This document shows positions 1 to 64,000 of a stretch of 64,000 nt of DNA, one piece after another (the stretch's first letter is position 1; each line of letters begins with the position of its first letter). The stretch comes from Rhizophlyctis rosea (taxonomy: Eukaryota; Chytridiomycota; Chytridiomycetes; Rhizophlyctidales; Rhizophlyctidaceae): positions 1-64,000 of the forward strand of contig JADGJC010000127.1 in assembly GCA_027596075.1 (NCBI GenBank). The letters are read 5' to 3'. Below the pieces are notes generated by a model, which was not told where the DNA came from, made no database searches, and was given only the letters and a program-made list of their open reading frames with translations. Position numbers and translations under genes: made by a program.

Positions 1-491
1 ACGAATCACGTGGTTGCACAAAAAAGCCACAATTCGCCACATCTGACGGGATTCAATCTGACCACTACGGATGCTCTTACAGATAACACAGGCCGCTGGA
101 AGAAGTTAAGCAGTTGTGGATGTATAAGATGACTGTGCCACGGGCTTAGTGACTGGAAGAGTACCCTACCTTTTTCCAGGGACCTGTACAGAAACCAGCA
201 CATAGCAAAAAAAACTTTTCCCTTACATCTTTTGACACATAGATTCACTTGATGTTTTTATGCTGTCCATATACGCATACCGGCAGAACTCGACAACTTT
301 GGCTTCGCTTCCAAGACATGAACACCAGAGTTGCAATACACCCTTCCAACCCCACAACTCCAACGGACAATCCAGCAACACCCGAATGACCTAATCAACC
401 ATCTTTTCTACACTAAAACAGTGATTACACCATCTTACAGCCGTTTAGTTACAATTCCCAAAATTACCAATTTGACAGCTCCCCATTATCG
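1..491. other. Intergenic, no gene seen
   Basis: This stretch lies beyond the 3' end of HRD3. It is AT-mixed, has short uninformative frames on both strands and no recognisable repeat. It probably contains the HRD3 3' UTR. Confidence 0.5.
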
Positions 492-3400
492 TTACAATAC
501 ATCTACAACCTCATCATCATCGCCCTCCCCGCCCACTCGTCTCTGCCTCAACCCTTCATTCCCTCCCGCCGCTCCGTCATGTTGAGCGACGGGAGCAGGA
601 GGAGGATTGGCGGATTCAGTGGTGGCTCGCTCCGATGTTCCAGGAGCCGACCCACTACTTTCCGCAGTGACATCCTCCCTCGCCGCCGTCCCAGTCCCCG
701 CACCCGCACCACCGGTTCCCACCGCCGGTCCACCCTGCGGTCCCAATCTCTGTCCCTGCGGCTGACCCCCTACCACCACCGGCGCCACAGGCACCTGCGC
801 AAGCTGCCGCTGAACCTCCGCCGCCCTCCTCAACACCTCCGCCTGCCTCTGCTGCTGTCCCTGAACCTGCAACCTCTGCCTCCACCCAACCAAAAGTGCC
901 GCAACCATACACAAAATAACAACGACAACCATCTCAGGCGAGTCCCCAAACTCCTCGTCGTCCCACTCCTCCTCCCACGCATCCAGATCATCCCCATCCT
1001 CCCCAACACCCGCCATCGCCCCCTCCCGTCTCTTCTTAGCATACCACTCCCGAAGCCGTTCATCATCCAACGGCACATCCTCCAAATTCTCCGCCTCCTT
1101 CTCATCCGTCTGCGGCTGCGCAGGCTTATGCTCCGGCAAAGGCGGCAAAGGATCCGCCCCGGCATCCTTCTTCGCATTCGCATCCGGAACAAACCACTCC
1201 GGCTTACTCGCCGTTGTCCCTTCAACGTAATATCCCCAAATCCACTTCACAGCCAGTCTTGCCAGACTCAATTTGACCGGCACGTATCCCTCCGGGTTCG
1301 TCGTTGCCGCCAAATCGTACCACCGTTTCGCCAGATGGAAGTCTTGCGAAACACCGATCCCGCACTCGTGCATCCATCCGAGGTTCCACATGGCGACTGC
1401 ACTGTAGAGCATATCGGCTGCTACTTGGTAGTGCGAGGCGGCTTTGGCGTAGTCTGGCGCGCCGGATGATGGAGGTCGTGACCGGACTTTGATCCACGTT
1501 AGGACGTCTTCCAAATGAAGGGGTGTTCCTTGACCTTCCGGAGCCGGAGTAGAAGAGGAAGATTCCTTCTTCACTTCATCGGCACCTTCCAAAGACCTCT
1601 GACCAGTCCCAACCCCATAATACCAATAATCCCCAAGCTTCACCCGTGCATCCACATTCCCTTGATTTGCCGCCCGACTCCACAACACCAATGCGGGCTC
1701 ATACGGGTCTTGATCGGGTGCAAACAATTTGGACGTTTTGGGATCGAACAAGCCTGCGTCGCCAAAGTCAGTAAGGACCGTCACCTGCTCCAATACGGCA
1801 AAATGTCCTCACCTTTGTCAATCAACCAAGCACCATTTGTCTGCGCCAACTCCACCCCACGCTCCGCAGCAAACAGATACCGAAGGAACGCTCCCTCCAT
1901 GTCTCCTTCATTGAACGCGGCTTCGGCATCACGAAGCGTCGGGTCCTCCCAATCACCCTTCTCTGATACTCTCTTCAGGAACTGTACAGACATTCGCATT
2001 AGCGGTCATGAGCAACGACCATGCGTGAAAAATCTGAACGTACCACTAGACCAGTAGCACAAGTCCCATCAACCACATTTCCTTTGACATGCATATCCCC
2101 AATTTTGTACATCGCTCCAATATGATCTTTGTTCGCGGCCTTGTTGAGGTATGTAATGGCTTCTTGTTGGATTTTCACATCCGCTGCGAATGGTTGTTCT
2201 GCACAAGATGGGTTTAGAGAGCACCCCACCTTTTTATCAATTCTGGACGTCAGGGTACCCACCTAGGAACAGTTCTCCCAAATTATAGAGCGCATCCGCG
2301 CTATCCCGTTGAATAGCAGCCTTGAAGTATTCTGCCGCTTTTGTCTTGTCCTGATATGGCACAGCGCATTGTATTGGTTACGTTCTCCTCACAACTTCAC
2401 TTTCTCTGCATAACACAAACCTTGGGCAATCCGCCAGCACCCAACAACGACATTCTCCCCAAATTGTTCAGACTCATCGGATTATCTCCCTTCGCCCCTC
2501 TCTCGAACCACTGCCGTGCAGTCTTCTCGTCCACTTCAACACCCTCTCCTCTCCAATACATGATGCCCAGATAACCAGCAGCGGTACTTGCCGCCTGTAC
2601 AACCGAGGCGGACAAATCTGCACCGGTAGGTGAGGGATATTGCTGCGCAGCTGCGTAGAAGTATTTCATGGCTAGAGCGTAGTTCTGTTTGATTGTCGGT
2701 GTGCCTTGGTAGTAGAGTTGTCCGACCAGGAGCTAAATGATATTGCGTCAGCTGCTGTCATTGATGTGGAATACATATCATATGGAACTCACCTGCGCCA
2801 TTGCTTTTCCTGCATCCGCTTCAATCTTGTAATACTGCAGAATGTCCTCTGGCGAAGCGCTGGTTTGCTGTACCGGATTGCGCACACTAGGATCCCCTGA
2901 TCCGCTCGCACCATGCCCATATACCCCACCTTCCTCGTCCGGGAGGCGAATCCGTGCAATTGGCATTGTCAATCCACCGGGCGGGCCAGATTTCCATTTA
3001 TTGAATGCTAAGAAGTACAACGTTTGTAAATTCCTTGTTGGTTTGAACAAGTCTGGAAACTTTGAAGACAATACCTTTCTCGGCCACCCGCCCATAATAC
3101 CATGCTGCATCCTCACAATGCTTAGGTGTTCCCACGCCATTGGCATGCCAATATCCTAAAGCCTGTTCCGCGAACGTATCCCCATTCGCCGCTGCAAAAG
3201 ATGTGTAAACCAGAGCCTGGAAGTTGGATTGTTAGCAATCTGGAAGTAGATCAGGAATCCGGCACCGATTTCGATACGTACTCTCGCATAATTCCTTGGC
3301 ACTCCAACCCCCGTAGCATACATCATTCCCACATTACGTTGTGCTATCGCATTTCCAACGCCCTTTGCCAGTCCGATGTAATATCCAAAGGCCGCGCCCG

Positions 3401-4129
3401 CGTTTCGTGGATATGAATACTTTCCGTACTAGCGCGAAATGAGATAATGCATACATTTTCAGATTGATTTCTTTCCGCGTACGATCCTTACCAAGTTCAT
3501 GTCTCCCAAAGTCAAGTTACTCTCCACATGGCCCATTGTCGCCAAGATTCTCAATGTCCTAACTGCCTTCCCACGCTTGACTTTTGGAGAATCTTTAGAA
3601 TCAATCTTCGGTATCCGATCGAACCAATCTTCTCCGGGTTGCAAGTCATGAAGGTCTTCCGTTGAGATTGCAGATGGAAAGTCCCAATCATCGTATGTGA
3701 GGGAGGCGGAAGACGAAGGGAAGAGCTGTCGAATGACACGCGTAAGGATGTCAGATTGATTTGTGGGTGATGTGGAAGATCGTTTACGACGGCGGGCAAG
3801 CGAGGAAAGAAGACTGGTTGTTTGGGCGTAGACGTGAGATATTTTATCTAGTGTTTTGAAGGTGTGTGAGGCTCTGATATACTATTAAGCGTCTTCCACT
3901 TCGTCTCACCTTCTCGACTCAGCGGCTTTCCTTCAACCACGTCGTCACCAGTGTGTCCAACTCCCGAGTTCGTCTGGGCGAGTCCCACAAGGACACAAAG
4001 TACAACTGCAAAGATAAAATACGTTCAGCTCATATATAAGAGACGTGGTAAAGTTCAAAAACGTCAGGTGTGGTGCGTACATAGTGCGAGCCCAAGCCAC
4101 GTCAGTCTGGAGCCTCGACGACTCGTCAT
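492..4129 (-). CDS. HRD3: HRD3/SEL1L-type ERAD protein with Sel1 repeats
   Basis: ER membrane partner of the HRD1 ubiquitin ligase; it presents misfolded lumenal proteins for ER-associated degradation. The start is the ATG at 4129-4127: exon 1 (4129-4081) joins exon 2 (4005-3910) in phase and gives a clear signal peptide (MTSRRGSRLTWLGLALFVLC). Several Sel1-like repeats follow, with signatures such as YLGIMYWRGEGV and MWNLGWMHECGIG, and spacing A...W...AA typical of SEL1/Hrd3. Near the C-terminus is one membrane segment (about 945-870, MVVVVILCMVAALLVGW) followed by a Q/G/A-rich tail, matching the type I topology of Hrd3. At least six introns interrupt the gene; internal boundaries were not all resolved. 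The family call is firm and orthology to HRD3 is an inference from the signal peptide, repeats and C-terminal anchor together. Confidence 0.88.
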
Positions 4130-6278
4130 TTTGACCGACGCTGGTATGCAAACAACAGGAATTGGGTCGGATATATAAGATTGTGGTGATACGTGCGCAG
4201 TTGCCCACTATGTCCTCTGTTGGCGCAAATTGTAGGTTTTGAAGAACGGGAAGATGTTAGATGAGTGGGATGGCAAGTGCGAGGAGTTCGATGGATAGCC
4301 GATGATGGAACGCGGGCCATGTGGCGGGGTTGGAGTGGCCAGCCGTCATTGGCTGGGATTTTTGGGCCACACTCGCATATGGTCCATCTTCAATTTTTCA
4401 TCCAGGTTTCTCTTCAACACGCATGCACCATCCAACATCGGACTTTCTCACAGCCATCTTCGCACGGTTCATTGGCACCACGCCCCAACGGCTTCGAGTC
4501 CCGCTGGAACCATCTCTGTGCCTGATGTGGAGGTAAACCACACCACTCTACCCCACTGCCATTTGCATTACAGATCAAGGCGGGGTCAAGTGGTAATTGT
4601 ATAGGTCCTTCGGGGAAAGGTACACCGGATTCCGGGAGCGGTACCGGACCCGTTGGTCGTGGCCGCTTTTTGCTGGTCCGTCTGGGCTGTCAAGGCAGTT
4701 CTTCCGGGCGTGAAAGACTCGAGGGTAGTCCCCACCTTCAAGAACCAGGTTGGGGTGTGGAGGGAATCACCCCACCTCAAGATCAACTAAAAGGTGGTCC
4801 AGGCTCTACTCCGACAACGACACCGGCTTACTCACTCTAAACCCCATCCATCACACGGCAACGAAAACGTGACGACACTCACAACGAAAAGACCGCCCGC
4901 GACGTCGCTCACCATCATATTTCTTGGCGTGGTGACAGTGGTCATCAGGCAGCAAATTGAGGATCATGTTGGTTGTCGAGGATATCAGGTAAAGCAGGAT
5001 TTTTGTGTGCCTATGTCGAGTCTTGATTCGCAGATCACGCAAAATGCTCATCCCGCTCTACGTTCCGCGGGGGCAGTCTCGCTAGGCTGTAGTGTCGCCA
5101 TGACCTTGACTGGTCATGAGGGTGGCAAGCCCCTGTAAAGACAGAGCCAGCCTACCGCCAACCATCTACGGACTCGAGTGAGATCGGTCACTCTCAACCT
5201 CTGCACATCGGAACATCATTTTCTCCTCTCTCTTCCAAGTCTCCTTCCTTTCTCCACTTGCTCCAAGGGCAATCGGAAACTCATGCTCAAGATCCTCAGG
5301 CCTCCAACACGGAAGTACTTAGCTCCTCGAAACCAATGTAGCACCTAGCTTTGTATAGATTAGTTTGTAGGTTTCGGGTTGCCCACTGGGCCTAGCTGGC
5401 ACACGCTTCGGCGTGGATGCACGGGCTATCCCCCTGGCAGTCGACACATTTTTTGTGTGGAACGTGGCGGGCCGTACGAGTTTCAGAGGCATGAGCGAGT
5501 GAACCTTGCCGGGCGTTTTTCTTTCTTGCTTCTTTCTTTCCTTTATAATGTTCCGTGCATCTCTCCAACCCTTTTCGACAAAACAGATATTGGACATCTA
5601 AAAGTGAGGTTTGGTGGGTTTCCCTCACTATAATAAATCCCGCACTGGCTTGCAGCCAGCTGCACCCACATATTTGACATGTGTTCATTGTGCCCGAGTT
5701 TGAAGACCATGATATGTACGCCCATGTCGGTGTACATGACAATGTGCTCCGCCCACAATCCAGATGGCCCATTCGTCACACAGCTTTCGGGGCAACGATT
5801 TGTGGCGCCGGCTCACAGTTCACTTTCCCAAATCTGTTTTCGTGTTGTGTGGAGTAATATGATATCTTCTTCATCAGTTCGTGGCCACCAACAATGCCAT
5901 GTTGTACTTTCAGTCTCCATCTAGGGTAAGGAACACGCTGGTCTCTTCGCCACAGGACAGGTCAAAGTCTCCCATTCCGGATCATGATCTTATTGACTGG
6001 CAATACTTCCGGGACGGAACGGAAACGTTCAATTCTTTGGACGCCCCACATAGGCAAGTTCAAACTGTATTTCCGGCCCCCACCCGGATCATCAGAAATA
6101 AACAGACCAGGCCTGGCCAAGACCCTGAGCACTTCACTTTCAAAGCCACACTTCTCGATGGATGATTTCTACACAGATTTCGATATCTGTAGATCATTTT
6201 TCAACCTTTATATACCGGGAATGGACCTGTCAACACCTTGTCTATTCCCGCTCTTCTTACAAGAATAGTCATATCACC
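4130..6278. other. Intergenic region, 2.1 kb
   Basis: No convincing gene on either strand; frames are short, lack splice-joined partners and carry no known motif. The notable content is a twister-type ribozyme on the plus strand at 5084-5153, annotated separately. The last few hundred bases probably hold the promoter of the gene starting at 6279. Confidence 0.5.
5084..5153 (+). ncRNA. Twister-type self-cleaving ribozyme, copy 1
   Basis: The fold matches twister type P1 with an extra P3. P1 is AGGCT 5084-5088 with AGCCT 5149-5153. The expected U|A cleavage site is 5090/5091. P2 is TGTC 5093-5096 with GACA 5140-5143. GCC follows at 5097-5099. P3 is ATGACC 5100-5105 with GGTCAT 5112-5117. P4 is AGGG 5119-5122 with CCCT 5131-5134, closing the 8-nt loop TGGCAAGC. 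GTAAA (5135-5139) then follows, and GAGCC (5144-5148) supplies GCC to pair with loop GGC, the T1 pseudoknot. The CAAGC loop, the (R/N)UAAA linker and the GAG strand opposite the cleavage site are the conserved twister elements. A related copy lies at 8124. Activity is predicted, not shown. Confidence 0.82.
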
Positions 6279-7091
6279 ATGTGCGTTCGTAAAGTTGCAT
6301 CGTTTGCGTCAAACATTCCACAATCGCTCAACCTTCACCCTCTGTTGAACGAAACACATACTTCACCTGCGGCCATCGAAAAGCCTTTGCCTGTGTGCAG
6401 TCAAGACCAGGGTGAAGGTCGAACCTTTGTCGCGTTGCAGGATGAGCCGGAGGCTGGAAAAAGAAGGCTCACGCAACAAAAAGACGCATCAAAATCGACT
6501 TCCAATAGCCAAAACAGCCAAGCACCACCGGATGAAACGACCGTGGTAGTCCGGTTACAGGAGGAGGTGGACAAAATTTGGAGCGAGCTGGGTAAACAAG
6601 CCGCCCGGATGCGAGGGGAGGAGAACCAGAGATGGCTGGAACTTCCGCACGGCGACCACCCACAGCTTGAACAACCACCATCTATCAAAATCAAAGCCCC
6701 CAGCACACCCCCACGTCCATCCACTCCACCTCCTCCCACCACCGCCTCAAACTCCCTATCACTCGACCACGCAAAAGACATCCTCGTCTACGCCGAAAAC
6801 GACCTAGAAACCAAAGTCCTCATCAACTCAAGTATGGATGTCATCCTGGCTGGTGCGAGGGAAGTGGAGCGGTGGAGGGGTGTGATTTCTGAAATGGAGA
6901 AACGGGGCAGTTTTAGTGATTTGGTGAAGAAAGATGAGTTGAAAGGTGTGGTCGAGACGGCGGCGCACGGATTTATGGAGGGGGAGAGTCGTTCATTGCA
7001 GTTGAGACATACGGAAGGGGAGCTTGCGTTCCTTGTTGGGTGGATATTGTTCATTCTTTTGAATTTGTGGAGGGGGGTTAGGTGGCTGTAA
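6279..7091 (+). CDS. Hypothetical tail-anchored protein
   Basis: A single-exon frame of 270 codons that I do not recognise. I chose the ATG at 6279 because its context (CACCATG) is good and the upstream in-frame extension is low quality. The protein has a polar N-terminal half with a short predicted coiled coil (VVRLQEEVDKIWSELGKQ), a Pro/Thr-rich linker (APSTPPRPSTPPPP), a second helical part (VLINSSMDVILAGAREVERW) and one hydrophobic segment at the very C-terminus (FLVGWILFILLNLW) followed by RGVRWL. This is the topology of a tail-anchored protein of ER or mitochondrial outer membrane. The gene sits between two twister-type ribozymes on the same strand. Function is unknown. Confidence 0.7.
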   Translation: MCVRKVASFASNIPQSLNLHPLLNETHTSPAAIEKPLPVCSQDQGEGRTFVALQDEPEAGKRRLTQQKDASKSTSNSQNSQAPPDETTVVVRLQEEVDKIWSELGKQAARMRGEENQRWLELPHGDHPQLEQPPSIKIKAPSTPPRPSTPPPPTTASNSLSLDHAKDILVYAENDLETKVLINSSMDVILAGAREVERWRGVISEMEKRGSFSDLVKKDELKGVVETAAHGFMEGESRSLQLRHTEGELAFLVGWILFILLNLWRGVRWL

Positions 7092-7497
7092 GGCGATATC
7101 TTGGTATATCTTGTAATATATAATTTTGTAAAATGGCACATGCGGTGTATTCAACTACAGAGGTCCTGAGTATGTGCGTAAGTTGGGAGAATAGAACGCA
7201 TGAAGACATGCCGAGAATGTTGTCGACGCGACGGCGAATAGGGGGCAAGAGGCAAGGGTGCATGTTGACGATGCTGCTCACAACGGCAAAAGAATTGTTG
7301 TGAATACGATGTCCAAAGCGGAGCGAGCTCAACGGTTGTATTCAGCATTCCAATGCAAGCGGTTGCATTTTCTGATGTTTGGAATTTCAACTTTGGGAAA
7401 TGCGAAGTTCGGGACTCGCTTCTGACGTTTCAATGCTGTGTGAAAGAAGGGCTGTCACAGTGGAGAAGAGCAAAAAGCCGAGCTAGCGTGAATAGCT

Positions 7498-7576
7498 AAG
7501 CCCGTCGTGGCGAATCGAACCCTTGACTATGTGGGTCTGTGGTGACGCGCTACTCCGGACTAGGCTAAACACCCGC
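7498..7576 (-). repeat. tRNA-like relic or SINE head with A and B boxes
   Basis: Read on the minus strand, a 5' GCGGGTG is followed by an A-box-like stretch (TAGCCTAGTCCGG, about 7554-7566) and, about 40 nt later, a near-perfect B box GGTTCGATTC (7512-7521). The D arm can form with one mismatch, but the anticodon stem does not pair and the T stem is not complementary (AAGGG against CGCCA). It is therefore not a functional tRNA; a tRNA-derived SINE or a decayed tRNA gene fits better. Confidence 0.5.
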
Positions 7577-8123
7577 TCATTGACTGCTGTGTATTGTGAG
7601 TGAAGACAATCATCATCTGCAGCCCGTGATCGGGCTGGACCCTGGCGGCAAAGGAACTGTGACTACGCCACAGCGCAAACTGATTGGACGAAGCCCCGGC
7701 CGCCTTACGTAAAGGACTGAGACCAAAACAACCTGCAAAACAATTTTGCCCTCCTCTGAGCTCGAATTTCTTCTTTATCCGTCAGAATCATTCTGGCACT
7801 TTCAAGTGGTATGTTGGCCCGCCTGGTCAGGCCATCCATCCATCGATTCCTTTTTGGAATTGCAGCTTCGGTCGGTCCGTGTCGATCTCACCAGGGAATC
7901 ATGATCAATCGGGCTGTCTACGAGGCCAAGACCTGCGTCCGCGCAAGTCTTTGGGTAAATATCCATTTCAAGCACCGCACCACAAGTCGATATCCACTTC
8001 GCGGCGCTTCAAGACCCCAGGAGTCAGACGGGTTCGCACTCTCTGGGTTCTGGGTTTCAGCTCCACTATCTCGCCCCCGACATCTATACGACCCCCAGTC
8101 CGTGCGGGACAGTCAAACGAAAA

Positions 8124-8192
8124 GGCTGTAATGTCGCCATGACCTTCCACGTCATGAGGGTGGCAAGCCCCTGCAAAGACAGAGCCGAAGCC
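8124..8192 (+). ncRNA. Twister-type self-cleaving ribozyme, copy 2
   Basis: Same architecture as the copy at 5084. P1 is GGCT 8124-8127 with AGCC 8189-8192. The expected cleavage site is T8129|A8130, followed by AA as in canonical twisters. P2 is TGTC 8132-8135 with GACA 8178-8181. GCC lies at 8136-8138. P3 is ATGAC 8139-8143 with GTCAT 8151-8155 and a different loop from copy 1. P4 is AGGG 8157-8160 with CCCT 8169-8172 around loop TGGCAAGC. Linker GCAAA and strand GAGCC (8182-8186) complete the core. Compared with copy 1 the P3 stem is one pair shorter and two extra bases (GA) precede the P1 3' strand. Core residues are the conserved ones, while loops and flanks vary, which is what selection on an RNA fold predicts. 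Confidence 0.8.
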
Positions 8193-8842
8193 AGTCCTAC
8201 CCCAAGACCAAGACCATTCCCGGCGACGCTTCCACGAAACACACAAGACCGACAGCTGGTGAGTTTACGGGTACGAACCTGTAAACACTAACACCCTGTG
8301 CATTCCTTTTTGGAATGGCGAATAGTCACAAAAAACTTGCGTAGCTACCGGGGGAAGGAGCTACCTATTGGAACTTGCGGAAAACGGTGACTTCGTGCGA
8401 GGAAACCAAGACCCTCACGGGAGCACCCCCTGCCGTGGTGATTCCTTTGCGAATCTGGACGTCCGTCAACCAAGGCCTGTCTTTCGGGACGGGCTATGGG
8501 CGATGCGATGTCAAGGGGTTTTGGTTGTGTTCAATAACAACTGCGACAACTCGGAAGCATCAAGACTTAGTTTAGTTCTTATATACTCTATCGTTGTCGT
8601 GTATGTACTTTCCCCAATGAGATTACTGTGTACCTCTTATGTGTAAGGCTTTTCGTAATGCATCAGACAGAGAAGACCGATCCTTCGACATATTCAAATC
8701 TTGTTCTCATGAAATATCAGGCATCAATATCCATGCAAAATCACCGTGGTATATTCCCTTCCTCTCATCATTTCTACAACCTTTCTACATACAAACAAAC
8801 TCCCGTTTCTCAACAACCAAGCCACCGTCCACCCCTTCCGAA

Positions 8843-10686
8843 TCATGACCACTTCAACAAAAGCGTCATGCTAATCGGCAGATTCTCATCCGTAACAGTG
8901 ATGGGCTCCCCCTCATCCACCAATTCGCTGACAGTCTTGGAAAGATTCGCCCTCGTCTGTCTTTCCAACACCCCGCGCATGAAGAGCGACTTCGTGGCGG
9001 TGCGGAGGGAGGGGCGTTTGAGTTGTCTACAAAAAGATGCATCAGCAAAGCATTTCATGCATCCATCCCTCTCAACCGTTCAAAATGATGACAGAGAAAC
9101 TCACGTCCTCTGGTTCTCCAACAAAATGTCCAACAGCTCCTGTAATGTCATGTCCTTCGACACCGTGAGCGTCACGGCCGCCTCGCCGCCGCAGACGGGG
9201 CATTCGTCCGACTTTTCCAAGGCAAAGGTGTGCGTGTACACCCCGTGGTCGCCAGTGTAGAGCATGTAGTTGTTCACGTAGTTGGCGCAGGCGGTCACGA
9301 CTTTCAGGGCTTCGTTGGCGCAGGCGGCTGCATCATCAGTGCGGAGAATGTTAGGAACCAAAGAGGTTTGTACGGCAGGATCCCGGTGAGACTCACCTGC
9401 AACAATGGCATTGGTGGAGGCGATGGCCGGTATTATGTTTTTGACGACACCTTGGGTGAGGGAGTAGGTTACTCCCGGGATGTTGAATTCTGATGCTCGC
9501 GATTGTGCGGTTTCGAGGAGCCATTTGATGTGCTCGGGGTCGTCACCGTCGAGCTTTTTCTCTGGTGGATGCTTGTGTTAGATGCTATGAACAGCGAACC
9601 GGTCTTGTCCTTTCCGAGATATAAAATCTCACACGGCAAGAATGTTTTACACACCTGGGAACGCCTTTGGCCATTGGAGAACAGAGGCCCATTCAATACA
9701 ATGTTCTGGCAAGCGAGGCGTGTTTGCGATGGTACACATTGGGAATGTCGTCGGTTTGGTCTGCATGTCCAGCGAGCATTCGTAGCATGCGGTGATGCTG
9801 GGGATGATTATACGAGACTGGCCTTTGAAACCTGATTGAAGGCAAGTTTCAATATTCAAGCTCCGTCAGAGTGCAATTAGAAGGTCAATGACCCACCCTC
9901 AGTGCCTCCATCGATGATGGGGATGAGTGTCTCTGGGTCTTCCGGATCGAACATTCCCACGACCGTTGCGTTGATCCATCTTCGTGCTTCAACGGAATCA
10001 AGTCCGCAGATGATGATAGTGAATTGGCTGTAGTAGTCCTCGTCCTTGTCTTGGATCTTTCCGAAATATCTGTTTTCGCATTCCCGTTATGAGATCTCAT
10101 ACCCTCCACACCAACGGAGAAGTTGGCTCCACTTACGGCGTCACTGTCACTCCCGGTATTCTCTTCATGATAAACTCCGCAGCGACTTCAGCCTTGGGAC
10201 GACCGACGTCTGCTTGACTGCATGATGTGAGTCATGATGCTCTAAACAAGTCGTTTTGCCAAGGAACTAGCTCAACGTATCTACACACCGGAACAGGAAC
10301 TGCCGATTCAAATTGGAGATGTCGATGGTATCCATGTCAATCACATGGATGTCTTTGAACCCGACGAGGGCGAGGTCCTTCAAGAGCTCGCAGCCCAAAC
10401 CACCCGCGCCAATGACCAGAATTTTCTTTTCGTGTAGAACGTCCTTGACCTAGTGCAAGAATTGAGAAAAACAGTAAAACCTTGCTCAGTTGCCGTGCTA
10501 CTTTACGTCTTCACCGGGCTCATAACCGGGTTGCGCGAACGGCCCAGGGCGCTCGAGGTAGGTATATACGTCGCGCCAGCGGCTGAGTTGGTCGGCAAGT
10601 TCAGCTATGCTTCAGCGGTTTGCTAACGTGGGAAGAACTTACCCTGGCCAGTCCTTCATTTCGACACCTTCCATTGCAACACTCAT
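8843..10686 (-). CDS. UBA3: UBA3, catalytic subunit of NEDD8-activating enzyme E1
   Basis: Activates the ubiquitin-like protein NEDD8/Rub1 by adenylation and thioester transfer, with ULA1/NAE1 as its usual partner; it feeds cullin neddylation. The start ATG (10686-10684) opens [14 protein letters not shown]. The adenylation domain shows the nucleotide-binding glycine motif ([10 protein letters not shown]) and the Asp-rich strand leading to [12 protein letters not shown]. Zinc-ligand pairs CYEC and CPVC are both present. The catalytic cysteine lies in [11 protein letters not shown] (around 9700), the signature context of UBA3. The C-terminal part ([10 protein letters not shown] to LLLKWS) corresponds to the E2-recruiting ubiquitin-fold domain. 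At least seven short introns interrupt the frame. Assignment is strong; it is shorter than UBA1 and lacks that enzyme's inactive first half. Confidence 0.93.
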
Positions 10687-11120
10687 GCTATCGAGATGTT
10701 TGCTTCAAAGCGAGAATTTTACAGAGACTACTTTGAATTATGGTAGAGCTCGTGACGTCCACCACTGAAGTCTTTGGCGGTGGTCAATGTTGAAAAAAAT
10801 AATGCTGCTAATTCGGTTTTGCAAGATGAGGATGGAGACGTGTGAACAAACAAGGCCAAGGTTGGGCCAAGACCAGGCCATAGTAAGCCACGGCGGGCCT
10901 AGGCGCAGCATTGCGCAGCGCCGTGGCTTGTGCTCAAGACTCACTCTGTCTCTTTGCCAACTCCCTGCCCTTTCTCCTATTTCTCTCTTACGCTTGAACC
11001 ATCTGGACCGGACTTCGCTTGCATCAATATTTGTAGATCACTACCCTACGACCTACACCCTCCCTGATCAGCAAAGAATTTTTCTTTCACAACCACTCAC
11101 TTTCTCCTTACATAAACACC
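10687..11120. promoter_or_regulatory. Shared divergent promoter of UBA3 and COA6
   Basis: 434 bp separate the two divergent start codons. The half nearest COA6 is pyrimidine-rich with CT runs (about 10945-11110), typical of fungal promoters. No specific factor site is recognised. Confidence 0.45.
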
Positions 11121-11630
11121 ATGGCCCAACAAGCCCCACCACCCGGCTCCCTTCCCCCATCCCGTTCCGCCCGCTCAAAATGCTGGAAAGCACGCGACCT
11201 CTACTTTGCCTGCCTCGAAGAAAACGGTCTATGGCTACAAGGTCTAAAACCACTAAATTACGAAGACTACGTAAAAATCGATCCCACCAACCCTCCCGTC
11301 CGGCCCGAAAACGCCTTGTCTAGACAGGAACGAAAGGAGCTATATGCTTGCAAACAAATGAAGGAGGCGTTTGATTGGGAGTGTTTACCTAGTTGGGTGA
11401 GGATCAGTTTGTTGGAAGATTGATCCGTTTGGCTGTGGGCAGTCCTAACACTCGTGAATGTTTTGGATCTGCAGGTTAGTCACTTCAGTATGTTGCGAGT
11501 GAAGGATTTGCAGATGCAACATCTAAAGAAGAAGTTGGAGAATGAAGAGCAACAGCGGGCGACGAATGATGCGGATTTCTGGCAAAAGGTGTCTGCAAAG
11601 CCGGAGTCAAATACATCATCAGCTGCATGA
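11121..11630 (+). CDS. COA6: COA6-like cytochrome c oxidase assembly factor
   Basis: Intermembrane-space protein needed for copper delivery to the Cox2 subunit of cytochrome c oxidase. Two exons (11121-11396 and 11475-11630) join in phase at GG|gtgagg...ctgcag|GTT and give 143 residues. The protein carries the family's unusual pair CX9C (CWKARDLYFAC) and CX10C (CKQMKEAFDWEC), followed by LPSWVSHF, which corresponds to the conserved PxSWVxxF of COA6. Without splicing the frame would end at RISLLED directly after SWV, losing the basic C-terminal helix, so the spliced model is preferred. An N-terminal Pro-rich stretch precedes the CHCH fold. Divergently transcribed from UBA3. Confidence 0.87.
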
Positions 11631-13297
11631 GGGATGTCTCCTTGCCGTCGAGTTCGTGGTCGTACAGGCTTGTTCATAGAATTGATCAGTCCCTTGCATG
11701 AAAATCGCTGCATAGGATTTACGAATGCCACATGTATGATTGAATGCGACCTGACCAAAATGAATTCGCATGCGAACGATGGTGACCTGGACAGAATGTC
11801 TTGAGGAGAATATGGTTAAGTGGAAGCAACACATGATCGTCAGTCATGAGCTGGCATCCTGCATTCCGTATGGAATGGAGGGAGATGGATGCAATGTATC
11901 TTGCCGGAGTTACTTTGTTGACCTTTGAAACTATGCAATTCGTCATGGCCTTTTTCCAAATCTTTTGCGCCTGGTAGACATGCGGAATTTCGAGGTTGTA
12001 TCAATTATAGACGCAGCATCGTTGACGTTCTATGATGGAAGCATTGGCATTAACAGACATTTCCAGGGGGATGGTGCTTCAGCCTTCCGCCCTCAGCCAA
12101 TTTGGATGAACCCAAGAACCTTGAAGGACCCTGTCAAAGTAAGATCAAGGACCCGACCCTCAGCTAGCTGCGCCATTGGAGGGCTGGAGGGCGTGGGCAA
12201 GGCGGAGAAACCCCACGGTCTGAATGGTCTCCACATTACTCAGTACCAATCGGCGGGTAACCAGATTCTCGTGTAACAATAACATTTCTCGGATCTATTG
12301 GCTCTAGGCCCTCAAAGACTTTCCGGGTTGGTTATTATGTTAGATCATAAAGTTAAATGTACATCTCCGACCCTCCGGAAAATTACCAATTGACCCCATA
12401 ACATGGGACAGCATATGGAGGTTGACGGGCGCGGCGGCTTTGAAAGCGAGCAAGACAACGCCAAGTTTACACTGTCACACACTGGTACACAGGCTACTCC
12501 ATCTCCCTATCTGCTGGAAGGTCCGGTTAGCGGCTCTCTACTCGCGAGGAGGCTCATCACATCATTACCTCCATCTTGGGCCCATCGCGCAACTTCTCCT
12601 CTCCCTTGTCAGACTCACCGTCCAGGCCACACTGGCGCTGATCCGCGGATTCATTCTCTCCTTCTTACCCTGACTAACGTCTGACGTTGTAACAACACTC
12701 CCATAACAACCAGCACCTCCATACTACTCCTATCAGAAAGTCCTGGAACTCTCCTGTCGCCACACCACACCTTCACGAATGGCCCTCGTCAAGGGGAGCT
12801 GACACGAAGTTCAACATCACACCTACCTCGTCACTTGCTGCTCACCTATCGTCTTCGGTCAGTCCAAACAGTGCACTTTTGTTTACGTGTGGTCGGAGGG
12901 GGCTGGTGCGCTATCAGCCTTGGACGTGTTCTGGCCGTATTGTTCCTGCCGCTGAATCACTTGGTGCAAGGTAATGAATACACCCTTTGTGGAATCACAC
13001 AGTTACACCGGACAGACAACTTGGCGCATTTCTATACTTGCCGTTTGGGCAATTTTGTTGGGCGGTGGCAGGATCATTTTGCTCCGAGTTATTTGCCAGC
13101 GTTCCCGGCCTATCAAACACCTTTCGTTGCGGAAAGTACAAATTGAGGGGATGCCTAATATGCCTCTACTGCTATTTCCCATCCAGATCCATAAACATCT
13201 TCAACACCACATCAACCATCGTTGACGGTTCTGCACTGTCAAACAGTGCATCAAACCCTACTATAGGCGGCATCCAGCAACGTTTGACAGATTCAGC
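11631..13297. other. Intergenic region, 1.7 kb
   Basis: No gene is firmly supported. Around 12990-13290 there are short frames with hydrophobic stretches (for example WRISILAVWAILLG) that could be upstream exons of the SSK1-like gene, but I could not connect them with good splice sites. Confidence 0.35.
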
Positions 13298-16200
13298 ATG
13301 GACAGCGCTCGAAAAAGTTCTCCCTGGCCCGGTGCTCAACATCCACTGCTTTCGAAGCTGTCCGCATCATCAAATCGGGTCAACTCAACGACGAACCACA
13401 TCCTAATCACCAAACTCCATCACATCCTTGTTCGTGCGCTCGGCCTCATCATTCTTCATCGGTTCATTCTGGCGATCGTCAGAGTCTTTACCTTCTATCG
13501 ATATGATGACATTTCGACGCGCACGGAAGAGGACGGTTTCAATGAGTGGGACATCGGAAGGGCATGGGTTACGGTTGGAGTACTGATTGCTTCGTTGGGT
13601 GCGGTCGCAGTTGCAAGGAATAGAGTGAAGGGTGTTGAGAAAGATGAGGCGGTGGCGAATAGTGCTAGGGAAGCTCTGGACCCGTTGTTATCAGATCCGG
13701 CAAGCGTAGATGTGATCTCCGAAGAAAAGGATTACGAAGCCTACGCGGACCCCAATGCGACGAAGGATACTCAAGCACACTCACCGCCACAAGCGGATCT
13801 GAAGATTGGGAATTCAATGGGGCCACGAGAATGGGTCCACTTGCAGTCGACTTTGGATTCGAGTATCCGCATCTGCGAGTCGGTGTCGTTGGGATTGATC
13901 GGATACTTCCTCATCGGGGAATTTGCGTCGAAGCTGCTTTGGCATCTGGCAACGCAGGGACGCATCAACCCAGGTTTCAGCATCAACCATTTCCACCTCA
14001 CCTCCTCCCTCCAAACCTTCCTCCCCACCGCCCACCAACTCGACACTCAAAGCGTTCCCACCTTCCTCCTCCTTTTCGTGCTGTTCCGTTTCCTCCGCAA
14101 TAACCTCCCCCAGCCCGCCTTATCAATCTCCGGATCATCCACGCCATCCTCGTCGACGCTCCTCGCCAACATCGCGGAACCGGACGATTACGCCGCGGTG
14201 ATCAAAATCGCAACAAAGGCGGCGCAGGAGAACGTGGTGAAGAAATGGATGGGAGCTGCGGAGTTTTTCGCGAAGGATTTGTTGAATACGGTTGCGGCTG
14301 TGAGGACGGTGTTGGATCATATTCAGTTGCAGCATGGGAGTCCTGAGCAGTATTTGTATACGGTTACGTTCGTTTCTGGTATGTGTCTACAGACACTGAA
14401 GACATTGTCTTAGAGAAAGCTCAAAACGATACCAACCATTCTAACCTGACAACCCCTCCTCCCCCTTGCAATGAACCACAATCAGCCGTCGACACATCCC
14501 TAGAAAACGTCGCCCACGTCGCCTGGCAACTAGCCCACTTCTCCTCACCCTCCTTCATCCTGTCACCCCCGCCCCCGACGCCTCCACCAGCTGCAACGGA
14601 GACTCCCACGCTGCCGGCGTCGGACCCACAGCCGAAATTCCCGACGACGATGATGCTGTTTGATCCGGCGGATTTGACGGAACGGGTTGGCGATGCGCTG
14701 AGTAATTTGGCGGATACTCGCGGGTTGGAGTTGGTGGTGCATAGTCCGGTGCAGAAGGGAAAGGAGCAGGATATTTATTTGGTTGTTGGGGATGAGGGTG
14801 GGATTCGGCAGTTGTTGATTGAGGTGGGGTTGAGTGTTGTGTTTTTTTGATGGTTTTTGGGAGGAGTGTGGGATTTGGAAATGGTTTGGTACCTGCGTGT
14901 GGTTGGCGGTCGAATGGGGTCTCCACGTTCGGTTCCATATGCAAACATTGACGAATTCTCTTTCTGGCAGGTCTTGGCACCGATCATCAACAATGCACCA
15001 GAATACAGCAGGGTGGAGTTGAACCTCATCACGCCCCAACCTCTACCAGCGAAATCTAGTGTGTTATTCGTTGGACCAGGAGTAACACCGAAATTTCGTA
15101 TGGATATCACCTGGCAGGTAATGGTTACATTCAAATTTTCGCCATTGCCACATATCAACACCACCCACTCACGTCCAACTCCCCTTCCAGATCGTCTTCC
15201 AAGTAGACGACCTCGCCCCTCAACCCTCAACCCTCCCAACACTCCCCACATCCCTCCTCACCGCCCTCTCAGGCACCCTCAAACCCGCCACAGTCCTCAA
15301 CGGCCAATGCCACATGTCTCTCCACTTTGATTTGGAAACGTATAAGTACAATCAGAACGTGACCCAAACGAGCGGGTACACGCTGTCGAAGCCGCTGCTG
15401 ATGAAGAGTGTGGAGGAACTGTTTAGGTTTGCGCAGGGGTTGAAGAGGTGTCAGGTTGGGCTTTTTGCGGGGAAGAGGGACGGTCAGTTCACGCAGAATG
15501 CGGCGCAGGATTTGGGGGATTTGGGGATGGAGGTTTTTTGTGAGTTTTTTTTTGTTTTTGTTGTTGGTGGGATTGTTCTTTTTCGAGTATTGCCGCTTGG
15601 ATTCTGGCGGTGAAACTTAGCGCCGAGCAAAGGCTAATCCTTTGTTTACTTGTGCTGCGTGAATCCTTCATCTGTACCAGACCACACAACCGACGACGCA
15701 TCCACCATCCCCGCCGTCCTCGACGACCTCCAATCCCGCCTCCCACCACCCGACACAACCCTCCCCTCCTCCAGCACATCCCCCTCCCCACCACCAAAAC
15801 CCCAAACCTTCATCCTAATAGACGACGACTTTGCCATCCTCGACGCCGTCATAACCCACCTAGCAGACCGCAACCCCTCCCTCCCGCCCACATCCGAAAC
15901 CCAAAAACGCACAATCGTCCTCTATGTCACGAGTCCGTCCAACTACGCGCGGATGGTGGAGTTTGTGGACCAGATGGGGAGTCGGGAGGGGCGGTACGTT
16001 CCTGGTGTTGTGGTTGTTACGAAGCCGGTCGGGGTGCGGAAGTTGCTTGTGGGTGTTAGGTGTTTGATGGAGGAGGAGGATGCGGCGATGCAGGGGAAGG
16101 AGTTTGCGGGGTTGGGGGTGATGGGTTTTCATCGGCGGAGGGATAGTGTTGGGGTGGGGTTGGGGTCTGGGGTGGGTGGGTGGGGTGGCAGTGGGGGGTT

Positions 16201-17565
16201 GAAGAGTCCTGCTAGTCCAAGGAGGGGGAGGAGTCCACCTGGGGGAGCGCAGGCAAGGCTTGGAAGTGAGAGTAGTGCGAGTGTGGGGAGTGGGAGTAGT
16301 GGTGGGAGTTTGGGGGAGAAGAAGCTTGCGGAGAAGGTTGCGGGTGCAAGTAAGGGTGGTGCTGGTGGTGCGAGTGGAGGTGGTGGAACTGGTGGAGCGG
16401 GCGGGCAGGGAGTTGTTGCGCCTCCGATTAATGTCCTAATTGCTGAAGGTAAGGTTTGAGTTTTGAAAGGGCCCCCTCTCGTTATTTGTGATCATCGGTC
16501 TTCTTACGACTGATGCGATCAATGAAAATTGCATATATTGATATTAATGCGTACGGTTACAGATAACCCCATCAACCAAACCATCCTAAGCACCTTCCTC
16601 CGCAAACGCGGAATAAGCAACACCGTCGCCGGCAACGGCCTCGAAGCCGTCGAAAAGTTCAAATCTGGACGATACCATCTCGTTCTCGTACGTACCATCC
16701 CTTCTGCCTTTCCTTTCATCCCACCCCCACTAACCCACCAACCCCACCAGATGGACATCATCATGCCCGTCATGGACGGCATCCAAGCCACGCGGGAAAT
16801 TCGTAAACTCGAATCCCAGCACCGCCGCAGCGGCAGCCAGAGCAGCGTTGCGTCGACGTCAAGCGCACCTGGAACGCCGCTGATGAGTCCGAGCGAGAGT
16901 CCGAATGTGGTGATTGTGGCACTTACGGCGAGTAGTTTGCCGGCGGATCGGGATGCGGCGCTTGGTGCCGGGTGTAATGATTATTTGATAAAGCCCGTCA
17001 GTCTGGGTGAGTTTCTCTTGTTCGGAAGTCATGGTGTTGATGTTGTCCCCTTTTCCGTCTTTCGTTTTTGAATGTTTTCGTTTGGCTCGTGCACTTCATA
17101 ACTGACTCATTGATGAACGTCTCCCCTTTCCCCAAACCAGTCTGGCTAGAACGCAAAATCATCGAATGGGGCAGCATGCAAGCCCTCATCGACTTCCAAG
17201 GCCTAATGCGCCACCAACTCTCCACCTCCTCCTCCGCCAATCCAACATCCCTCATCCTCCCACCAACAACCGAACCCTCCTCCACCCTCAAAACCACATC
17301 CCCCCAAAAATCGCCGACGAAATTAGCACTCCCACGATCACCGTCAAGCAGTAAGCTAGACGCACTGAAAGAACTGATCATGCACCCGCCGCCGTTGCAG
17401 AGCTCGATTTCGGCGCCGGCGCCGGGGGGGCCGGGCAGTTCGCGGAGTCCCGGGGTGGTGGAGATGGCGAGGACGCTTTTGGGTGGGGAGAGGAGCGTGA
17501 TGAGTCCGGGGCCTGTTGGTGGTGGGGAGGTGAAGAGGGTTGAGCAGGGGGAGGGGACGGGGTGA
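13298..17565 (+). CDS. SSK1: SSK1-type response regulator with N-terminal membrane region
   Basis: Response regulator that in fungi relays phosphorelay state to the MAPKKK of the HOG stress pathway. Eight exons (13298-14378, 14486-14823, 14971-15117, 15191-15539, 15681-16448, 16563-16687, 16751-17006, 17141-17565) all join in phase, predicting 1162 residues. The receiver domain ([15 protein letters not shown]) has the acidic pair, phospho-acceptor Asp in [10 protein letters not shown], Thr in ALTASS and Lys in LIKPVSL. It is followed by [15 protein letters not shown], the Ssk1-specific extension. Upstream, a degenerate histidine-kinase-like part ([13 protein letters not shown], then [10 protein letters not shown]) is also typical of Ssk1. 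Unusual are four hydrophobic segments in exon 1 (for example [15 protein letters not shown] and [14 protein letters not shown]), since Ssk1 is normally soluble. A Gly/Ser-rich linker precedes the receiver. The true start could lie further upstream. Confidence 0.87.
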
Positions 17566-17829
17566 ATATGGTGAGGATGGTGGTGTTGGGGGATAGGGCA
17601 TATGTGGGAGATGGGCGGGGTCCTGTATGTGTACATGAAATTTCCTTTTGTGATTTGTCTTGTTTTTTTTTTCTTTCCTTTTATGTGTATACTATATCAT
17701 GGGTTGCCTTTTCTTTGTCTTTACCATTGATTATGAACGTGGGTGGGGGTGTATTCTTTTGGATTGTGTGTCTTATCGGCCTGCAAGGAGATGGTAAACG
17801 TCGAGTCGAATGAAAACCAGAAAATATTG

Positions 17830-17956
17830 GGGTCAAGGTGCCGAAATCGGAATAGCGGACAATTGCAAAACGGAACAAAGTCCGCATACTGTGCCAGGTG
17901 GGACAGTGACGCCTGTTCCGATTTCAATGAGTGTTCCGATTATGGCACCTTGACCC
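17830..17956. mobile_element. MITE-like foldback element, 127 bp
   Basis: The left end GGGTCAAGGTGCC (17830-17842) and the right end GGCACCTTGACCC (17944-17956) are perfect 13-bp inverted repeats. The similarity continues inward with two mismatches (GAAATCGGAA against ATAATCGGAA). The interior is short and non-coding and carries a further direct repeat of GTTCCGATT. Size, terminal inverted repeats and location in a gene-free region fit a MITE. A target-site duplication is not clear; a 2-bp TA is possible. Confidence 0.65.
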
Positions 17957-18133
17957 TATGTGTTAAATCGTGTGGACATGCCGTTTCCGTTACGGAATGT
18001 TCCTGACATTTTGAAACGCATATCAAGCCAATGGTATGAAATCACAACAACAAATCTTATGAATGACCACGGGAAGGGTTCTTTTACATTCAACATAGAG
18101 CGGTGACTAGTACACTAGGAAATGCTTTCTTGG

Positions 18134-18340
18134 GTGCGGTAGACGTGCATCGCTCTGCTGTTCTTGCTCAAGTGCGGTATACGTTGCATCGCTCTGCGAA
18201 TCATCTTGTGCGGTAGACGTGCATCACTCCACTATTCTGCGAGTGCGGTAAGACGTGCATCGCTCCATTGAGCTCCACATGCGGTAGTCGTGCATCGCTC
18301 CACTAATCTGCAGGTGGGGTAGAGCTGCATCGCTCCACTG
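18134..18340. repeat. Minisatellite, six degenerate copies of a 35-38 bp unit
   Basis: Copies start at 18134, 18172, 18208, 18243, 18279 and 18314. The conserved core is GCGGTAGACGTGCATCGCTC, usually followed by CACT or TGCT; about 10-14 variable bases separate cores. Individual copies carry single-base changes and one-base insertions (for example GCGGTAAGACG), so the array is old or evolving. Confidence 0.85.
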
Positions 18341-19440
18341 TTCCAAATCTCCAATTCGAGAGGATATCGTAGTCCATTTTGCGTCTGGAACAGATCAAGT
18401 GAATACCATCAAGATAAAACGCACGAAAATGAGATAGGGACAGTCGAACATCCAGATCTACGCATTGTGTTTGCCGATACCTGCCGCGAAGCCCATGCTA
18501 ACGCCTATCGATACCAAAAAGGTTATCGAGGGATCTGCGATCACCCGGCAACCCGCAAAGTGGGGCATTCCGAAGTAGCATTCGACACACATCACTCCCC
18601 TTCAGTTCGGTCCCTATCTGACGTACCAGCACTAACGGTGACCGTGTCCTATGATTCTCGGTGTCGGTGGATCTGCGGTGGCAAAAGGTGATCGGTATCT
18701 GCTCTCCTGCCCAGGCCTCACGACGAGGACGTGGTGGTGACGAGTTTCATCTGAAATTGACAACGATGATGAGCCATATACATTCGCCAACTCACCTGAA
18801 CAGTTCTTGGTCTTGGTTTACAGGCGCCGGAAGCTGCGTACAGTTCCTCAGAACATTCCACCGCACATTGCCGGACCGGATGCCAAAAAGGCCAAATCAC
18901 GCCCTCACGATATACGTAAGCGGCCAAGGCTTGATCTGTAAACGATGTACACCAGAGCATACGAGGTGCTAATCACCAAGTAGATACCAACTATACAAAA
19001 GACCATCCCTCCGTCTAACCACATTAACTAAGGTTCGGAAGCGCCTCGTCACACAAAAAGTGCCGCCAGGGCAGACCTAAGTGCCGCAATAGTTCGCCGA
19101 CTATTTTGGACGACGGGGTCACCGCCATGATCCTCGTGGACCGGCCATAGTGGCCTCGATGGTGTTTTACCACCTCGTCCCTCGAGCTACCAAGGGCCAC
19201 TTGGTGCTATGTGGGTCTGCAGTGCAAGAAGCCTGCCCAATTATCAGCCTGAGGCTGCCTAGCGTATGAAAGACACAACAATGTCAGCAACCAACACCTG
19301 CCTCCGGGTGTCAACAACAACTTTACGTTGCACACAGGCGCTAGTTGGGCAGTGATTGACATGGCAAGCGAGGCTGTGTCCGTGGCTTACGCGCCGCATT
19401 TGCCACACTCTCACTTTTTTTGATTACATAACCCACATAT

Positions 19441-19463
19441 GGGGGGTTGGGGGTTGGGGGTTG
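19441..19463 (+). repeat. G-rich TTGGGGG tract, possible G-quadruplex
   Basis: Six G then two copies of TTGGGGG. Three long G runs, the first long enough to split, could form a quadruplex about 150 bp upstream of the UTP25 start. The unit resembles telomeric repeats of some protists, but the tract is too short to be a telomere. Confidence 0.5.
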
Positions 19464-19611
19464 CGTCTGACCTCGGTCAAAAGTCAAACACCTGTGGTGC
19501 TATTTTATTTACACCGCTACGAGTTCCTTCCGACTAACGCGCACAAGTGCACAAGTGCACTAAGTGCCAGGTACACTCCTCCACTACCTATCCACTCACC
19601 CACTCCTCGGC

Positions 19612-22522
19612 ATGCCGCCCTCAAAACGGAAAGCACAACTGGAGCAGACAGACGATTGGGAACGTCCCGCTTCCTTCAACAAACTCCTCAAAAACTTGAA
19701 GAAGTCATCCAAAAGGAACACCGATGGCTCGACAAAGAAGGAGCGAGTGACAGTTCACAAGGACAAGAAACCTAGGCTGACTGACCGAGAGAGCCTGGAG
19801 GCTGACGAGCTGGAAGGTGGGTCTCAAGGCCGTTAACCGGGTGAACTGACTGAACTGTTGGTTAGGGGACATTTTGGTGATAAAAGTTATCATGAGCTCC
19901 CATATCTTCATCACCTAATTGACCAATTTACTCCTCAGAGCAAGAACCCACTCAAAGTGATGCTATTTTGACTGCAAATGACGAAGTAGACGAAGGCGAC
20001 TTCAACGAAGACCATGATGAGGCGGAGGCCGACGGATGGGAAAATGAGCTGAACGACGATGGAGTGGATAATGATGAGGATGATGATGTGGAGGCTGGGG
20101 GGGATGAGGACGATGAGGATGAGGATGGTAGTGGCGCAGACGCAGGTTAGAATGAAGACTGAGATGACAATGGCTTTTTACGCTATTAAGACTTACGTAT
20201 ATTCTGCATCACAGACCCTTTCACGTCTCATTTCTCCGACTCCGTGTCCACCTCACTCGTTTTTGCCGCGGCGCAGGCAGCCCAAAATGCCTGGATCGCT
20301 CGCAAAGATGAAGACCCTGTCCTGAAAACCGTCATCTCATATAACCTACCAAACAATGACTCCTCTTCCACCGAAGCTCCCTCCATCCATGGCGAAGAAC
20401 CCGTCGCATTGGATGAGTTGAAGGTATGGCGATGATCAACATCATCCCGGAATACACGCAACCATCTCACCGCTTATTACACACACCAGATCAAATCTCG
20501 CCTTCACGATCCTTTCCAAAAGCTCAACTCTCCTCTTACACCGACGGACACCAACACACCCTTCACATCTCTTCAATCACACCTTCTCCCCTACATGACA
20601 GCATACAAGGATGTCCTATTCACGCATCAGACGCACGCGAATTCCCGAGAGTTGAGACACACGTATTGTTTACATGCGGTCAATCATGTTTTCAAGTGAG
20701 TGGGTGATGTCGGACATGATGCGAGTGTGGGAGGACTTTACACTGGTGCTGACGGGGCAACATCCTATTGGCAGGACGAGAGACCGAGTTTTGAAAAACA
20801 CTGCCAAGATTAAGGCCGTTGGAGAGGAAGGGAAGGATGGATTGTAAGTATTTCATCAACCTTGTACCCTTAATTCTCGTTTGTTTACCATCCTTTTGTG
20901 TTTTTGTTTATTTGTTTACTTCCTTCAAATCACATGCGACGCAATAACCAACCTCTATTGTTTTTGAATATCAGGGAAATCAGAGACCAAGGCTTCACAC
21001 GCGCTAAAGTACTCATCCTCGTTCCCTTCCGAAACACGGCGCTGGAGGTGGTGAAGATGTTGATTGCGTTGAGCGGGACAAAGCAGCAGGATAATAAGAA
21101 ACGGTTCATGGACGAGTTTGGGATCAACCCGGAGGATGATGTGATGAATCCTAAGGCGCCTGGTAGGATCTGTGTGCTCTGCATCCCTTCTGACAGTTGA
21201 TTGTGATACTGATGATTGATATCTGCACAGAGGACCATAAGAAAACATTCGCAGGCAACATCGATGATTGTTTCCGGGTTGGGATCAAGTTTTCTCGCAA
21301 GCAGATGAAACTGTTTGCGCCGTTTTATAGTAGTGATGTGATTGTGGCGAGTCCGTTGGGGTTGAGGATGGTTATTGGTGCTGAAGGGTGAGTTCTTTAT
21401 AACCTTGCTCGTCCTTTTGGGGTTTTTTTAAAGGCGGGACGGTTTTGTTGATTGCGTAGGAAGTGTGATCCTGCATTTCCGGCTCCGAAAACTACTAAAA
21501 GACATTTTCGGCACATTTAGGGATAAGAAACGCGATTTCGACTTCTTGTCGTCGATTGAGGTAATGATTTTGGATAGTACGGAGGTGTTTTTGATGCAGA
21601 ATTGGGATCATGTGCAGGTACGTGATTGAAGTGCTGTGTGTGGCTTTGTGGCAGTTGCGAGGCCGCATTAATCTCACTTTGTTTGCTTATGCAGCATATT
21701 TTCGACCACTTGAACCTGATACCTAAGGACCCGCATGGATGTGATTTCTCGAGAGTGAGGAGTTATTATTTGGATGGGCGGTGAGTTGAAATGGTTTTTA
21801 TTCAATCCTCAGCAGGGACAAGCAACTTACACCATCCCACCTCAACAGCGCCAAAAACGTCCGCCAAACCCTCCTCTTTTCCCAATTCGTCACCCCCCAA
21901 CTAAACTCCCTCTTCACAACCCAAACCCACAACACCACCGGCCGCATCAAACTATTGTACCCCTCCACAACTGGAACAATCACCCAAATAGCCCACACCC
22001 TTCCGCAACTCTTCCACCGTGTCCCCGTTCCGCAAAACTCACCCTCCCTAGCCCCTGACGCGCGGTTTTCGTTCTTTACGGAACGGATCATGCCGAGTAT
22101 TATTTCGAAAGCGGGGACGGTAACGCAGCAGGGAACGTTGATTTTCGTTAGCGACTACTTCGACTTTGTCCGCGTTCGGAATTGGATCAAAGCACAAGTC
22201 GGTGGCGACCGTGACATGGAGAAAGTCGGATTCCTCTCAGAATACACGGAAGGACCCGACATCTCACGCGTACGGGGTGCGTTCTTCCGTAAGGAGATTG
22301 GTCTCATCGTCATGACGGAGCGGTTTCATTTCTTTAGGCGGTATCGGTTGAGGGGGGTGAAGAGTGTGGTGTTTTATGATTTACCTGTTTTTGGGGGGTT
22401 TTATCCCGAGGTGGTGAATATGGTTGATGGAGGGGGGAAGGAGGGGAGTGTGGGGGTGCTTTTTACGAGGTTTGATAGGATGAAGGTTGAGAGGGTTGTT
22501 GGGGTTAGGAGGGGGGAGAGGA
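19612..22522 (+). CDS. UTP25: UTP25, SSU processome factor (3' end lost in assembly gap)
   Basis: Nucleolar DEAD-like protein without helicase catalytic motifs, part of the small-subunit processome for 18S rRNA maturation. The start ATG at 19612 opens [17 protein letters not shown] very acidic stretch ([20 protein letters not shown]) follows, then [13 protein letters not shown] and the conserved core: [62 protein letters not shown], and in the second half [30 protein letters not shown] and [21 protein letters not shown]. About eight short introns. The frame runs into Ns at 22523 after VVGVRRGER; the last few dozen residues are missing, and the sequence after the gap does not resume a recognisable UTP25 end. 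Confidence 0.9.
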
Positions 22523-22631
22523 NNNNNNNNNNNNNNNNNNNNNNNNNNNNNNNNNNNNNNNNNNNNNNNNNNNNNNNNNNNNNNNNNNNNNNNNNNNNNN
22601 NNNNNNNNNNNNNNNNNNNNNNNNNNNNNNN
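22523..22631. other. Assembly gap (109 N)
   Basis: A run of unknown bases inside the 3' end of UTP25. Its true length is unknown. Confidence 0.99.
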
Positions 22632-22709
22632 CCCCCCCCCCCCCCCCCCCCCCCCGCGGCCGCTACCCTCCCGCCGGGGCGGCCCCGCTCCGGGCGCCGC
22701 CGGGGCCCT
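22632..22709. other. Poly-C and GC-rich gap edge, suspect sequence
   Basis: 24 consecutive C, then GCGGCCGC (a NotI site) and about 45 bases of almost pure G and C ending near GGGGCCCTAG. The composition is unlike anything else in the window, and the sequence returns to normal around 22710. It may be a low-quality read end or adapter, or a genuinely GC-extreme stretch that caused the gap. Confidence 0.6.
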
Positions 22710-23010
22710 AGAGGTAGCTCGGAGTAGGGTTTTATGTAGTGTAGATAGTGGTGTAGTATATTTGTAGCGTAACATCAAGACAGATGCGATTGTTCACTGC
22801 ATTTTTCACTTTGAGTTCCCTGACGTTTCATCAGCAAGTTCATCTTGGAGTTCCCACACCGCTGTTCACACTTCCAAAAAACCTTTTCTTCAGAACGATT
22901 TTTGATTTGTCGACGGTCTTATGTATTTGGTCTATAAGACGTATCTTATGTACAAAAAAAGCCTGCGTCTGCAGAATTAACCACTGGCTATATTTACATT
23001 TTACTTTCTT
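22710..23010. other. Intergenic, convergent 3' ends
   Basis: AT-rich spacer between the UTP25 3' end and the convergent Cys-rich membrane protein gene. Nothing specific seen. Confidence 0.4.
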
Positions 23011-25821
23011 TTATACAAACCAACTGGAACTACCTTCCCCACCACCCGTCATATTCCCAGAACTTCTTCCCTCCATAACAGCAAATGGATTCGTGTTGTT
23101 TCTGATGGACGAACCCCCACCACTACAAGCCTCCACCGCAAAAGGGTTGTTATGATTCCCCCTCGTCACAGCTCTAGGCGGTCGTGTAGCTTCTTCATTC
23201 TCTTGGCTGATGGTTGGCACGGACTTTATGTCAACCTCTTCCCATCCACCTTCACCTCCCAAGCCCTTTTTGTCTTTCTCCTTCTCATCCCCACGATACA
23301 TCATCCCATACGTCCCCGGCTCATAGGGAGGTAAGTCGCCCTCAACCCCACTTTCCCACCCTTCCTCCTCCCACTTCTCCTTTTCCTTCCCGACCTTCTC
23401 CGCACCACTCCCCTGCGGCCTAGGAGGCAGCGCCGGCGGTCTGGTGGTCGAAGCAACCAAAACACCATCTGGTCTCGCGATACGCACATCCCGCATCTCA
23501 TCCAGTTCATCGAGGACACCTCGAACCCGCACCGCACACTCCCGATCATCCCACCTCTCGAGATTCTCCTGCGTCTCCGCCTTTCGTTTCTTGCTCGCGA
23601 TATGACGCCATGCGTAGACGCACCCCCAAAGCGTGAGGAGGAGGAAGGCGATGACGAGACCGGGGATGTACCACCATTGTTTTATGATTTGTGTGACGGG
23701 TTGGGAGGAGGAGGGTGTTGCTTGACAGTAAGATGCTGTAGAATTCCACGCCGTTCCCGTTGGGCAGGTTTGGGTGCACGTTCCGCCCTCCACATGGGCG
23801 GAGGCGTCAGAGCAGGAGAGACATTGTGATGGACCGGCGCCGGAACAAGACGCACAAGACGCATCACACGCCGTACATGTCCCATTCGTTGAAGGATAAA
23901 ATCCCTTCCGACACGCGACGAAACATGTGGTGCCGTCCAGGACGTGGAAGGGGTTTGCGCATTTCGTGCATTGGGTGTAGGATGGGCCGGTGCAGTCCGC
24001 GCAGTCGGGGAAGCAGGGGGTGCAGGTTGTGGCGTTTTTGTAGGTTCCTGATGGGCAGGTTGGGGATGTGGTGGTGGAGGTGCAGGTTCCGTTGATGGCG
24101 AGTTGGGTTGGGGAGGTGCAGGTTTTGCATTGGGTGCCGGAAGGGCCGGTGCAGGTTGAGCAGGTTGGGTCGCAGGCTGGAGTGTGGAGAGGAGGTCAGT
24201 TTCTTGGAAGTTTAGCATTGCGAGGTCTAAAGTAATTACCTGTACATGTTCCATTCGCAGCTTTGTAAGTTCTATCGGGACAGGTCTTCACGCATTTGCC
24301 GGAAGAGGTTAAGTAAAGTCCCGACACACAACCGTGACAAACAAGGTTCTGCCTCATCAATTCGGACGTCGGTTCAGGTGTGAACGACGCATATACACAA
24401 CTAGTACAACCGGATGGGCAAGCTGCAAAAGTATGAATGTTAGGCCACTCTGGTTCAACAACGATCGGTAGACAAGTATACTCACAATCACAAGACCCCT
24501 TGTAAATGTCATACACTCGTGCAATCCTCGTCCAGGTATCATCCAAAATACTGGTTTCGCACATCCCCAATTGAGCAACCGAATGACAATACTGTTCCAG
24601 CGGCTTCAGCACGCCCCAACTCGCGCAGCTGGTACAGCGACCATTGTCGAGACATGTGCTGCATTCGCCTCCGCATGCTAGTGATGAAAAACAATATAAG
24701 TTTGGGGATCAGGCTGGGACACGACAAATGACATAATGAAGGAAAAACTCACGTTTGCACCCCGTTCCGTCGTTGAAATCGTTTACTAAACAACCTTGAG
24801 ATGCGGGGGTCGGGGCGATGCAGGCTTTGCCGTCGGGTCCGGGGGAAGTACCTGGGACGCATTGGAGGCATCTGCCGGTTCCGTCTTCGCATTTTGCGCA
24901 TCCTGGCCAGCATGCTGTTTGCGATCAGAGACGAGGGCGTCAGCACAAGAGGGATGTATCAAACAACAAGCGGAACAATACTTACAAGCACAATCATTCC
25001 CCAACTTATACCACCGATCCTTACAAGCGGAACATTGACCGTCGGGGATAGTGGTGTTGGTGACAAAGCCGGGAGTACAAGTACACGATCCGTCGGAGTT
25101 ACAGATCCCTCGACCGTTGCATTTACATTCCGTGCAGTTTGCACCCCAGAATCCGCTATCGCATGTATCGCACGCTGGGAAGTTTGCGCGACCGGGAGCA
25201 CATTGGCAAGTGCCTGTGCCTCGGATACCGTCGTCGCAGGTTTGGTTTTGGGAGGTGCAGTGGGATGAGCATGCTGTGTGAGGAAGTGTGAGTCAGTTTT
25301 TATTAATTGGGTGAGGAAATTGATGTAACAACTTACGCAAACAACTAGGTCCAAAAAACCCAGGCAAACACTCATCACATCTCGATCCACCAAACCCCGG
25401 CTGACACAAACACACATTGTTCTCCCCGCAAACGCCTTTAGAGCTGCAGATTGGGTTGCAGGATGTTCGCTCGACCAACACGCTGGATACTCCGCCCCGA
25501 ACATCATCTGTCACTGAAGACAAGCTGTCGTAAAACGCGACCGTGACTTTTCCTGTTGCGTTCCGACTTTGGTAGCCGAGCATGCGGGTGTTGCTTGGGA
25601 CTGTGAGGGACTCGAAACTTGAGGAAGGTATGTCGAAGGGGGCGAAGTTGGTTGGGTGGATGAGGGTGCCGTCATAGTGGGCGGTGTTGTATAGGGTTGC
25701 CAGTTGGGCTGGTATTTTGGGTAAGAAGGTTGCAACATGTTGATGTAAAATTACTGTACATACCTTTGACCACCGGGGCCGCTGCCGCCAGGACGCATAT
25801 GAAGAATGACTTGAGGTCCAT
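23011..25821 (-). CDS. Cys-rich/EGF-like type I membrane protein
   Basis: Not assignable to a named gene. The start ATG (25821-25819) opens a signal peptide (MDLKSFFICVLAAAAPVV). The extracellular part begins with a unique domain, then an EGF/laminin-like module (CSSKGVCGENNVCLCQPGF, then CDECLPGFFGPSC) and many furin-like and growth-factor-receptor-type Cys repeats (for example CVKTCPDRTYKAANGTC). A single membrane segment follows (WWYIPGLVIAFLLLTLWGCV), then a basic stop-transfer KKRKAE and a tail of about 190 residues. The tail has an LPPY motif, the type bound by WW-domain ubiquitin ligases, and two NPF motifs, which bind EH-domain endocytic adaptors. Around six introns. A cell-surface or vacuolar sorting-type receptor is the natural guess, but function is unknown. 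Confidence 0.78.
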
Positions 25822-27668
25822 GATGGATTGAAGATTGACGGACCGAAACGGCGAGATGACTATTCAACGTGGGACTTGACTGAAGGGGGGGGATTGGGGC
25901 GACCCGTCTTTTGAGACAGTTGCACTTTTGATCGCCTGGCATGGTTTTGATGGAGGTGGATAATATGTGTGTTGAGAATATGCTGTGCTTAATACGAAAA
26001 TAGTGAAATTGCGTAAAACGGCCGCCAAAGGATTGTGCGGTCGCTTGTGAAAGAGCTCAGGGTCTTTGTTCACCTGTGCGGCCTGTCAAGCCACCTTTGT
26101 TCAGACTGCTGTGCCACATAGAAACATTGGAATGTCCGTGTTTCCGGACGGGGGGGCTGTGCAAATTAATTGATCGGTGAGTTGATTCATGAAGGGGTTG
26201 ACCTCCGCCAGACTGCATGTGCCGATGATGCGCAAGCACATGTTCGCGAAGTTGCCCGAAGGGACGTATACCAGGCCACGTTCTGACTTCATAATAGTTC
26301 ACATCCAGGGCATTTTGGGTGGGCACCATCGAAACTGCGAAAACCAGAGGTTTAGCGATGACCTGGCTATTTGTGACTTCTGAAATCGTGCAAGATGTGT
26401 AGCTTGTGTTGACCAGTTGGTGGGCCTGCAAAACCGACAAAAGTTTGCTGTTTCCCAAGCCAACCACTTGCGTTTTGCCTGGGCTTTGCCCAGTTCTCCG
26501 GAGTTTTCCCTCATGGAAATGCATTCGCCGAACAGGATGAGTTCCATTTTCCCGCGGAGGAATATTCGCATGTCGTACAATGGAACTATTGTACGACATT
26601 TGATTGCTGATTATGTGTTGTGGCGCCATGGGCGCAGATGTGTGGCCCAGAAATTTGCTGGCCTCCGGGCTGGCTGGGGCACGCCCAGATGAAGACATCG
26701 AGCCGAATTGGAGCGCGTTGCAGGGTGCTAGAAAATTGGGCCAGCAGGGACAACTTCTTTTTGACAATTGACAATTGATCACTATCAGCCTCGCCCTGTC
26801 TCGCCAGCGCAACACGATGTTCAAAGGTCATCCTGTATATGAATGTAGAATGGCTGCAACGCCGGAGACCGTCCGTCCTTCATGGGTGTTCTTCATCCCC
26901 CACCTCATGTCATTCATTTCAAGTGTTCATTGGTGTAGACCACCATAGATACACGCCACCCCCCATCATCACAACCAACCCCCGTCAATCCCCTTAATCA
27001 TCCAGCACCCCCGACACCCCCATTCTCATACTCCCTGTCAACCGACCCGTCCATCTTGTTCTGTGACCATGGTGTCCGTCCTTCACCACTCGGTATGTGA
27101 TGACTCTATGTCAATGGCTCCACTTGAATGAACACTGTGCCACACACAAGTGGGAGATTGTCGACGCAGGCAATTTCTCACCATACATATGACCTCGTAC
27201 TTTACATCTATATAGCGACAGAAGGATAAAGACGACTTCGGCGACTGCAATTGTGAGAAAAGTTTGACTTGTTTCCTGGGCTTCTGTCGATGGTAAGTGT
27301 GAGTGAGTGGCCGATGAGGCAGTGTCAATTAGATTCGTTGCCATACCGGTATCCATACTGGTGCTGAGTAAACAATCCCATCGGACACCCTGCAATGCTC
27401 TACGAGTCGATCTGGATGGCAAAGTTCTGCATCACTGACAATCTCCTCATGACTCCGGTTCTTGTCACCACAGTACACGCACTAGTAGATACTCACTACC
27501 ACGCATCAACTCGGAACACTCAAAATATACCAAGGGTTCACATAGGCATAGAGGTTTGTTTTCTCCCTATTTCAATCATTTTGATACCGGCGATCTGGCC
27601 TCGTCGTCATATTGTATGCCACTTTCTCACGCCTTGATCAAATGCCTCACATCGCTCCAATCGCAGCC
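25822..27668. other. Intergenic region, 1.8 kb
   Basis: A minus-strand frame at 26057-26824 is open for 255 codons, but adjacent frames are equally open and no motif is recognisable, so it is not called as a gene. A perfect 11-bp inverted repeat lies at 26571-26598. The 26830-27668 stretch shows nothing beyond promoter-like pyrimidine tracts. Confidence 0.4.
26571..26598. repeat. Perfect 11-bp inverted repeat
   Basis: TGTCGTACAAT (26571-26581), 6-nt loop GGAACT, then ATTGTACGACA (26588-26598). No poly-T follows, so a terminator role is unsupported. Confidence 0.7.
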
Positions 27669-28890
27669 ATGTATTCAGATAAAACCTTCAACACCTTCCA
27701 TCGCATCAAACTCTCCCTCCGCCAAATCCCTGCCCGCAACCGCCTCATACAAATCATCCTCATCCTCGCATCAATCCAATGCCTCTTCTGGCTCCTAAAC
27801 CCATCCGCCTCTTCCTCCCAAACGTTATCCGACACCACAACATTCCAACGTATCCGTAAGAACATCGCCCCGCAAATCGCCCTTCATGGAGGACGACAAC
27901 AGCAGAAACTCGCTCTAGTGAGCGTGCTGACCGTTCCTGAGAAGTTCGAAAGAAGGTCGCTGATTCGCTCCACGTACCTGCAAGCGAAACCGGCGGAGAT
28001 TGACTTTTACTTTGTGTTTTGTCGTGTGAAGAATCCGACGTATCGGACGTTGGTGACGCTTGAGAGTCGGATGTATGGTGATATCATTGAGATGGATTGT
28101 GAGGAGAACATGGATGGTGAGTGCGGAATGCGTGGACGCGAATTGCGGGGTGGACTCTTGCCTTTTGGGCATGCGTGGGAAACTCCTTTGAATGTTATAA
28201 TGAGCCCATAGTCGTGTGTTTGATCAACAAATGACAACCGCAAGAGCTCAGGCTGACAGCCCTCTCCTCCCAGCCGGAAAAACCTGGTCCTACTTCAACC
28301 ACATCGCTTCCAAAATCGGCAACCACTCCCCAGAAACCTACGACCCAACCACAACTCCCTCCACACCAGGCCCCTACAAATTCATCATGAAAACCGACGA
28401 CGACGTCTACCTCCACCTCCCCAACCTCGCCCGCCGTCTCTCCTCCCTCCCACCCCTCGGAACCTACTTCGGCCGGCGCGTCCCCGACCGCTTCTTCTTC
28501 GCCGGCATGGGCTACGTCCTCTCCTGGGACCTCGCCCTCTACTGCGGTCTAGACCCACAACCCGCCGCGCACAAAATCGGGCAGGAAGACGCGTTGCTGG
28601 CGAGTTGGTTACGGAACGCGAATAGGATTAAGAATTATGTGAGTGAGGATTTTGAGATTTATGACGATCCGCATGCGAAGAAGGGGTGGAGTCATGAGTA
28701 TACGGAGGGGACGATATTGATTCATCGGTTGAAGGATGAGGGGTTGTTTTTGAATGCTGCGAGGCACTTTTTGGGTGTGGGTGCGGGGAAGGGGGATGTT
28801 GGGGTTGCGGGGAGGGGGATGTTGGATTTGGATGGGATTGGGGATAAGATGGGGAAGGAGGAGGGGAAGGAGGAGATGAGGATGGCGTGA
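27669..28890 (+). CDS. GT31 family beta-1,3-galactosyltransferase-like
   Basis: Golgi glycosyltransferase of the GT31 type. Two exons (27669-28116 and 28274-28890) join in phase at GATG|gtgagt...ctcccag|CC, giving 354 residues. The protein has a short cytoplasmic tail, a signal anchor (IIQILIL-ASIQCLFWLL region), the family N-terminal block (LALVSVLTVPEKFERRSLIRS, FVFC), then NMDAGKTWSYFNH, the metal-binding DDD in MKTDDDVYLHLPNL, and the late acidic motif GQEDALLASWL. All are in the GT31 order. I preferred the ATG at 27669 (G at -3); in-frame ATGs at 27642 and 27612 would lengthen the cytoplasmic tail. Acceptor sugar and linkage cannot be told from the sequence. Confidence 0.85.
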
Positions 28891-29369
28891 TGGACGGTTT
28901 TCGCTGTGTAGTAGTCCGGACAGGAAGTATGGACACCCTTTGATAGGTTGTTCGCCTTCGCTGGAGGACGTTTTCTAACGGATTTGATACCCCCTGCCTT
29001 ATTCGTATTTATGTACCTGTATATACCTTTTCGCGTAGTACGCTATGTAGTATCCCAGTACGCTACAACATTTATATATTTGAACGATTGATCGTATCAC
29101 TTTGGTTGAAGCTGGCCTGAATGTCTTGAGTTAATCAAACCAGATGTCCGAGACGGGCACCAGATAGGCTCTCATTCGCGACATTTGGTAAGGCAAAAAC
29201 CCCTCCAAGTCACACAACCAGGGAATCGCGAATCTTCCCAACGAACAGCAAGAGTATGATGATTTGCAAGATCCATTGTTTGTTCAAGAGTATGACCAAA
29301 ATTCCACATATACCCACCCACCCACTCGCCACCCCACTTCCACAGCCCCTATACACCCCGACCCACCAC
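28891..29369. other. Intergenic, convergent 3' ends
   Basis: Spacer between the galactosyltransferase and the convergent gene at 29370. No feature recognised. Confidence 0.4.
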
Positions 29370-31566
29370 CTACCCCTCCCCAATCAAAAAGCCTTTCAAA
29401 ATTCCCAAATTCTCAACAACCACTTCCCCTCCTGGCGTAATATACACAAACTCCCCACTCCTGAAGAACATGTTGCGCTTCGTAGCATCCACATCTGACA
29501 GCGGTTGATCCGTTTCAAAATTGTATATAATCAGTTTTTGCAGGTAGAAAGAGTTGGGACCCAAGAGCATGGCAGATGCAACTGCAGGGCGATGACGTTC
29601 TTGCAGGACGTCGTGGCGGAACCGGAGGAGGAGGTAGAGGTTTACCAGTGTCTATAGGAGTACTCCCCGTAAATGCAACGGAAACTTCAAAGGTGGAGAA
29701 AGAAAGGGAAAAGATGAATTTGCTTCCTTTGACTAATTTCCCCACCTGATCAAACACATCCTCCACTTTCCCATCCGTGATGCAAACAACAATCCTATAT
29801 GCCGGCAAGGGTCCATCTTCTGAGCTCAGTTGCATCAAAGGGATGGCAGTCCACGCAAAGCCTCTCCGCCTGGGTTGTCGGTGTTGTGCGACGGTCCCGG
29901 TTGCAGGTGCAGTCCAAGATTGCTCGTACATTGGGGGAAGGGGGATACTATAGGGTGATATGGCTGCATCCGGGGGAAATAAGTCGACGGGATCTACACA
30001 AGTTTTGTCTCGGAAACTCACCTTTCGACTCAGCCAAAGCTCCATCAACCTGCGACCGTTGTTGAGGCACATCGGTCGATGGCGGTACTGCTATTTATAT
30101 AATCAGCAGACCCGGTGACCTATGGGCAATACAAAAACTGAAAGGTCTGCTTTTCCCTCCATCGCCTAAAGCACAACCAACAAACCGAAATCTGATAACA
30201 CCTCCCATCCCGAACAATGCCCATGAACCCCAAAGTGATATCTCAACATCTGCCAAATCATTGAATGGAGTAACGATCTTGTCAAGATACCGCCGACGCA
30301 CCGATGCTTCCTTCCTGCTGGTTGTGAGGGGAACTTCCCGTTGCTCTAAAGGGTAATTGAATATGTAAAATTGCCCGACTACTCTTTCATGGCAAAGTTT
30401 ATTGATTGGAGTACCAGTGAAGATTTTGTGGTATAAATGTTGGACGTGCACAATATCTCTGCAATTGGAAGATCTGCCCAAACAGCGTCGTCCGCCACGC
30501 CTGAAGCTTGCCAGAGCTGTGCGGCCACCAGCAATACTTGAAGCGGCATACTTCGCGCCCGATATTGGAAGTGGTTGATACTTGCAATATGTTGATTGGC
30601 GTCCCTACAAATTGGGACTGGCAATCGAACAACCTGAGGTGGAAGAAAAACAGGAAAGGAGAAAGGTTGAATAAGAAGAACCAGCCTTTGGTAGCTCTGG
30701 ACAAGGAAAGACCATATCTAGATGCTTTTGCTAACCGGGATGGTAACGCCCAATTGTTCCAACTCAAAATTTTGCACTATGATGTCTCGACCAACTTGAT
30801 TGAGAATGCGAGGAGCCAGGAGGTGTGTATCTTGAAAAGAGCCTTGAGTAGCCCTTCTTATCAATAGCCGCTGCTTGCTTTCATCCGTTACTAACGTCCA
30901 TCCAAGCCGAAGGAGGTCGGGACTTATAATCGGAGATACTCTAATGTCGTTCACAATCACACTGACGCTGCTCACCATCATACTCCACACCATCCGAAGA
31001 GAGCACATCAAACGCTACCAACAACCCCTCTTCCGTCTGAAGTGCGGCCTTTTCCTCCTCGTTCAAGTCAGAAAGACGCATCCAGGAGTGGCGATGCGCC
31101 TTGTACATGTCATTGACATAAGTTTGAGGAATGCCGGCAGCTTGTGAAACTCTGAGAAGTATGTCCATCAGTGTGTTGATTTCAGACGTATAGACGGGGA
31201 GGTAAACGGAGTTGTTCGGGTTGTGGCGGGTGAAGGTTTGGATCAGTCCATCGTTGGTGGCGGGTGAACTGGCAGTCATGGCGACAAATGTTGACGACAC
31301 TTGAGTTGCGGGGTTAAGAGGTGTTGTAGGGCTTGAGAGTTGAGGAGTGCCAGGCTTGGGCTTACTTCTCGGGCTAGCTCAAGAGATCAGGCTGTGCCCA
31401 TTGAATTGCGGATGTTGAGGTTACGTACCGATGGGGTTGTCGTTTGCAGGTTTTCAAGCACATCTCGCATCTGTGCCACCTGCCCATCCGCAGCAACAGT
31501 GCCCCCACGCGACATTTCGTGCTCCACCTCCACAGGGCGCTGACTGTTTGTTTTGATTTTGGGCAT
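29370..31566 (-). CDS. Hypothetical multi-exon protein
   Basis: I do not recognise this gene. The likely start is the ATG at 31566, with exon 1 (31566-31429; MPKIKTNSQRPVEVEHEM) joining exon 2 from 31360 in frame (TTTPS then PKPGTPQLSSPTTP). Exon 2 continues with IQTFTRHNPNNSVYLPVYTS and VSQAAGIPQTYVNDMYKAH. Further coding blocks follow: VGRDIIVQNFELEQLGV (about 30770), LPVPICRDANQHIASINHFQ (about 30590), DKIVTPFNDLADVEISLWG (about 30230) and a C-terminal block (LYLLLRFRHDVLQERHRPAV to LKGFLIGEG, stop at 29370). It looks soluble, with a Ser/Pro/Thr-rich N-terminus. Middle exon junctions could not be resolved, so only the ends and blocks are reliable. Confidence 0.55.
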
Positions 31567-32073
31567 GTCGGTGCACACCCATATCATGTCACAAGAAAAG
31601 AACCCATAAAGTCTCCCACTGTTTATAGATATTGAAGGTGAATCGAATTGGGAGGCAATTCCGATGACATGGCACAGCGCTTTGGCGTCAGCAACAAAGT
31701 TACAAGGTTTCGCGGGTCATTCAGGGTCCCCCTTCCTTGATGATCACAATGATCTCATCAAAAACACCACAGTTCCACGCACCAGAACTCCCCAGTAACC
31801 AATAACCACCCCATCACTCCAATCATGATAATTGTGATGACAAAGCTTCGGATAGAACGTCTCCTCGATATGCTTTATACTTGCAGTCACGATGCGGTAT
31901 GAGGATACCTTGCCCTGATTTTGCGTCATTCTTCAGATATTTGATTCAAATTGTTGATGATTGAGGTTGTAGGACCAAAGCTCTGTACCCCGCTACCCAT
32001 AGGTTTTCCATGGTAGGTTAGTACAGGAAATGCTTGAGGTTCCAAGTCAACCAATCACTGACCCTTCTGCCAC
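31567..32073. other. Intergenic between divergent genes
   Basis: Short spacer. A 61-codon minus-strand frame (31744-31929) has some coding flavour (HIEETFYPKLCHHNYHDW) but no partner exon or motif; left uncalled. Confidence 0.35.
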
Positions 32074-33128
32074 ATGTTGCAAATTGTATCAGCCTACCTA
32101 TTGACAACCGCACACCTCGTCGTGACCGCGGTCTACCAAATTTTGGTGAGAAGTCACTGCATATTTCCTTCTGCTTCCACGCCCCAAAATGCAATCCGCA
32201 CCCAATAGCTGTATTTTGATTCCATTTGCAGATGTTCTACTACGCAGGCAATTACAAGAACGTCGATGTAGCTTCCCAATTCGCTACCTTAATTGCCCCA
32301 GCCATGGTAAATCACGGGTTCATGCGACTCCTTCCGTTCGTCATTATACATCTGATGTCGACAAAACAAACGATTGCCCCCGACAGGTAGCTTCAGTCAT
32401 CTCAGCCTGCGTGGTGGAAATCATCCTCAGTTTCGCATTCATTTATAAGATCTGCAAAGGTCTTTCGATGACCAAGAGGGATATGATCAAGCTTGCCAAG
32501 TAAGGGGTCCTTACCAATTACCACTGCTATGTTTTGATGATTTGAATTTGCTTATTCCCATATTTTTTGCCCCGCCTCCGTTTAGAAACCCAATGATGTC
32601 ACGACTGCTGGTAGGATACATGTTGGCAATCGGGTATGCGATAGCCATGAGGAGTGGAAAGGCGCAGGAGTGGTGAGTATGTGAGCTTTATGAAGGCGTA
32701 GTCTTTGAGGAGAAACTCGGGCGATTTGGGTTTTTTTATGGTTAACTTCACTTACGCATACGTATCTCATGCGGATTTGTTACTACTAACAGATGTGCTA
32801 TGGGCATCATGGGCACTCCACACATTCGCCAGGTTCTCTTTCGAAGAGGTATGACGGAAAGGCAGACTCATATCGGGATTCATGAAGTCCATAATCCGAC
32901 CAATCCCGTCTTTATTCTCAGGTTGGGCACATCGTGGAGGAATACACCTCTAAACTGCGAACCCTCGCACCACCAGTCACGGCCACCACGGTTGATACAA
33001 AACCGGAATCGATGAAGCTGAGCACAAGGAAAAGAAGTTCCATCGACAAATCTGCCGGATCGCTGGTGGACAATGGTGGGGTGCGACCGTCGCAAACCTT
33101 CCAAGGAACGAGATCTTGCGACCCGTGA
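32074..33128 (+). CDS. Hypothetical multi-pass membrane protein
   Basis: Unrecognised membrane protein. Exons 32074-32145, 32232-32306, 32387-32499 and 32586-32672 join in phase: MLQIVSAYLLTTAHLVVTAV, VASQFATLIAPAM, VASVISACVVEIILSFAFIY, then MMSRLLVGYMLAIGYAIAM. The last exon (32922-33128) encodes VGHIVEEYTSKL and a Ser/Lys/Arg-rich soluble tail. The exon in between is ambiguous. A perfect branch-point sequence TACTAAC (32782-32790) makes AG at 32831-32832 the natural acceptor and a 16-bp exon 32833-32848. However, the segment it removes also reads like a helix (DVLWASWALHTFARF). At least three membrane segments; it could be the C-terminal part of a 7-TM-like protein whose first exons I missed. 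Confidence 0.6.
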
Positions 33129-33734
33129 GGGTCGACGATGTCCACACCTGGCAAAGCGGTGCTGGTGATTGAATGGAAAGCCAGGACCTGGAGGTGGGGG
33201 ATAGAGGCGGATTGAATTGACTGTATATAAGAAACCCATTTAAGCACATGTGAACATGGGGCCAGTTTGGGGCCGATGCCATCAAAGAAGTTGAAGAATC
33301 GAGGGAGGACGTGTACCAGTCAACGGCAAAAAAGTAGCATATAACTCTGATGAGATTGGGTTCGAACAAACGCAAACCAACATGCAGTTCATTTTGTGAT
33401 CAATTGCCAATGAGATGTCGCTTGCGCTTGAAAATCGAACCTCGCCAAACCTCTGTGCCTCTTGTCGCTTTATTGCGAACATGAAATCAATGATGGTCGT
33501 CAAATGCAGCATAAAATGCACTGTTATTATGCATAGGTGATTGTATCCAACGCGATAATTTTGCACTCCATTCCCCCATAAGCACACATATCCAAGCATC
33601 AGAACATCTACGAAGCATCTGGCAACTTGCACTTCGGATATATTTTGCATCATCCAAAGTTATAAAATCTGTGTACAATATGTTACACACGCCTCTGTAC
33701 AGGCAACAAACCATCGTCCAAGTTCTCAGCGAAC
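33129..33734. other. Intergenic, convergent 3' ends
   Basis: Spacer between the membrane protein and RNA14. No feature recognised. Confidence 0.4.
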
Positions 33735-36700
33735 TCACGCATAATCGCCATTGCCAACATTGGGTGGTGGGGGATTGCCTTGGTGTCGCTTGTATTGGCC
33801 TAAGGTTCGTGTCAGTCAAACAAGTCTTTCGGGCAACCACCAAAACCATCATTATACACCATACCTGCTTGATCATCGTCATCATCGTATCCTTTCCGCT
33901 TGTAACCGTACCCACCACCACCACGTCCACCACCACCAGGCCCACCACGACCGTATCCTCCGCCTCCCTAATGATACGCCATGGAAGCGAAGTAAGCAAA
34001 CAATTGACATGAAGTAAACAAATATGCTACGGTCGCAGCACACACACACTCACCCTTCCAACAAACCTCCTATCACCCCTATCCCCGTCCCTATCCCTCC
34101 CATCCCTCCGGTCGTAACCCCTCCCCGCACCACCTCGTCGATCCACCCATCCGTCATCACTCTGACCGAACCGTCCAGGACCGGGACTAGGTCTGTGTTG
34201 CGGATTCCAACCACCACCGCCATTCTCGACTGCCGTGCTTGTGCTAGAAGGTCGACTGACAACCGCTGCAGCAGGCACGGGCACCATAGGAATTTGTACA
34301 GGTGGAAGTGGAATTGGCATCCGGGTTAACAAGTCGATGATCTCCTGGATTGGAATGATCGGACCTGTAGACGGGTGCAGTCGGAAAGGATTCGTAAGTA
34401 TCCATCCACGCTTGCAGCTTGCCACGAACATCTTACCGTTGTACTCCTTCGCCGGCGGCAAAGACGTCAAGAATCTTGCAACAGGCTCCGGTATCAAGGG
34501 CACCTTCACATCCTCAGAGGGCTTCGATCCCGGCGCTCCAAATGGTGCAGCGGGACTTCCCACCGCCCCCGCATCACTCGCTCTGCGCTCGTCATTTCCC
34601 TTGGCAGCGACTTCCGGCTTGTACACAGTCCACTTGGTGAAATCCGGACGCGGGTAATTTTCGCGCCGGTACTCGCGTTCTGGTACGATCCTATCAGAAC
34701 GCCCTTGCGGTCGTGACATTGGAGTTGGTGTGGACGTGTGTGGCGTTGCAGTTGCTTGAAGTGTTTGTGCATCAGATGTTTCGCCTGAGAATGCTGCGAT
34801 TTGAATCCCAAAATGAGGTTAGTTTTCGTAACGTAAGAGGATTATTGATGTTGTTGCATACCTGCTATTCCCAACTCAGTTTCCGCGATATTCCGAATAT
34901 CCAAATACTGCCATCGGTCGGCCAAGCTCTTCAAGTGCGATATTGAGCCCTCATCTGGAATTTACACAGATACTGTTAGAGAACTTTAGAATATGTATAT
35001 GCCCGCCGCATGCCATTTACCATCAGGATACACTTCTGCCCTCCGTTTCTCGATATTCATGACGCTCGCCAAATCTCCATATTGATTCTCATAGTCCAGG
35101 AACTTGGCCCAGATGCCTCGGGCTCGTTCAGGCGGCAATGAAGATAGTGCTCTTTCAAACAATGCACGAGTATCTGTGTCAAGTATCATCAGTACACGCA
35201 ATGTGTTCAGATTGTCCTGAATAGAAGCTTCTCATCAAAGCACATACTGTTATCATCATTCAAGCTAATGAGGAAATCCAAATACTCCAACACGAACTTC
35301 GGTGCCTGCTCGTCCTCCGCAAGATTGAACGCTTTGAGTCCAACCTCGAAAATTCGTCCCGCTACAGACGAGTCCCGGTTGCAGTAGAGTTCCATCATGG
35401 CTGGAGCAGAGAGATGTTAGTATATCTTACATGGACAGGCCTACGGCGCAAGCCAATGGGAATGGCGATGGGGTGGTGATCTCGATAAGCTCACCTGCAG
35501 CGACGTATACATGATAACTGCAATTTTGCTTCCTCGCTCGCGTGAAGACCTGTCGTGCCACTTTGATGTTCTGCTGACGCAGTTAGACCACTGATCAATC
35601 TGCCTAAGCGACATGATTTCATACCTGCGCCCGCCTAGCAATCCTCATGAACACAATCCAAACCAAACTCAGCCCCTTCGTACACTCATCCACCTCTAGC
35701 TTCCTCTTTTCCTCCACCCGACTTTGTACTTCCTTCTCCCTCTCCTTCTGCTTTTCCCTCTCCCTCTCCCTCCTCTCTCCATCCCACTCCATTTCAATCT
35801 TATCTTTGTCCGCGTCCGATTCCCTCAATGTAGCCAACAGCCGCTCCCGCTCCTCGTCGTATCGCGTATTGATCTCTTCCAGTTTGCCTTCATAAGCTTC
35901 GATGAGGTTGTCAAAGTGTTTTTGGAGTATGGCAAAGTCTCGCCTGCGGGATTCTTCGAGCTGGATCAGGGTGAAGTTGAGTAGGAGGCTGATGTTGATT
36001 ATGAAAATGCGTAGAGGGAGAGTTAGCTCATTCGTTGCTGGAAGCGAAAAACAATCAGTAAACAAAGAAATTGTATTTACCTTGTGGGCATCGTCTTGAC
36101 CCCATTCGTGAGAAGAGCGGCGGCTTCTTCCACCTTCCCAGCGTCCTGCATGTACTTCGCGGCATCATGCCTGCAACAACTCTGTTATTGTAAGTTAAAC
36201 GATTGAAAGATCGGTGCAAAGCTTACCAAATCTCCGGGTAGAATCGCAACATCAAGAGCGCTGACTTATAAGCGTAAATGACACGAGCGTTCACAGCCGC
36301 ATTATCTTCTAACCCGAGCGGGTTCGATTTCTCCCATGCGATGTATGCTTTCCATGCGCGCAGCTATCGGGATTGAGAACGGATTGGCCAATTTTAGTTG
36401 CTGGATGCTTTGAGAATCCAATGACAAGACAAACCATTTGCAGATCCTTCTCGTTCCAAGTTGGAGGTTTCGCCACCCATGTCTTTTGGACTTTGTCAAT
36501 GGGGTCCAACAAGTTTTTCAGTTCTTTGTAAGCCGTACGCGCCGTCATATAACCAGCCGACTTTTCAGACAGGAACTTCTTGGCCTGTGGAGGGATAATC
36601 GGCGAAGGGGGATGGGAAGAGAATTCATAATGTCAACACAATATGGTCCGCCAACTCCATCCACACACACACGCGCCCTCATCTCCAAACCAATACAACC

Positions 36701-38168
36701 AAATCACAATATATAGTACCGTTAGCTTGTTCAGATTGTTTTCGAAAGCATCATAATCCTTCCAAATGATTTCAATATTTGCCAAGGGTATCCAAATTGC
36801 GCGATGATAGATGCGCCGCAGCTGGTCCATCTTTTGTTGCTCTTCGTACGTTGAGTTCGTCTACAAAAGGAAGGATTATGACATGATCCAACATTGCGAT
36901 CAGACGAATGTTTGCAACAAGGTTCACATCAACGGAGCCACGATGAATGATGGAAAGTGCACCCAATGCCGCCCACCCAATGCAATGATGCAAGTTCAGT
37001 AGAGACACAAGCATAGACAACCGGATGTCAGCAGAAGAGACGCCAAAAGAAGACCACTAATGTTTCTCACAGCGTGCAGGATGAATACCAAACAAAGCAC
37101 CGACAAAGGACTCGTTATCTATTCGTTCGCCGACATAACAAATACGCCTATATTGTGTCCGAGTCCCAGCCACCATCTTGTCCATCCCCATCCATGCCAT
37201 CGTCAATCAATTTGGCAAACCGTTACTCACCTCACCAGATTTGGTGAAGAAAAGGTAATCGCTCCATATGTACCCAGAGTCCTTGTCATTGCCGATGTGT
37301 TGAAGCACATACTCGAACGTTGTTTTGATCGTGTTGCGCGCTTCCTGCTTCTTATCAGGCGTGACATTGGGCCCGGAGTGGGTCCTTCTGATGTAATTCA
37401 AGTAGAACCGCCATAGATCGACAGATACGACGGACAAAAGGCAACGGCGGAAAATGGCTTCCATGCGTTCAAAATCCTTCTGCTTTTGTTCAAACTCTGC
37501 GTAGGCAATCCAGAAACGAGGCTGAATCCAACAGGAAAACTTGAATATGAATCATAGATACACATGAGACTCGAAGCAGCACATACCGCCGTAGGGAATT
37601 GAGTGACAATGCCTTCGAAAACGGATCGTACGAGTGCTGGATCTCCTCGCAGTTGTGATTCGCTAAGCAATGCCGTCCATGAATCTGCGTCCCACGGGTT
37701 TCGTTGAGTTTTGATGCGAAGGCGGTCTATGCGATCCATTGTTGCTAGGTTGAGCGGGCCGGTCCTGGTGATGCCTGAGCCCGAAGCAACTGACGGCGCA
37801 GGAGATGGCAAGCGTAAGCCAGCACGGTGTCGGCTCTCTGAAGGTTCGTCAGGCTGGGGTGTCTGCGGTTCCGAAGGTCCAGATTGTTCGTCCTTCTCAT
37901 CTTTGACCTCAGGCCGGAAGGGTGGGTCGTGCGGTCGATGATTGTGCCCATGGTTTGGTGGTTGGCCCGCAAAGTTGCCATTGGGTGTGGAGGCTTCCTC
38001 CATCTTCACGTCCAGTTCCATAGACGATTCGTGCTTTAGAGGTGCTTCAGATGGTGCCGGAAGCTGCAGCTGTGGAACGTTGGCGAGTGCAGGATCTACG
38101 TCTTCTGGCTGCATTGGTTCCTGTTCTGGCGTTACAGCCTCCAGCATGTCCAGTGATAGGTCCGCCAT
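33735..38168 (-). CDS. RNA14: RNA14/CstF-77, mRNA 3'-end cleavage factor subunit
   Basis: Scaffold subunit of the cleavage and polyadenylation machinery, built of HAT repeats and dimeric in the nucleus. The start ATG (38168-38166) opens [11 protein letters not shown], with an acidic, Pro-rich leader. HAT-type repeats follow: [31 protein letters not shown] with [56 protein letters not shown] and [19 protein letters not shown]. The C-terminal region has [13 protein letters not shown] and IIDLLTRM, corresponding to the RNA15-binding monkeytail part. The end is a Gly/Arg-rich tail ([18 protein letters not shown]) completed by small exons ([13 protein letters not shown], then GQYKRHQGN to the stop at 33735). 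A long Glu/Arg coiled segment ([19 protein letters not shown]) is inserted between HAT repeats, unusual for the family. About 14 introns. Confidence 0.9.
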
Positions 38169-38666
38169 TTTGTGTAGGGGGTTGTCAGTAAAGGGTTTGA
38201 ATGGTATCAGGTTGCCGCTATCGGTTGATCGTGAAAAATCTACAAATCTGACGTAAGTTGCTGGGAAAAGAGGAGCGCAGTCGATGGGTGGGAAAGACAA
38301 ACTGAACCCGACCAGGCAATTTAACCTTTGATGGGCTTTATAGGGCTTGCGCGGCTTGTTGAGGCTTGAAGGAAAGCCAATGCAATGGGTCCGATCGTTG
38401 TGGACAAGGCTAGGACACCACACAGATCTGGTCTATTTTTACCACCATTTTCCCACACCGGAAATTGTCATCTGAAACACTTCCCATTGCCACCTTCCCG
38501 AATAGTCGAAACTATCAAACTGTCCGTCTTCTGTCCAGCACGCGTGTCTTGCACTTTGTTGGGAAAAGCATTCAGCAGACCGCTTTTGTGTAGTGTGCTT
38601 CGTTCTGCTCCACTCGGTGCCCACATATTTCAGAAATCTGTACTTTCGCGAGGAACTACACGCAAA
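38169..38666. promoter_or_regulatory. Divergent promoter of RNA14 and REX2
   Basis: The start codons are 499 bp apart. The REX2 side is open in frame with REX2 from an ATG at 38385, so part of this region may encode a mitochondrial leader for REX2. Confidence 0.4.
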
Positions 38667-39574
38667 ATGTCAAGCATGTCCATCAAGGACCCTCTGGTGT
38701 GGGTTGATTTGGAGGTAGGCTGCAGAAGAACCTACTCGCATGGGATTATTACCATCGTATTCATTCGGCATCTGAATCAATCGACAGATGACAGGATTGG
38801 ACCTTTCAAAAGGTATTAGGGGCGTCTCTTACAAACCCCCTCACCGAAATTCATTGAAACTCATATATTGATCACATCGCAACAGACTGTATCATTGAAA
38901 TTGCGGTCATAATTACCAATGGTGATTTGAATGTCGTTGCGGAAGGTCCAGATCTTATCATTCATCAGGTGAGGTTTTCAGAATGTTCGTCTTTCATCAC
39001 CGATTATTTATATGCAACATTTACTGGCAGTCGAAGGAAGTCATGGAGGATATGAATGACTGGTGAGCGCCTCCTGCCAGCATATGTCATACCAAACGTA
39101 AACCTTAGATTTTGATTCTAGGTGCATCCGAACACATGGAGAGGTAAACTCATTGATGTCCGACAATCTTATCCGATGAGACGACCTGACCCACGGGCTT
39201 CTTTCCCATGTTAGTCCGGCTTAACCGCTGCCGTCCTGAAAAGCACGATAACGACTCAACAAGCGGAGGAACAAGTCATGGCTTTCGTCCGTCGCCACAT
39301 TCCAACCCAAAGGGTCGGTCTGCTGGCAGGAAACTCGGTGCACGTTGACAAGCAGTTTCTACAGAAGGAGATGCCAAATTTCTTGAACTGGTTGCATTAT
39401 CGCATTGTGGACGTCAGCACCGTGAAAGAGCTGGCCAAAAGATGGTACCCGGAAGCATATGATAATGCGCCGCTGAAACAAAACACCCATCGAGCCCTGG
39501 ACGACATCCGGGAAAGCATCAAGGAATTGCAATATTTCCGCCAAACTGTATTTTGTCATCATTTGCAAAAGTAA
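38667..39574 (+). CDS. REX2: Oligoribonuclease REX2 (DEDDh 3'-5' exonuclease)
   Basis: Degrades short RNA oligonucleotides, in fungi mainly in mitochondria. Six exons (38667-38714, 38788-38812, 38886-38968, 39031-39062, 39122-39143, 39215-39574) join in phase to 189 residues, the normal size for the family. Exo I motif WVDLEMTGLD supplies the first Asp and Glu. [15 protein letters not shown] and EGPDLIIHQ follow, then [26 protein letters not shown] (Exo II Asp) and the Exo III His-Asp in [11 protein letters not shown]. All catalytic residues are present. The in-frame upstream ATG at 38385 would add 94 residues containing a basic stretch (PARVSCTLLGKAFSRPLL) that could be a mitochondrial presequence, so the true start may be 38385 or between. 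Confidence 0.9.
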
Positions 39575-39738
39575 TCAGATATTATGCGAGCGCTCAATAT
39601 GGCAACATATCTCATTGGCATTTTAAACAGTTAGCGTGCTTTGCACATCACTACTGATGCCTATACGTTACTTGTGGTCACATTTGAATTGACCACGCCT
39701 CCAACATCAGATGTAAGGGAAGCTACCTGTGTACTGTC

Positions 39739-40550
39739 CTATGCGATATCAATTGCCTCCACGTCCGAGACATCTTCCTCAGACACGTCCGACAACTCTC
39801 CCGAGGAATCAAACCCAAAGTATTCCCTCCAATTCGCCTCTAATGCCCTTGACTCCGATCCCAGCCCTGACATCGACCCACTTCCCTCACCGGAACCGCT
39901 CGGCCCATCGATCCCATGCACCGGACAACACGCAACAACTTCCTCCTCCTCCCTCATCCCGCCAGATAGGTCCCCTTCAGTCGCCAGAGAATTTTGCCAA
40001 ACAATCCTTTTCGCCTCTCTCACCCCATCGATGCGCACCCGAACACGCTTTCGTCCATCTTTCTCCAATTGACCCCTTGGCACCAGCTTTCTTTTCTTTC
40101 TTCTGTGCTCGTCCTCAGCGTCTGCTTCACTTAGGGCTAGCAGGTTTAGTCGGGCTTTCTTGTCAATCGACAGCAAGTTGAGACGAGCTTTCTTATCCAT
40201 CTAAATGGTTGGTATGAGAGTAAATGGGTAAATAAGGTCATGAGAAACATGGCTAGTTAGCGCCATGCACAGTATGTATACGACAACGTGATGCGAAGTA
40301 AACATTCCACAAATACCTTGTATATGTCGCCTGTCCGCAGCGAATCGGCAATCATCCTCCGAGTCCTTATCAGAGGTCCTTCGATGATGTCGTCCAATAA
40401 CCCATCCCTTTTCAGATCAATTCCGTGCCGTATCAGCAGCTCCATGATGCGATTCAACCCATCATCCGTTGCCCTCGCAAGGCCAGAGCACCATGGGATA
40501 TACGGCACAGGGAACCAGACACGCCAACCAAAAGCAGTGTAAGGAACCAT
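39739..40550 (-). CDS. Hypothetical acidic nuclear-type protein
   Basis: I do not recognise a family. Two exons (40550-40317 and 40200-39739) join in phase at ATACAAG|gtattt...atttag|ATG and give 231 residues. Exon 1 is globular (LNRIMELLIRHGIDLKRDGL, then IRTRRMIADSLRTG). Exon 2 starts with a direct repeat (DKKARLNLL twice, 11 residues apart), then a nuclear-localisation-like RRKKRK, KRVRVRIDG, and an acidic Ser-rich tail with ANWREYFGFDSSGEL. The exon 2 ATG could be an independent start if the first exon is not used. It ends convergently with REX2, leaving 164 bp between the stops. Confidence 0.55.
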
Positions 40551-41130
40551 GATTGATCATAGTGGGAGGTGTAACAAGGCAGACGTGGCGCAAGTAGAGG
40601 CCCTCAGGTTCGTACAGGCGCAGGGGAATTGGTTAAGATATGTGATAAAAAGATATCCTGTAGGCGCATGCAAGCGGACTTGAATGCTTGACCCGTGTGC
40701 TGATCTCAAGGCTAAGATGGTGGATGGATGGATGGATAGATGGATGGATGGATGGATGGATGGATGGGGGATGAGATACGATGAGAGAAGGGGGAAAGGC
40801 ACGACAGCAACATGGGGGGAAATTACACGACGACGAGGAGCGGAGAAGGCGTGAGGGAGGGAACGAGGCAGACAGGGCAGCCGATCTGGATGTGTGGTGA
40901 TGGACGGAGGCTTGTGAAGAGCTTACGTACAGCAATGTGGCTTGTTCATACCAGCCCAGCTGCTGGAGGACCCTGGCGCCTATGGTGACCAAGGAAACAA
41001 TTGCTCTGCTACCAGCTACCAGACTCTGAACAAGACTCTACATTCTATTCATAATTTACATTCATCCTATCTGCATCATTAAATCAGTTCTACCTTTACA
41101 TTGCAACACTCTAAGCAGCACATAGTCATT
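40551..41130. other. Intergenic with microsatellite
   Basis: Upstream of the 39739-40550 gene and beyond the 3' end of the IQ-motif gene. It contains an ATGG tetranucleotide tract (40716-40767). No gene seen. Confidence 0.45.
40716..40767. repeat. (ATGG)n microsatellite
   Basis: About 13 units of ATGG/TGGA with one ATAG interruption near 40737. Confidence 0.95.
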
Positions 41131-43542
41131 CTAGAATTCCTCATTAAACTTTCTGGATGACAGCATTACGTCACCAATGGACTGCTGAGACCTTCCAGAC
41201 CAGGGACGAGCTTTCTTCCCTCCATCCTGCAGCAATTCACCCATCTCAAGCAACTCGTTTTCCTTTCCTGGCACTGATGGAACGTTTACGGCATTGTTGG
41301 TGTGCGTCAATTCGACAATGTATCCGCCTTCGCCATCCAAATCGAATGTGGCGGGATCTAATGGAAAAAAATGTGAGGTTTGGTGGTCACTCACTACCTT
41401 ACATGTTCAAGGGTCAGATGCCTACCATCGGATTTGCCCGTGGTAGCAAGCTCCAGCCAGCCATCATGGTACTGCTCGAAATCTAGTGCTCGCGTCCACT
41501 TGATTAACCAATCCACATCGCCATCGTTTTCAAGTTGCGCCAGGACATCATTGGCAATTTGGTCGGTCTGAGCAGGATCGAACTCTTGACCTGATGTTAG
41601 CGAAGGTGGTAGTGGCGGCGGGAGGAGGTTCTCGTCTTGTACTGGTTCGCCGGCTGGCGGTATGGGATACATTTTTAAGCCGCTATCTGAGTAGTGCACG
41701 ACGACGGTTGTGGGAACATACCTTGGTCTTCCAATGCGAGTCTCTTCCCTTGACGATACCTGTTATGCTCAGTCAGAAAAAATGAAGGTTTGATCCGTGC
41801 AACCTTACAGGTACCAACATTTTCTGCAACCATATCAACTTCTTCAGCTTCTTCTTTTTGTCCACGTCCTGCCGTCTCAGGAGTTTCACATGATGGAACC
41901 CCACGGCCTTCTCCACCGCCACCTGTTCTGCAGCTTCCCTCCTCTCCATCCATACCTGCGTTCCGGCAAATCAGCGATGAACATGCTTTCAATACTAAGG
42001 CTCTGCAAACCTACTTTGTCCGACACGGCACGCCACCCGTTATTTTCGATTCTCACATACCACCCCTCTGCCGGCGGAAGTAAGATGTCTCAATTCTGTC
42101 AACATGGACATCGGTGGAAGGCTACATACCGTCTTTATACTCAGGAAGCGGCCCGGTCTTATCAAAGAGATCCCGTGGAAGAGCTTGCTTCGCATATGCC
42201 GCCGTGTAATCTCTCGGACTGAAAGCGTTCATATCAATGAGGTTTCTATGCACAAATATTTTGTAATAAATCGTTGGCGGAAATGTGACCTGTTGTAGAT
42301 GTTATCAATGTACAAACAGAGCGAAAGTAGGACGTTTGCCAAAGCAACTCACCCCTCCAAGCCGAAATTTTACATGTGCGGACATCGCGCCATCAATGAG
42401 GTTTGCCTCTTGCGGGTTGATATACTTTAGTAACTTGCGCGGATCGCCACGTTCCCGGAATTTGATCAAGTCGCGAAGAAAATGGTAGATTTTGACGTTC
42501 TGCAGATGCCAATACCAAAGTAATCAATATGGCTGACCAGCTCTGAATGATTTCATAAGCAATCTCTTACATAAAATCGTTTCCATGCATCCTGTATCTT
42601 CCGAGCAGCCTGCTCCCAAGTATTATACCTCCCCGCAGCTTTGTGTGCTCTCCAGACCATCTCCTTCCGGGCTTCGATACCCGCTCGTCCCTTGCGCTCA
42701 TCGGTACTCTATGATCAATCAGTGTCAAAAGCGTGGGTTTGAAAGGTAAGACAATTGCAACCAACCATGTCTTTGAAGCGCAAGTAGGACCGTCTCATGA
42801 TGTGCATACGCCAGTACGCTTGGATGTAGGCGGCACAGAAACATGGGAAATCAGGTGGAAGGCGGTTTTGCGAGATCTCAACCATACGACAGTATTTGTG
42901 GTAGCGGAGAATCAATCTTTCCTGACCGGCAATTCGTGTAAGATTGCGGAATCGCTATAGCGGATGAAGAACATTTTTTGAAGCTCATTGCATACCTGCA
43001 CCGTCAAATCACTGACATCCGGCATCACTGGATACATCTCGTAATCATCCAGCCCATGCGTCTCAGTTGACATTCGCCAATACATGACTGCGACAAACTT
43101 TCTCCGCGTCTGCCAACCTCTGACAGCACTTTGGATTATGATAGCGGCGGCAGATCGTGCCAGCTGCTCTTTGAGGGCATTGTCCTCCCGAGCAGCCGTT
43201 CCTGCTATGCTAGAGCGCCGCATTTGAGACGGACTCGGTCGACGGTCTGGTGGAGCTGCGATATCGAGAGAATTCAGCGTGCCGTTCAATGGGATCGGAA
43301 GGCGAGCGAGGGCCAGCTGAACGGTGGAATCAGAGATTGATTTCTGCTCATTTTGAAGAGAAGGCTGTCATTACCAGTCTGGCCTTTTTTGATATTTTTA
43401 GTTGTCGTTCATATTTATCATTAGGGAATTCGATTGTTTCCAGGAGCTTTATTGGATCGAACCCCCATAATTGACGGTGAAATTGTGAGATACCCCGTGC
43501 GCTCCGCTCGTCGACGCCTGCTACTGAGCTTGTTGCTGCCAT
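41131..43542 (-). CDS. IQ-motif protein resembling MFI/C11orf65
   Basis: Resembles the animal protein MFI (C11orf65), an IQ-motif protein of poorly known role. The start ATG (43542-43540) has a good context and opens MAATSSVAGVDERSARG. Exon 1 joins across an intron (ACTG|gtaatg...gttcag|CTG) to LALARLPIPLNGTLNSLDIA. A first IQ-like motif is AAAIIIQSAVRGWQTRRKF and a second AYIQAYWRMHIMRRSYLRF; both could bind calmodulin. The most diagnostic block is VTFPPTIYYKIFVHRNLIDM followed by SPRDYTAAYAK and GWYVRIENNGWRAVSDK. C-terminal exons are Glu/Pro-rich and end SSRKFNEEF at 41131. About eight introns. The family link rests on recalled similarity of the VTFPP block and needs a search. Confidence 0.68.
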
Positions 43543-44906
43543 TTCCACCGTTTTCCGATTTTATGACGAGAGTCAACGACACTTGCTTGAGTTGTTCGCC
43601 CACGCGTCAAAAGTCACTCTGGGGGTCTGGGTGTGGAGTGGCGGTGTTACCGTGCTGACCTAAGTCATTCTGATTGGTGCCAACTTGATTGTCATCAGAT
43701 CAGACTCACAACCCAACAACCCTTTCTCACTCCGCTTCCTCACTTCTTCGACCGCGGATCTATCCATTTCCCCCTGCAACCAACTCTGCCACGGCATGGG
43801 AGGGCCAGGATTCGTACCTTACAACCAACCTTGATTGATTCGCTCTCAAGGCGTTGAGAGAGGGCGACTAGCTGTAAACCCATGTTGAATACTCGCACGT
43901 GCTTGGGGCCACTTCAGTGCTCGAACCGCCTTTTTCTGGGATACGTCAGAATCGGCTGGAGTGTCCCCTCCCTTCGGGGAGAGAAAGGAATGGCGCCTAG
44001 CTGAGGGTTTGCTCCCGAATCAAGCCGTGCCGGAGAGGTGGTCAGCTCGTGGAAGGGGATCGGAAGGTAAGCATGTTTATCCTAAACGATCGGTTTTTCT
44101 ACAAACACACTGACGCAACGCTGCTTTCCTTCGTGCTAGAGGAACGTATCGACAGCTGCAGTACCCAGGACCAAGCACCAAGCCTTCCCTGCCGCCAACT
44201 ACGACTAGTCATACCAAGAAAGGTTTAGTGTAGTTGTACGTAGCGTAGATGGGGCTGTTGGGCGCAGAGGGAATTGGGTAGAGGAGGGGACTGGAAATTA
44301 AGGTGAGTCAGGAAGCTGAAGGGGAGCAAGGCATTCCATAGGTCTCTTGCGCATCCGGTGCGCGACCCGGGATTCGAGGTAACACTCGGTTTCGGTGATA
44401 ACGGAAGTTCCTACTCAGAAATCTAACGGTGGACCGTTAGAGGATGACTGGGTGGATGAGCCAGGAAGCTCTGCCCATTTTGGGAGTGAGCCGGTCCAAG
44501 AGAAAACTAGGAATTGCCTTCGAACTGGATACTTCCTTCTTTGTTGTGTTGGGTCACCCATTCGGCTACTTCAGTTGCATGCAGGATACCCTTACCAATA
44601 CCTTCGCTGGCTTTTCGGGGCGTGCAATCCGTCGCTGCCTTTTCAAAGGCAACCGTGAAAGCCGGTAACAAGTTCCGACATGGTAATCTTGCTAGTATGT
44701 GGTCTGGTATGTGCATATCTGTTATTCTGGTCCGTGCATTCATTGACTCAAGTACAACAGATCATCTCGGACGAAACGCACGGCAATACTACAGAACCCA
44801 TCTTCACTCAAGAAAATATATCACGTCCTTGTCGGGCGACTTCTCAAACCGATCCAAATCCAGTTCACTGAGCACGTCCACAGGTACTTCCTGGTGCTCA
44901 GGTCGA

Positions 44907-44930
44907 CCGTTCAGGAGTGATGCCTAACGG
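44907..44930 (+). repeat. Repeated hairpin, copy 1
   Basis: CCGTT and AACGG flank CAGGAGTGATGCCT, forming a stem-loop with an inner AGG/CCT stem. The same motif recurs 89 bp downstream with a compensatory change. Confidence 0.6.
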
Positions 44931-44995
44931 CGCGGTAAAATGCACTGGAGGAGGTCAAGACAGGGTCCGTCTGGATCACAATGTGGTCAGGCGGT

Positions 44996-45019
44996 CGGTT
45001 CAGGAGTGATGCCTAACCG
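44996..45019 (+). repeat. Repeated hairpin, copy 2
   Basis: CGGTT and AACCG flank the same CAGGAGTGATGCCT core. The outer stem swaps a C-G pair for G-C relative to copy 1, so pairing is kept although the bases differ. Confidence 0.6.
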
Positions 45020-45060
45020 GGCCGGCAGGCACTTGTCTAGCGGGGGAGAGGGGCCGTGGC

Positions 45061-45103
45061 CGATGCGCATTTTGTGCGAGTGGGTTCAATTCCACCAAGG
45101 ACC
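45061..45103 (+). repeat. tRNA-like 3' end
   Basis: GCGCA-TTT-TGTGC (45065-45077) looks like a class II variable arm. It is followed by a perfect T arm (GTGGG TTCAATT CCAC) with B box GGTTCAATTCC, then AAGGACCA as a possible acceptor 3' strand. No matching 5' half (GGTCCTT) or anticodon arm is found at normal distance; GGTCCGT at 44964 pairs with one mismatch but is too far. A tRNA fragment or pol III SINE is more likely than a working tRNA. Confidence 0.4.
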
Positions 45104-45482
45104 ATAAAGTTGCATGTGTGTGGTTGTCGTAAATGATCAACAATATACTTTATTGTGTCTGTGAAAACGTCTTCAATGGTGCTGTTCCATGCTCGGAGGC
45201 GGGTATTGGCGGAACCGTCTTATTGGTCAGGATACAAAGTTGTAATCAAGTAATCTCGATACCGGCTGTAATGGACAGATCACAAATACGTTTGAGGGTG
45301 CGTCAAAACATGTCAACTGCCAGCGGTATCTTACCTCAAGATAGTCTTCAGATCCTTCCTAGCGATATTCTCCCTGAATACAATCTCCTCCACATGATAC
45401 TTACCCGTAAAGTATGGTACAAGTCTATGGCACCCGAAGAACTCAATCAGCCTTGATCCCCTCATTCACAGGACAATCCTCC

Positions 45483-47505
45483 TCACCTCAAAAACAAAGC
45501 CGCAACGGGCTGCGGCTGCGTATTCGCCACCATCCCAATCCACTCCCGCTCCATATCCGAGCAATTCATAGGGTCCGCGATAATCACGGGCTCGTCCGAC
45601 GGCCTTTGTGACTCGTGGTCAGCGGATTTGGGTTCAGCGGACGTGGAGGATGCGTCGACGTACTGGCGGCTTTTGCGGCGGATGAAGTCGGGTATAATCA
45701 AATCTTGATAATTCAGGTAGAAAATATCAATATCCTCCACCAAAAGTAAGAGCCTTCCCGCAATGGCGTAACTTACAATGATACATTTGCAGCTGGACTG
45801 CCAGATTATGTCGTAGGAGATAAGTAATGACTTCCATGTACAGCGTTCGATGCTCTTTCGACGGCATGACGTTAGATAATGGTCGGGGACGGTTTAGATC
45901 TGCCAGAGCGGTCGTCAAGTCAAGCTGGGGGAATCTGTTACTGAAGTCGTCGACTAGGTATGATAATCTTTGGATTGACAAATGATGATCAGTGATTTGG
46001 TCAGAATGCGTCTGTTAGGCGTCCGTGGAGACTTACAGATTCGCATCCGTATTCTGAGCAACAACATATACGTTCCGGGTATTGATGACATTGATGATTT
46101 TCGCTTTGCGCCAGTGGACTAGGTGAGCTGCGTGGCGGTATATTTGGGAGAGGGAGCAGTCTAGGGTTGTTTGTAGTTCTTCGAAACTGAGTGTAATGGA
46201 TGGCCCATGAATATAAAAAGGAATGCCGTTATAGGCTTTGCGACAACACCAAAACAAACCTTTGCGTTGGTGTGACGATTTGAATAAGATCCACCAGCAA
46301 AGGAGATAGATCGAGAGGCAAACTCTTCAAAATCTCTTCTGGATCATATAAGAGCAGCAGAGCATGGTACGGCCGCATAGTGGGGTTGTCCACCTCAGAA
46401 TCACTGGATCCGTCCAGCGGTTTCAAAGTGTAGTCTGATGCTGCCGTTTGCCGAGTAATGCTGGCAGGGATTTGGAGGGAGAGGTCGACGGACGAGTCGA
46501 TAACAACGTGGGCCATGAGATTGGTTGTGATGGAGTGGTATATGTGCGCTAAAACGCGTGCAAGAGAGCTTTCTGCTAAAATGCGTTCCATGACGTCGGC
46601 CATTCTGACGCGGGCTGTGGTGCGCCGTTAGGATTGATTCATATTGAGTTGAACAATTCATCAAATGCACTTGGTGTACCTGTGGACCGACTTTGGGCTT
46701 CATCTTTTATTGAGATCATTAGTTCGGCTTCTCGCCGCACATAGCCTCTTTTGAGTTGCTCGTACTTCAGACCAGCTGTTACTTTCACTATGACATGATT
46801 GTACATCGCCTCCACCTCCCGACTGAAACCCTGACCTCCTTGCGGTTGCATCGCAAAAACCAGATTGAACATAGTCAATTGATGCGCCGCGCCGTCGGAT
46901 CCCACCGGAGTAACTGCCGACGGTCCGCCCACACCCAAAGATGACAGCCCATATTGCGTTGCCCCACGTCCATCCCCTGCCACCTTACTCCTCCCTCCAT
47001 CTGATTCGCCACCCGCCGACGATGCCTTATTCGCCGCAGCGAGAGCGGCCAAGTCAGTCAGTCGCTTCTTTTGAATAACGCGCGCGAAGCGATGGCCGGT
47101 TCCTGGTCTGTCCGCGTTCAGAAGCGTCGGGTGGCCGACCAATGTTACATCGTCAATGGTGAGTTGGAACTGGCGGTCACAAAGAGCGACTTTGGGAGAC
47201 AGGATATCAGACAGGAATTGTGGATCGAATCCCAGGAAGTCGTCTCGCTCTGACTGGCCAGTGCCTTGTCTCAAAAGTGGATCCCGCAAGTCGCGCACCC
47301 GGTCAAGTTCCCCGTCATCCACGTCCAACTCCAGTGCACCGTCCAGTTCCAAACCGCCGGCATGGGTTCGTCCTGCTCTGTGACTTGGATGTGAGGAACG
47401 CGGTCGTGTGGTGGTTCTGCTTGGATTTCGTGGATAACTAAAGACTAGTTGGTGACCTCTGCTAGAATAGCAAATGAGTAGTACGCCGAGAAGCGACGGA
47501 GTCAT
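45483..47505 (-). CDS. NPR3: NPR3, SEACIT/GATOR1 complex subunit
   Basis: Subunit of the GATOR1/SEACIT complex that, with NPR2 and IML1, restrains TORC1 at the vacuole when amino acids are scarce. The start ATG (47505-47503) gives MTPSLLGVLLICYSSRGHQL and VFSYPRNP, the NPR3 N-terminal longin-like block. Then come FLGFDPQFLSDILSPKVALC, FQLTIDDVTLVGHPTLL and LTMFNLVFAM, all NPR3 signatures. The middle has YHALLLLYDPEEILKSLP. The C-terminal winged-helix-type region shows ELQTTLDCSLSQIYRHAAHL with VHWRKAKIINVINTRNVYVV, and the protein ends in MVANTQPQPVAALFLR. The acidic, Gly/Ser-rich insert between FSYPRNP and FLGFDP is as in other fungi. Around five introns. Head-to-head with PUP3. Confidence 0.9.
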
Positions 47506-47872
47506 GAGCGGGGCGTGTGTTTCTTTAGGTGAACGAGCCGTTTATTTGTGAAGAGTTTGGCACGACTATGATTCGGCGCGGAGAGCTGACTTTAGCGTAA
47601 GTGGTGGACGCTTATAAAGCTGCCCAAATTCAGGAAAAGTTTGAGGGGAGACAAGCAGATAGAAGGAAAGGTTCTCCATTGCAGTGGAAGTGAAACTGTG
47701 AAAGGCGAATTCTGATGCAATGGCTGATGTGGCGTCCTTGATCATGCACGTGACTTGCACGTCCGCCCTGGCCCATTCACCTCTTCGCTTTCCCCAAGTT
47801 TTTACCTCCCCATTCACTCCCATTCTGACTCCCCAAACCTTCCCCATAGTCGCCTACTAGAAACCCGCCAAA
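47506..47872. promoter_or_regulatory. Divergent promoter of NPR3 and PUP3
   Basis: 367 bp separate the divergent start codons. Pyrimidine-rich tracts lie immediately upstream of PUP3. No specific proteasome control element is recognised. Confidence 0.45.
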
Positions 47873-48765
47873 ATGGTAAGCACAACGCGTACTCACTGTT
47901 TGCACTGTTCTTGCTAACGTTCTCCCTGACTCAGTCGATTATGGAATATAACGGTTCGGCGATTATCGCCATGAAGGGCAAAAATTGCGTTGCGATCGCG
48001 GCCGACCGTCGGTTCGGTGTGCAAGCGTTGACGCTTTCCACGGACTTCAAAAAGATCTTCCAAATCAACGACAAGGTCTTCATTGGGCTTCCTGGGCTGG
48101 CGACGGACGTACAAACATTGTATGTTCACCTCACGGCGAAAGCTGCTGCATATGCATACGTCGAACAAACTTGTCAAGGACTATTGATTTGGCTGACGTT
48201 CCTGATAGATATGAGCGCTTCCGATACAAAACCAACATGTACAAATTGCGTGAAGAGCGTGACATCACACCCAGCACATTCGCCCGCATGGTTTCATCAA
48301 CTCTATACGAAAAGCGGTGAGGGCACTTTGAAGCCAGCGACGACTTTTATGGTATTTCTCATTCTTTTCTACGCATGCCGTCAGATTTGGACCCTATTTC
48401 TGCGAGCCAGTCATTGCCGGGTTGGAGAAGGACGGTACCCCCTACATTTGCACAATGGATCTGCTTGGCTGTGTTACCACTCCTGGGGATTTCGTTGTTA
48501 GCGGAACAGCATCTAACCAAATGTATGGTATGGCGGAGAGTCTGTGGGAACCAAATTTGGTATGTGGTAGTCTCTCGTCAGCGGGAAATGCTGCGCGTGA
48601 CTAATGTCGGCGAATGTTCAGGAACCGGAGGAACTCTTCGAGACCATCTCACAATCGCTCTTGAATGCTGTGGATCGGGATGCCATCAGTGGTTGGGGTG
48701 CGGTGGTGCACGTCATTACACCGGACAAGATCATCACGCGCACGCTGAAAGGAAGAATGGATTAG
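47873..48765 (+). CDS. PUP3: 20S proteasome subunit beta-3
   Basis: Non-catalytic beta ring subunit of the 20S proteasome. Five exons (47873-47875, 47935-48119, 48209-48316, 48385-48559, 48622-48765) join in phase to 204 residues, the normal PUP3/PSMB3 length. The first coding exon is only the ATG, spliced as ATG|gtaagc...gactcag|TCG. The sequence [20 protein letters not shown] with [20 protein letters not shown] is diagnostic of beta-3. Then come [36 protein letters not shown] and [20 protein letters not shown], and a C-terminal helix ending TLKGRMD. It lacks a propeptide and the N-terminal catalytic Thr, as expected. Confidence 0.95.
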
Positions 48766-49299
48766 TTTGTTTGGAACTGTTATGCTTAGCGCACTCTACT
48801 AATATACTGTACAATTTGACGTGCCGAATATGAAAGCCCGATGGGAAGTCCATATTAATTTGCCCTTCAGCAAGCACTTTTGAGGCTACCGGTTGTATGA
48901 TTCTGAATCATAACCGGAACAACCCAACAAGAGTGTCAGGAATGCGGTGACGAATCGCGGGCTTTGCAGAAGGATGTATCTACAGATGGACTATTTTGTG
49001 CCCCACCAAAGGTTCGAACTTTGAAGGCAAGCAGACAAGATGTCTGTTGACTGTGGATGGAATGTGGCTTACTCACAATCCACCCACCTCCGAAACTGGC
49101 TTGGCATGTGAAAGCATGAGACCCAGTCGCGGGCGCTTGGTGGCGGTTTTCCAGAATCACGCGGTGGGGTTTGATTACTATTTTCTCTTCTCTGCATAAA
49201 ACCCTTCGAACCATCTTTCACACCCATTCTACTCATACCCCGTCCAAGCTTTTCTTTCACATCCTTTATCCCAAGCGTAGTTACCTTTTACAACCGACA
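48766..49299. other. Intergenic, promoter of thiolase
   Basis: No gene seen. The last 100 bp before the thiolase ATG are CT-rich. No oleate-type response element was recognised. Confidence 0.4.
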
Positions 49300-51019
49300 A
49301 TGGCTAGCTACGCAAACTCTGCTCTTCGTCGCGTCGAGAACATCGCGTCCCAGCTTACAAGTGGTGTCAGTGGTGGGAAGGGTAAGGTGTCTCTCCGACT
49401 GCTTTTCGGGTGCTATCGTTAGGGAACACTCACGTTTCTGCACCACTATCTAGCGCACGCACCGAAGAGTCCCGATGATATTGTCATCGTTGCGTAAGTA
49501 TTGCAGATAAACTGTGGTCAGGGTCCTCTCAGGGTGTTCCCTTCACGAAACCGCACTGCGTGGAGAGACGTGACTGACTGGATTTTTTTGCTCGTAGGGC
49601 TCTCCGCACGCCCATGTGCAAAGGTGGCAAAGGTGCTTTCAAGGAAACACATCCCGAATACTTGCTTGCGTCAAGTTTGAAGGTATGCTTGTAGTTCAAA
49701 TCAAGGAAGTCGATATGGTGACTCATCTTGCTCTGTTGTCAGTCGATCATTGAAAAGACTGGAATCAATCCCGCTGCTGTTGAGGATATTCAAGTCGGAA
49801 ATGTTCTCATGCCTGGAGCTGGTGTCACAACGTCGCGGATGGCTGCTCTATTTGCGGGATATCCGGACAGTACAGCCTTGTCCGCTGTCAACAGACAATG
49901 CTCCAGTGGATTGACTACATGTGCGAACATTGCCTCGGCAATCGCAGCGGGTTACATTGATATCGGCATTGGTGAGTCGGCGTCTGCCTGGTATTCAAGT
50001 CAAAGTGGTTGGCCAACTTCATTTCATCAGGTGCTGGTGTCGAGTCTATGAGTATGTACTACGGTCCTGGTGCCATGCCTACCGACCTATCACCCGAGAT
50101 TTTGAATTACGGTCCTGCCGCGGATGTGTATGTTTTTGCTTTCTTGCATTTCGTCGCAGCTTCATACTTACCCTTATCTGGCAGCTTGATCACTATGGGA
50201 CAAACGTCAGAAAATGTTGCCGCAGAGTTCCGGATCAGTCGCGAGGAGCAGGACAAGTTCGCATTGCGCTCGCACAACCTCGCGGCCAAAGCCCAGCAGG
50301 AGGGTCTTTTTGACGAAGAGATTGTGCCTGTGACGTTGCCCGATGGTACCGTTGTCACGAAGGATGATGGGATTCGGCCGACCACCTTGGAAAACTTGGC
50401 GAAGTTGAGGCCCGCGTTCGGCAAAAACGGCACAACTACTGCCGGAAATGCATCGCAGATTACGGATGGAGCCGCCAGTGGTATGTGGATGTGTTTCATC
50501 TGGGGTTGGAAGTGACAATATTGAATCTCGGTACAGTTCTTCTCATGCGCCGCAGTACCGCCGAGAAGCTTGGTTACCGTCCTTTGGCTCGCTGGCTCGG
50601 ATTCTCAGTCATTGGTGTGCCTCCCCGCATCATGGGTATTGGTCCCGAGAAGGCCATTCCGGCTGTCCTGAAGCAAGTCGGGTTGAGTCAAAGCGAAGTC
50701 GGGGTCTTCGAAATCAACGAAGCATTCGCTTCTCAGGCGTCGTACTGTGTCAACAAGTTGGGCATTCCTATCGAGAAGGTTAACCCGAAGGGAGGCGCTA
50801 TTGCTTTTGGACACCCGGTAAGTCATCACGGAGGACGGTTTGTGGTTTACAGATTATTGACTGCCTTCATTTTTTCCTTAGATGGGTGCAACCGGTGCTC
50901 GCCAAGTTGCTACTCTCCTTCCAGAGTTGAGGAGAAAAAAGGAAAAGTTCGGTGTCATCTCCATGTGTGTTGGTATCGGTATGGGTGCGGCTGCTGTTAT
51001 CGAGAACGAGATTTTGTAG
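49300..51019 (+). CDS. POT1: Peroxisomal 3-ketoacyl-CoA thiolase
   Basis: Last step of peroxisomal fatty-acid beta-oxidation, cleaving 3-ketoacyl-CoA to acetyl-CoA. The start ATG at 49300 gives [19 protein letters not shown], whose residues 11-19 (RVENIASQL) fit the PTS2 consensus R-V-x5-Q-L. The thiolase core follows: [18 protein letters not shown], nucleophilic Cys in [38 protein letters not shown], the [17 protein letters not shown] block, [20 protein letters not shown] with its His, and the second active Cys in [11 protein letters not shown]. The protein ends IENEIL. Nine or so exons; introns 5' of ALRTP, SIIEK, GAGVES, CLITMG, VLLMRR and MGATGA are clear from frame and GT-AG. PTS2 together with ACAA1-like motifs argues for peroxisomal rather than mitochondrial location. 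Confidence 0.95.
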
Positions 51020-51586
51020 GGGATTACTTGAGCAGCTTGGGTAGTTTGTTTCAATCCCATTTCGGATTGTTGATATGAGTTTGGTAGCATAATTGCATAC
51101 AATCAACCAAATGTGTTTATGAGGGGCGTACGCTGAGCGAAAACGATCACGGCGGGGCCACATGATTGAGGACGCATCATTCGTTGCGGACCACACTGTT
51201 GGATGGTGGTGAAGATGCGAGCATCTGACCAAATGCTTGAAATTGAGGGCTTGTTGCGTGTGCTGGAACACAGGGAGGTGACATCCGATGTGATTGCGAG
51301 GGAATTTGATAGCTCGTCATCAATCGGGCCCTCACCTAAGAAATAATGGAACTGACCTCTGACCGCTTAAATGAAGCAAAAATCGACGCTTGGAAGACGC
51401 CACGATCATGTGTATTCAGGCGATGAACTGCAGTAGTCTTATTATTGTGAGGAAGAACAAAAATTCTGTCTCAAACAGAAGCGCCGGTGCCCTGCCACCT
51501 CTATCACTATGGGGTATCGATTACTGCGAAACGAAATCCTATCTAAGGTAAGATGCTTTCCTATTTTCTAATGTTGACAAGCCTTA
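51020..51586. other. Intergenic, convergent 3' ends
   Basis: No gene or repeat recognised. Confidence 0.4.
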
Positions 51587-52075
51587 TTAGCGGGCGACGG
51601 CGGTGGCGGCAGCAGACTCGGTAACCGTGATAGTGACAACAGTGAAGTCGGTCGTGGCTGTGGCCGGAGTAGCTGCGGAGCTCAACGCACTTGAAAGGAA
51701 GCAGCTGGGAATCAAGCAGTTCGGGATGCACTTCATGGTCAAGCTTCCGGTATTGTCGTCTGCCTTCACGGCTGAGCATACGGTCCCGGAGGCACAATCG
51801 AATTGAGTGTTGCATGGAGCATAGCTATCCGACGTGGTGGCCTTGGAAAGGTATTGGCTGATGCAGCTGGAGACGAGACAGGAGGGGACGCAGCGGTTGC
51901 TTGTGATGCCCTCGCCGTTGTTGTCACGGACGCTGGTGCAGAGTGAGGCGGAGTCGCAGTCGGCTTGGGTGTCGCATTTGGGGTAGACGGAGCTTTGGCT
52001 CTAGTCTGCAGCCTGACTGGTCTGGGAGGCCACCATGGTTGCAAGCGTTGCGACGAGGAGGAACTTGAAGTGCAT
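51587..52075 (-). pseudogene. Secreted duplicated 6-Cys protein with in-frame TAG
   Basis: From the ATG at 52075, 24 codons encode a signal peptide (MHFKFLLVATLATMVASQTS). Then comes TAG at 52003-52001, and the same frame stays open for 137 more codons to TAA at 51589-51587. The region after the stop has two modules with identical Cys spacing, C-x5-C-x5-C-x15-C-x3-C-x4-C (starting CDTQADC and CNTQFDC), then a Ser/Thr/Ala-rich tail (ATPATATTDFTVVTITV) like a cell-wall or GPI-type spacer. Only the stop is abnormal. It may be a young pseudogene, a base error, read-through, or a 33-nt mini-intron (52033-52001, GTGGCC...ACTAG) whose removal keeps the frame but is shorter than known fungal introns. 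Function is unknown; secretion is inferred. Confidence 0.65.
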
Positions 52076-53211
52076 GATTGCGGTCTAGGGGCGGTTTTAG
52101 GATTGTGGTGTAGATGGGTTGCAGCTGCACGGGGTGGGGCAGCAGTCGAAGGCTGACTTCGCTTTTATACAGGTGGAATGTGCTGTATCCTTGTTATGGC
52201 CACCTTTTTGCGACCGATATGGAATCATTTAGAACGGCAAACATGCATATCCACGGCCCTTCACATCCACAACTCCACCAGCCATCTGGAAGTGGTGCAG
52301 AATTTGCATATAGCTAAAGGCCCCATGGGAGAAATGCTGTAGGTATTCTAATTCAAGGTAATTTCAGGTGACGGGAGGTGCTCGCAACCTGCCAATTGGA
52401 CCTCCTGGGACATCTCGTGGAGTTCGTGGATTGTGGTGGGACACTGCTTGTGGTTGATTGTAGCGTGGTATCAGCTTCCCTGCCAATGCGCCCTAATAGT
52501 ATCAGTCCCGCAGACATGCCTATAATTATCCATGGATTCATACGCGTTGTCTTCGTTGATTTACGCACGTCTTCCGTAATACGGAGGGTGTGATACCTAT
52601 CAACGGGTGATCGAACGCTTCCAGAAAGACATGCCCATCCATAACCAACATACACAAGCCCCCATACATACAGGACCATAAGTTGCTGATCTATTTTCAG
52701 AGCAACTGTGGCTTGAGCTGCGGTGCACACTGATCCTCTCCAAATGAGGTATGGTATTTGGATCGCTTGGGTACATGTACTCTGTAACAGATTTTCAGCA
52801 TGGAGTTGAGCTGACTCATTCCGTTTTGAGATGATTCCGTGCCATACATCACTCAATGGACAACTCCGTGATGCTTTGGTGCGAATGCGGGATCAAGTGC
52901 TTTTCGCAGTGAGGACCCGAAAGTACTGGACCCTCGTGTCATCCTGGTCCGCAGCGTGTGATGGCACGTGATGTAAATAACACTCTTACTGTGCCTCACA
53001 ATCAGAGCGCTTGGGCAGTTTCCTTTGAATTGTCACCTTCCTGTTCTCCTTCCTGCAATTGTTTCTTTCGAAGTAATCCAATCGAGAAGCATCAAGTTTA
53101 GGTATGTACTTTGTGCTGCAGCTATGAATGACCAGCTGCATGTGAAAGTCAGCCTAACTTTCACCGTGGTAACCAAACGCCTAACAGGAAGCTCATACAA
53201 GTTATCCCACC
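52076..53211. other. Intergenic with one doubtful small ORF
   Basis: A minus-strand frame at 52353-52856 is open for 167 codons. Its last 63 codons (from MNPWIIIGMSAGLILLGRIG) would make a small protein with one membrane segment, but no family is recognised and the upstream part looks non-coding. The stretch before ATG7 holds its promoter. Confidence 0.35.
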
Positions 53212-55931
53212 ATGCCACCAACGTCAAACGTACTCCAGTTCGAACCGTTCAGCAGTGCCGTGACTTCTACCTTCTGGCACGCGCTCTCACAGAACAAGAT
53301 TGATTTGTATAGACTGGATGACTCTTTGAAAGATATCACAGGCTATTATGCCACGGGCCAGTTGACGGCGGGTCATGGCGTTGACGGAACCACCTCCGAG
53401 AAAGATGGAGATGCAGGGCCGGCCCGACTATGTGTTGGTGACGACGCGTTTGGTGGCAAGTGAGTAGATATGCAAGGTGAATGGTGATTCAATGGAGGTC
53501 ACTCACCTTCGATAGGCAGCCACCGTTTACATATATCTCGCCTGGGTTATTAAAAAACACGAACACTATTGAGGAGTTCAAAGATATTGACAAGACCAAC
53601 TTGTTGCAGACAGTGGCGACTCAGGTATACGAGACTTGTGAGAGTCATTGGGTCGACTCACTTTGCTGATCAATGCGGATATAGATCTGGGAGGATATCA
53701 AGTCCGGCAAAGCAGTCGATGAACCATATTTGTTGTCGAGATTTTTGCTGCTTACTTTTGCCGACTTAAAGAAGTACAAATTCTACTATTGGTTCGCGTT
53801 CCCGGCGCTTCTTCCCTCGGAGCCAGTCAAAGTCAGTGTTACTACCACAATCGCCGATGTATACAGTGCTTCTCAGGTTTGTGCAAACGGGAATCAGGCC
53901 GCATGTGCGTCAACTGATGGTTTACGGTCAGGTTGACGCATTGCGTGATCACTTGAGCTCTTTCCGCAACCTTCCGCATCGCGATGCGACGAACCAAGGA
54001 GGCTTTTTCTTGGTCAAGGAGTCAACGTCTGAGAAGTTGACCATAGGAAAGTTGGCGGATTGGGAAACATTCTTCGCCGGAGTCGCAGCTGACAAGGTAT
54101 AAGACCTGAGCAATCTCTTGCGAACGAACCGGCGTTTTGGACTTAGGTGTTGTCAAACAGATAACGGTTGGTTTTGCGGATCCTTCAGCGCTCAGCACTC
54201 ACCCGGGTTGGCCTTTGCGCAACCTCTTGGTACTCCTACGGAAACGATGGAACGTTGAGAGCCTCAAAGTTCTATGCTATCGAGAATCGCTAAAGAGTTT
54301 AGATATTTCCCGAAGTATAGTCCTCACAGTGGAGCTACCCGGAACGTTCGGAGGTGAGGGTTTTGCCATAGCGATTACGAGGACAGGCTCGCTCATGAAC
54401 AATTTCAATGATACAGACGACCTTCCGAAGGTTGTCGGATGGGAAAAGAACACCGCGTCAAAACTAGGCCCGAGACTAGCGGACCTAGCGCCATTGATGG
54501 ACCCGACCAGATTAGCGGATACGGCGGTGGATCTCAACCTTAAGTTGATGCGGTGGCGCATTATGCCCTCATTGCAATTGGAGAAGATTGCAGAAACGAA
54601 ATGCTTATTACTTGGGTCTGGAACTCTAGGTTGTTATGTTGCCAGATCGTTGATGGTAAGAAGGAGCATTTCACAGTCAATCAAGGCACAGGCTGACCGA
54701 TAGCGCAAGGCATGGGGAATAAGACATATCACGTTTGTCGATAATGGCCGAGTGTCATTCTCGAATCCCGTACGACAGCCGCTGTTGAATTTCGAGGATT
54801 GTCTTGAAGGTGGAAAGCCCAAGGCCGTCGCAGCGGCTGAGAATTTGCGCCGTGTCTATCCGGGCGTGGTAGGTATCATTGTTGCTCCTTCCGTAGCATG
54901 TTCAAAACTCTGACTTGGTTGATTAGAATGCAACTGGTCACATTTTGAGCATCCCGATGCCCGGCCACTCAGTCGACTCCCCAGAGAAGACACGAGCCGA
55001 CATCGAGGCTTTGACAACTTTGATTGAGTCTCATGATGCCATTTTTCTGCTGACGGATAGTCGAGAAGCACGATGGCTGCCAACTGTTTTGGGGGCGGCG
55101 AAGGAGAAGGTAACATGCGCTAAGCAATCGTTTGCATATCCATTCCAGGTGATTGACATTGCGTCCTCCAGATAGTAATCAATTCAGCGTTGGGCTTCGA
55201 CACATTCCTTGTGATGAGGCATGGAATGAGAACGCCACCAGCAGATGGCAAGGCAAATGGACCCCAACTTGGATGTTACTTCTGCAATGACGTGGTAGCA
55301 CCTGCTGATGTAAGTTGTAAGTTACTTACCACTTTCCTCCGGAAATCCTACCCACACATACGTGCCAGTCCTTGAGCGATCGCACGCTGGATCAGCAATG
55401 TACTGTAACAAGACCTGGGTTGTCAGCCATGGCAAGTGCGGCGGCAGTAGAGCTCATGGTGTCACTGGTGAATCATCCGGATGGGTATGTACACAAGGAA
55501 TTAAGGCTCGAACAAAGGTTTTCGTGCTCATTGCATTTCTTTAGCCCCCATGCTCCCGCTGATTCTACCAAAGCACCCTCGGATCCGACCCCAGTTCCAT
55601 TTGGCTTGGTCCCACATCAAATACGAGGATTCCTCACACATTTTACCAACCTGTTGGTAATCGGGCAAGCGTATGATAAGTGTACGGCGTGTTCAGACAC
55701 GGTGAGCTGTTATTTCCTGTAATGGTTTGGGTTCGCCGCTGACCAGATCGGCACTCTTTTCGTTTGCAGATTTTAACAGCATACAAAAACCGTGGCGTTG
55801 AGTTCATTTTGGAGGCATTGAAATCTCCTGCGTATCTTGAGGAATTGACTGGCCTGCAGCAGTTGCACAAAGATAGTGAGGATGTGGACGTTGATTGGGA
55901 TGTAGAGGGGGATGATGAGTTTGACGAGTAG
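53212..55931 (+). CDS. ATG7: ATG7, E1-like autophagy activating enzyme
   Basis: Activates the ubiquitin-like proteins Atg8 and Atg12 for transfer to Atg3 and Atg10 in autophagy. The start ATG at 53212 gives [20 protein letters not shown] and [18 protein letters not shown], the ATG7 N-terminal domain. [20 protein letters not shown] and GGFFLVKE follow. The C-terminal adenylation domain has [20 protein letters not shown], the nucleotide motif [37 protein letters not shown], and [11 protein letters not shown]. The catalytic Cys lies in [13 protein letters not shown] (about 55390). The acidic C-terminus ([14 protein letters not shown]) fits the Atg8-binding tail. About ten short introns, typical GT-AG. 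All key residues seen are intact. Confidence 0.94.
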
Positions 55932-56106
55932 TGCAACAGTGGCAAGAGTAATTTTGGAGAATTTACATGTATTTATATACGTATGTAGTGAGTGTGAAAA
56001 TGCTGTGACAATCAGAAATCGTCGGCAATTACAAGATTATTTGTAAAAAGAAGTGTTTTATTACATGATCAATGTAAGGTGCGTATTTCTCGCCCAGACT
56101 CTCTCT

Positions 56107-56814
56107 TCAGACCGCGGCAAACTCCTCAGGTTTTGTGGTTTTGATGGGAAGTCCACACCCCTTCCACCATCGAAGCACGGAAATCTCACCTTCCATAATC
56201 GCCCCATCAACAGCCCAATGCGAATATTGCAAAGGCAAGCCACTCTCCAACCACCATTGCAACACCTCAACGCGCCCGCCAACACTTGCAAAATCTATGC
56301 TGTTCTCGGTGTACTCGCACTGCAGCCCACTTTCCTTCCACCAGTTTAGGACATCAATCAATCCCCTGTAGCTCACTGCATCAAGACCCCACGGTGTATA
56401 CCTCAAAGGCAAACCACTATCCCGCCACCAATCCAGTACGCAAATATGGTTCTCAACACTGGCATTGTCCATTGCATCTGAATACCGAAGCTCCAGCTCG
56501 CTATCTTTCCACCACTGTAATACCGCTACATTGCCGTTCTTGCTAGCCTCATCCATTGCATAGTGTGAGTACTTGAGTGTACGGTTTGGCCTTTTTTGTT
56601 GCCATTCCTTCCACCAGTTGAGTAGGTCTATCAGACCTCGTCGTGAGGCTTCATCCACGGAAGCTGGATGGAAGAGCGGGAGGGTGCAATTCTGGACTTC
56701 TGGGTGATGGTATACGACAGCGAGGATTACGCCGAGGTGGTAAACTGTTTTGAAATCTTCAGGAGGGAGGTAGAGGACGATTTGGGATATGAGTTCCACT
56801 GGGAGGACGAGCAT
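56107..56814 (-). CDS. F-box-like WW-repeat protein (chytrid ankyrin-like family)
   Basis: Single exon of 235 codons. The N-terminus (LVLPVELISQIVLYLPPEDF) looks like a short F-box. Then follow about six repeats of 33-36 residues with the pattern D-x-A-S-x-x-G-x-(I/V)-x-V-L-x-W-W-x-x-S-G-L-x-L-x-Y-(S/T). Examples are LIDLLNWWKEW, VAVLQWWKDSELELRY, CVLDWWRDSGLPLRYT, LIDVLNWWKESGLQCEYT and VEVLQWWLESGLPLQYS. These are divergent ankyrin-like repeats that are expanded in chytrid-type fungi. Role as an SCF substrate adaptor is inferred only from the F-box-like start. Confidence 0.75.
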   Translation of the reverse strand: MLVLPVELISQIVLYLPPEDFKTVYHLGVILAVVYHHPEVQNCTLPLFHPASVDEASRRGLIDLLNWWKEWQQKRPNRTLKYSHYAMDEASKNGNVAVLQWWKDSELELRYSDAMDNASVENHICVLDWWRDSGLPLRYTPWGLDAVSYRGLIDVLNWWKESGLQCEYTENSIDFASVGGRVEVLQWWLESGLPLQYSHWAVDGAIMEGEISVLRWWKGCGLPIKTTKPEEFAAV

Positions 56815-57462
56815 TTTGGAGGATTGCGAGATGTTACGGGAGGAAGAAGGTACAAGTTAACGAGAAGGAGTTCCCGAATGTGAGGGACTAATCTATACGT
56901 ACAGGACCCTTTGAATGAAAGGAAATGGGCCATCAGAATTTTGCATACCAGAACTTTTCACTTTAACGGACCGTACCTATCCAAAGCAATTGGGCGTCCA
57001 GGGATTTGGTGTGCTTCCAGAACTTGTTATGGGTATTGCACAAGTCTTCCAAAATGTGCTAGTATATCACTGACTGTGGGAGGATGCTTGAACGGAAATT
57101 CATGTACTTGGTGGTCGTGAAGAATAGTCGTCAATAGTATCGGGTAGTTGGGAAAGGAGCGTGAAGAGAGGGGAAAGTGGGCGAAGCTGGATGGAGCCAG
57201 GAGGTCATGACCTCATCGGGGCCTGGAAATTGGACACCCTCCGGTGATCCGTTTGCTGATCTGCACTGATCCGGCACCGTATGTATTCCGCAGCAGTCGA
57301 CGCCACATTATGCGGCGCAGGTGCCACATGTCAAGGTTCTGGATTCGACAAATTTTCAAAGTCCCTATTTATAACCTTTCCCCTCCTATTTTCAATCCCC
57401 GCGCACGTCCCTTTGCCCTTCTCCATCTTGCCACGTGCAGCTCATACTCACTACCCAACACA
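56815..57462. other. Intergenic between divergent genes
   Basis: Spacer and promoters of the F-box protein and FMC1. No other feature seen. Confidence 0.4.
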
Positions 57463-58109
57463 ATGTCCGCCAGCGCAGCACTCTCTAGGTCGGAAGTTCT
57501 ATCAACATTCCGCGGCATTCTGCGGGAGATCTCGAGACAGGTGGGCTATTGCGCGGGCTATTGCGCGCCCTTTTGCCTCTGCGCCCTCTAACTAGATGGT
57601 TTTAACTAAAAAGTACACGGCACGAAATAACAACCCAATGTGGCGAGACGCCGCTCTGATCGAATTCCGCATGGGTGCAAAACTATCCGACCAAACAGAA
57701 GTAGCTCGCGCCATCCACAACCTCCGCGATATGTATACCTATCTACGCAGCTGTCGAGAGCACAGAGTAAGTTCCCTTTGAACTACCGCAAACAACACGA
57801 AAACCATTGATTCTCATTGCTCTTGCGCATTAGGAAATGATGCAGCGTTACTGGCCCATAACAGCCCTAACAGAAGAGCAAAAACTCGCCCGAACCGCAG
57901 GAACTGTTGGTCTGCAACTCCCTAAAATGATGGACGATGAGGCGTGGGCAAAGTTGAATGCGGGGAAGGATGGGAAGGAGTCGGAGGTGAAAGCGGAACC
58001 ACAACCACATGAACAACAGACGCTGCCAGATCAGTTGGATCCTCCGGCAGGGTTCCAGGAGGCGTTAAAGATGGTGGCGGAGGCAAATAAACAAAGGAAG
58101 GACGAATAA
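57463..58109 (+). CDS. FMC1: FMC1-like ATP synthase assembly factor (LYR family)
   Basis: Mitochondrial matrix factor that helps assembly of the F1 part of ATP synthase. Three exons (57463-57540, 57596-57766, 57834-58109) join in phase to 174 residues. The LYR-type start is VLSTFRGILREISRQ. The middle has FRMGAKLSDQTEVARAIHNL. The strongest link to human FMC1 is MYTYLRSCREHREMMQRYWP and then TEEQKLARTAGTVGLQLPKM, which matches its LRSIREH and SAGLVGLKLP blocks. The C-terminal 60 residues (Glu/Lys/Gln-rich) are an extension beyond the family core. The first exon ends exactly before an internal ATG (57596), which could serve as a second start. Confidence 0.83.
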
Positions 58110-58307
58110 CGAGTAATCGGTCGAAATATGTTGACAGATCTGCCTATCTGCCTCTAAATGAACGTAGAATCCATAGAAATCATACACACCCTTCATGTAC
58201 CATATTACAATCTTGCAAATAGTGTATATCATAATCACATGTATTGTCTTCACTATCTATTATGACATCGGCAAGCGTGGATCTTATTGTACCAACCAAC
58301 ATCAGCC

Positions 58308-59852
58308 TCACCGCACGATTTTGCCAAAGACGCGCAACCTGCTGACACCTCCATCGGGATAAATCACCAGCCGCAAATGCGTAACCGTCTTTCCGCCATC
58401 GATTTTGTCCAACTCCCCTCTCTCCTTAGAAAACCGGGCCTTGCAGTTGGGGCCCAACTTCACCCGCGGGAGGACCGTGAACCATTTGGCATCATTTAGT
58501 GTTGCGAGGGAGTCCACATTGGGAGCGTATGTTCCCTGTCATACCAGTCAGTCACATGTGTCGCCCATCCAATCACATTTGCTCGAATTTACCTCGATTA
58601 CGCAACTTTCCGGGAAGTTGCCGCAGAAATGATCGGTGTCGACCTCAATCTCATCAACCACACCAGCGTGACAAAGTTTGAGGACCACCCAATGGTGGCC
58701 AGGCATGACGACATTGCCGTCCGGGCCAAGGACATAGACCTTCGGTCGGTTGGGATTCCGGGCTGTCCATAGCGTTGAGCTTAGCCAGTAGGAATTGCTT
58801 CAACCTTCCAAAACAATACTTACCAGTTTCCCACCCTTCACCCATATTCTTTGCCCTTCCCATCGCAATCAAGTTGGATGCTTTGCCAAAGTGCGAATCC
58901 GATGCTCCCAAAGCACGACCGCTGAGTTCTAACAGTTAGCATTCCGATGGATTGCTCATCCTATGAATGCTGAACTTACCCATTCTCCACAGCCGCCAAA
59001 TTGAGAACCCTGTTTGGATCCTCCTTGCCCCAATCCCTCGCCACAATGCCAAGTGCTCTCAACCGCGCAATACCTCCATCTGGGAACATGTTGATCCTAC
59101 ACGGCGTCCGGAACTTGAACTTCAGCAATCTACATTTCAACGTATCCAAGAAAAGCATCAGCCCACCTCAAATGCGTCCAAGCCTTTCCACTTTCTCGCG
59201 CCGGAAGCATGTGACGCCGTGTAGCTTCATACCCAGGCTTTAACTGCGTAACTGGTAGAACCTCAACCCACTTGTCACTCCCAATCTTCTCAGCCGCTGC
59301 CAGCTCCTCGACGGTGGCCGATGATCCCATCTCCGAGCGGCGAACGAGTGGCACCTCCTCTATATCCAAGAATTGAGTTTCCGCACAACAAGATACAAAC
59401 CAGCATGCCCCAGCAACACGCACCATCGGTAAGATTTGCAGCCTGCACCGACACAAAAGGAGTTTGATTTCCCGTGAAATATGCGGTGTCAATTTCGAAA
59501 CCAATCAGTCTGCCAGGCAAGCCGAGTTTCAAGATGCACCAGTCGTGACCCAACGTCCTCTTGCGGCGGGTTTCCCAGCCGTCCATCCATTTTCCTGTGA
59601 AAACGAAGACATGTAAGCGAAATGAATTTGATTCCAGTTTTCCATCTCGCTCCATACCAAACTCCGTGAAAGCGTTTGCATCCCACACCGGTTCGGTAGG
59701 CAGAAGCATGTTTTCCGCCACTTGGAAGAAATCATCTGTAGCAAACAAGACTCTTCCTCCAACTGAAGCCCCCGCCAGATCCGTGTACGCGGACAGATCC
59801 AGAGGCTTCGGACCCCGTTTTGGCTTCGGGGATCGAGAGTCGAGATTCGCAT
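58308..59852 (-). CDS. DAL2: Allantoicase
   Basis: Hydrolyses allantoate to ureidoglycolate and urea in purine catabolism, letting the fungus use urate as nitrogen source. Two homologous halves are seen. The first has [50 protein letters not shown] and DTAYFTGN. The second has [28 protein letters not shown] and [14 protein letters not shown]; the protein ends in the [20 protein letters not shown] block. His, Asp and Glu positions of the family are kept. The only nearby ATG (59852-59850, [10 protein letters not shown]) is in a different frame from [17 protein letters not shown], which must be the true N-terminus. One more base in the CCCC run (minus strand, about 59828-59831) would join them. 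Otherwise a non-ATG or missed upstream start is needed. About five introns. Confidence 0.88.
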
Positions 59853-59960
59853 AGTGAGTGGGTTGGGATTCAGCGCGAGAAATAGATTCGACTGTTGAGT
59901 AGGTATGCAGAATGATTATTGCCGGTTTTTGACTGGAAAATCAGCTTGGATGATATACCG
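59853..59960. other. Short spacer between allantoicase and oligopeptidase B
   Basis: Only 108 bp separate the allantoicase ATG from the upstream gene's stop, so the allantoicase promoter may lie inside the 3' end of its neighbour. Confidence 0.5.
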
Positions 59961-62900
59961 CTATGTCATACCTCCAAGTTTGATCAGCTGCTTCTCAATG
60001 CGGTTTATGACGAATGCAAACTCCTCCGCATTTTCCTTCAGTAGGCCATAACGACCCGACGCGCCGAAATGACCCCATCCCATATTGCAATCAAAGATGA
60101 GTTTCTGCAAAGACGTTTCAACCTAAAACGTTCGAGAGGTTGAAGACAAACGGCGCACGACTTACTCTTCTGTCAGGATCATCCTCATCGCCATGAAGTT
60201 TCAAGTCTCTCATCTTTGCCACCCACTTCGCCGGCTCCCAATATTGCACCCGAGGATCGTTCAGACCTGCTTTCACCAGAAGATGGGGGAACTGCCATAC
60301 CAGTACTTGTTAGAGATGCGCCCCGAAAATTTTTGAGGGTTACATCATACCTTAATGCCCGCTTTCAGATTATCATACGGCGAGTACGAGAGCATGTAAT
60401 CGAAGTAGTCCTTCTCGTTAGGGTTGCCCCATTCCTCGTACTCGTTGACAGTTAATGGAATGCTGGGGTCCATCACTAACAAGCATCATCAGTATGATTG
60501 CCTGGCCGTGGCTCGCCACGAAAACCATGTACTCACTTGTGTTGATCACGTCAACGAAAGGGACGGAGGCTGAGCGTCCATGAATGAGCCAGTGCCCACA
60601 AAGAAAAAAGGAGACACATCGTTCACTCACCAATCGCCACATGAGTCAAATCCGGCCTCATATTCAGCACCGCACCCATCAAAAGCCCACCAGCCGACCG
60701 TCCTTCCATCGCCATCAACTCATGTGTAGTAAACTTTTGCTCAACCAGATAATCGCCCGCAGCAATGAAATCCGTAAAAGTGTTGCGCTTGTGCTTAAAT
60801 TTGCCCGTTTCATACCAGGCCTTCCCGCACTCCCCACCACCACGAATGTGAGCAACTGCATACACAAACCCTCGATCCACGTAGCTGAATAGCTTTTGGT
60901 CGAATAGAGGATCTGGTAGGGTGTCAGCATGCAAATGAAAGGTGTGGACAAAAAGGGTGGCCGTACCGAGTGAAATGCCATAGCTTCCATAACCATAAAG
61001 GCAGCATGGGTTCGTTCCATCTCCTTTGAACACATCCGTTTTGTACAGGATGGAAACGGGAATACGATCAGTGACAGGCGTATCAAACGGCGCTTTAGCA
61101 GATGTCTCTTGCGGAACAGGTACGAACACTCTACGCATTGTGTATTGAGATGCATCATAACCGCCTGGTACTTTCTGCATGACCTCGTCGTTAGTCGAGC
61201 AAGTGCGGTCAGCAACATCACCCTCCTCACTTCACCTTTTGTTTCAAAAGCTTCCTTTCTTTCGTGTCCATGTTGTACTCAAGCGTGCAGCGAGGTGTGA
61301 TCAGAGATTCGTAAACAAATCGAGTGACGGGACTGTAGTAGTTTTGCGTGGATCCCTGCAGAATGCATGTCAATCAGCATTATGTGTATACTCGCATTCG
61401 GAAACAACATACACCAGTGTCACCAACGCTGTACAGCTCTTCCGGGAAATCCAAATAACCGCCCTCCTTTGGGTCTGATGACCAAACACGCATCCGCTCC
61501 AACCCTTCAGACCGTTCGTATACTAGACGGCAAATGCCGGAGTCAAAATCAATCAGGATTTTCAAAGGTAGGTGGAAGTCCATCATTTGCTACTTACGAA
61601 CGACATGCTTCTGGAAAGGTTGGATTGATATCAGTTCCTTGTATGGGTCATAAGGAATGACATCCACCCAATTACTCTGCTCCGTTTTGTCCTGTTTGAT
61701 GGAACTCGTCAGGTGGGTAGCCTTTCCGCAAAGGAGATTAACCACTACACACCAATGGACACGCGCACAACTTGTAGTTCAAGAACTTTCCGCCTCCATC
61801 TGTGAGCACCAAGAACTTATCCTCTTGATGCTCGACAGAGTATTTATGCCGATGCTCGCGTTTTTGGAACAACCGCAGCTCTACACAGAATGACATGAGT
61901 CAAATATGTTATGTATACGAGTATTTCAAGGAGCTTACCAGCATTTGGATTGTCAGCATCCAAGGTATACACCTCTCTGGTCAAAGAGCTTTCCGCGTCC
62001 ACAAGGATGAACTTGTCTGAGTTGGTCTTATCGATGTGCACCTCAAATTTCGCGTCCTCTTCATGGAAAATCAGCGCATCGTCAGCTTGTGCCGTTCCGA
62101 GCTTGTGACGGAACACTTTGTGCCTGGATCATCCAGTCAGATGTCAGCGGAGGATGAATGTTAACATGAAATAACATACGATCGATGGATATGGTCCAGC
62201 ACGGTGTAATACACGGTGCGACTGTCATTGCACCATTCCATACTACCAGAGCAATCATTGATTGTATCACTATCGCGGTTTTTGCCAGATTCCAAATCTT
62301 TGAAATGCAGTTGATAATGCTCATCACCGTTGGTGTCAAGAGCGTATGCCAAGATCTGATGCGGGTGAGGTCAAGCTCAGAAAGCGGAGAGTCGAATGCG
62401 ATGGAGTTGTCACCTTGTGATCGGGGCTGGCTTCGCAAGAATACAAATGCTGATACTCGTGAGTGAAGGTGTTCTGGTCAAGAAGTACCTGCATTGCATT
62501 CTGTGAGAAGAGGCCGCCGAACGTTATCCGCACTATCAACTGCATCGTACCTCTTCTGACGCGTCCATGGAATCACGTTTCCTGGCGTAAATGGGATAGT
62601 TCTTACCCTTCACGGTACGCTTATAATAGTAGAACGGGCTTTTGAACACCGGAACTTCCTCGTCATCCTCTGAAACCAATGTTGAGATCCTTGCACAGGG
62701 ATGAAGGATCTTTGATACATGACAGCACCTTGAATGCGGGACAGGAACTCATTGTAGATTTTGTCGGTGAGTTCTTTGTTGGGTTCCAGATAATTCACCT
62801 TGGCATACGCATTTTCCGCCTGTTCATTAACATATGAGTGAGATCTTACCTTTCGGATCACAGTTGATCTACACCATGCGCCATCAGCAACTGCCTCACA

Positions 62901-63259
62901 TTTAGGTACTCAATGATTTCGGGTCGCTTTTGTTTGGGATCTTGATCTTTCATCCAATGGTACGGATCATGGAACTCCACATTATGATAGACATGCTGGC
63001 TCATTCAATTTGATTAGTTGCGTCCAACGCGTAAGTTTCAATGTAAGAAGGTCGCTGTCCTTACTTTGTGAGGAACCTTCTTTGCCACAGGGGGAAGTGG
63101 AGAAGTTGAAGTGCTCATTGTCCGACAACGCCAGATACGCGAGCCTAATTGTGAGCTTTCGCGAACAATACTATATGTAAAGGGTGAAGAACCGGGGAAG
63201 CTTCTGCTTCGCACAGTTGTCAAAAACGCTTCTTTGAGCAAGAAACGGTTCAAGTGCAT
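59961..63259 (-). CDS. Oligopeptidase B-type serine peptidase (S9A)
   Basis: Prolyl-oligopeptidase-family enzyme that cleaves short peptides after basic residues. I chose the ATG at 63259 ([20 protein letters not shown]), which gives a basic, acid-poor leader that could target mitochondria; a second in-frame ATG at 63118 ([18 protein letters not shown]) gives the cytosolic length. [20 protein letters not shown] is the family's N-terminal block. A seven-bladed propeller region follows. The catalytic domain has [30 protein letters not shown], the nucleophile motif [14 protein letters not shown] (Ser in GxSxGG, about 60700), [10 protein letters not shown], and the His block [20 protein letters not shown]. 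The protein ends LIKLGGMT at 59961. About 15 introns. Distinguished from prolyl endopeptidase by EWGNPN and the C-terminus; bacterial-type PtrB-like enzymes occur in many chytrids and protists. Confidence 0.9.
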
Positions 63260-64000
63260 ACAAGACAGTGTGCACAACTGATTCTATTCTGCAAGATACA
63301 GGCAATATGTAGATTTATTGCTCCACCTGGCGAGATAGTACCCAAGAGCTCAAGCTTCAAGTCTTATTCTTTTTGAAGGGAGTGGATGTGGTAAGAAAGA
63401 AAAAAGTTGGGCACGAATCTTGCTTTGACGGGATGAGTTGGGCACAAAACCTGCTTTTACGCGGGTGAGTTGGGCACGAAACCCCGTTTAAGGCCTGAGA
63501 CCCCTGTAAGCGCAGCAGGTGGCTGATGGCGTGCTGGGTGGCTTGTACCGTGGATTTTAGGGAGACACGACGATTAAGAATCTTATAAATCACGAGCAAC
63601 GATAAGGGAAATCGGCAATCGTCGGAGTTGTGTCCAGACAGACGGACATGGCGACCAGAATCGTCCAACACCGCCAGTTGTGGAAGTCGCCTCCAACACA
63701 GAAGACAAGCTAACATCTTGCCTTCATTGATTGGGCCCGAATGATTCTGCACATCAAAGGTTATGGATGTTCTCACTGACTTCTTCAAAAATGATAATGA
63801 GTCTGCCCTTCGCGAATCTCGGTAATACTTTGCGGAACAGTAGCATAACATTTAAGTTCATTTGGTGATGCCCCCAAAAGCGTGATGGTTGGATGAGGAC
63901 AAAGAGCTCAGAATGCTGTTTTTACTTTTCTGAAAGTCTGATAGCAGCCAACTCATGCCCAATAGGATGGCGCATTTCCTCACTGAGGCCCACGAAAATT
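63260..64000. other. Intergenic end of window
   Basis: A 164-codon minus-strand frame (63357-63851) has no motif and covers the tandem repeat at 63405-63477, so it is not called. Confidence 0.4.
63405..63477. repeat. Three-copy direct repeat AGTTGGGCAC
   Basis: AGTTGGGCAC occurs at 63405, 63436 and 63468, each followed by (G/A)AA and then a C/T-rich stretch containing GCTTT or CGTTT and, between copies, GGGTGAGTTGGG-like sequence. Unit length is 31-32 bp. Confidence 0.75.

Follow-up and report, generated by a model that had tools for sequence, protein, structure and literature searches.

Introduction

Structures of the twister ribozyme have been solved for rice (4OJI) and for env22 and env9, which carry P3. 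According to PMC6154101, 78% of annotated twisters contain P3, and a 2023 review describes the role of small ribozymes in plants and most organisms as not known (PMC10226581). The twister-P1 family (RF03160) comprises P1–P4, T1 and T2, a U|A cleavage site, a CAAGC loop motif and a GAG strand, and the ribozyme that is the main subject below is alike in all of these. Many self-cutting copies in fungal genomes have been reported in the form of HDV-like variants, 230 of them in 26 species according to PMC5640933.

Here we analysed a 64,000-nt stretch of DNA (the window; positions 1 to 64,000 of contig JADGJC010000127.1, forward strand). It comes from Rhizophlyctis rosea, a soil saprotroph among chytrids. 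The initial annotation, made from the letters alone, had named a fungal source, and this is borne out by a thiolase gene at about 49.4-51.0 kb, the joined exons of which are 100% identical to the R. rosea 3-ketoacyl-CoA thiolase, with Borealophlyctis nickersoniae next at 86%. The window also contains an overlapping direct repeat at 18134-18340 (138 bases, 76% alike) and a run of about 109 unknown bases at 22523-22631.

Results

Twister-P1 sequences in the window

A search of the whole window against all Rfam families (cmscan) returned five matches at E ≤1, the top two being twister-P1 (RF03160) on the forward strand. Copy 1 (W1) matched over its full length at 5086-5151 with 46.8 bits (E 3.1e-7), and copy 2 (W2), likewise full length, lies at 8125-8190 with 46.3 bits (E 4.5e-7) and a predicted cleavage site at U8129|A8130; L-numbers below denote the other twister units of the genome. 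When positions 3001-7000 were compared with 7001-11000, the sole match at E <0.5 was the ribozyme (65 bases, 91%). The Rfam gathering score for twister-P1 is 67.2 bits, a curator's cut-off and not an anatomical feature. Both window copies score below it, so that a default Rfam search is silent, and no Rfam family was reported in the window at Rfam's own cut-offs. The covariance-model score, which had been proposed as a check on W1, is significant by E-value (taken over the window and all Rfam families) and falls short of the gathering score.

All pairings of P1, P2, P4, T1 and T2 are formed by W1. P1, with which the match can be extended to 5083-5154, is a 6-bp helix, UAGGCU/AGCCUA (5083-5088/5149-5154), followed by P2 (5093-5096/5140-5143), an optional P3 hairpin (5099-5104/5113-5118) and P4 (5119-5122/5131-5134), which closes the 8-nt loop UGGCAAGC (5123-5130). 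The T2 pseudoknot joins GC 5097-5098 to GC 5129-5130, the T1 pseudoknot joins the loop strand GGC (5124-5126) to the GCC strand of GAGCC (5146-5148), and the linker is GUAAA. The twister core letters U5090, A5091, AAGC 5127-5130, AAA 5137-5139 and GAG 5144-5146 are present, and the cleavage position predicted earlier, U5090|A5091, agrees with that of the Rfam match. W1 departs from the consensus at 5092, where it has G; A is found there in W2, in the Rfam consensus and in 59 of 61 aligned copies. A is a conserved letter at this position, though not necessarily an essential one. With a method that forms no pseudoknots, the fold of 5078-5160 gave a z of -2.7, and 3 of 200 shuffles were equally stable.

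Twister copies in the R. rosea genome

We searched the genome (44.1 Mb, 634 contigs) with the Rfam model and with three core patterns. The genome scan gave 61 twister-P1 matches, the best 61 of 3377 candidates scored, of which four exceed the gathering score and among which W1 and W2 do not appear. The core patterns, at 2-3 mismatches, hit 50, 20 and 16 places, whereas their reversed versions, used as controls, hit none. Combining the Rfam-scored matches with the places hit by the three patterns gives ~94 twister candidates, distributed over 61 contigs. For 75 of the 94 places the sequence was read, and all 75 matched a purpose-built model, the scores of which are not independent, since it was made from 61 of those 75 copies; the other 19 are known by a 26-30-base pattern alone. 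A looser core pattern hit 75 places, against 3 in the control, and two extra places look like chance. At 14 unit loci, a loose Rfam threshold gave 18 twister matches and two matches with E >0.4 that resemble chance.

Sorted by letters into families of our own definition, the 75 units fall into A (31, including W1 and W2), B (17), C (19) and D (8). Five family B units (L027, L015, L021, L018 and L001) lie on one strand of contig C624 at 125-164 kb, 7-12 kb apart. Among the aligned copies, the L4 loop reads CCAGC in 12 of 61, all from family B, and CAAGC or CAAGU in the others; the base before the cleavage site is not U in eight (3 C, 3 A, 2 G). Scanning viral contigs with the family A core gave 0 matches. 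Hammerheads were considered as a second expanded class and gained no support: whole-genome searches for hammerhead I and III found 0, but control genomes likewise gave 0, so hammerheads may still be present. Within the window, a weak hammerhead-I-like match at 61662-61718 on the reverse strand (26.7 bits, E 0.028) has CUGACGAG but reads CAAAA for the model's CGAAA; it is probably a chance or inactive sequence.

Covariation of the helices and pseudoknots

Of 66 copies, 61 were aligned, with L014, L044, L058, L059 and L061 excluded as too long, short or odd. The aligned copies are related to one another, so the covariation figures are descriptive. Standard pairs occupy 95.2% of the pair cells across the 61 copies, compared with 70.5% in shuffles, none of 500 reaching 95.2%, and the covariation score was 0.598 versus 0.166 after shuffling, again reached by 0 of 500. 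Sliding the partners along lowered pairing to 33-48%. Two-sided changes, found in 17 of 23 pairs, proved a less telling measure (shuffles average 15.2, and 4 of 500 reach 17). By helix, the paired cells amount to 81.1% in P1, the weakest, 99.2% in P2, 98.8% in P4, 99.5% in T1 (two-sided changes in two of its three pairs) and 99.2% in T2, with two-sided changes in each; all helices covary over the 61 copies, the T1 and T2 pseudoknots included. In a swapped-partner test of the P1 extension, narrow anchors gave a signal in families C and D and none in A and B, and wide anchors gave a signal in A and C, none in B and 53/500 in D.

The initial annotation had pointed out that T1 is re-paired in W1, as GGC/GCC, and this claim is strengthened by the rest of the genome: GGC/GCC is found in the family of W1, and CCC/GGG, CGC/GCG, CUC/GAG or CAC/GUG elsewhere. 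Over the 61 copies, the first T1 pair is CG in 39, GC in 21 and unpaired in one, and the second is CG in 34, GC in 23, GU in two, AU in one and UA in one. In T2, GC is replaced by AU in six copies. Pairing in T1 varies considerably across the R. rosea genome, and the re-paired form seen in W1 is one of its states. Every element named by the initial annotation sits where it was placed, and a chance hairpin is ruled out by the Rfam match together with the covariation across copies; judged from its sequence, W1 is almost certainly a twister ribozyme.

Upstream bodies and unit boundaries

Homology between copies was found to extend about 130-730 nt 5′ of the ribozyme. The ribozyme is included in 16 of 18 chosen pairs, and in 14 of these 16 the homology ends within 22 nt of the ribozyme 3′ end, as in L011/L014 (-730 to +1, 83.6%), L004/L018 (-714 to 0, 80.5%) and L066/L069 (-552 to +22, 86.4%). 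W1 and L050 are homologous from -639 to -284 and then from -22 to +8. The homology overruns the ribozyme by about 100 nt (up to 112) in L026/L034 and L005/L024, and by 36-96 nt among several units of the C624 cluster. Placed by homology, most of the compared copies are at the 3′ end of conserved, apparently noncoding units. "Intergenic, copy 1", the description first given to W1, was right as to the presence of the ribozyme and missed its setting, namely the 3′ end of a longer noncoding unit (~4447-5154) and about 94 twister places in the genome.

W1 seems to have two body modules on the forward strand. The first, at 4447-4869, is of the alpha type and is common to L050, L037 and, more weakly, L032; its core (4710-4850) has three genomic matches, each then followed by a twister. 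The second, at 4910-5016, resembles the upstream part of L066 and L069 (-176 to -70 of W1 against -564 to -462 of L066, 76%; -185 to -70 against L069, 74%). Genomic matches to other bodies are followed by a twister in 6 of 7 cases for the beta type, 3 of 7 for the delta type and 3 of 4 for the L066 type, and at the body places without a listed twister the looser core pattern finds no core. Bodies also cross the ribozyme families: L064 (A) goes with L001, L004 and L018 (B), L032 (C) with W1, L037 and L050 (A), and L008 and L023 (C) with L053b (A). Tandem duplication of body modules, as direct repeats of ~90-380 nt, was seen within the single units L005, L012, L015, L024, L062, L065 and L068.

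The upstream bodies look noncoding. Of 52 gaps in seven pairwise body alignments, 46 have a length not divisible by 3, and changes are spread evenly over the codon phases in every alignment but L026/L034 (9, 0 and 9 of 18 changes). Protein-coding bodies were rejected on these gap lengths and even codon phases, with the frames compared by eye. L004 and L018 share an open stretch of ~60 codons, which is ended in L001 by a frame-breaking gap. Introns had seemed likely by eye in some bodies, but branch-point and splice-site words were not clearly above controls; ACTAAC, for instance, occurs on the ribozyme strand 13 times upstream, 12 times downstream and seven times far upstream. Should the twister instead be a 3′-UTR or 5′-leader control element of neighbouring protein genes, and not part of an RNA gene of its own, the position of the units between frames of ordinary length would fit, and rice twisters are described in the UTRs of annotated genes (PMC10226581). 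However, the conserved upstream bodies have a noncoding appearance, and long frames (at least 220 codons) near the ribozymes, compared by eye, vary from locus to locus and lie on either strand, and we regard a UTR control element as quite unlikely.

A retrozyme-like, non-autonomous mobile element, with the twister in the place of the hammerhead and spreading as a ribozyme-cut, perhaps circular RNA, would account for the many dispersed copies and the sharp 3′ boundary near the ribozyme, and the retrozymes covered by PMC7761336 are multicopy and noncoding. Among 33 pairs of neighbours on a common contig, three share a strand and lie <800 bp apart (515, 574 and 795 bp), L053 and L045 each carry two twisters as direct repeats, and the L059 ribozyme is flanked on both sides by a 139-bp, 76% direct repeat. 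Against this, most places have a single ribozyme, and when 75 units were each compared with themselves, 27 showed repeats, most of them copies of body modules or lying outside the unit. A consistent terminal repeat of the LTR type was thereby rejected, with L053, L045 and L059 as exceptions. Target-site duplications were looked for at the ends of nine units, the 5′ ends of which were placed by pairwise homology alone, and the longest shared word was 4-7 nt, compared with 5-8 nt in controls. As far as sequence can tell, the boundary and repeat data do not fit a retrozyme with paired ribozymes. Body identity is also patchy, with blocks of mostly 80-100% adjoining saturated spacers of 12-60%; between W1 and L050 it is 88-95% at -377 to -297, 12-62% at -257 to -57 and 88-92% over the ribozyme. 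Ancient paralogues with domains under constraint would explain such a pattern better than insertions of recent date. Taken together, a retrozyme-like element is unlikely; a mobile element that leaves no target-site duplication is possible.

Hairpins and flanking sequence

Hairpins with a CUUUUUG loop occur on the ribozyme strand within 700 nt upstream of the twister, 18 of them in 17 of 75 units, with 0 on the opposite strand; the other 58 units have none by the search criterion. The same comparison gave 4 versus 0 downstream and 3 versus 0 far upstream, and the bare word CUUUUUG occurs 40 versus 6 times upstream, 13 versus 8 downstream and 19 versus 11 far upstream. The stems vary in sequence from unit to unit and keep their pairing. 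A second hairpin, with an RNYCG loop, directly precedes the twister in 22 of the 31 units of family A, and 87% of its pairs are formed, versus 69% with partners swapped (0/1000). These counts are not independent, since the motifs were picked after viewing the data and the units are relatives of one another, with overlap between some loci.

All CUUUUUG hairpins that satisfy the search criterion in the 64-kb window, three on the forward strand and 0 on the reverse, are at W1 or W2. Those of W2, 5′ at 7844-7862 (z -0.93) and 3′ at 8301-8317 (z -1.29), are in the minimum-energy fold and not unusually stable, and a GUCCG-loop hairpin with 5 of 6 pairs formed lies directly 5′ of W2 at 8092-8108. Around the 3′ hairpin, 8258-8330 reads GUGAGU...CUAAC...AAUAG, which could represent either a small intron or the beginning of another unit. 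The CUUUUUG hairpin position of W1, at 4661-4678 on the forward strand, has a weak stem (z 0.53) and is absent from the minimum-energy fold. W1 is among the nine family A units without the RNYCG loop motif; a possible hairpin at 5052-5071 (forward strand; CCCGC/GCGGG with a 10-nt loop, stem read by eye) is placed like it, directly 5′ of the twister.

With its G5092 and weak hairpins, W1 may be a weakened member of the family. The same substitution at a near-invariant position and the same weak upstream hairpins, along with the eight aligned copies that lack U before the cleavage site, could be taken to mean that the units as a whole are the now functionless remains of an ancient element that carried the ribozyme. 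Nevertheless, many core positions are invariant across all 61 aligned copies, and the covariation score lies beyond that of every shuffle, and we consider remnants very unlikely.

Past the ribozyme, G+C is 0.41-0.43 over +0 to 100, versus ~0.50 farther off. AATATA occurs downstream in 20 of 67 units, compared with 8 of 67 on the reverse strand and 1.7 expected from far windows. Any of five AU-rich words was found within 180 nt downstream in 6/23 units of family A, 7/17 of B, 9/19 of C and 4/8 of D, and on the reverse strand in 3/23, 3/17, 4/19 and 1/8, respectively. We infer that the AU-rich downstream stretch may be a poly(A) region, to which W1, W2 and three protein genes examined in the window lend no support: none of the five words occurs within 300 nt after them.

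Discussion

We lean towards the reading that the twister units are structured noncoding RNAs with 3′ ends made by the built-in twister. Transcription of the unit would run through the ribozyme into the AU-rich stretch, a possible site of polyadenylation. Self-cleavage at U|A (U5090|A5091 in W1) would then separate the body RNA from the downstream piece and leave, in W1, a body that ends in ...GGCUGU with a 2′,3′-cyclic phosphate; the cut would in this way define the 3′ terminus of a structured RNA that has no tail. Several points count against such a 3′-end role, namely the bodies without a listed twister (4/7 of the delta type, 1/7 of the beta type and 1/4 of the L066 type), the homology overrun in some pairs, the few CUUUUUG hairpins downstream and far upstream, their absence from 58 of 75 units, and G5092 and the unformed CUUUUUG hairpin in W1. 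More tentatively, the units could represent an undescribed chytrid class of structured noncoding RNA genes, ~500-800 nt long and many with CUUUUUG hairpins, in which the built-in twister would replace cleavage/polyadenylation in making 3′ ends and ribozyme and body modules would have been swapped; the units described here are all from R. rosea.

In a literature search confined for the most part to non-subscription papers, we found no paper that pairs "twister ribozyme" with "chytrid" or "Rhizophlyctis" with "ribozyme", and among the matches listed there were no titles on twister families in fungal genomes. The ribozyme itself belongs to a class already known, and within the literature searched we found no description of its setting, the 3′ end of noncoding units. 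With some 94 twister candidates, which where compared lie mostly at unit 3′ ends, the genome suggests one specific and testable job, the making of 3′ ends for an RNA family, and the many T1 versions within one genome constitute a natural test of the pseudoknot.

Among described systems, the retrozymes of PMC7761336 (LTR in plants, non-LTR in metazoans) resemble the R. rosea units in being noncoding, dispersed and each furnished with a ribozyme that cleaves itself. They are described there as using the hammerhead, whereas the R. rosea units use twister, have no consistent terminal repeats and mostly no ribozyme pairs, show conserved blocks amid saturated spacers, and yielded no target-site duplication at the nine unit ends, with 5′ ends placed by homology. 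The 406-nt viroid-like RNA of peach (PMC12542633) is alike in having an RF03160 ribozyme within a noncoding RNA; it is reported as circular with the ribozyme on both strands, whereas in R. rosea we find genomic copies on one strand of a ~500-800-nt unit. The fungal HDV-like variants belong to a different ribozyme class, and the word "twister" is absent from the main text of PMC5640933. Compared with twister-P1 itself, W1 is distinguished by its GGC/GCC T1, its score below the cut-off and its G for a near-invariant A, and R. rosea by having ~94 places in one fungal genome, positioned, where compared, mostly at the 3′ end of putative noncoding units.
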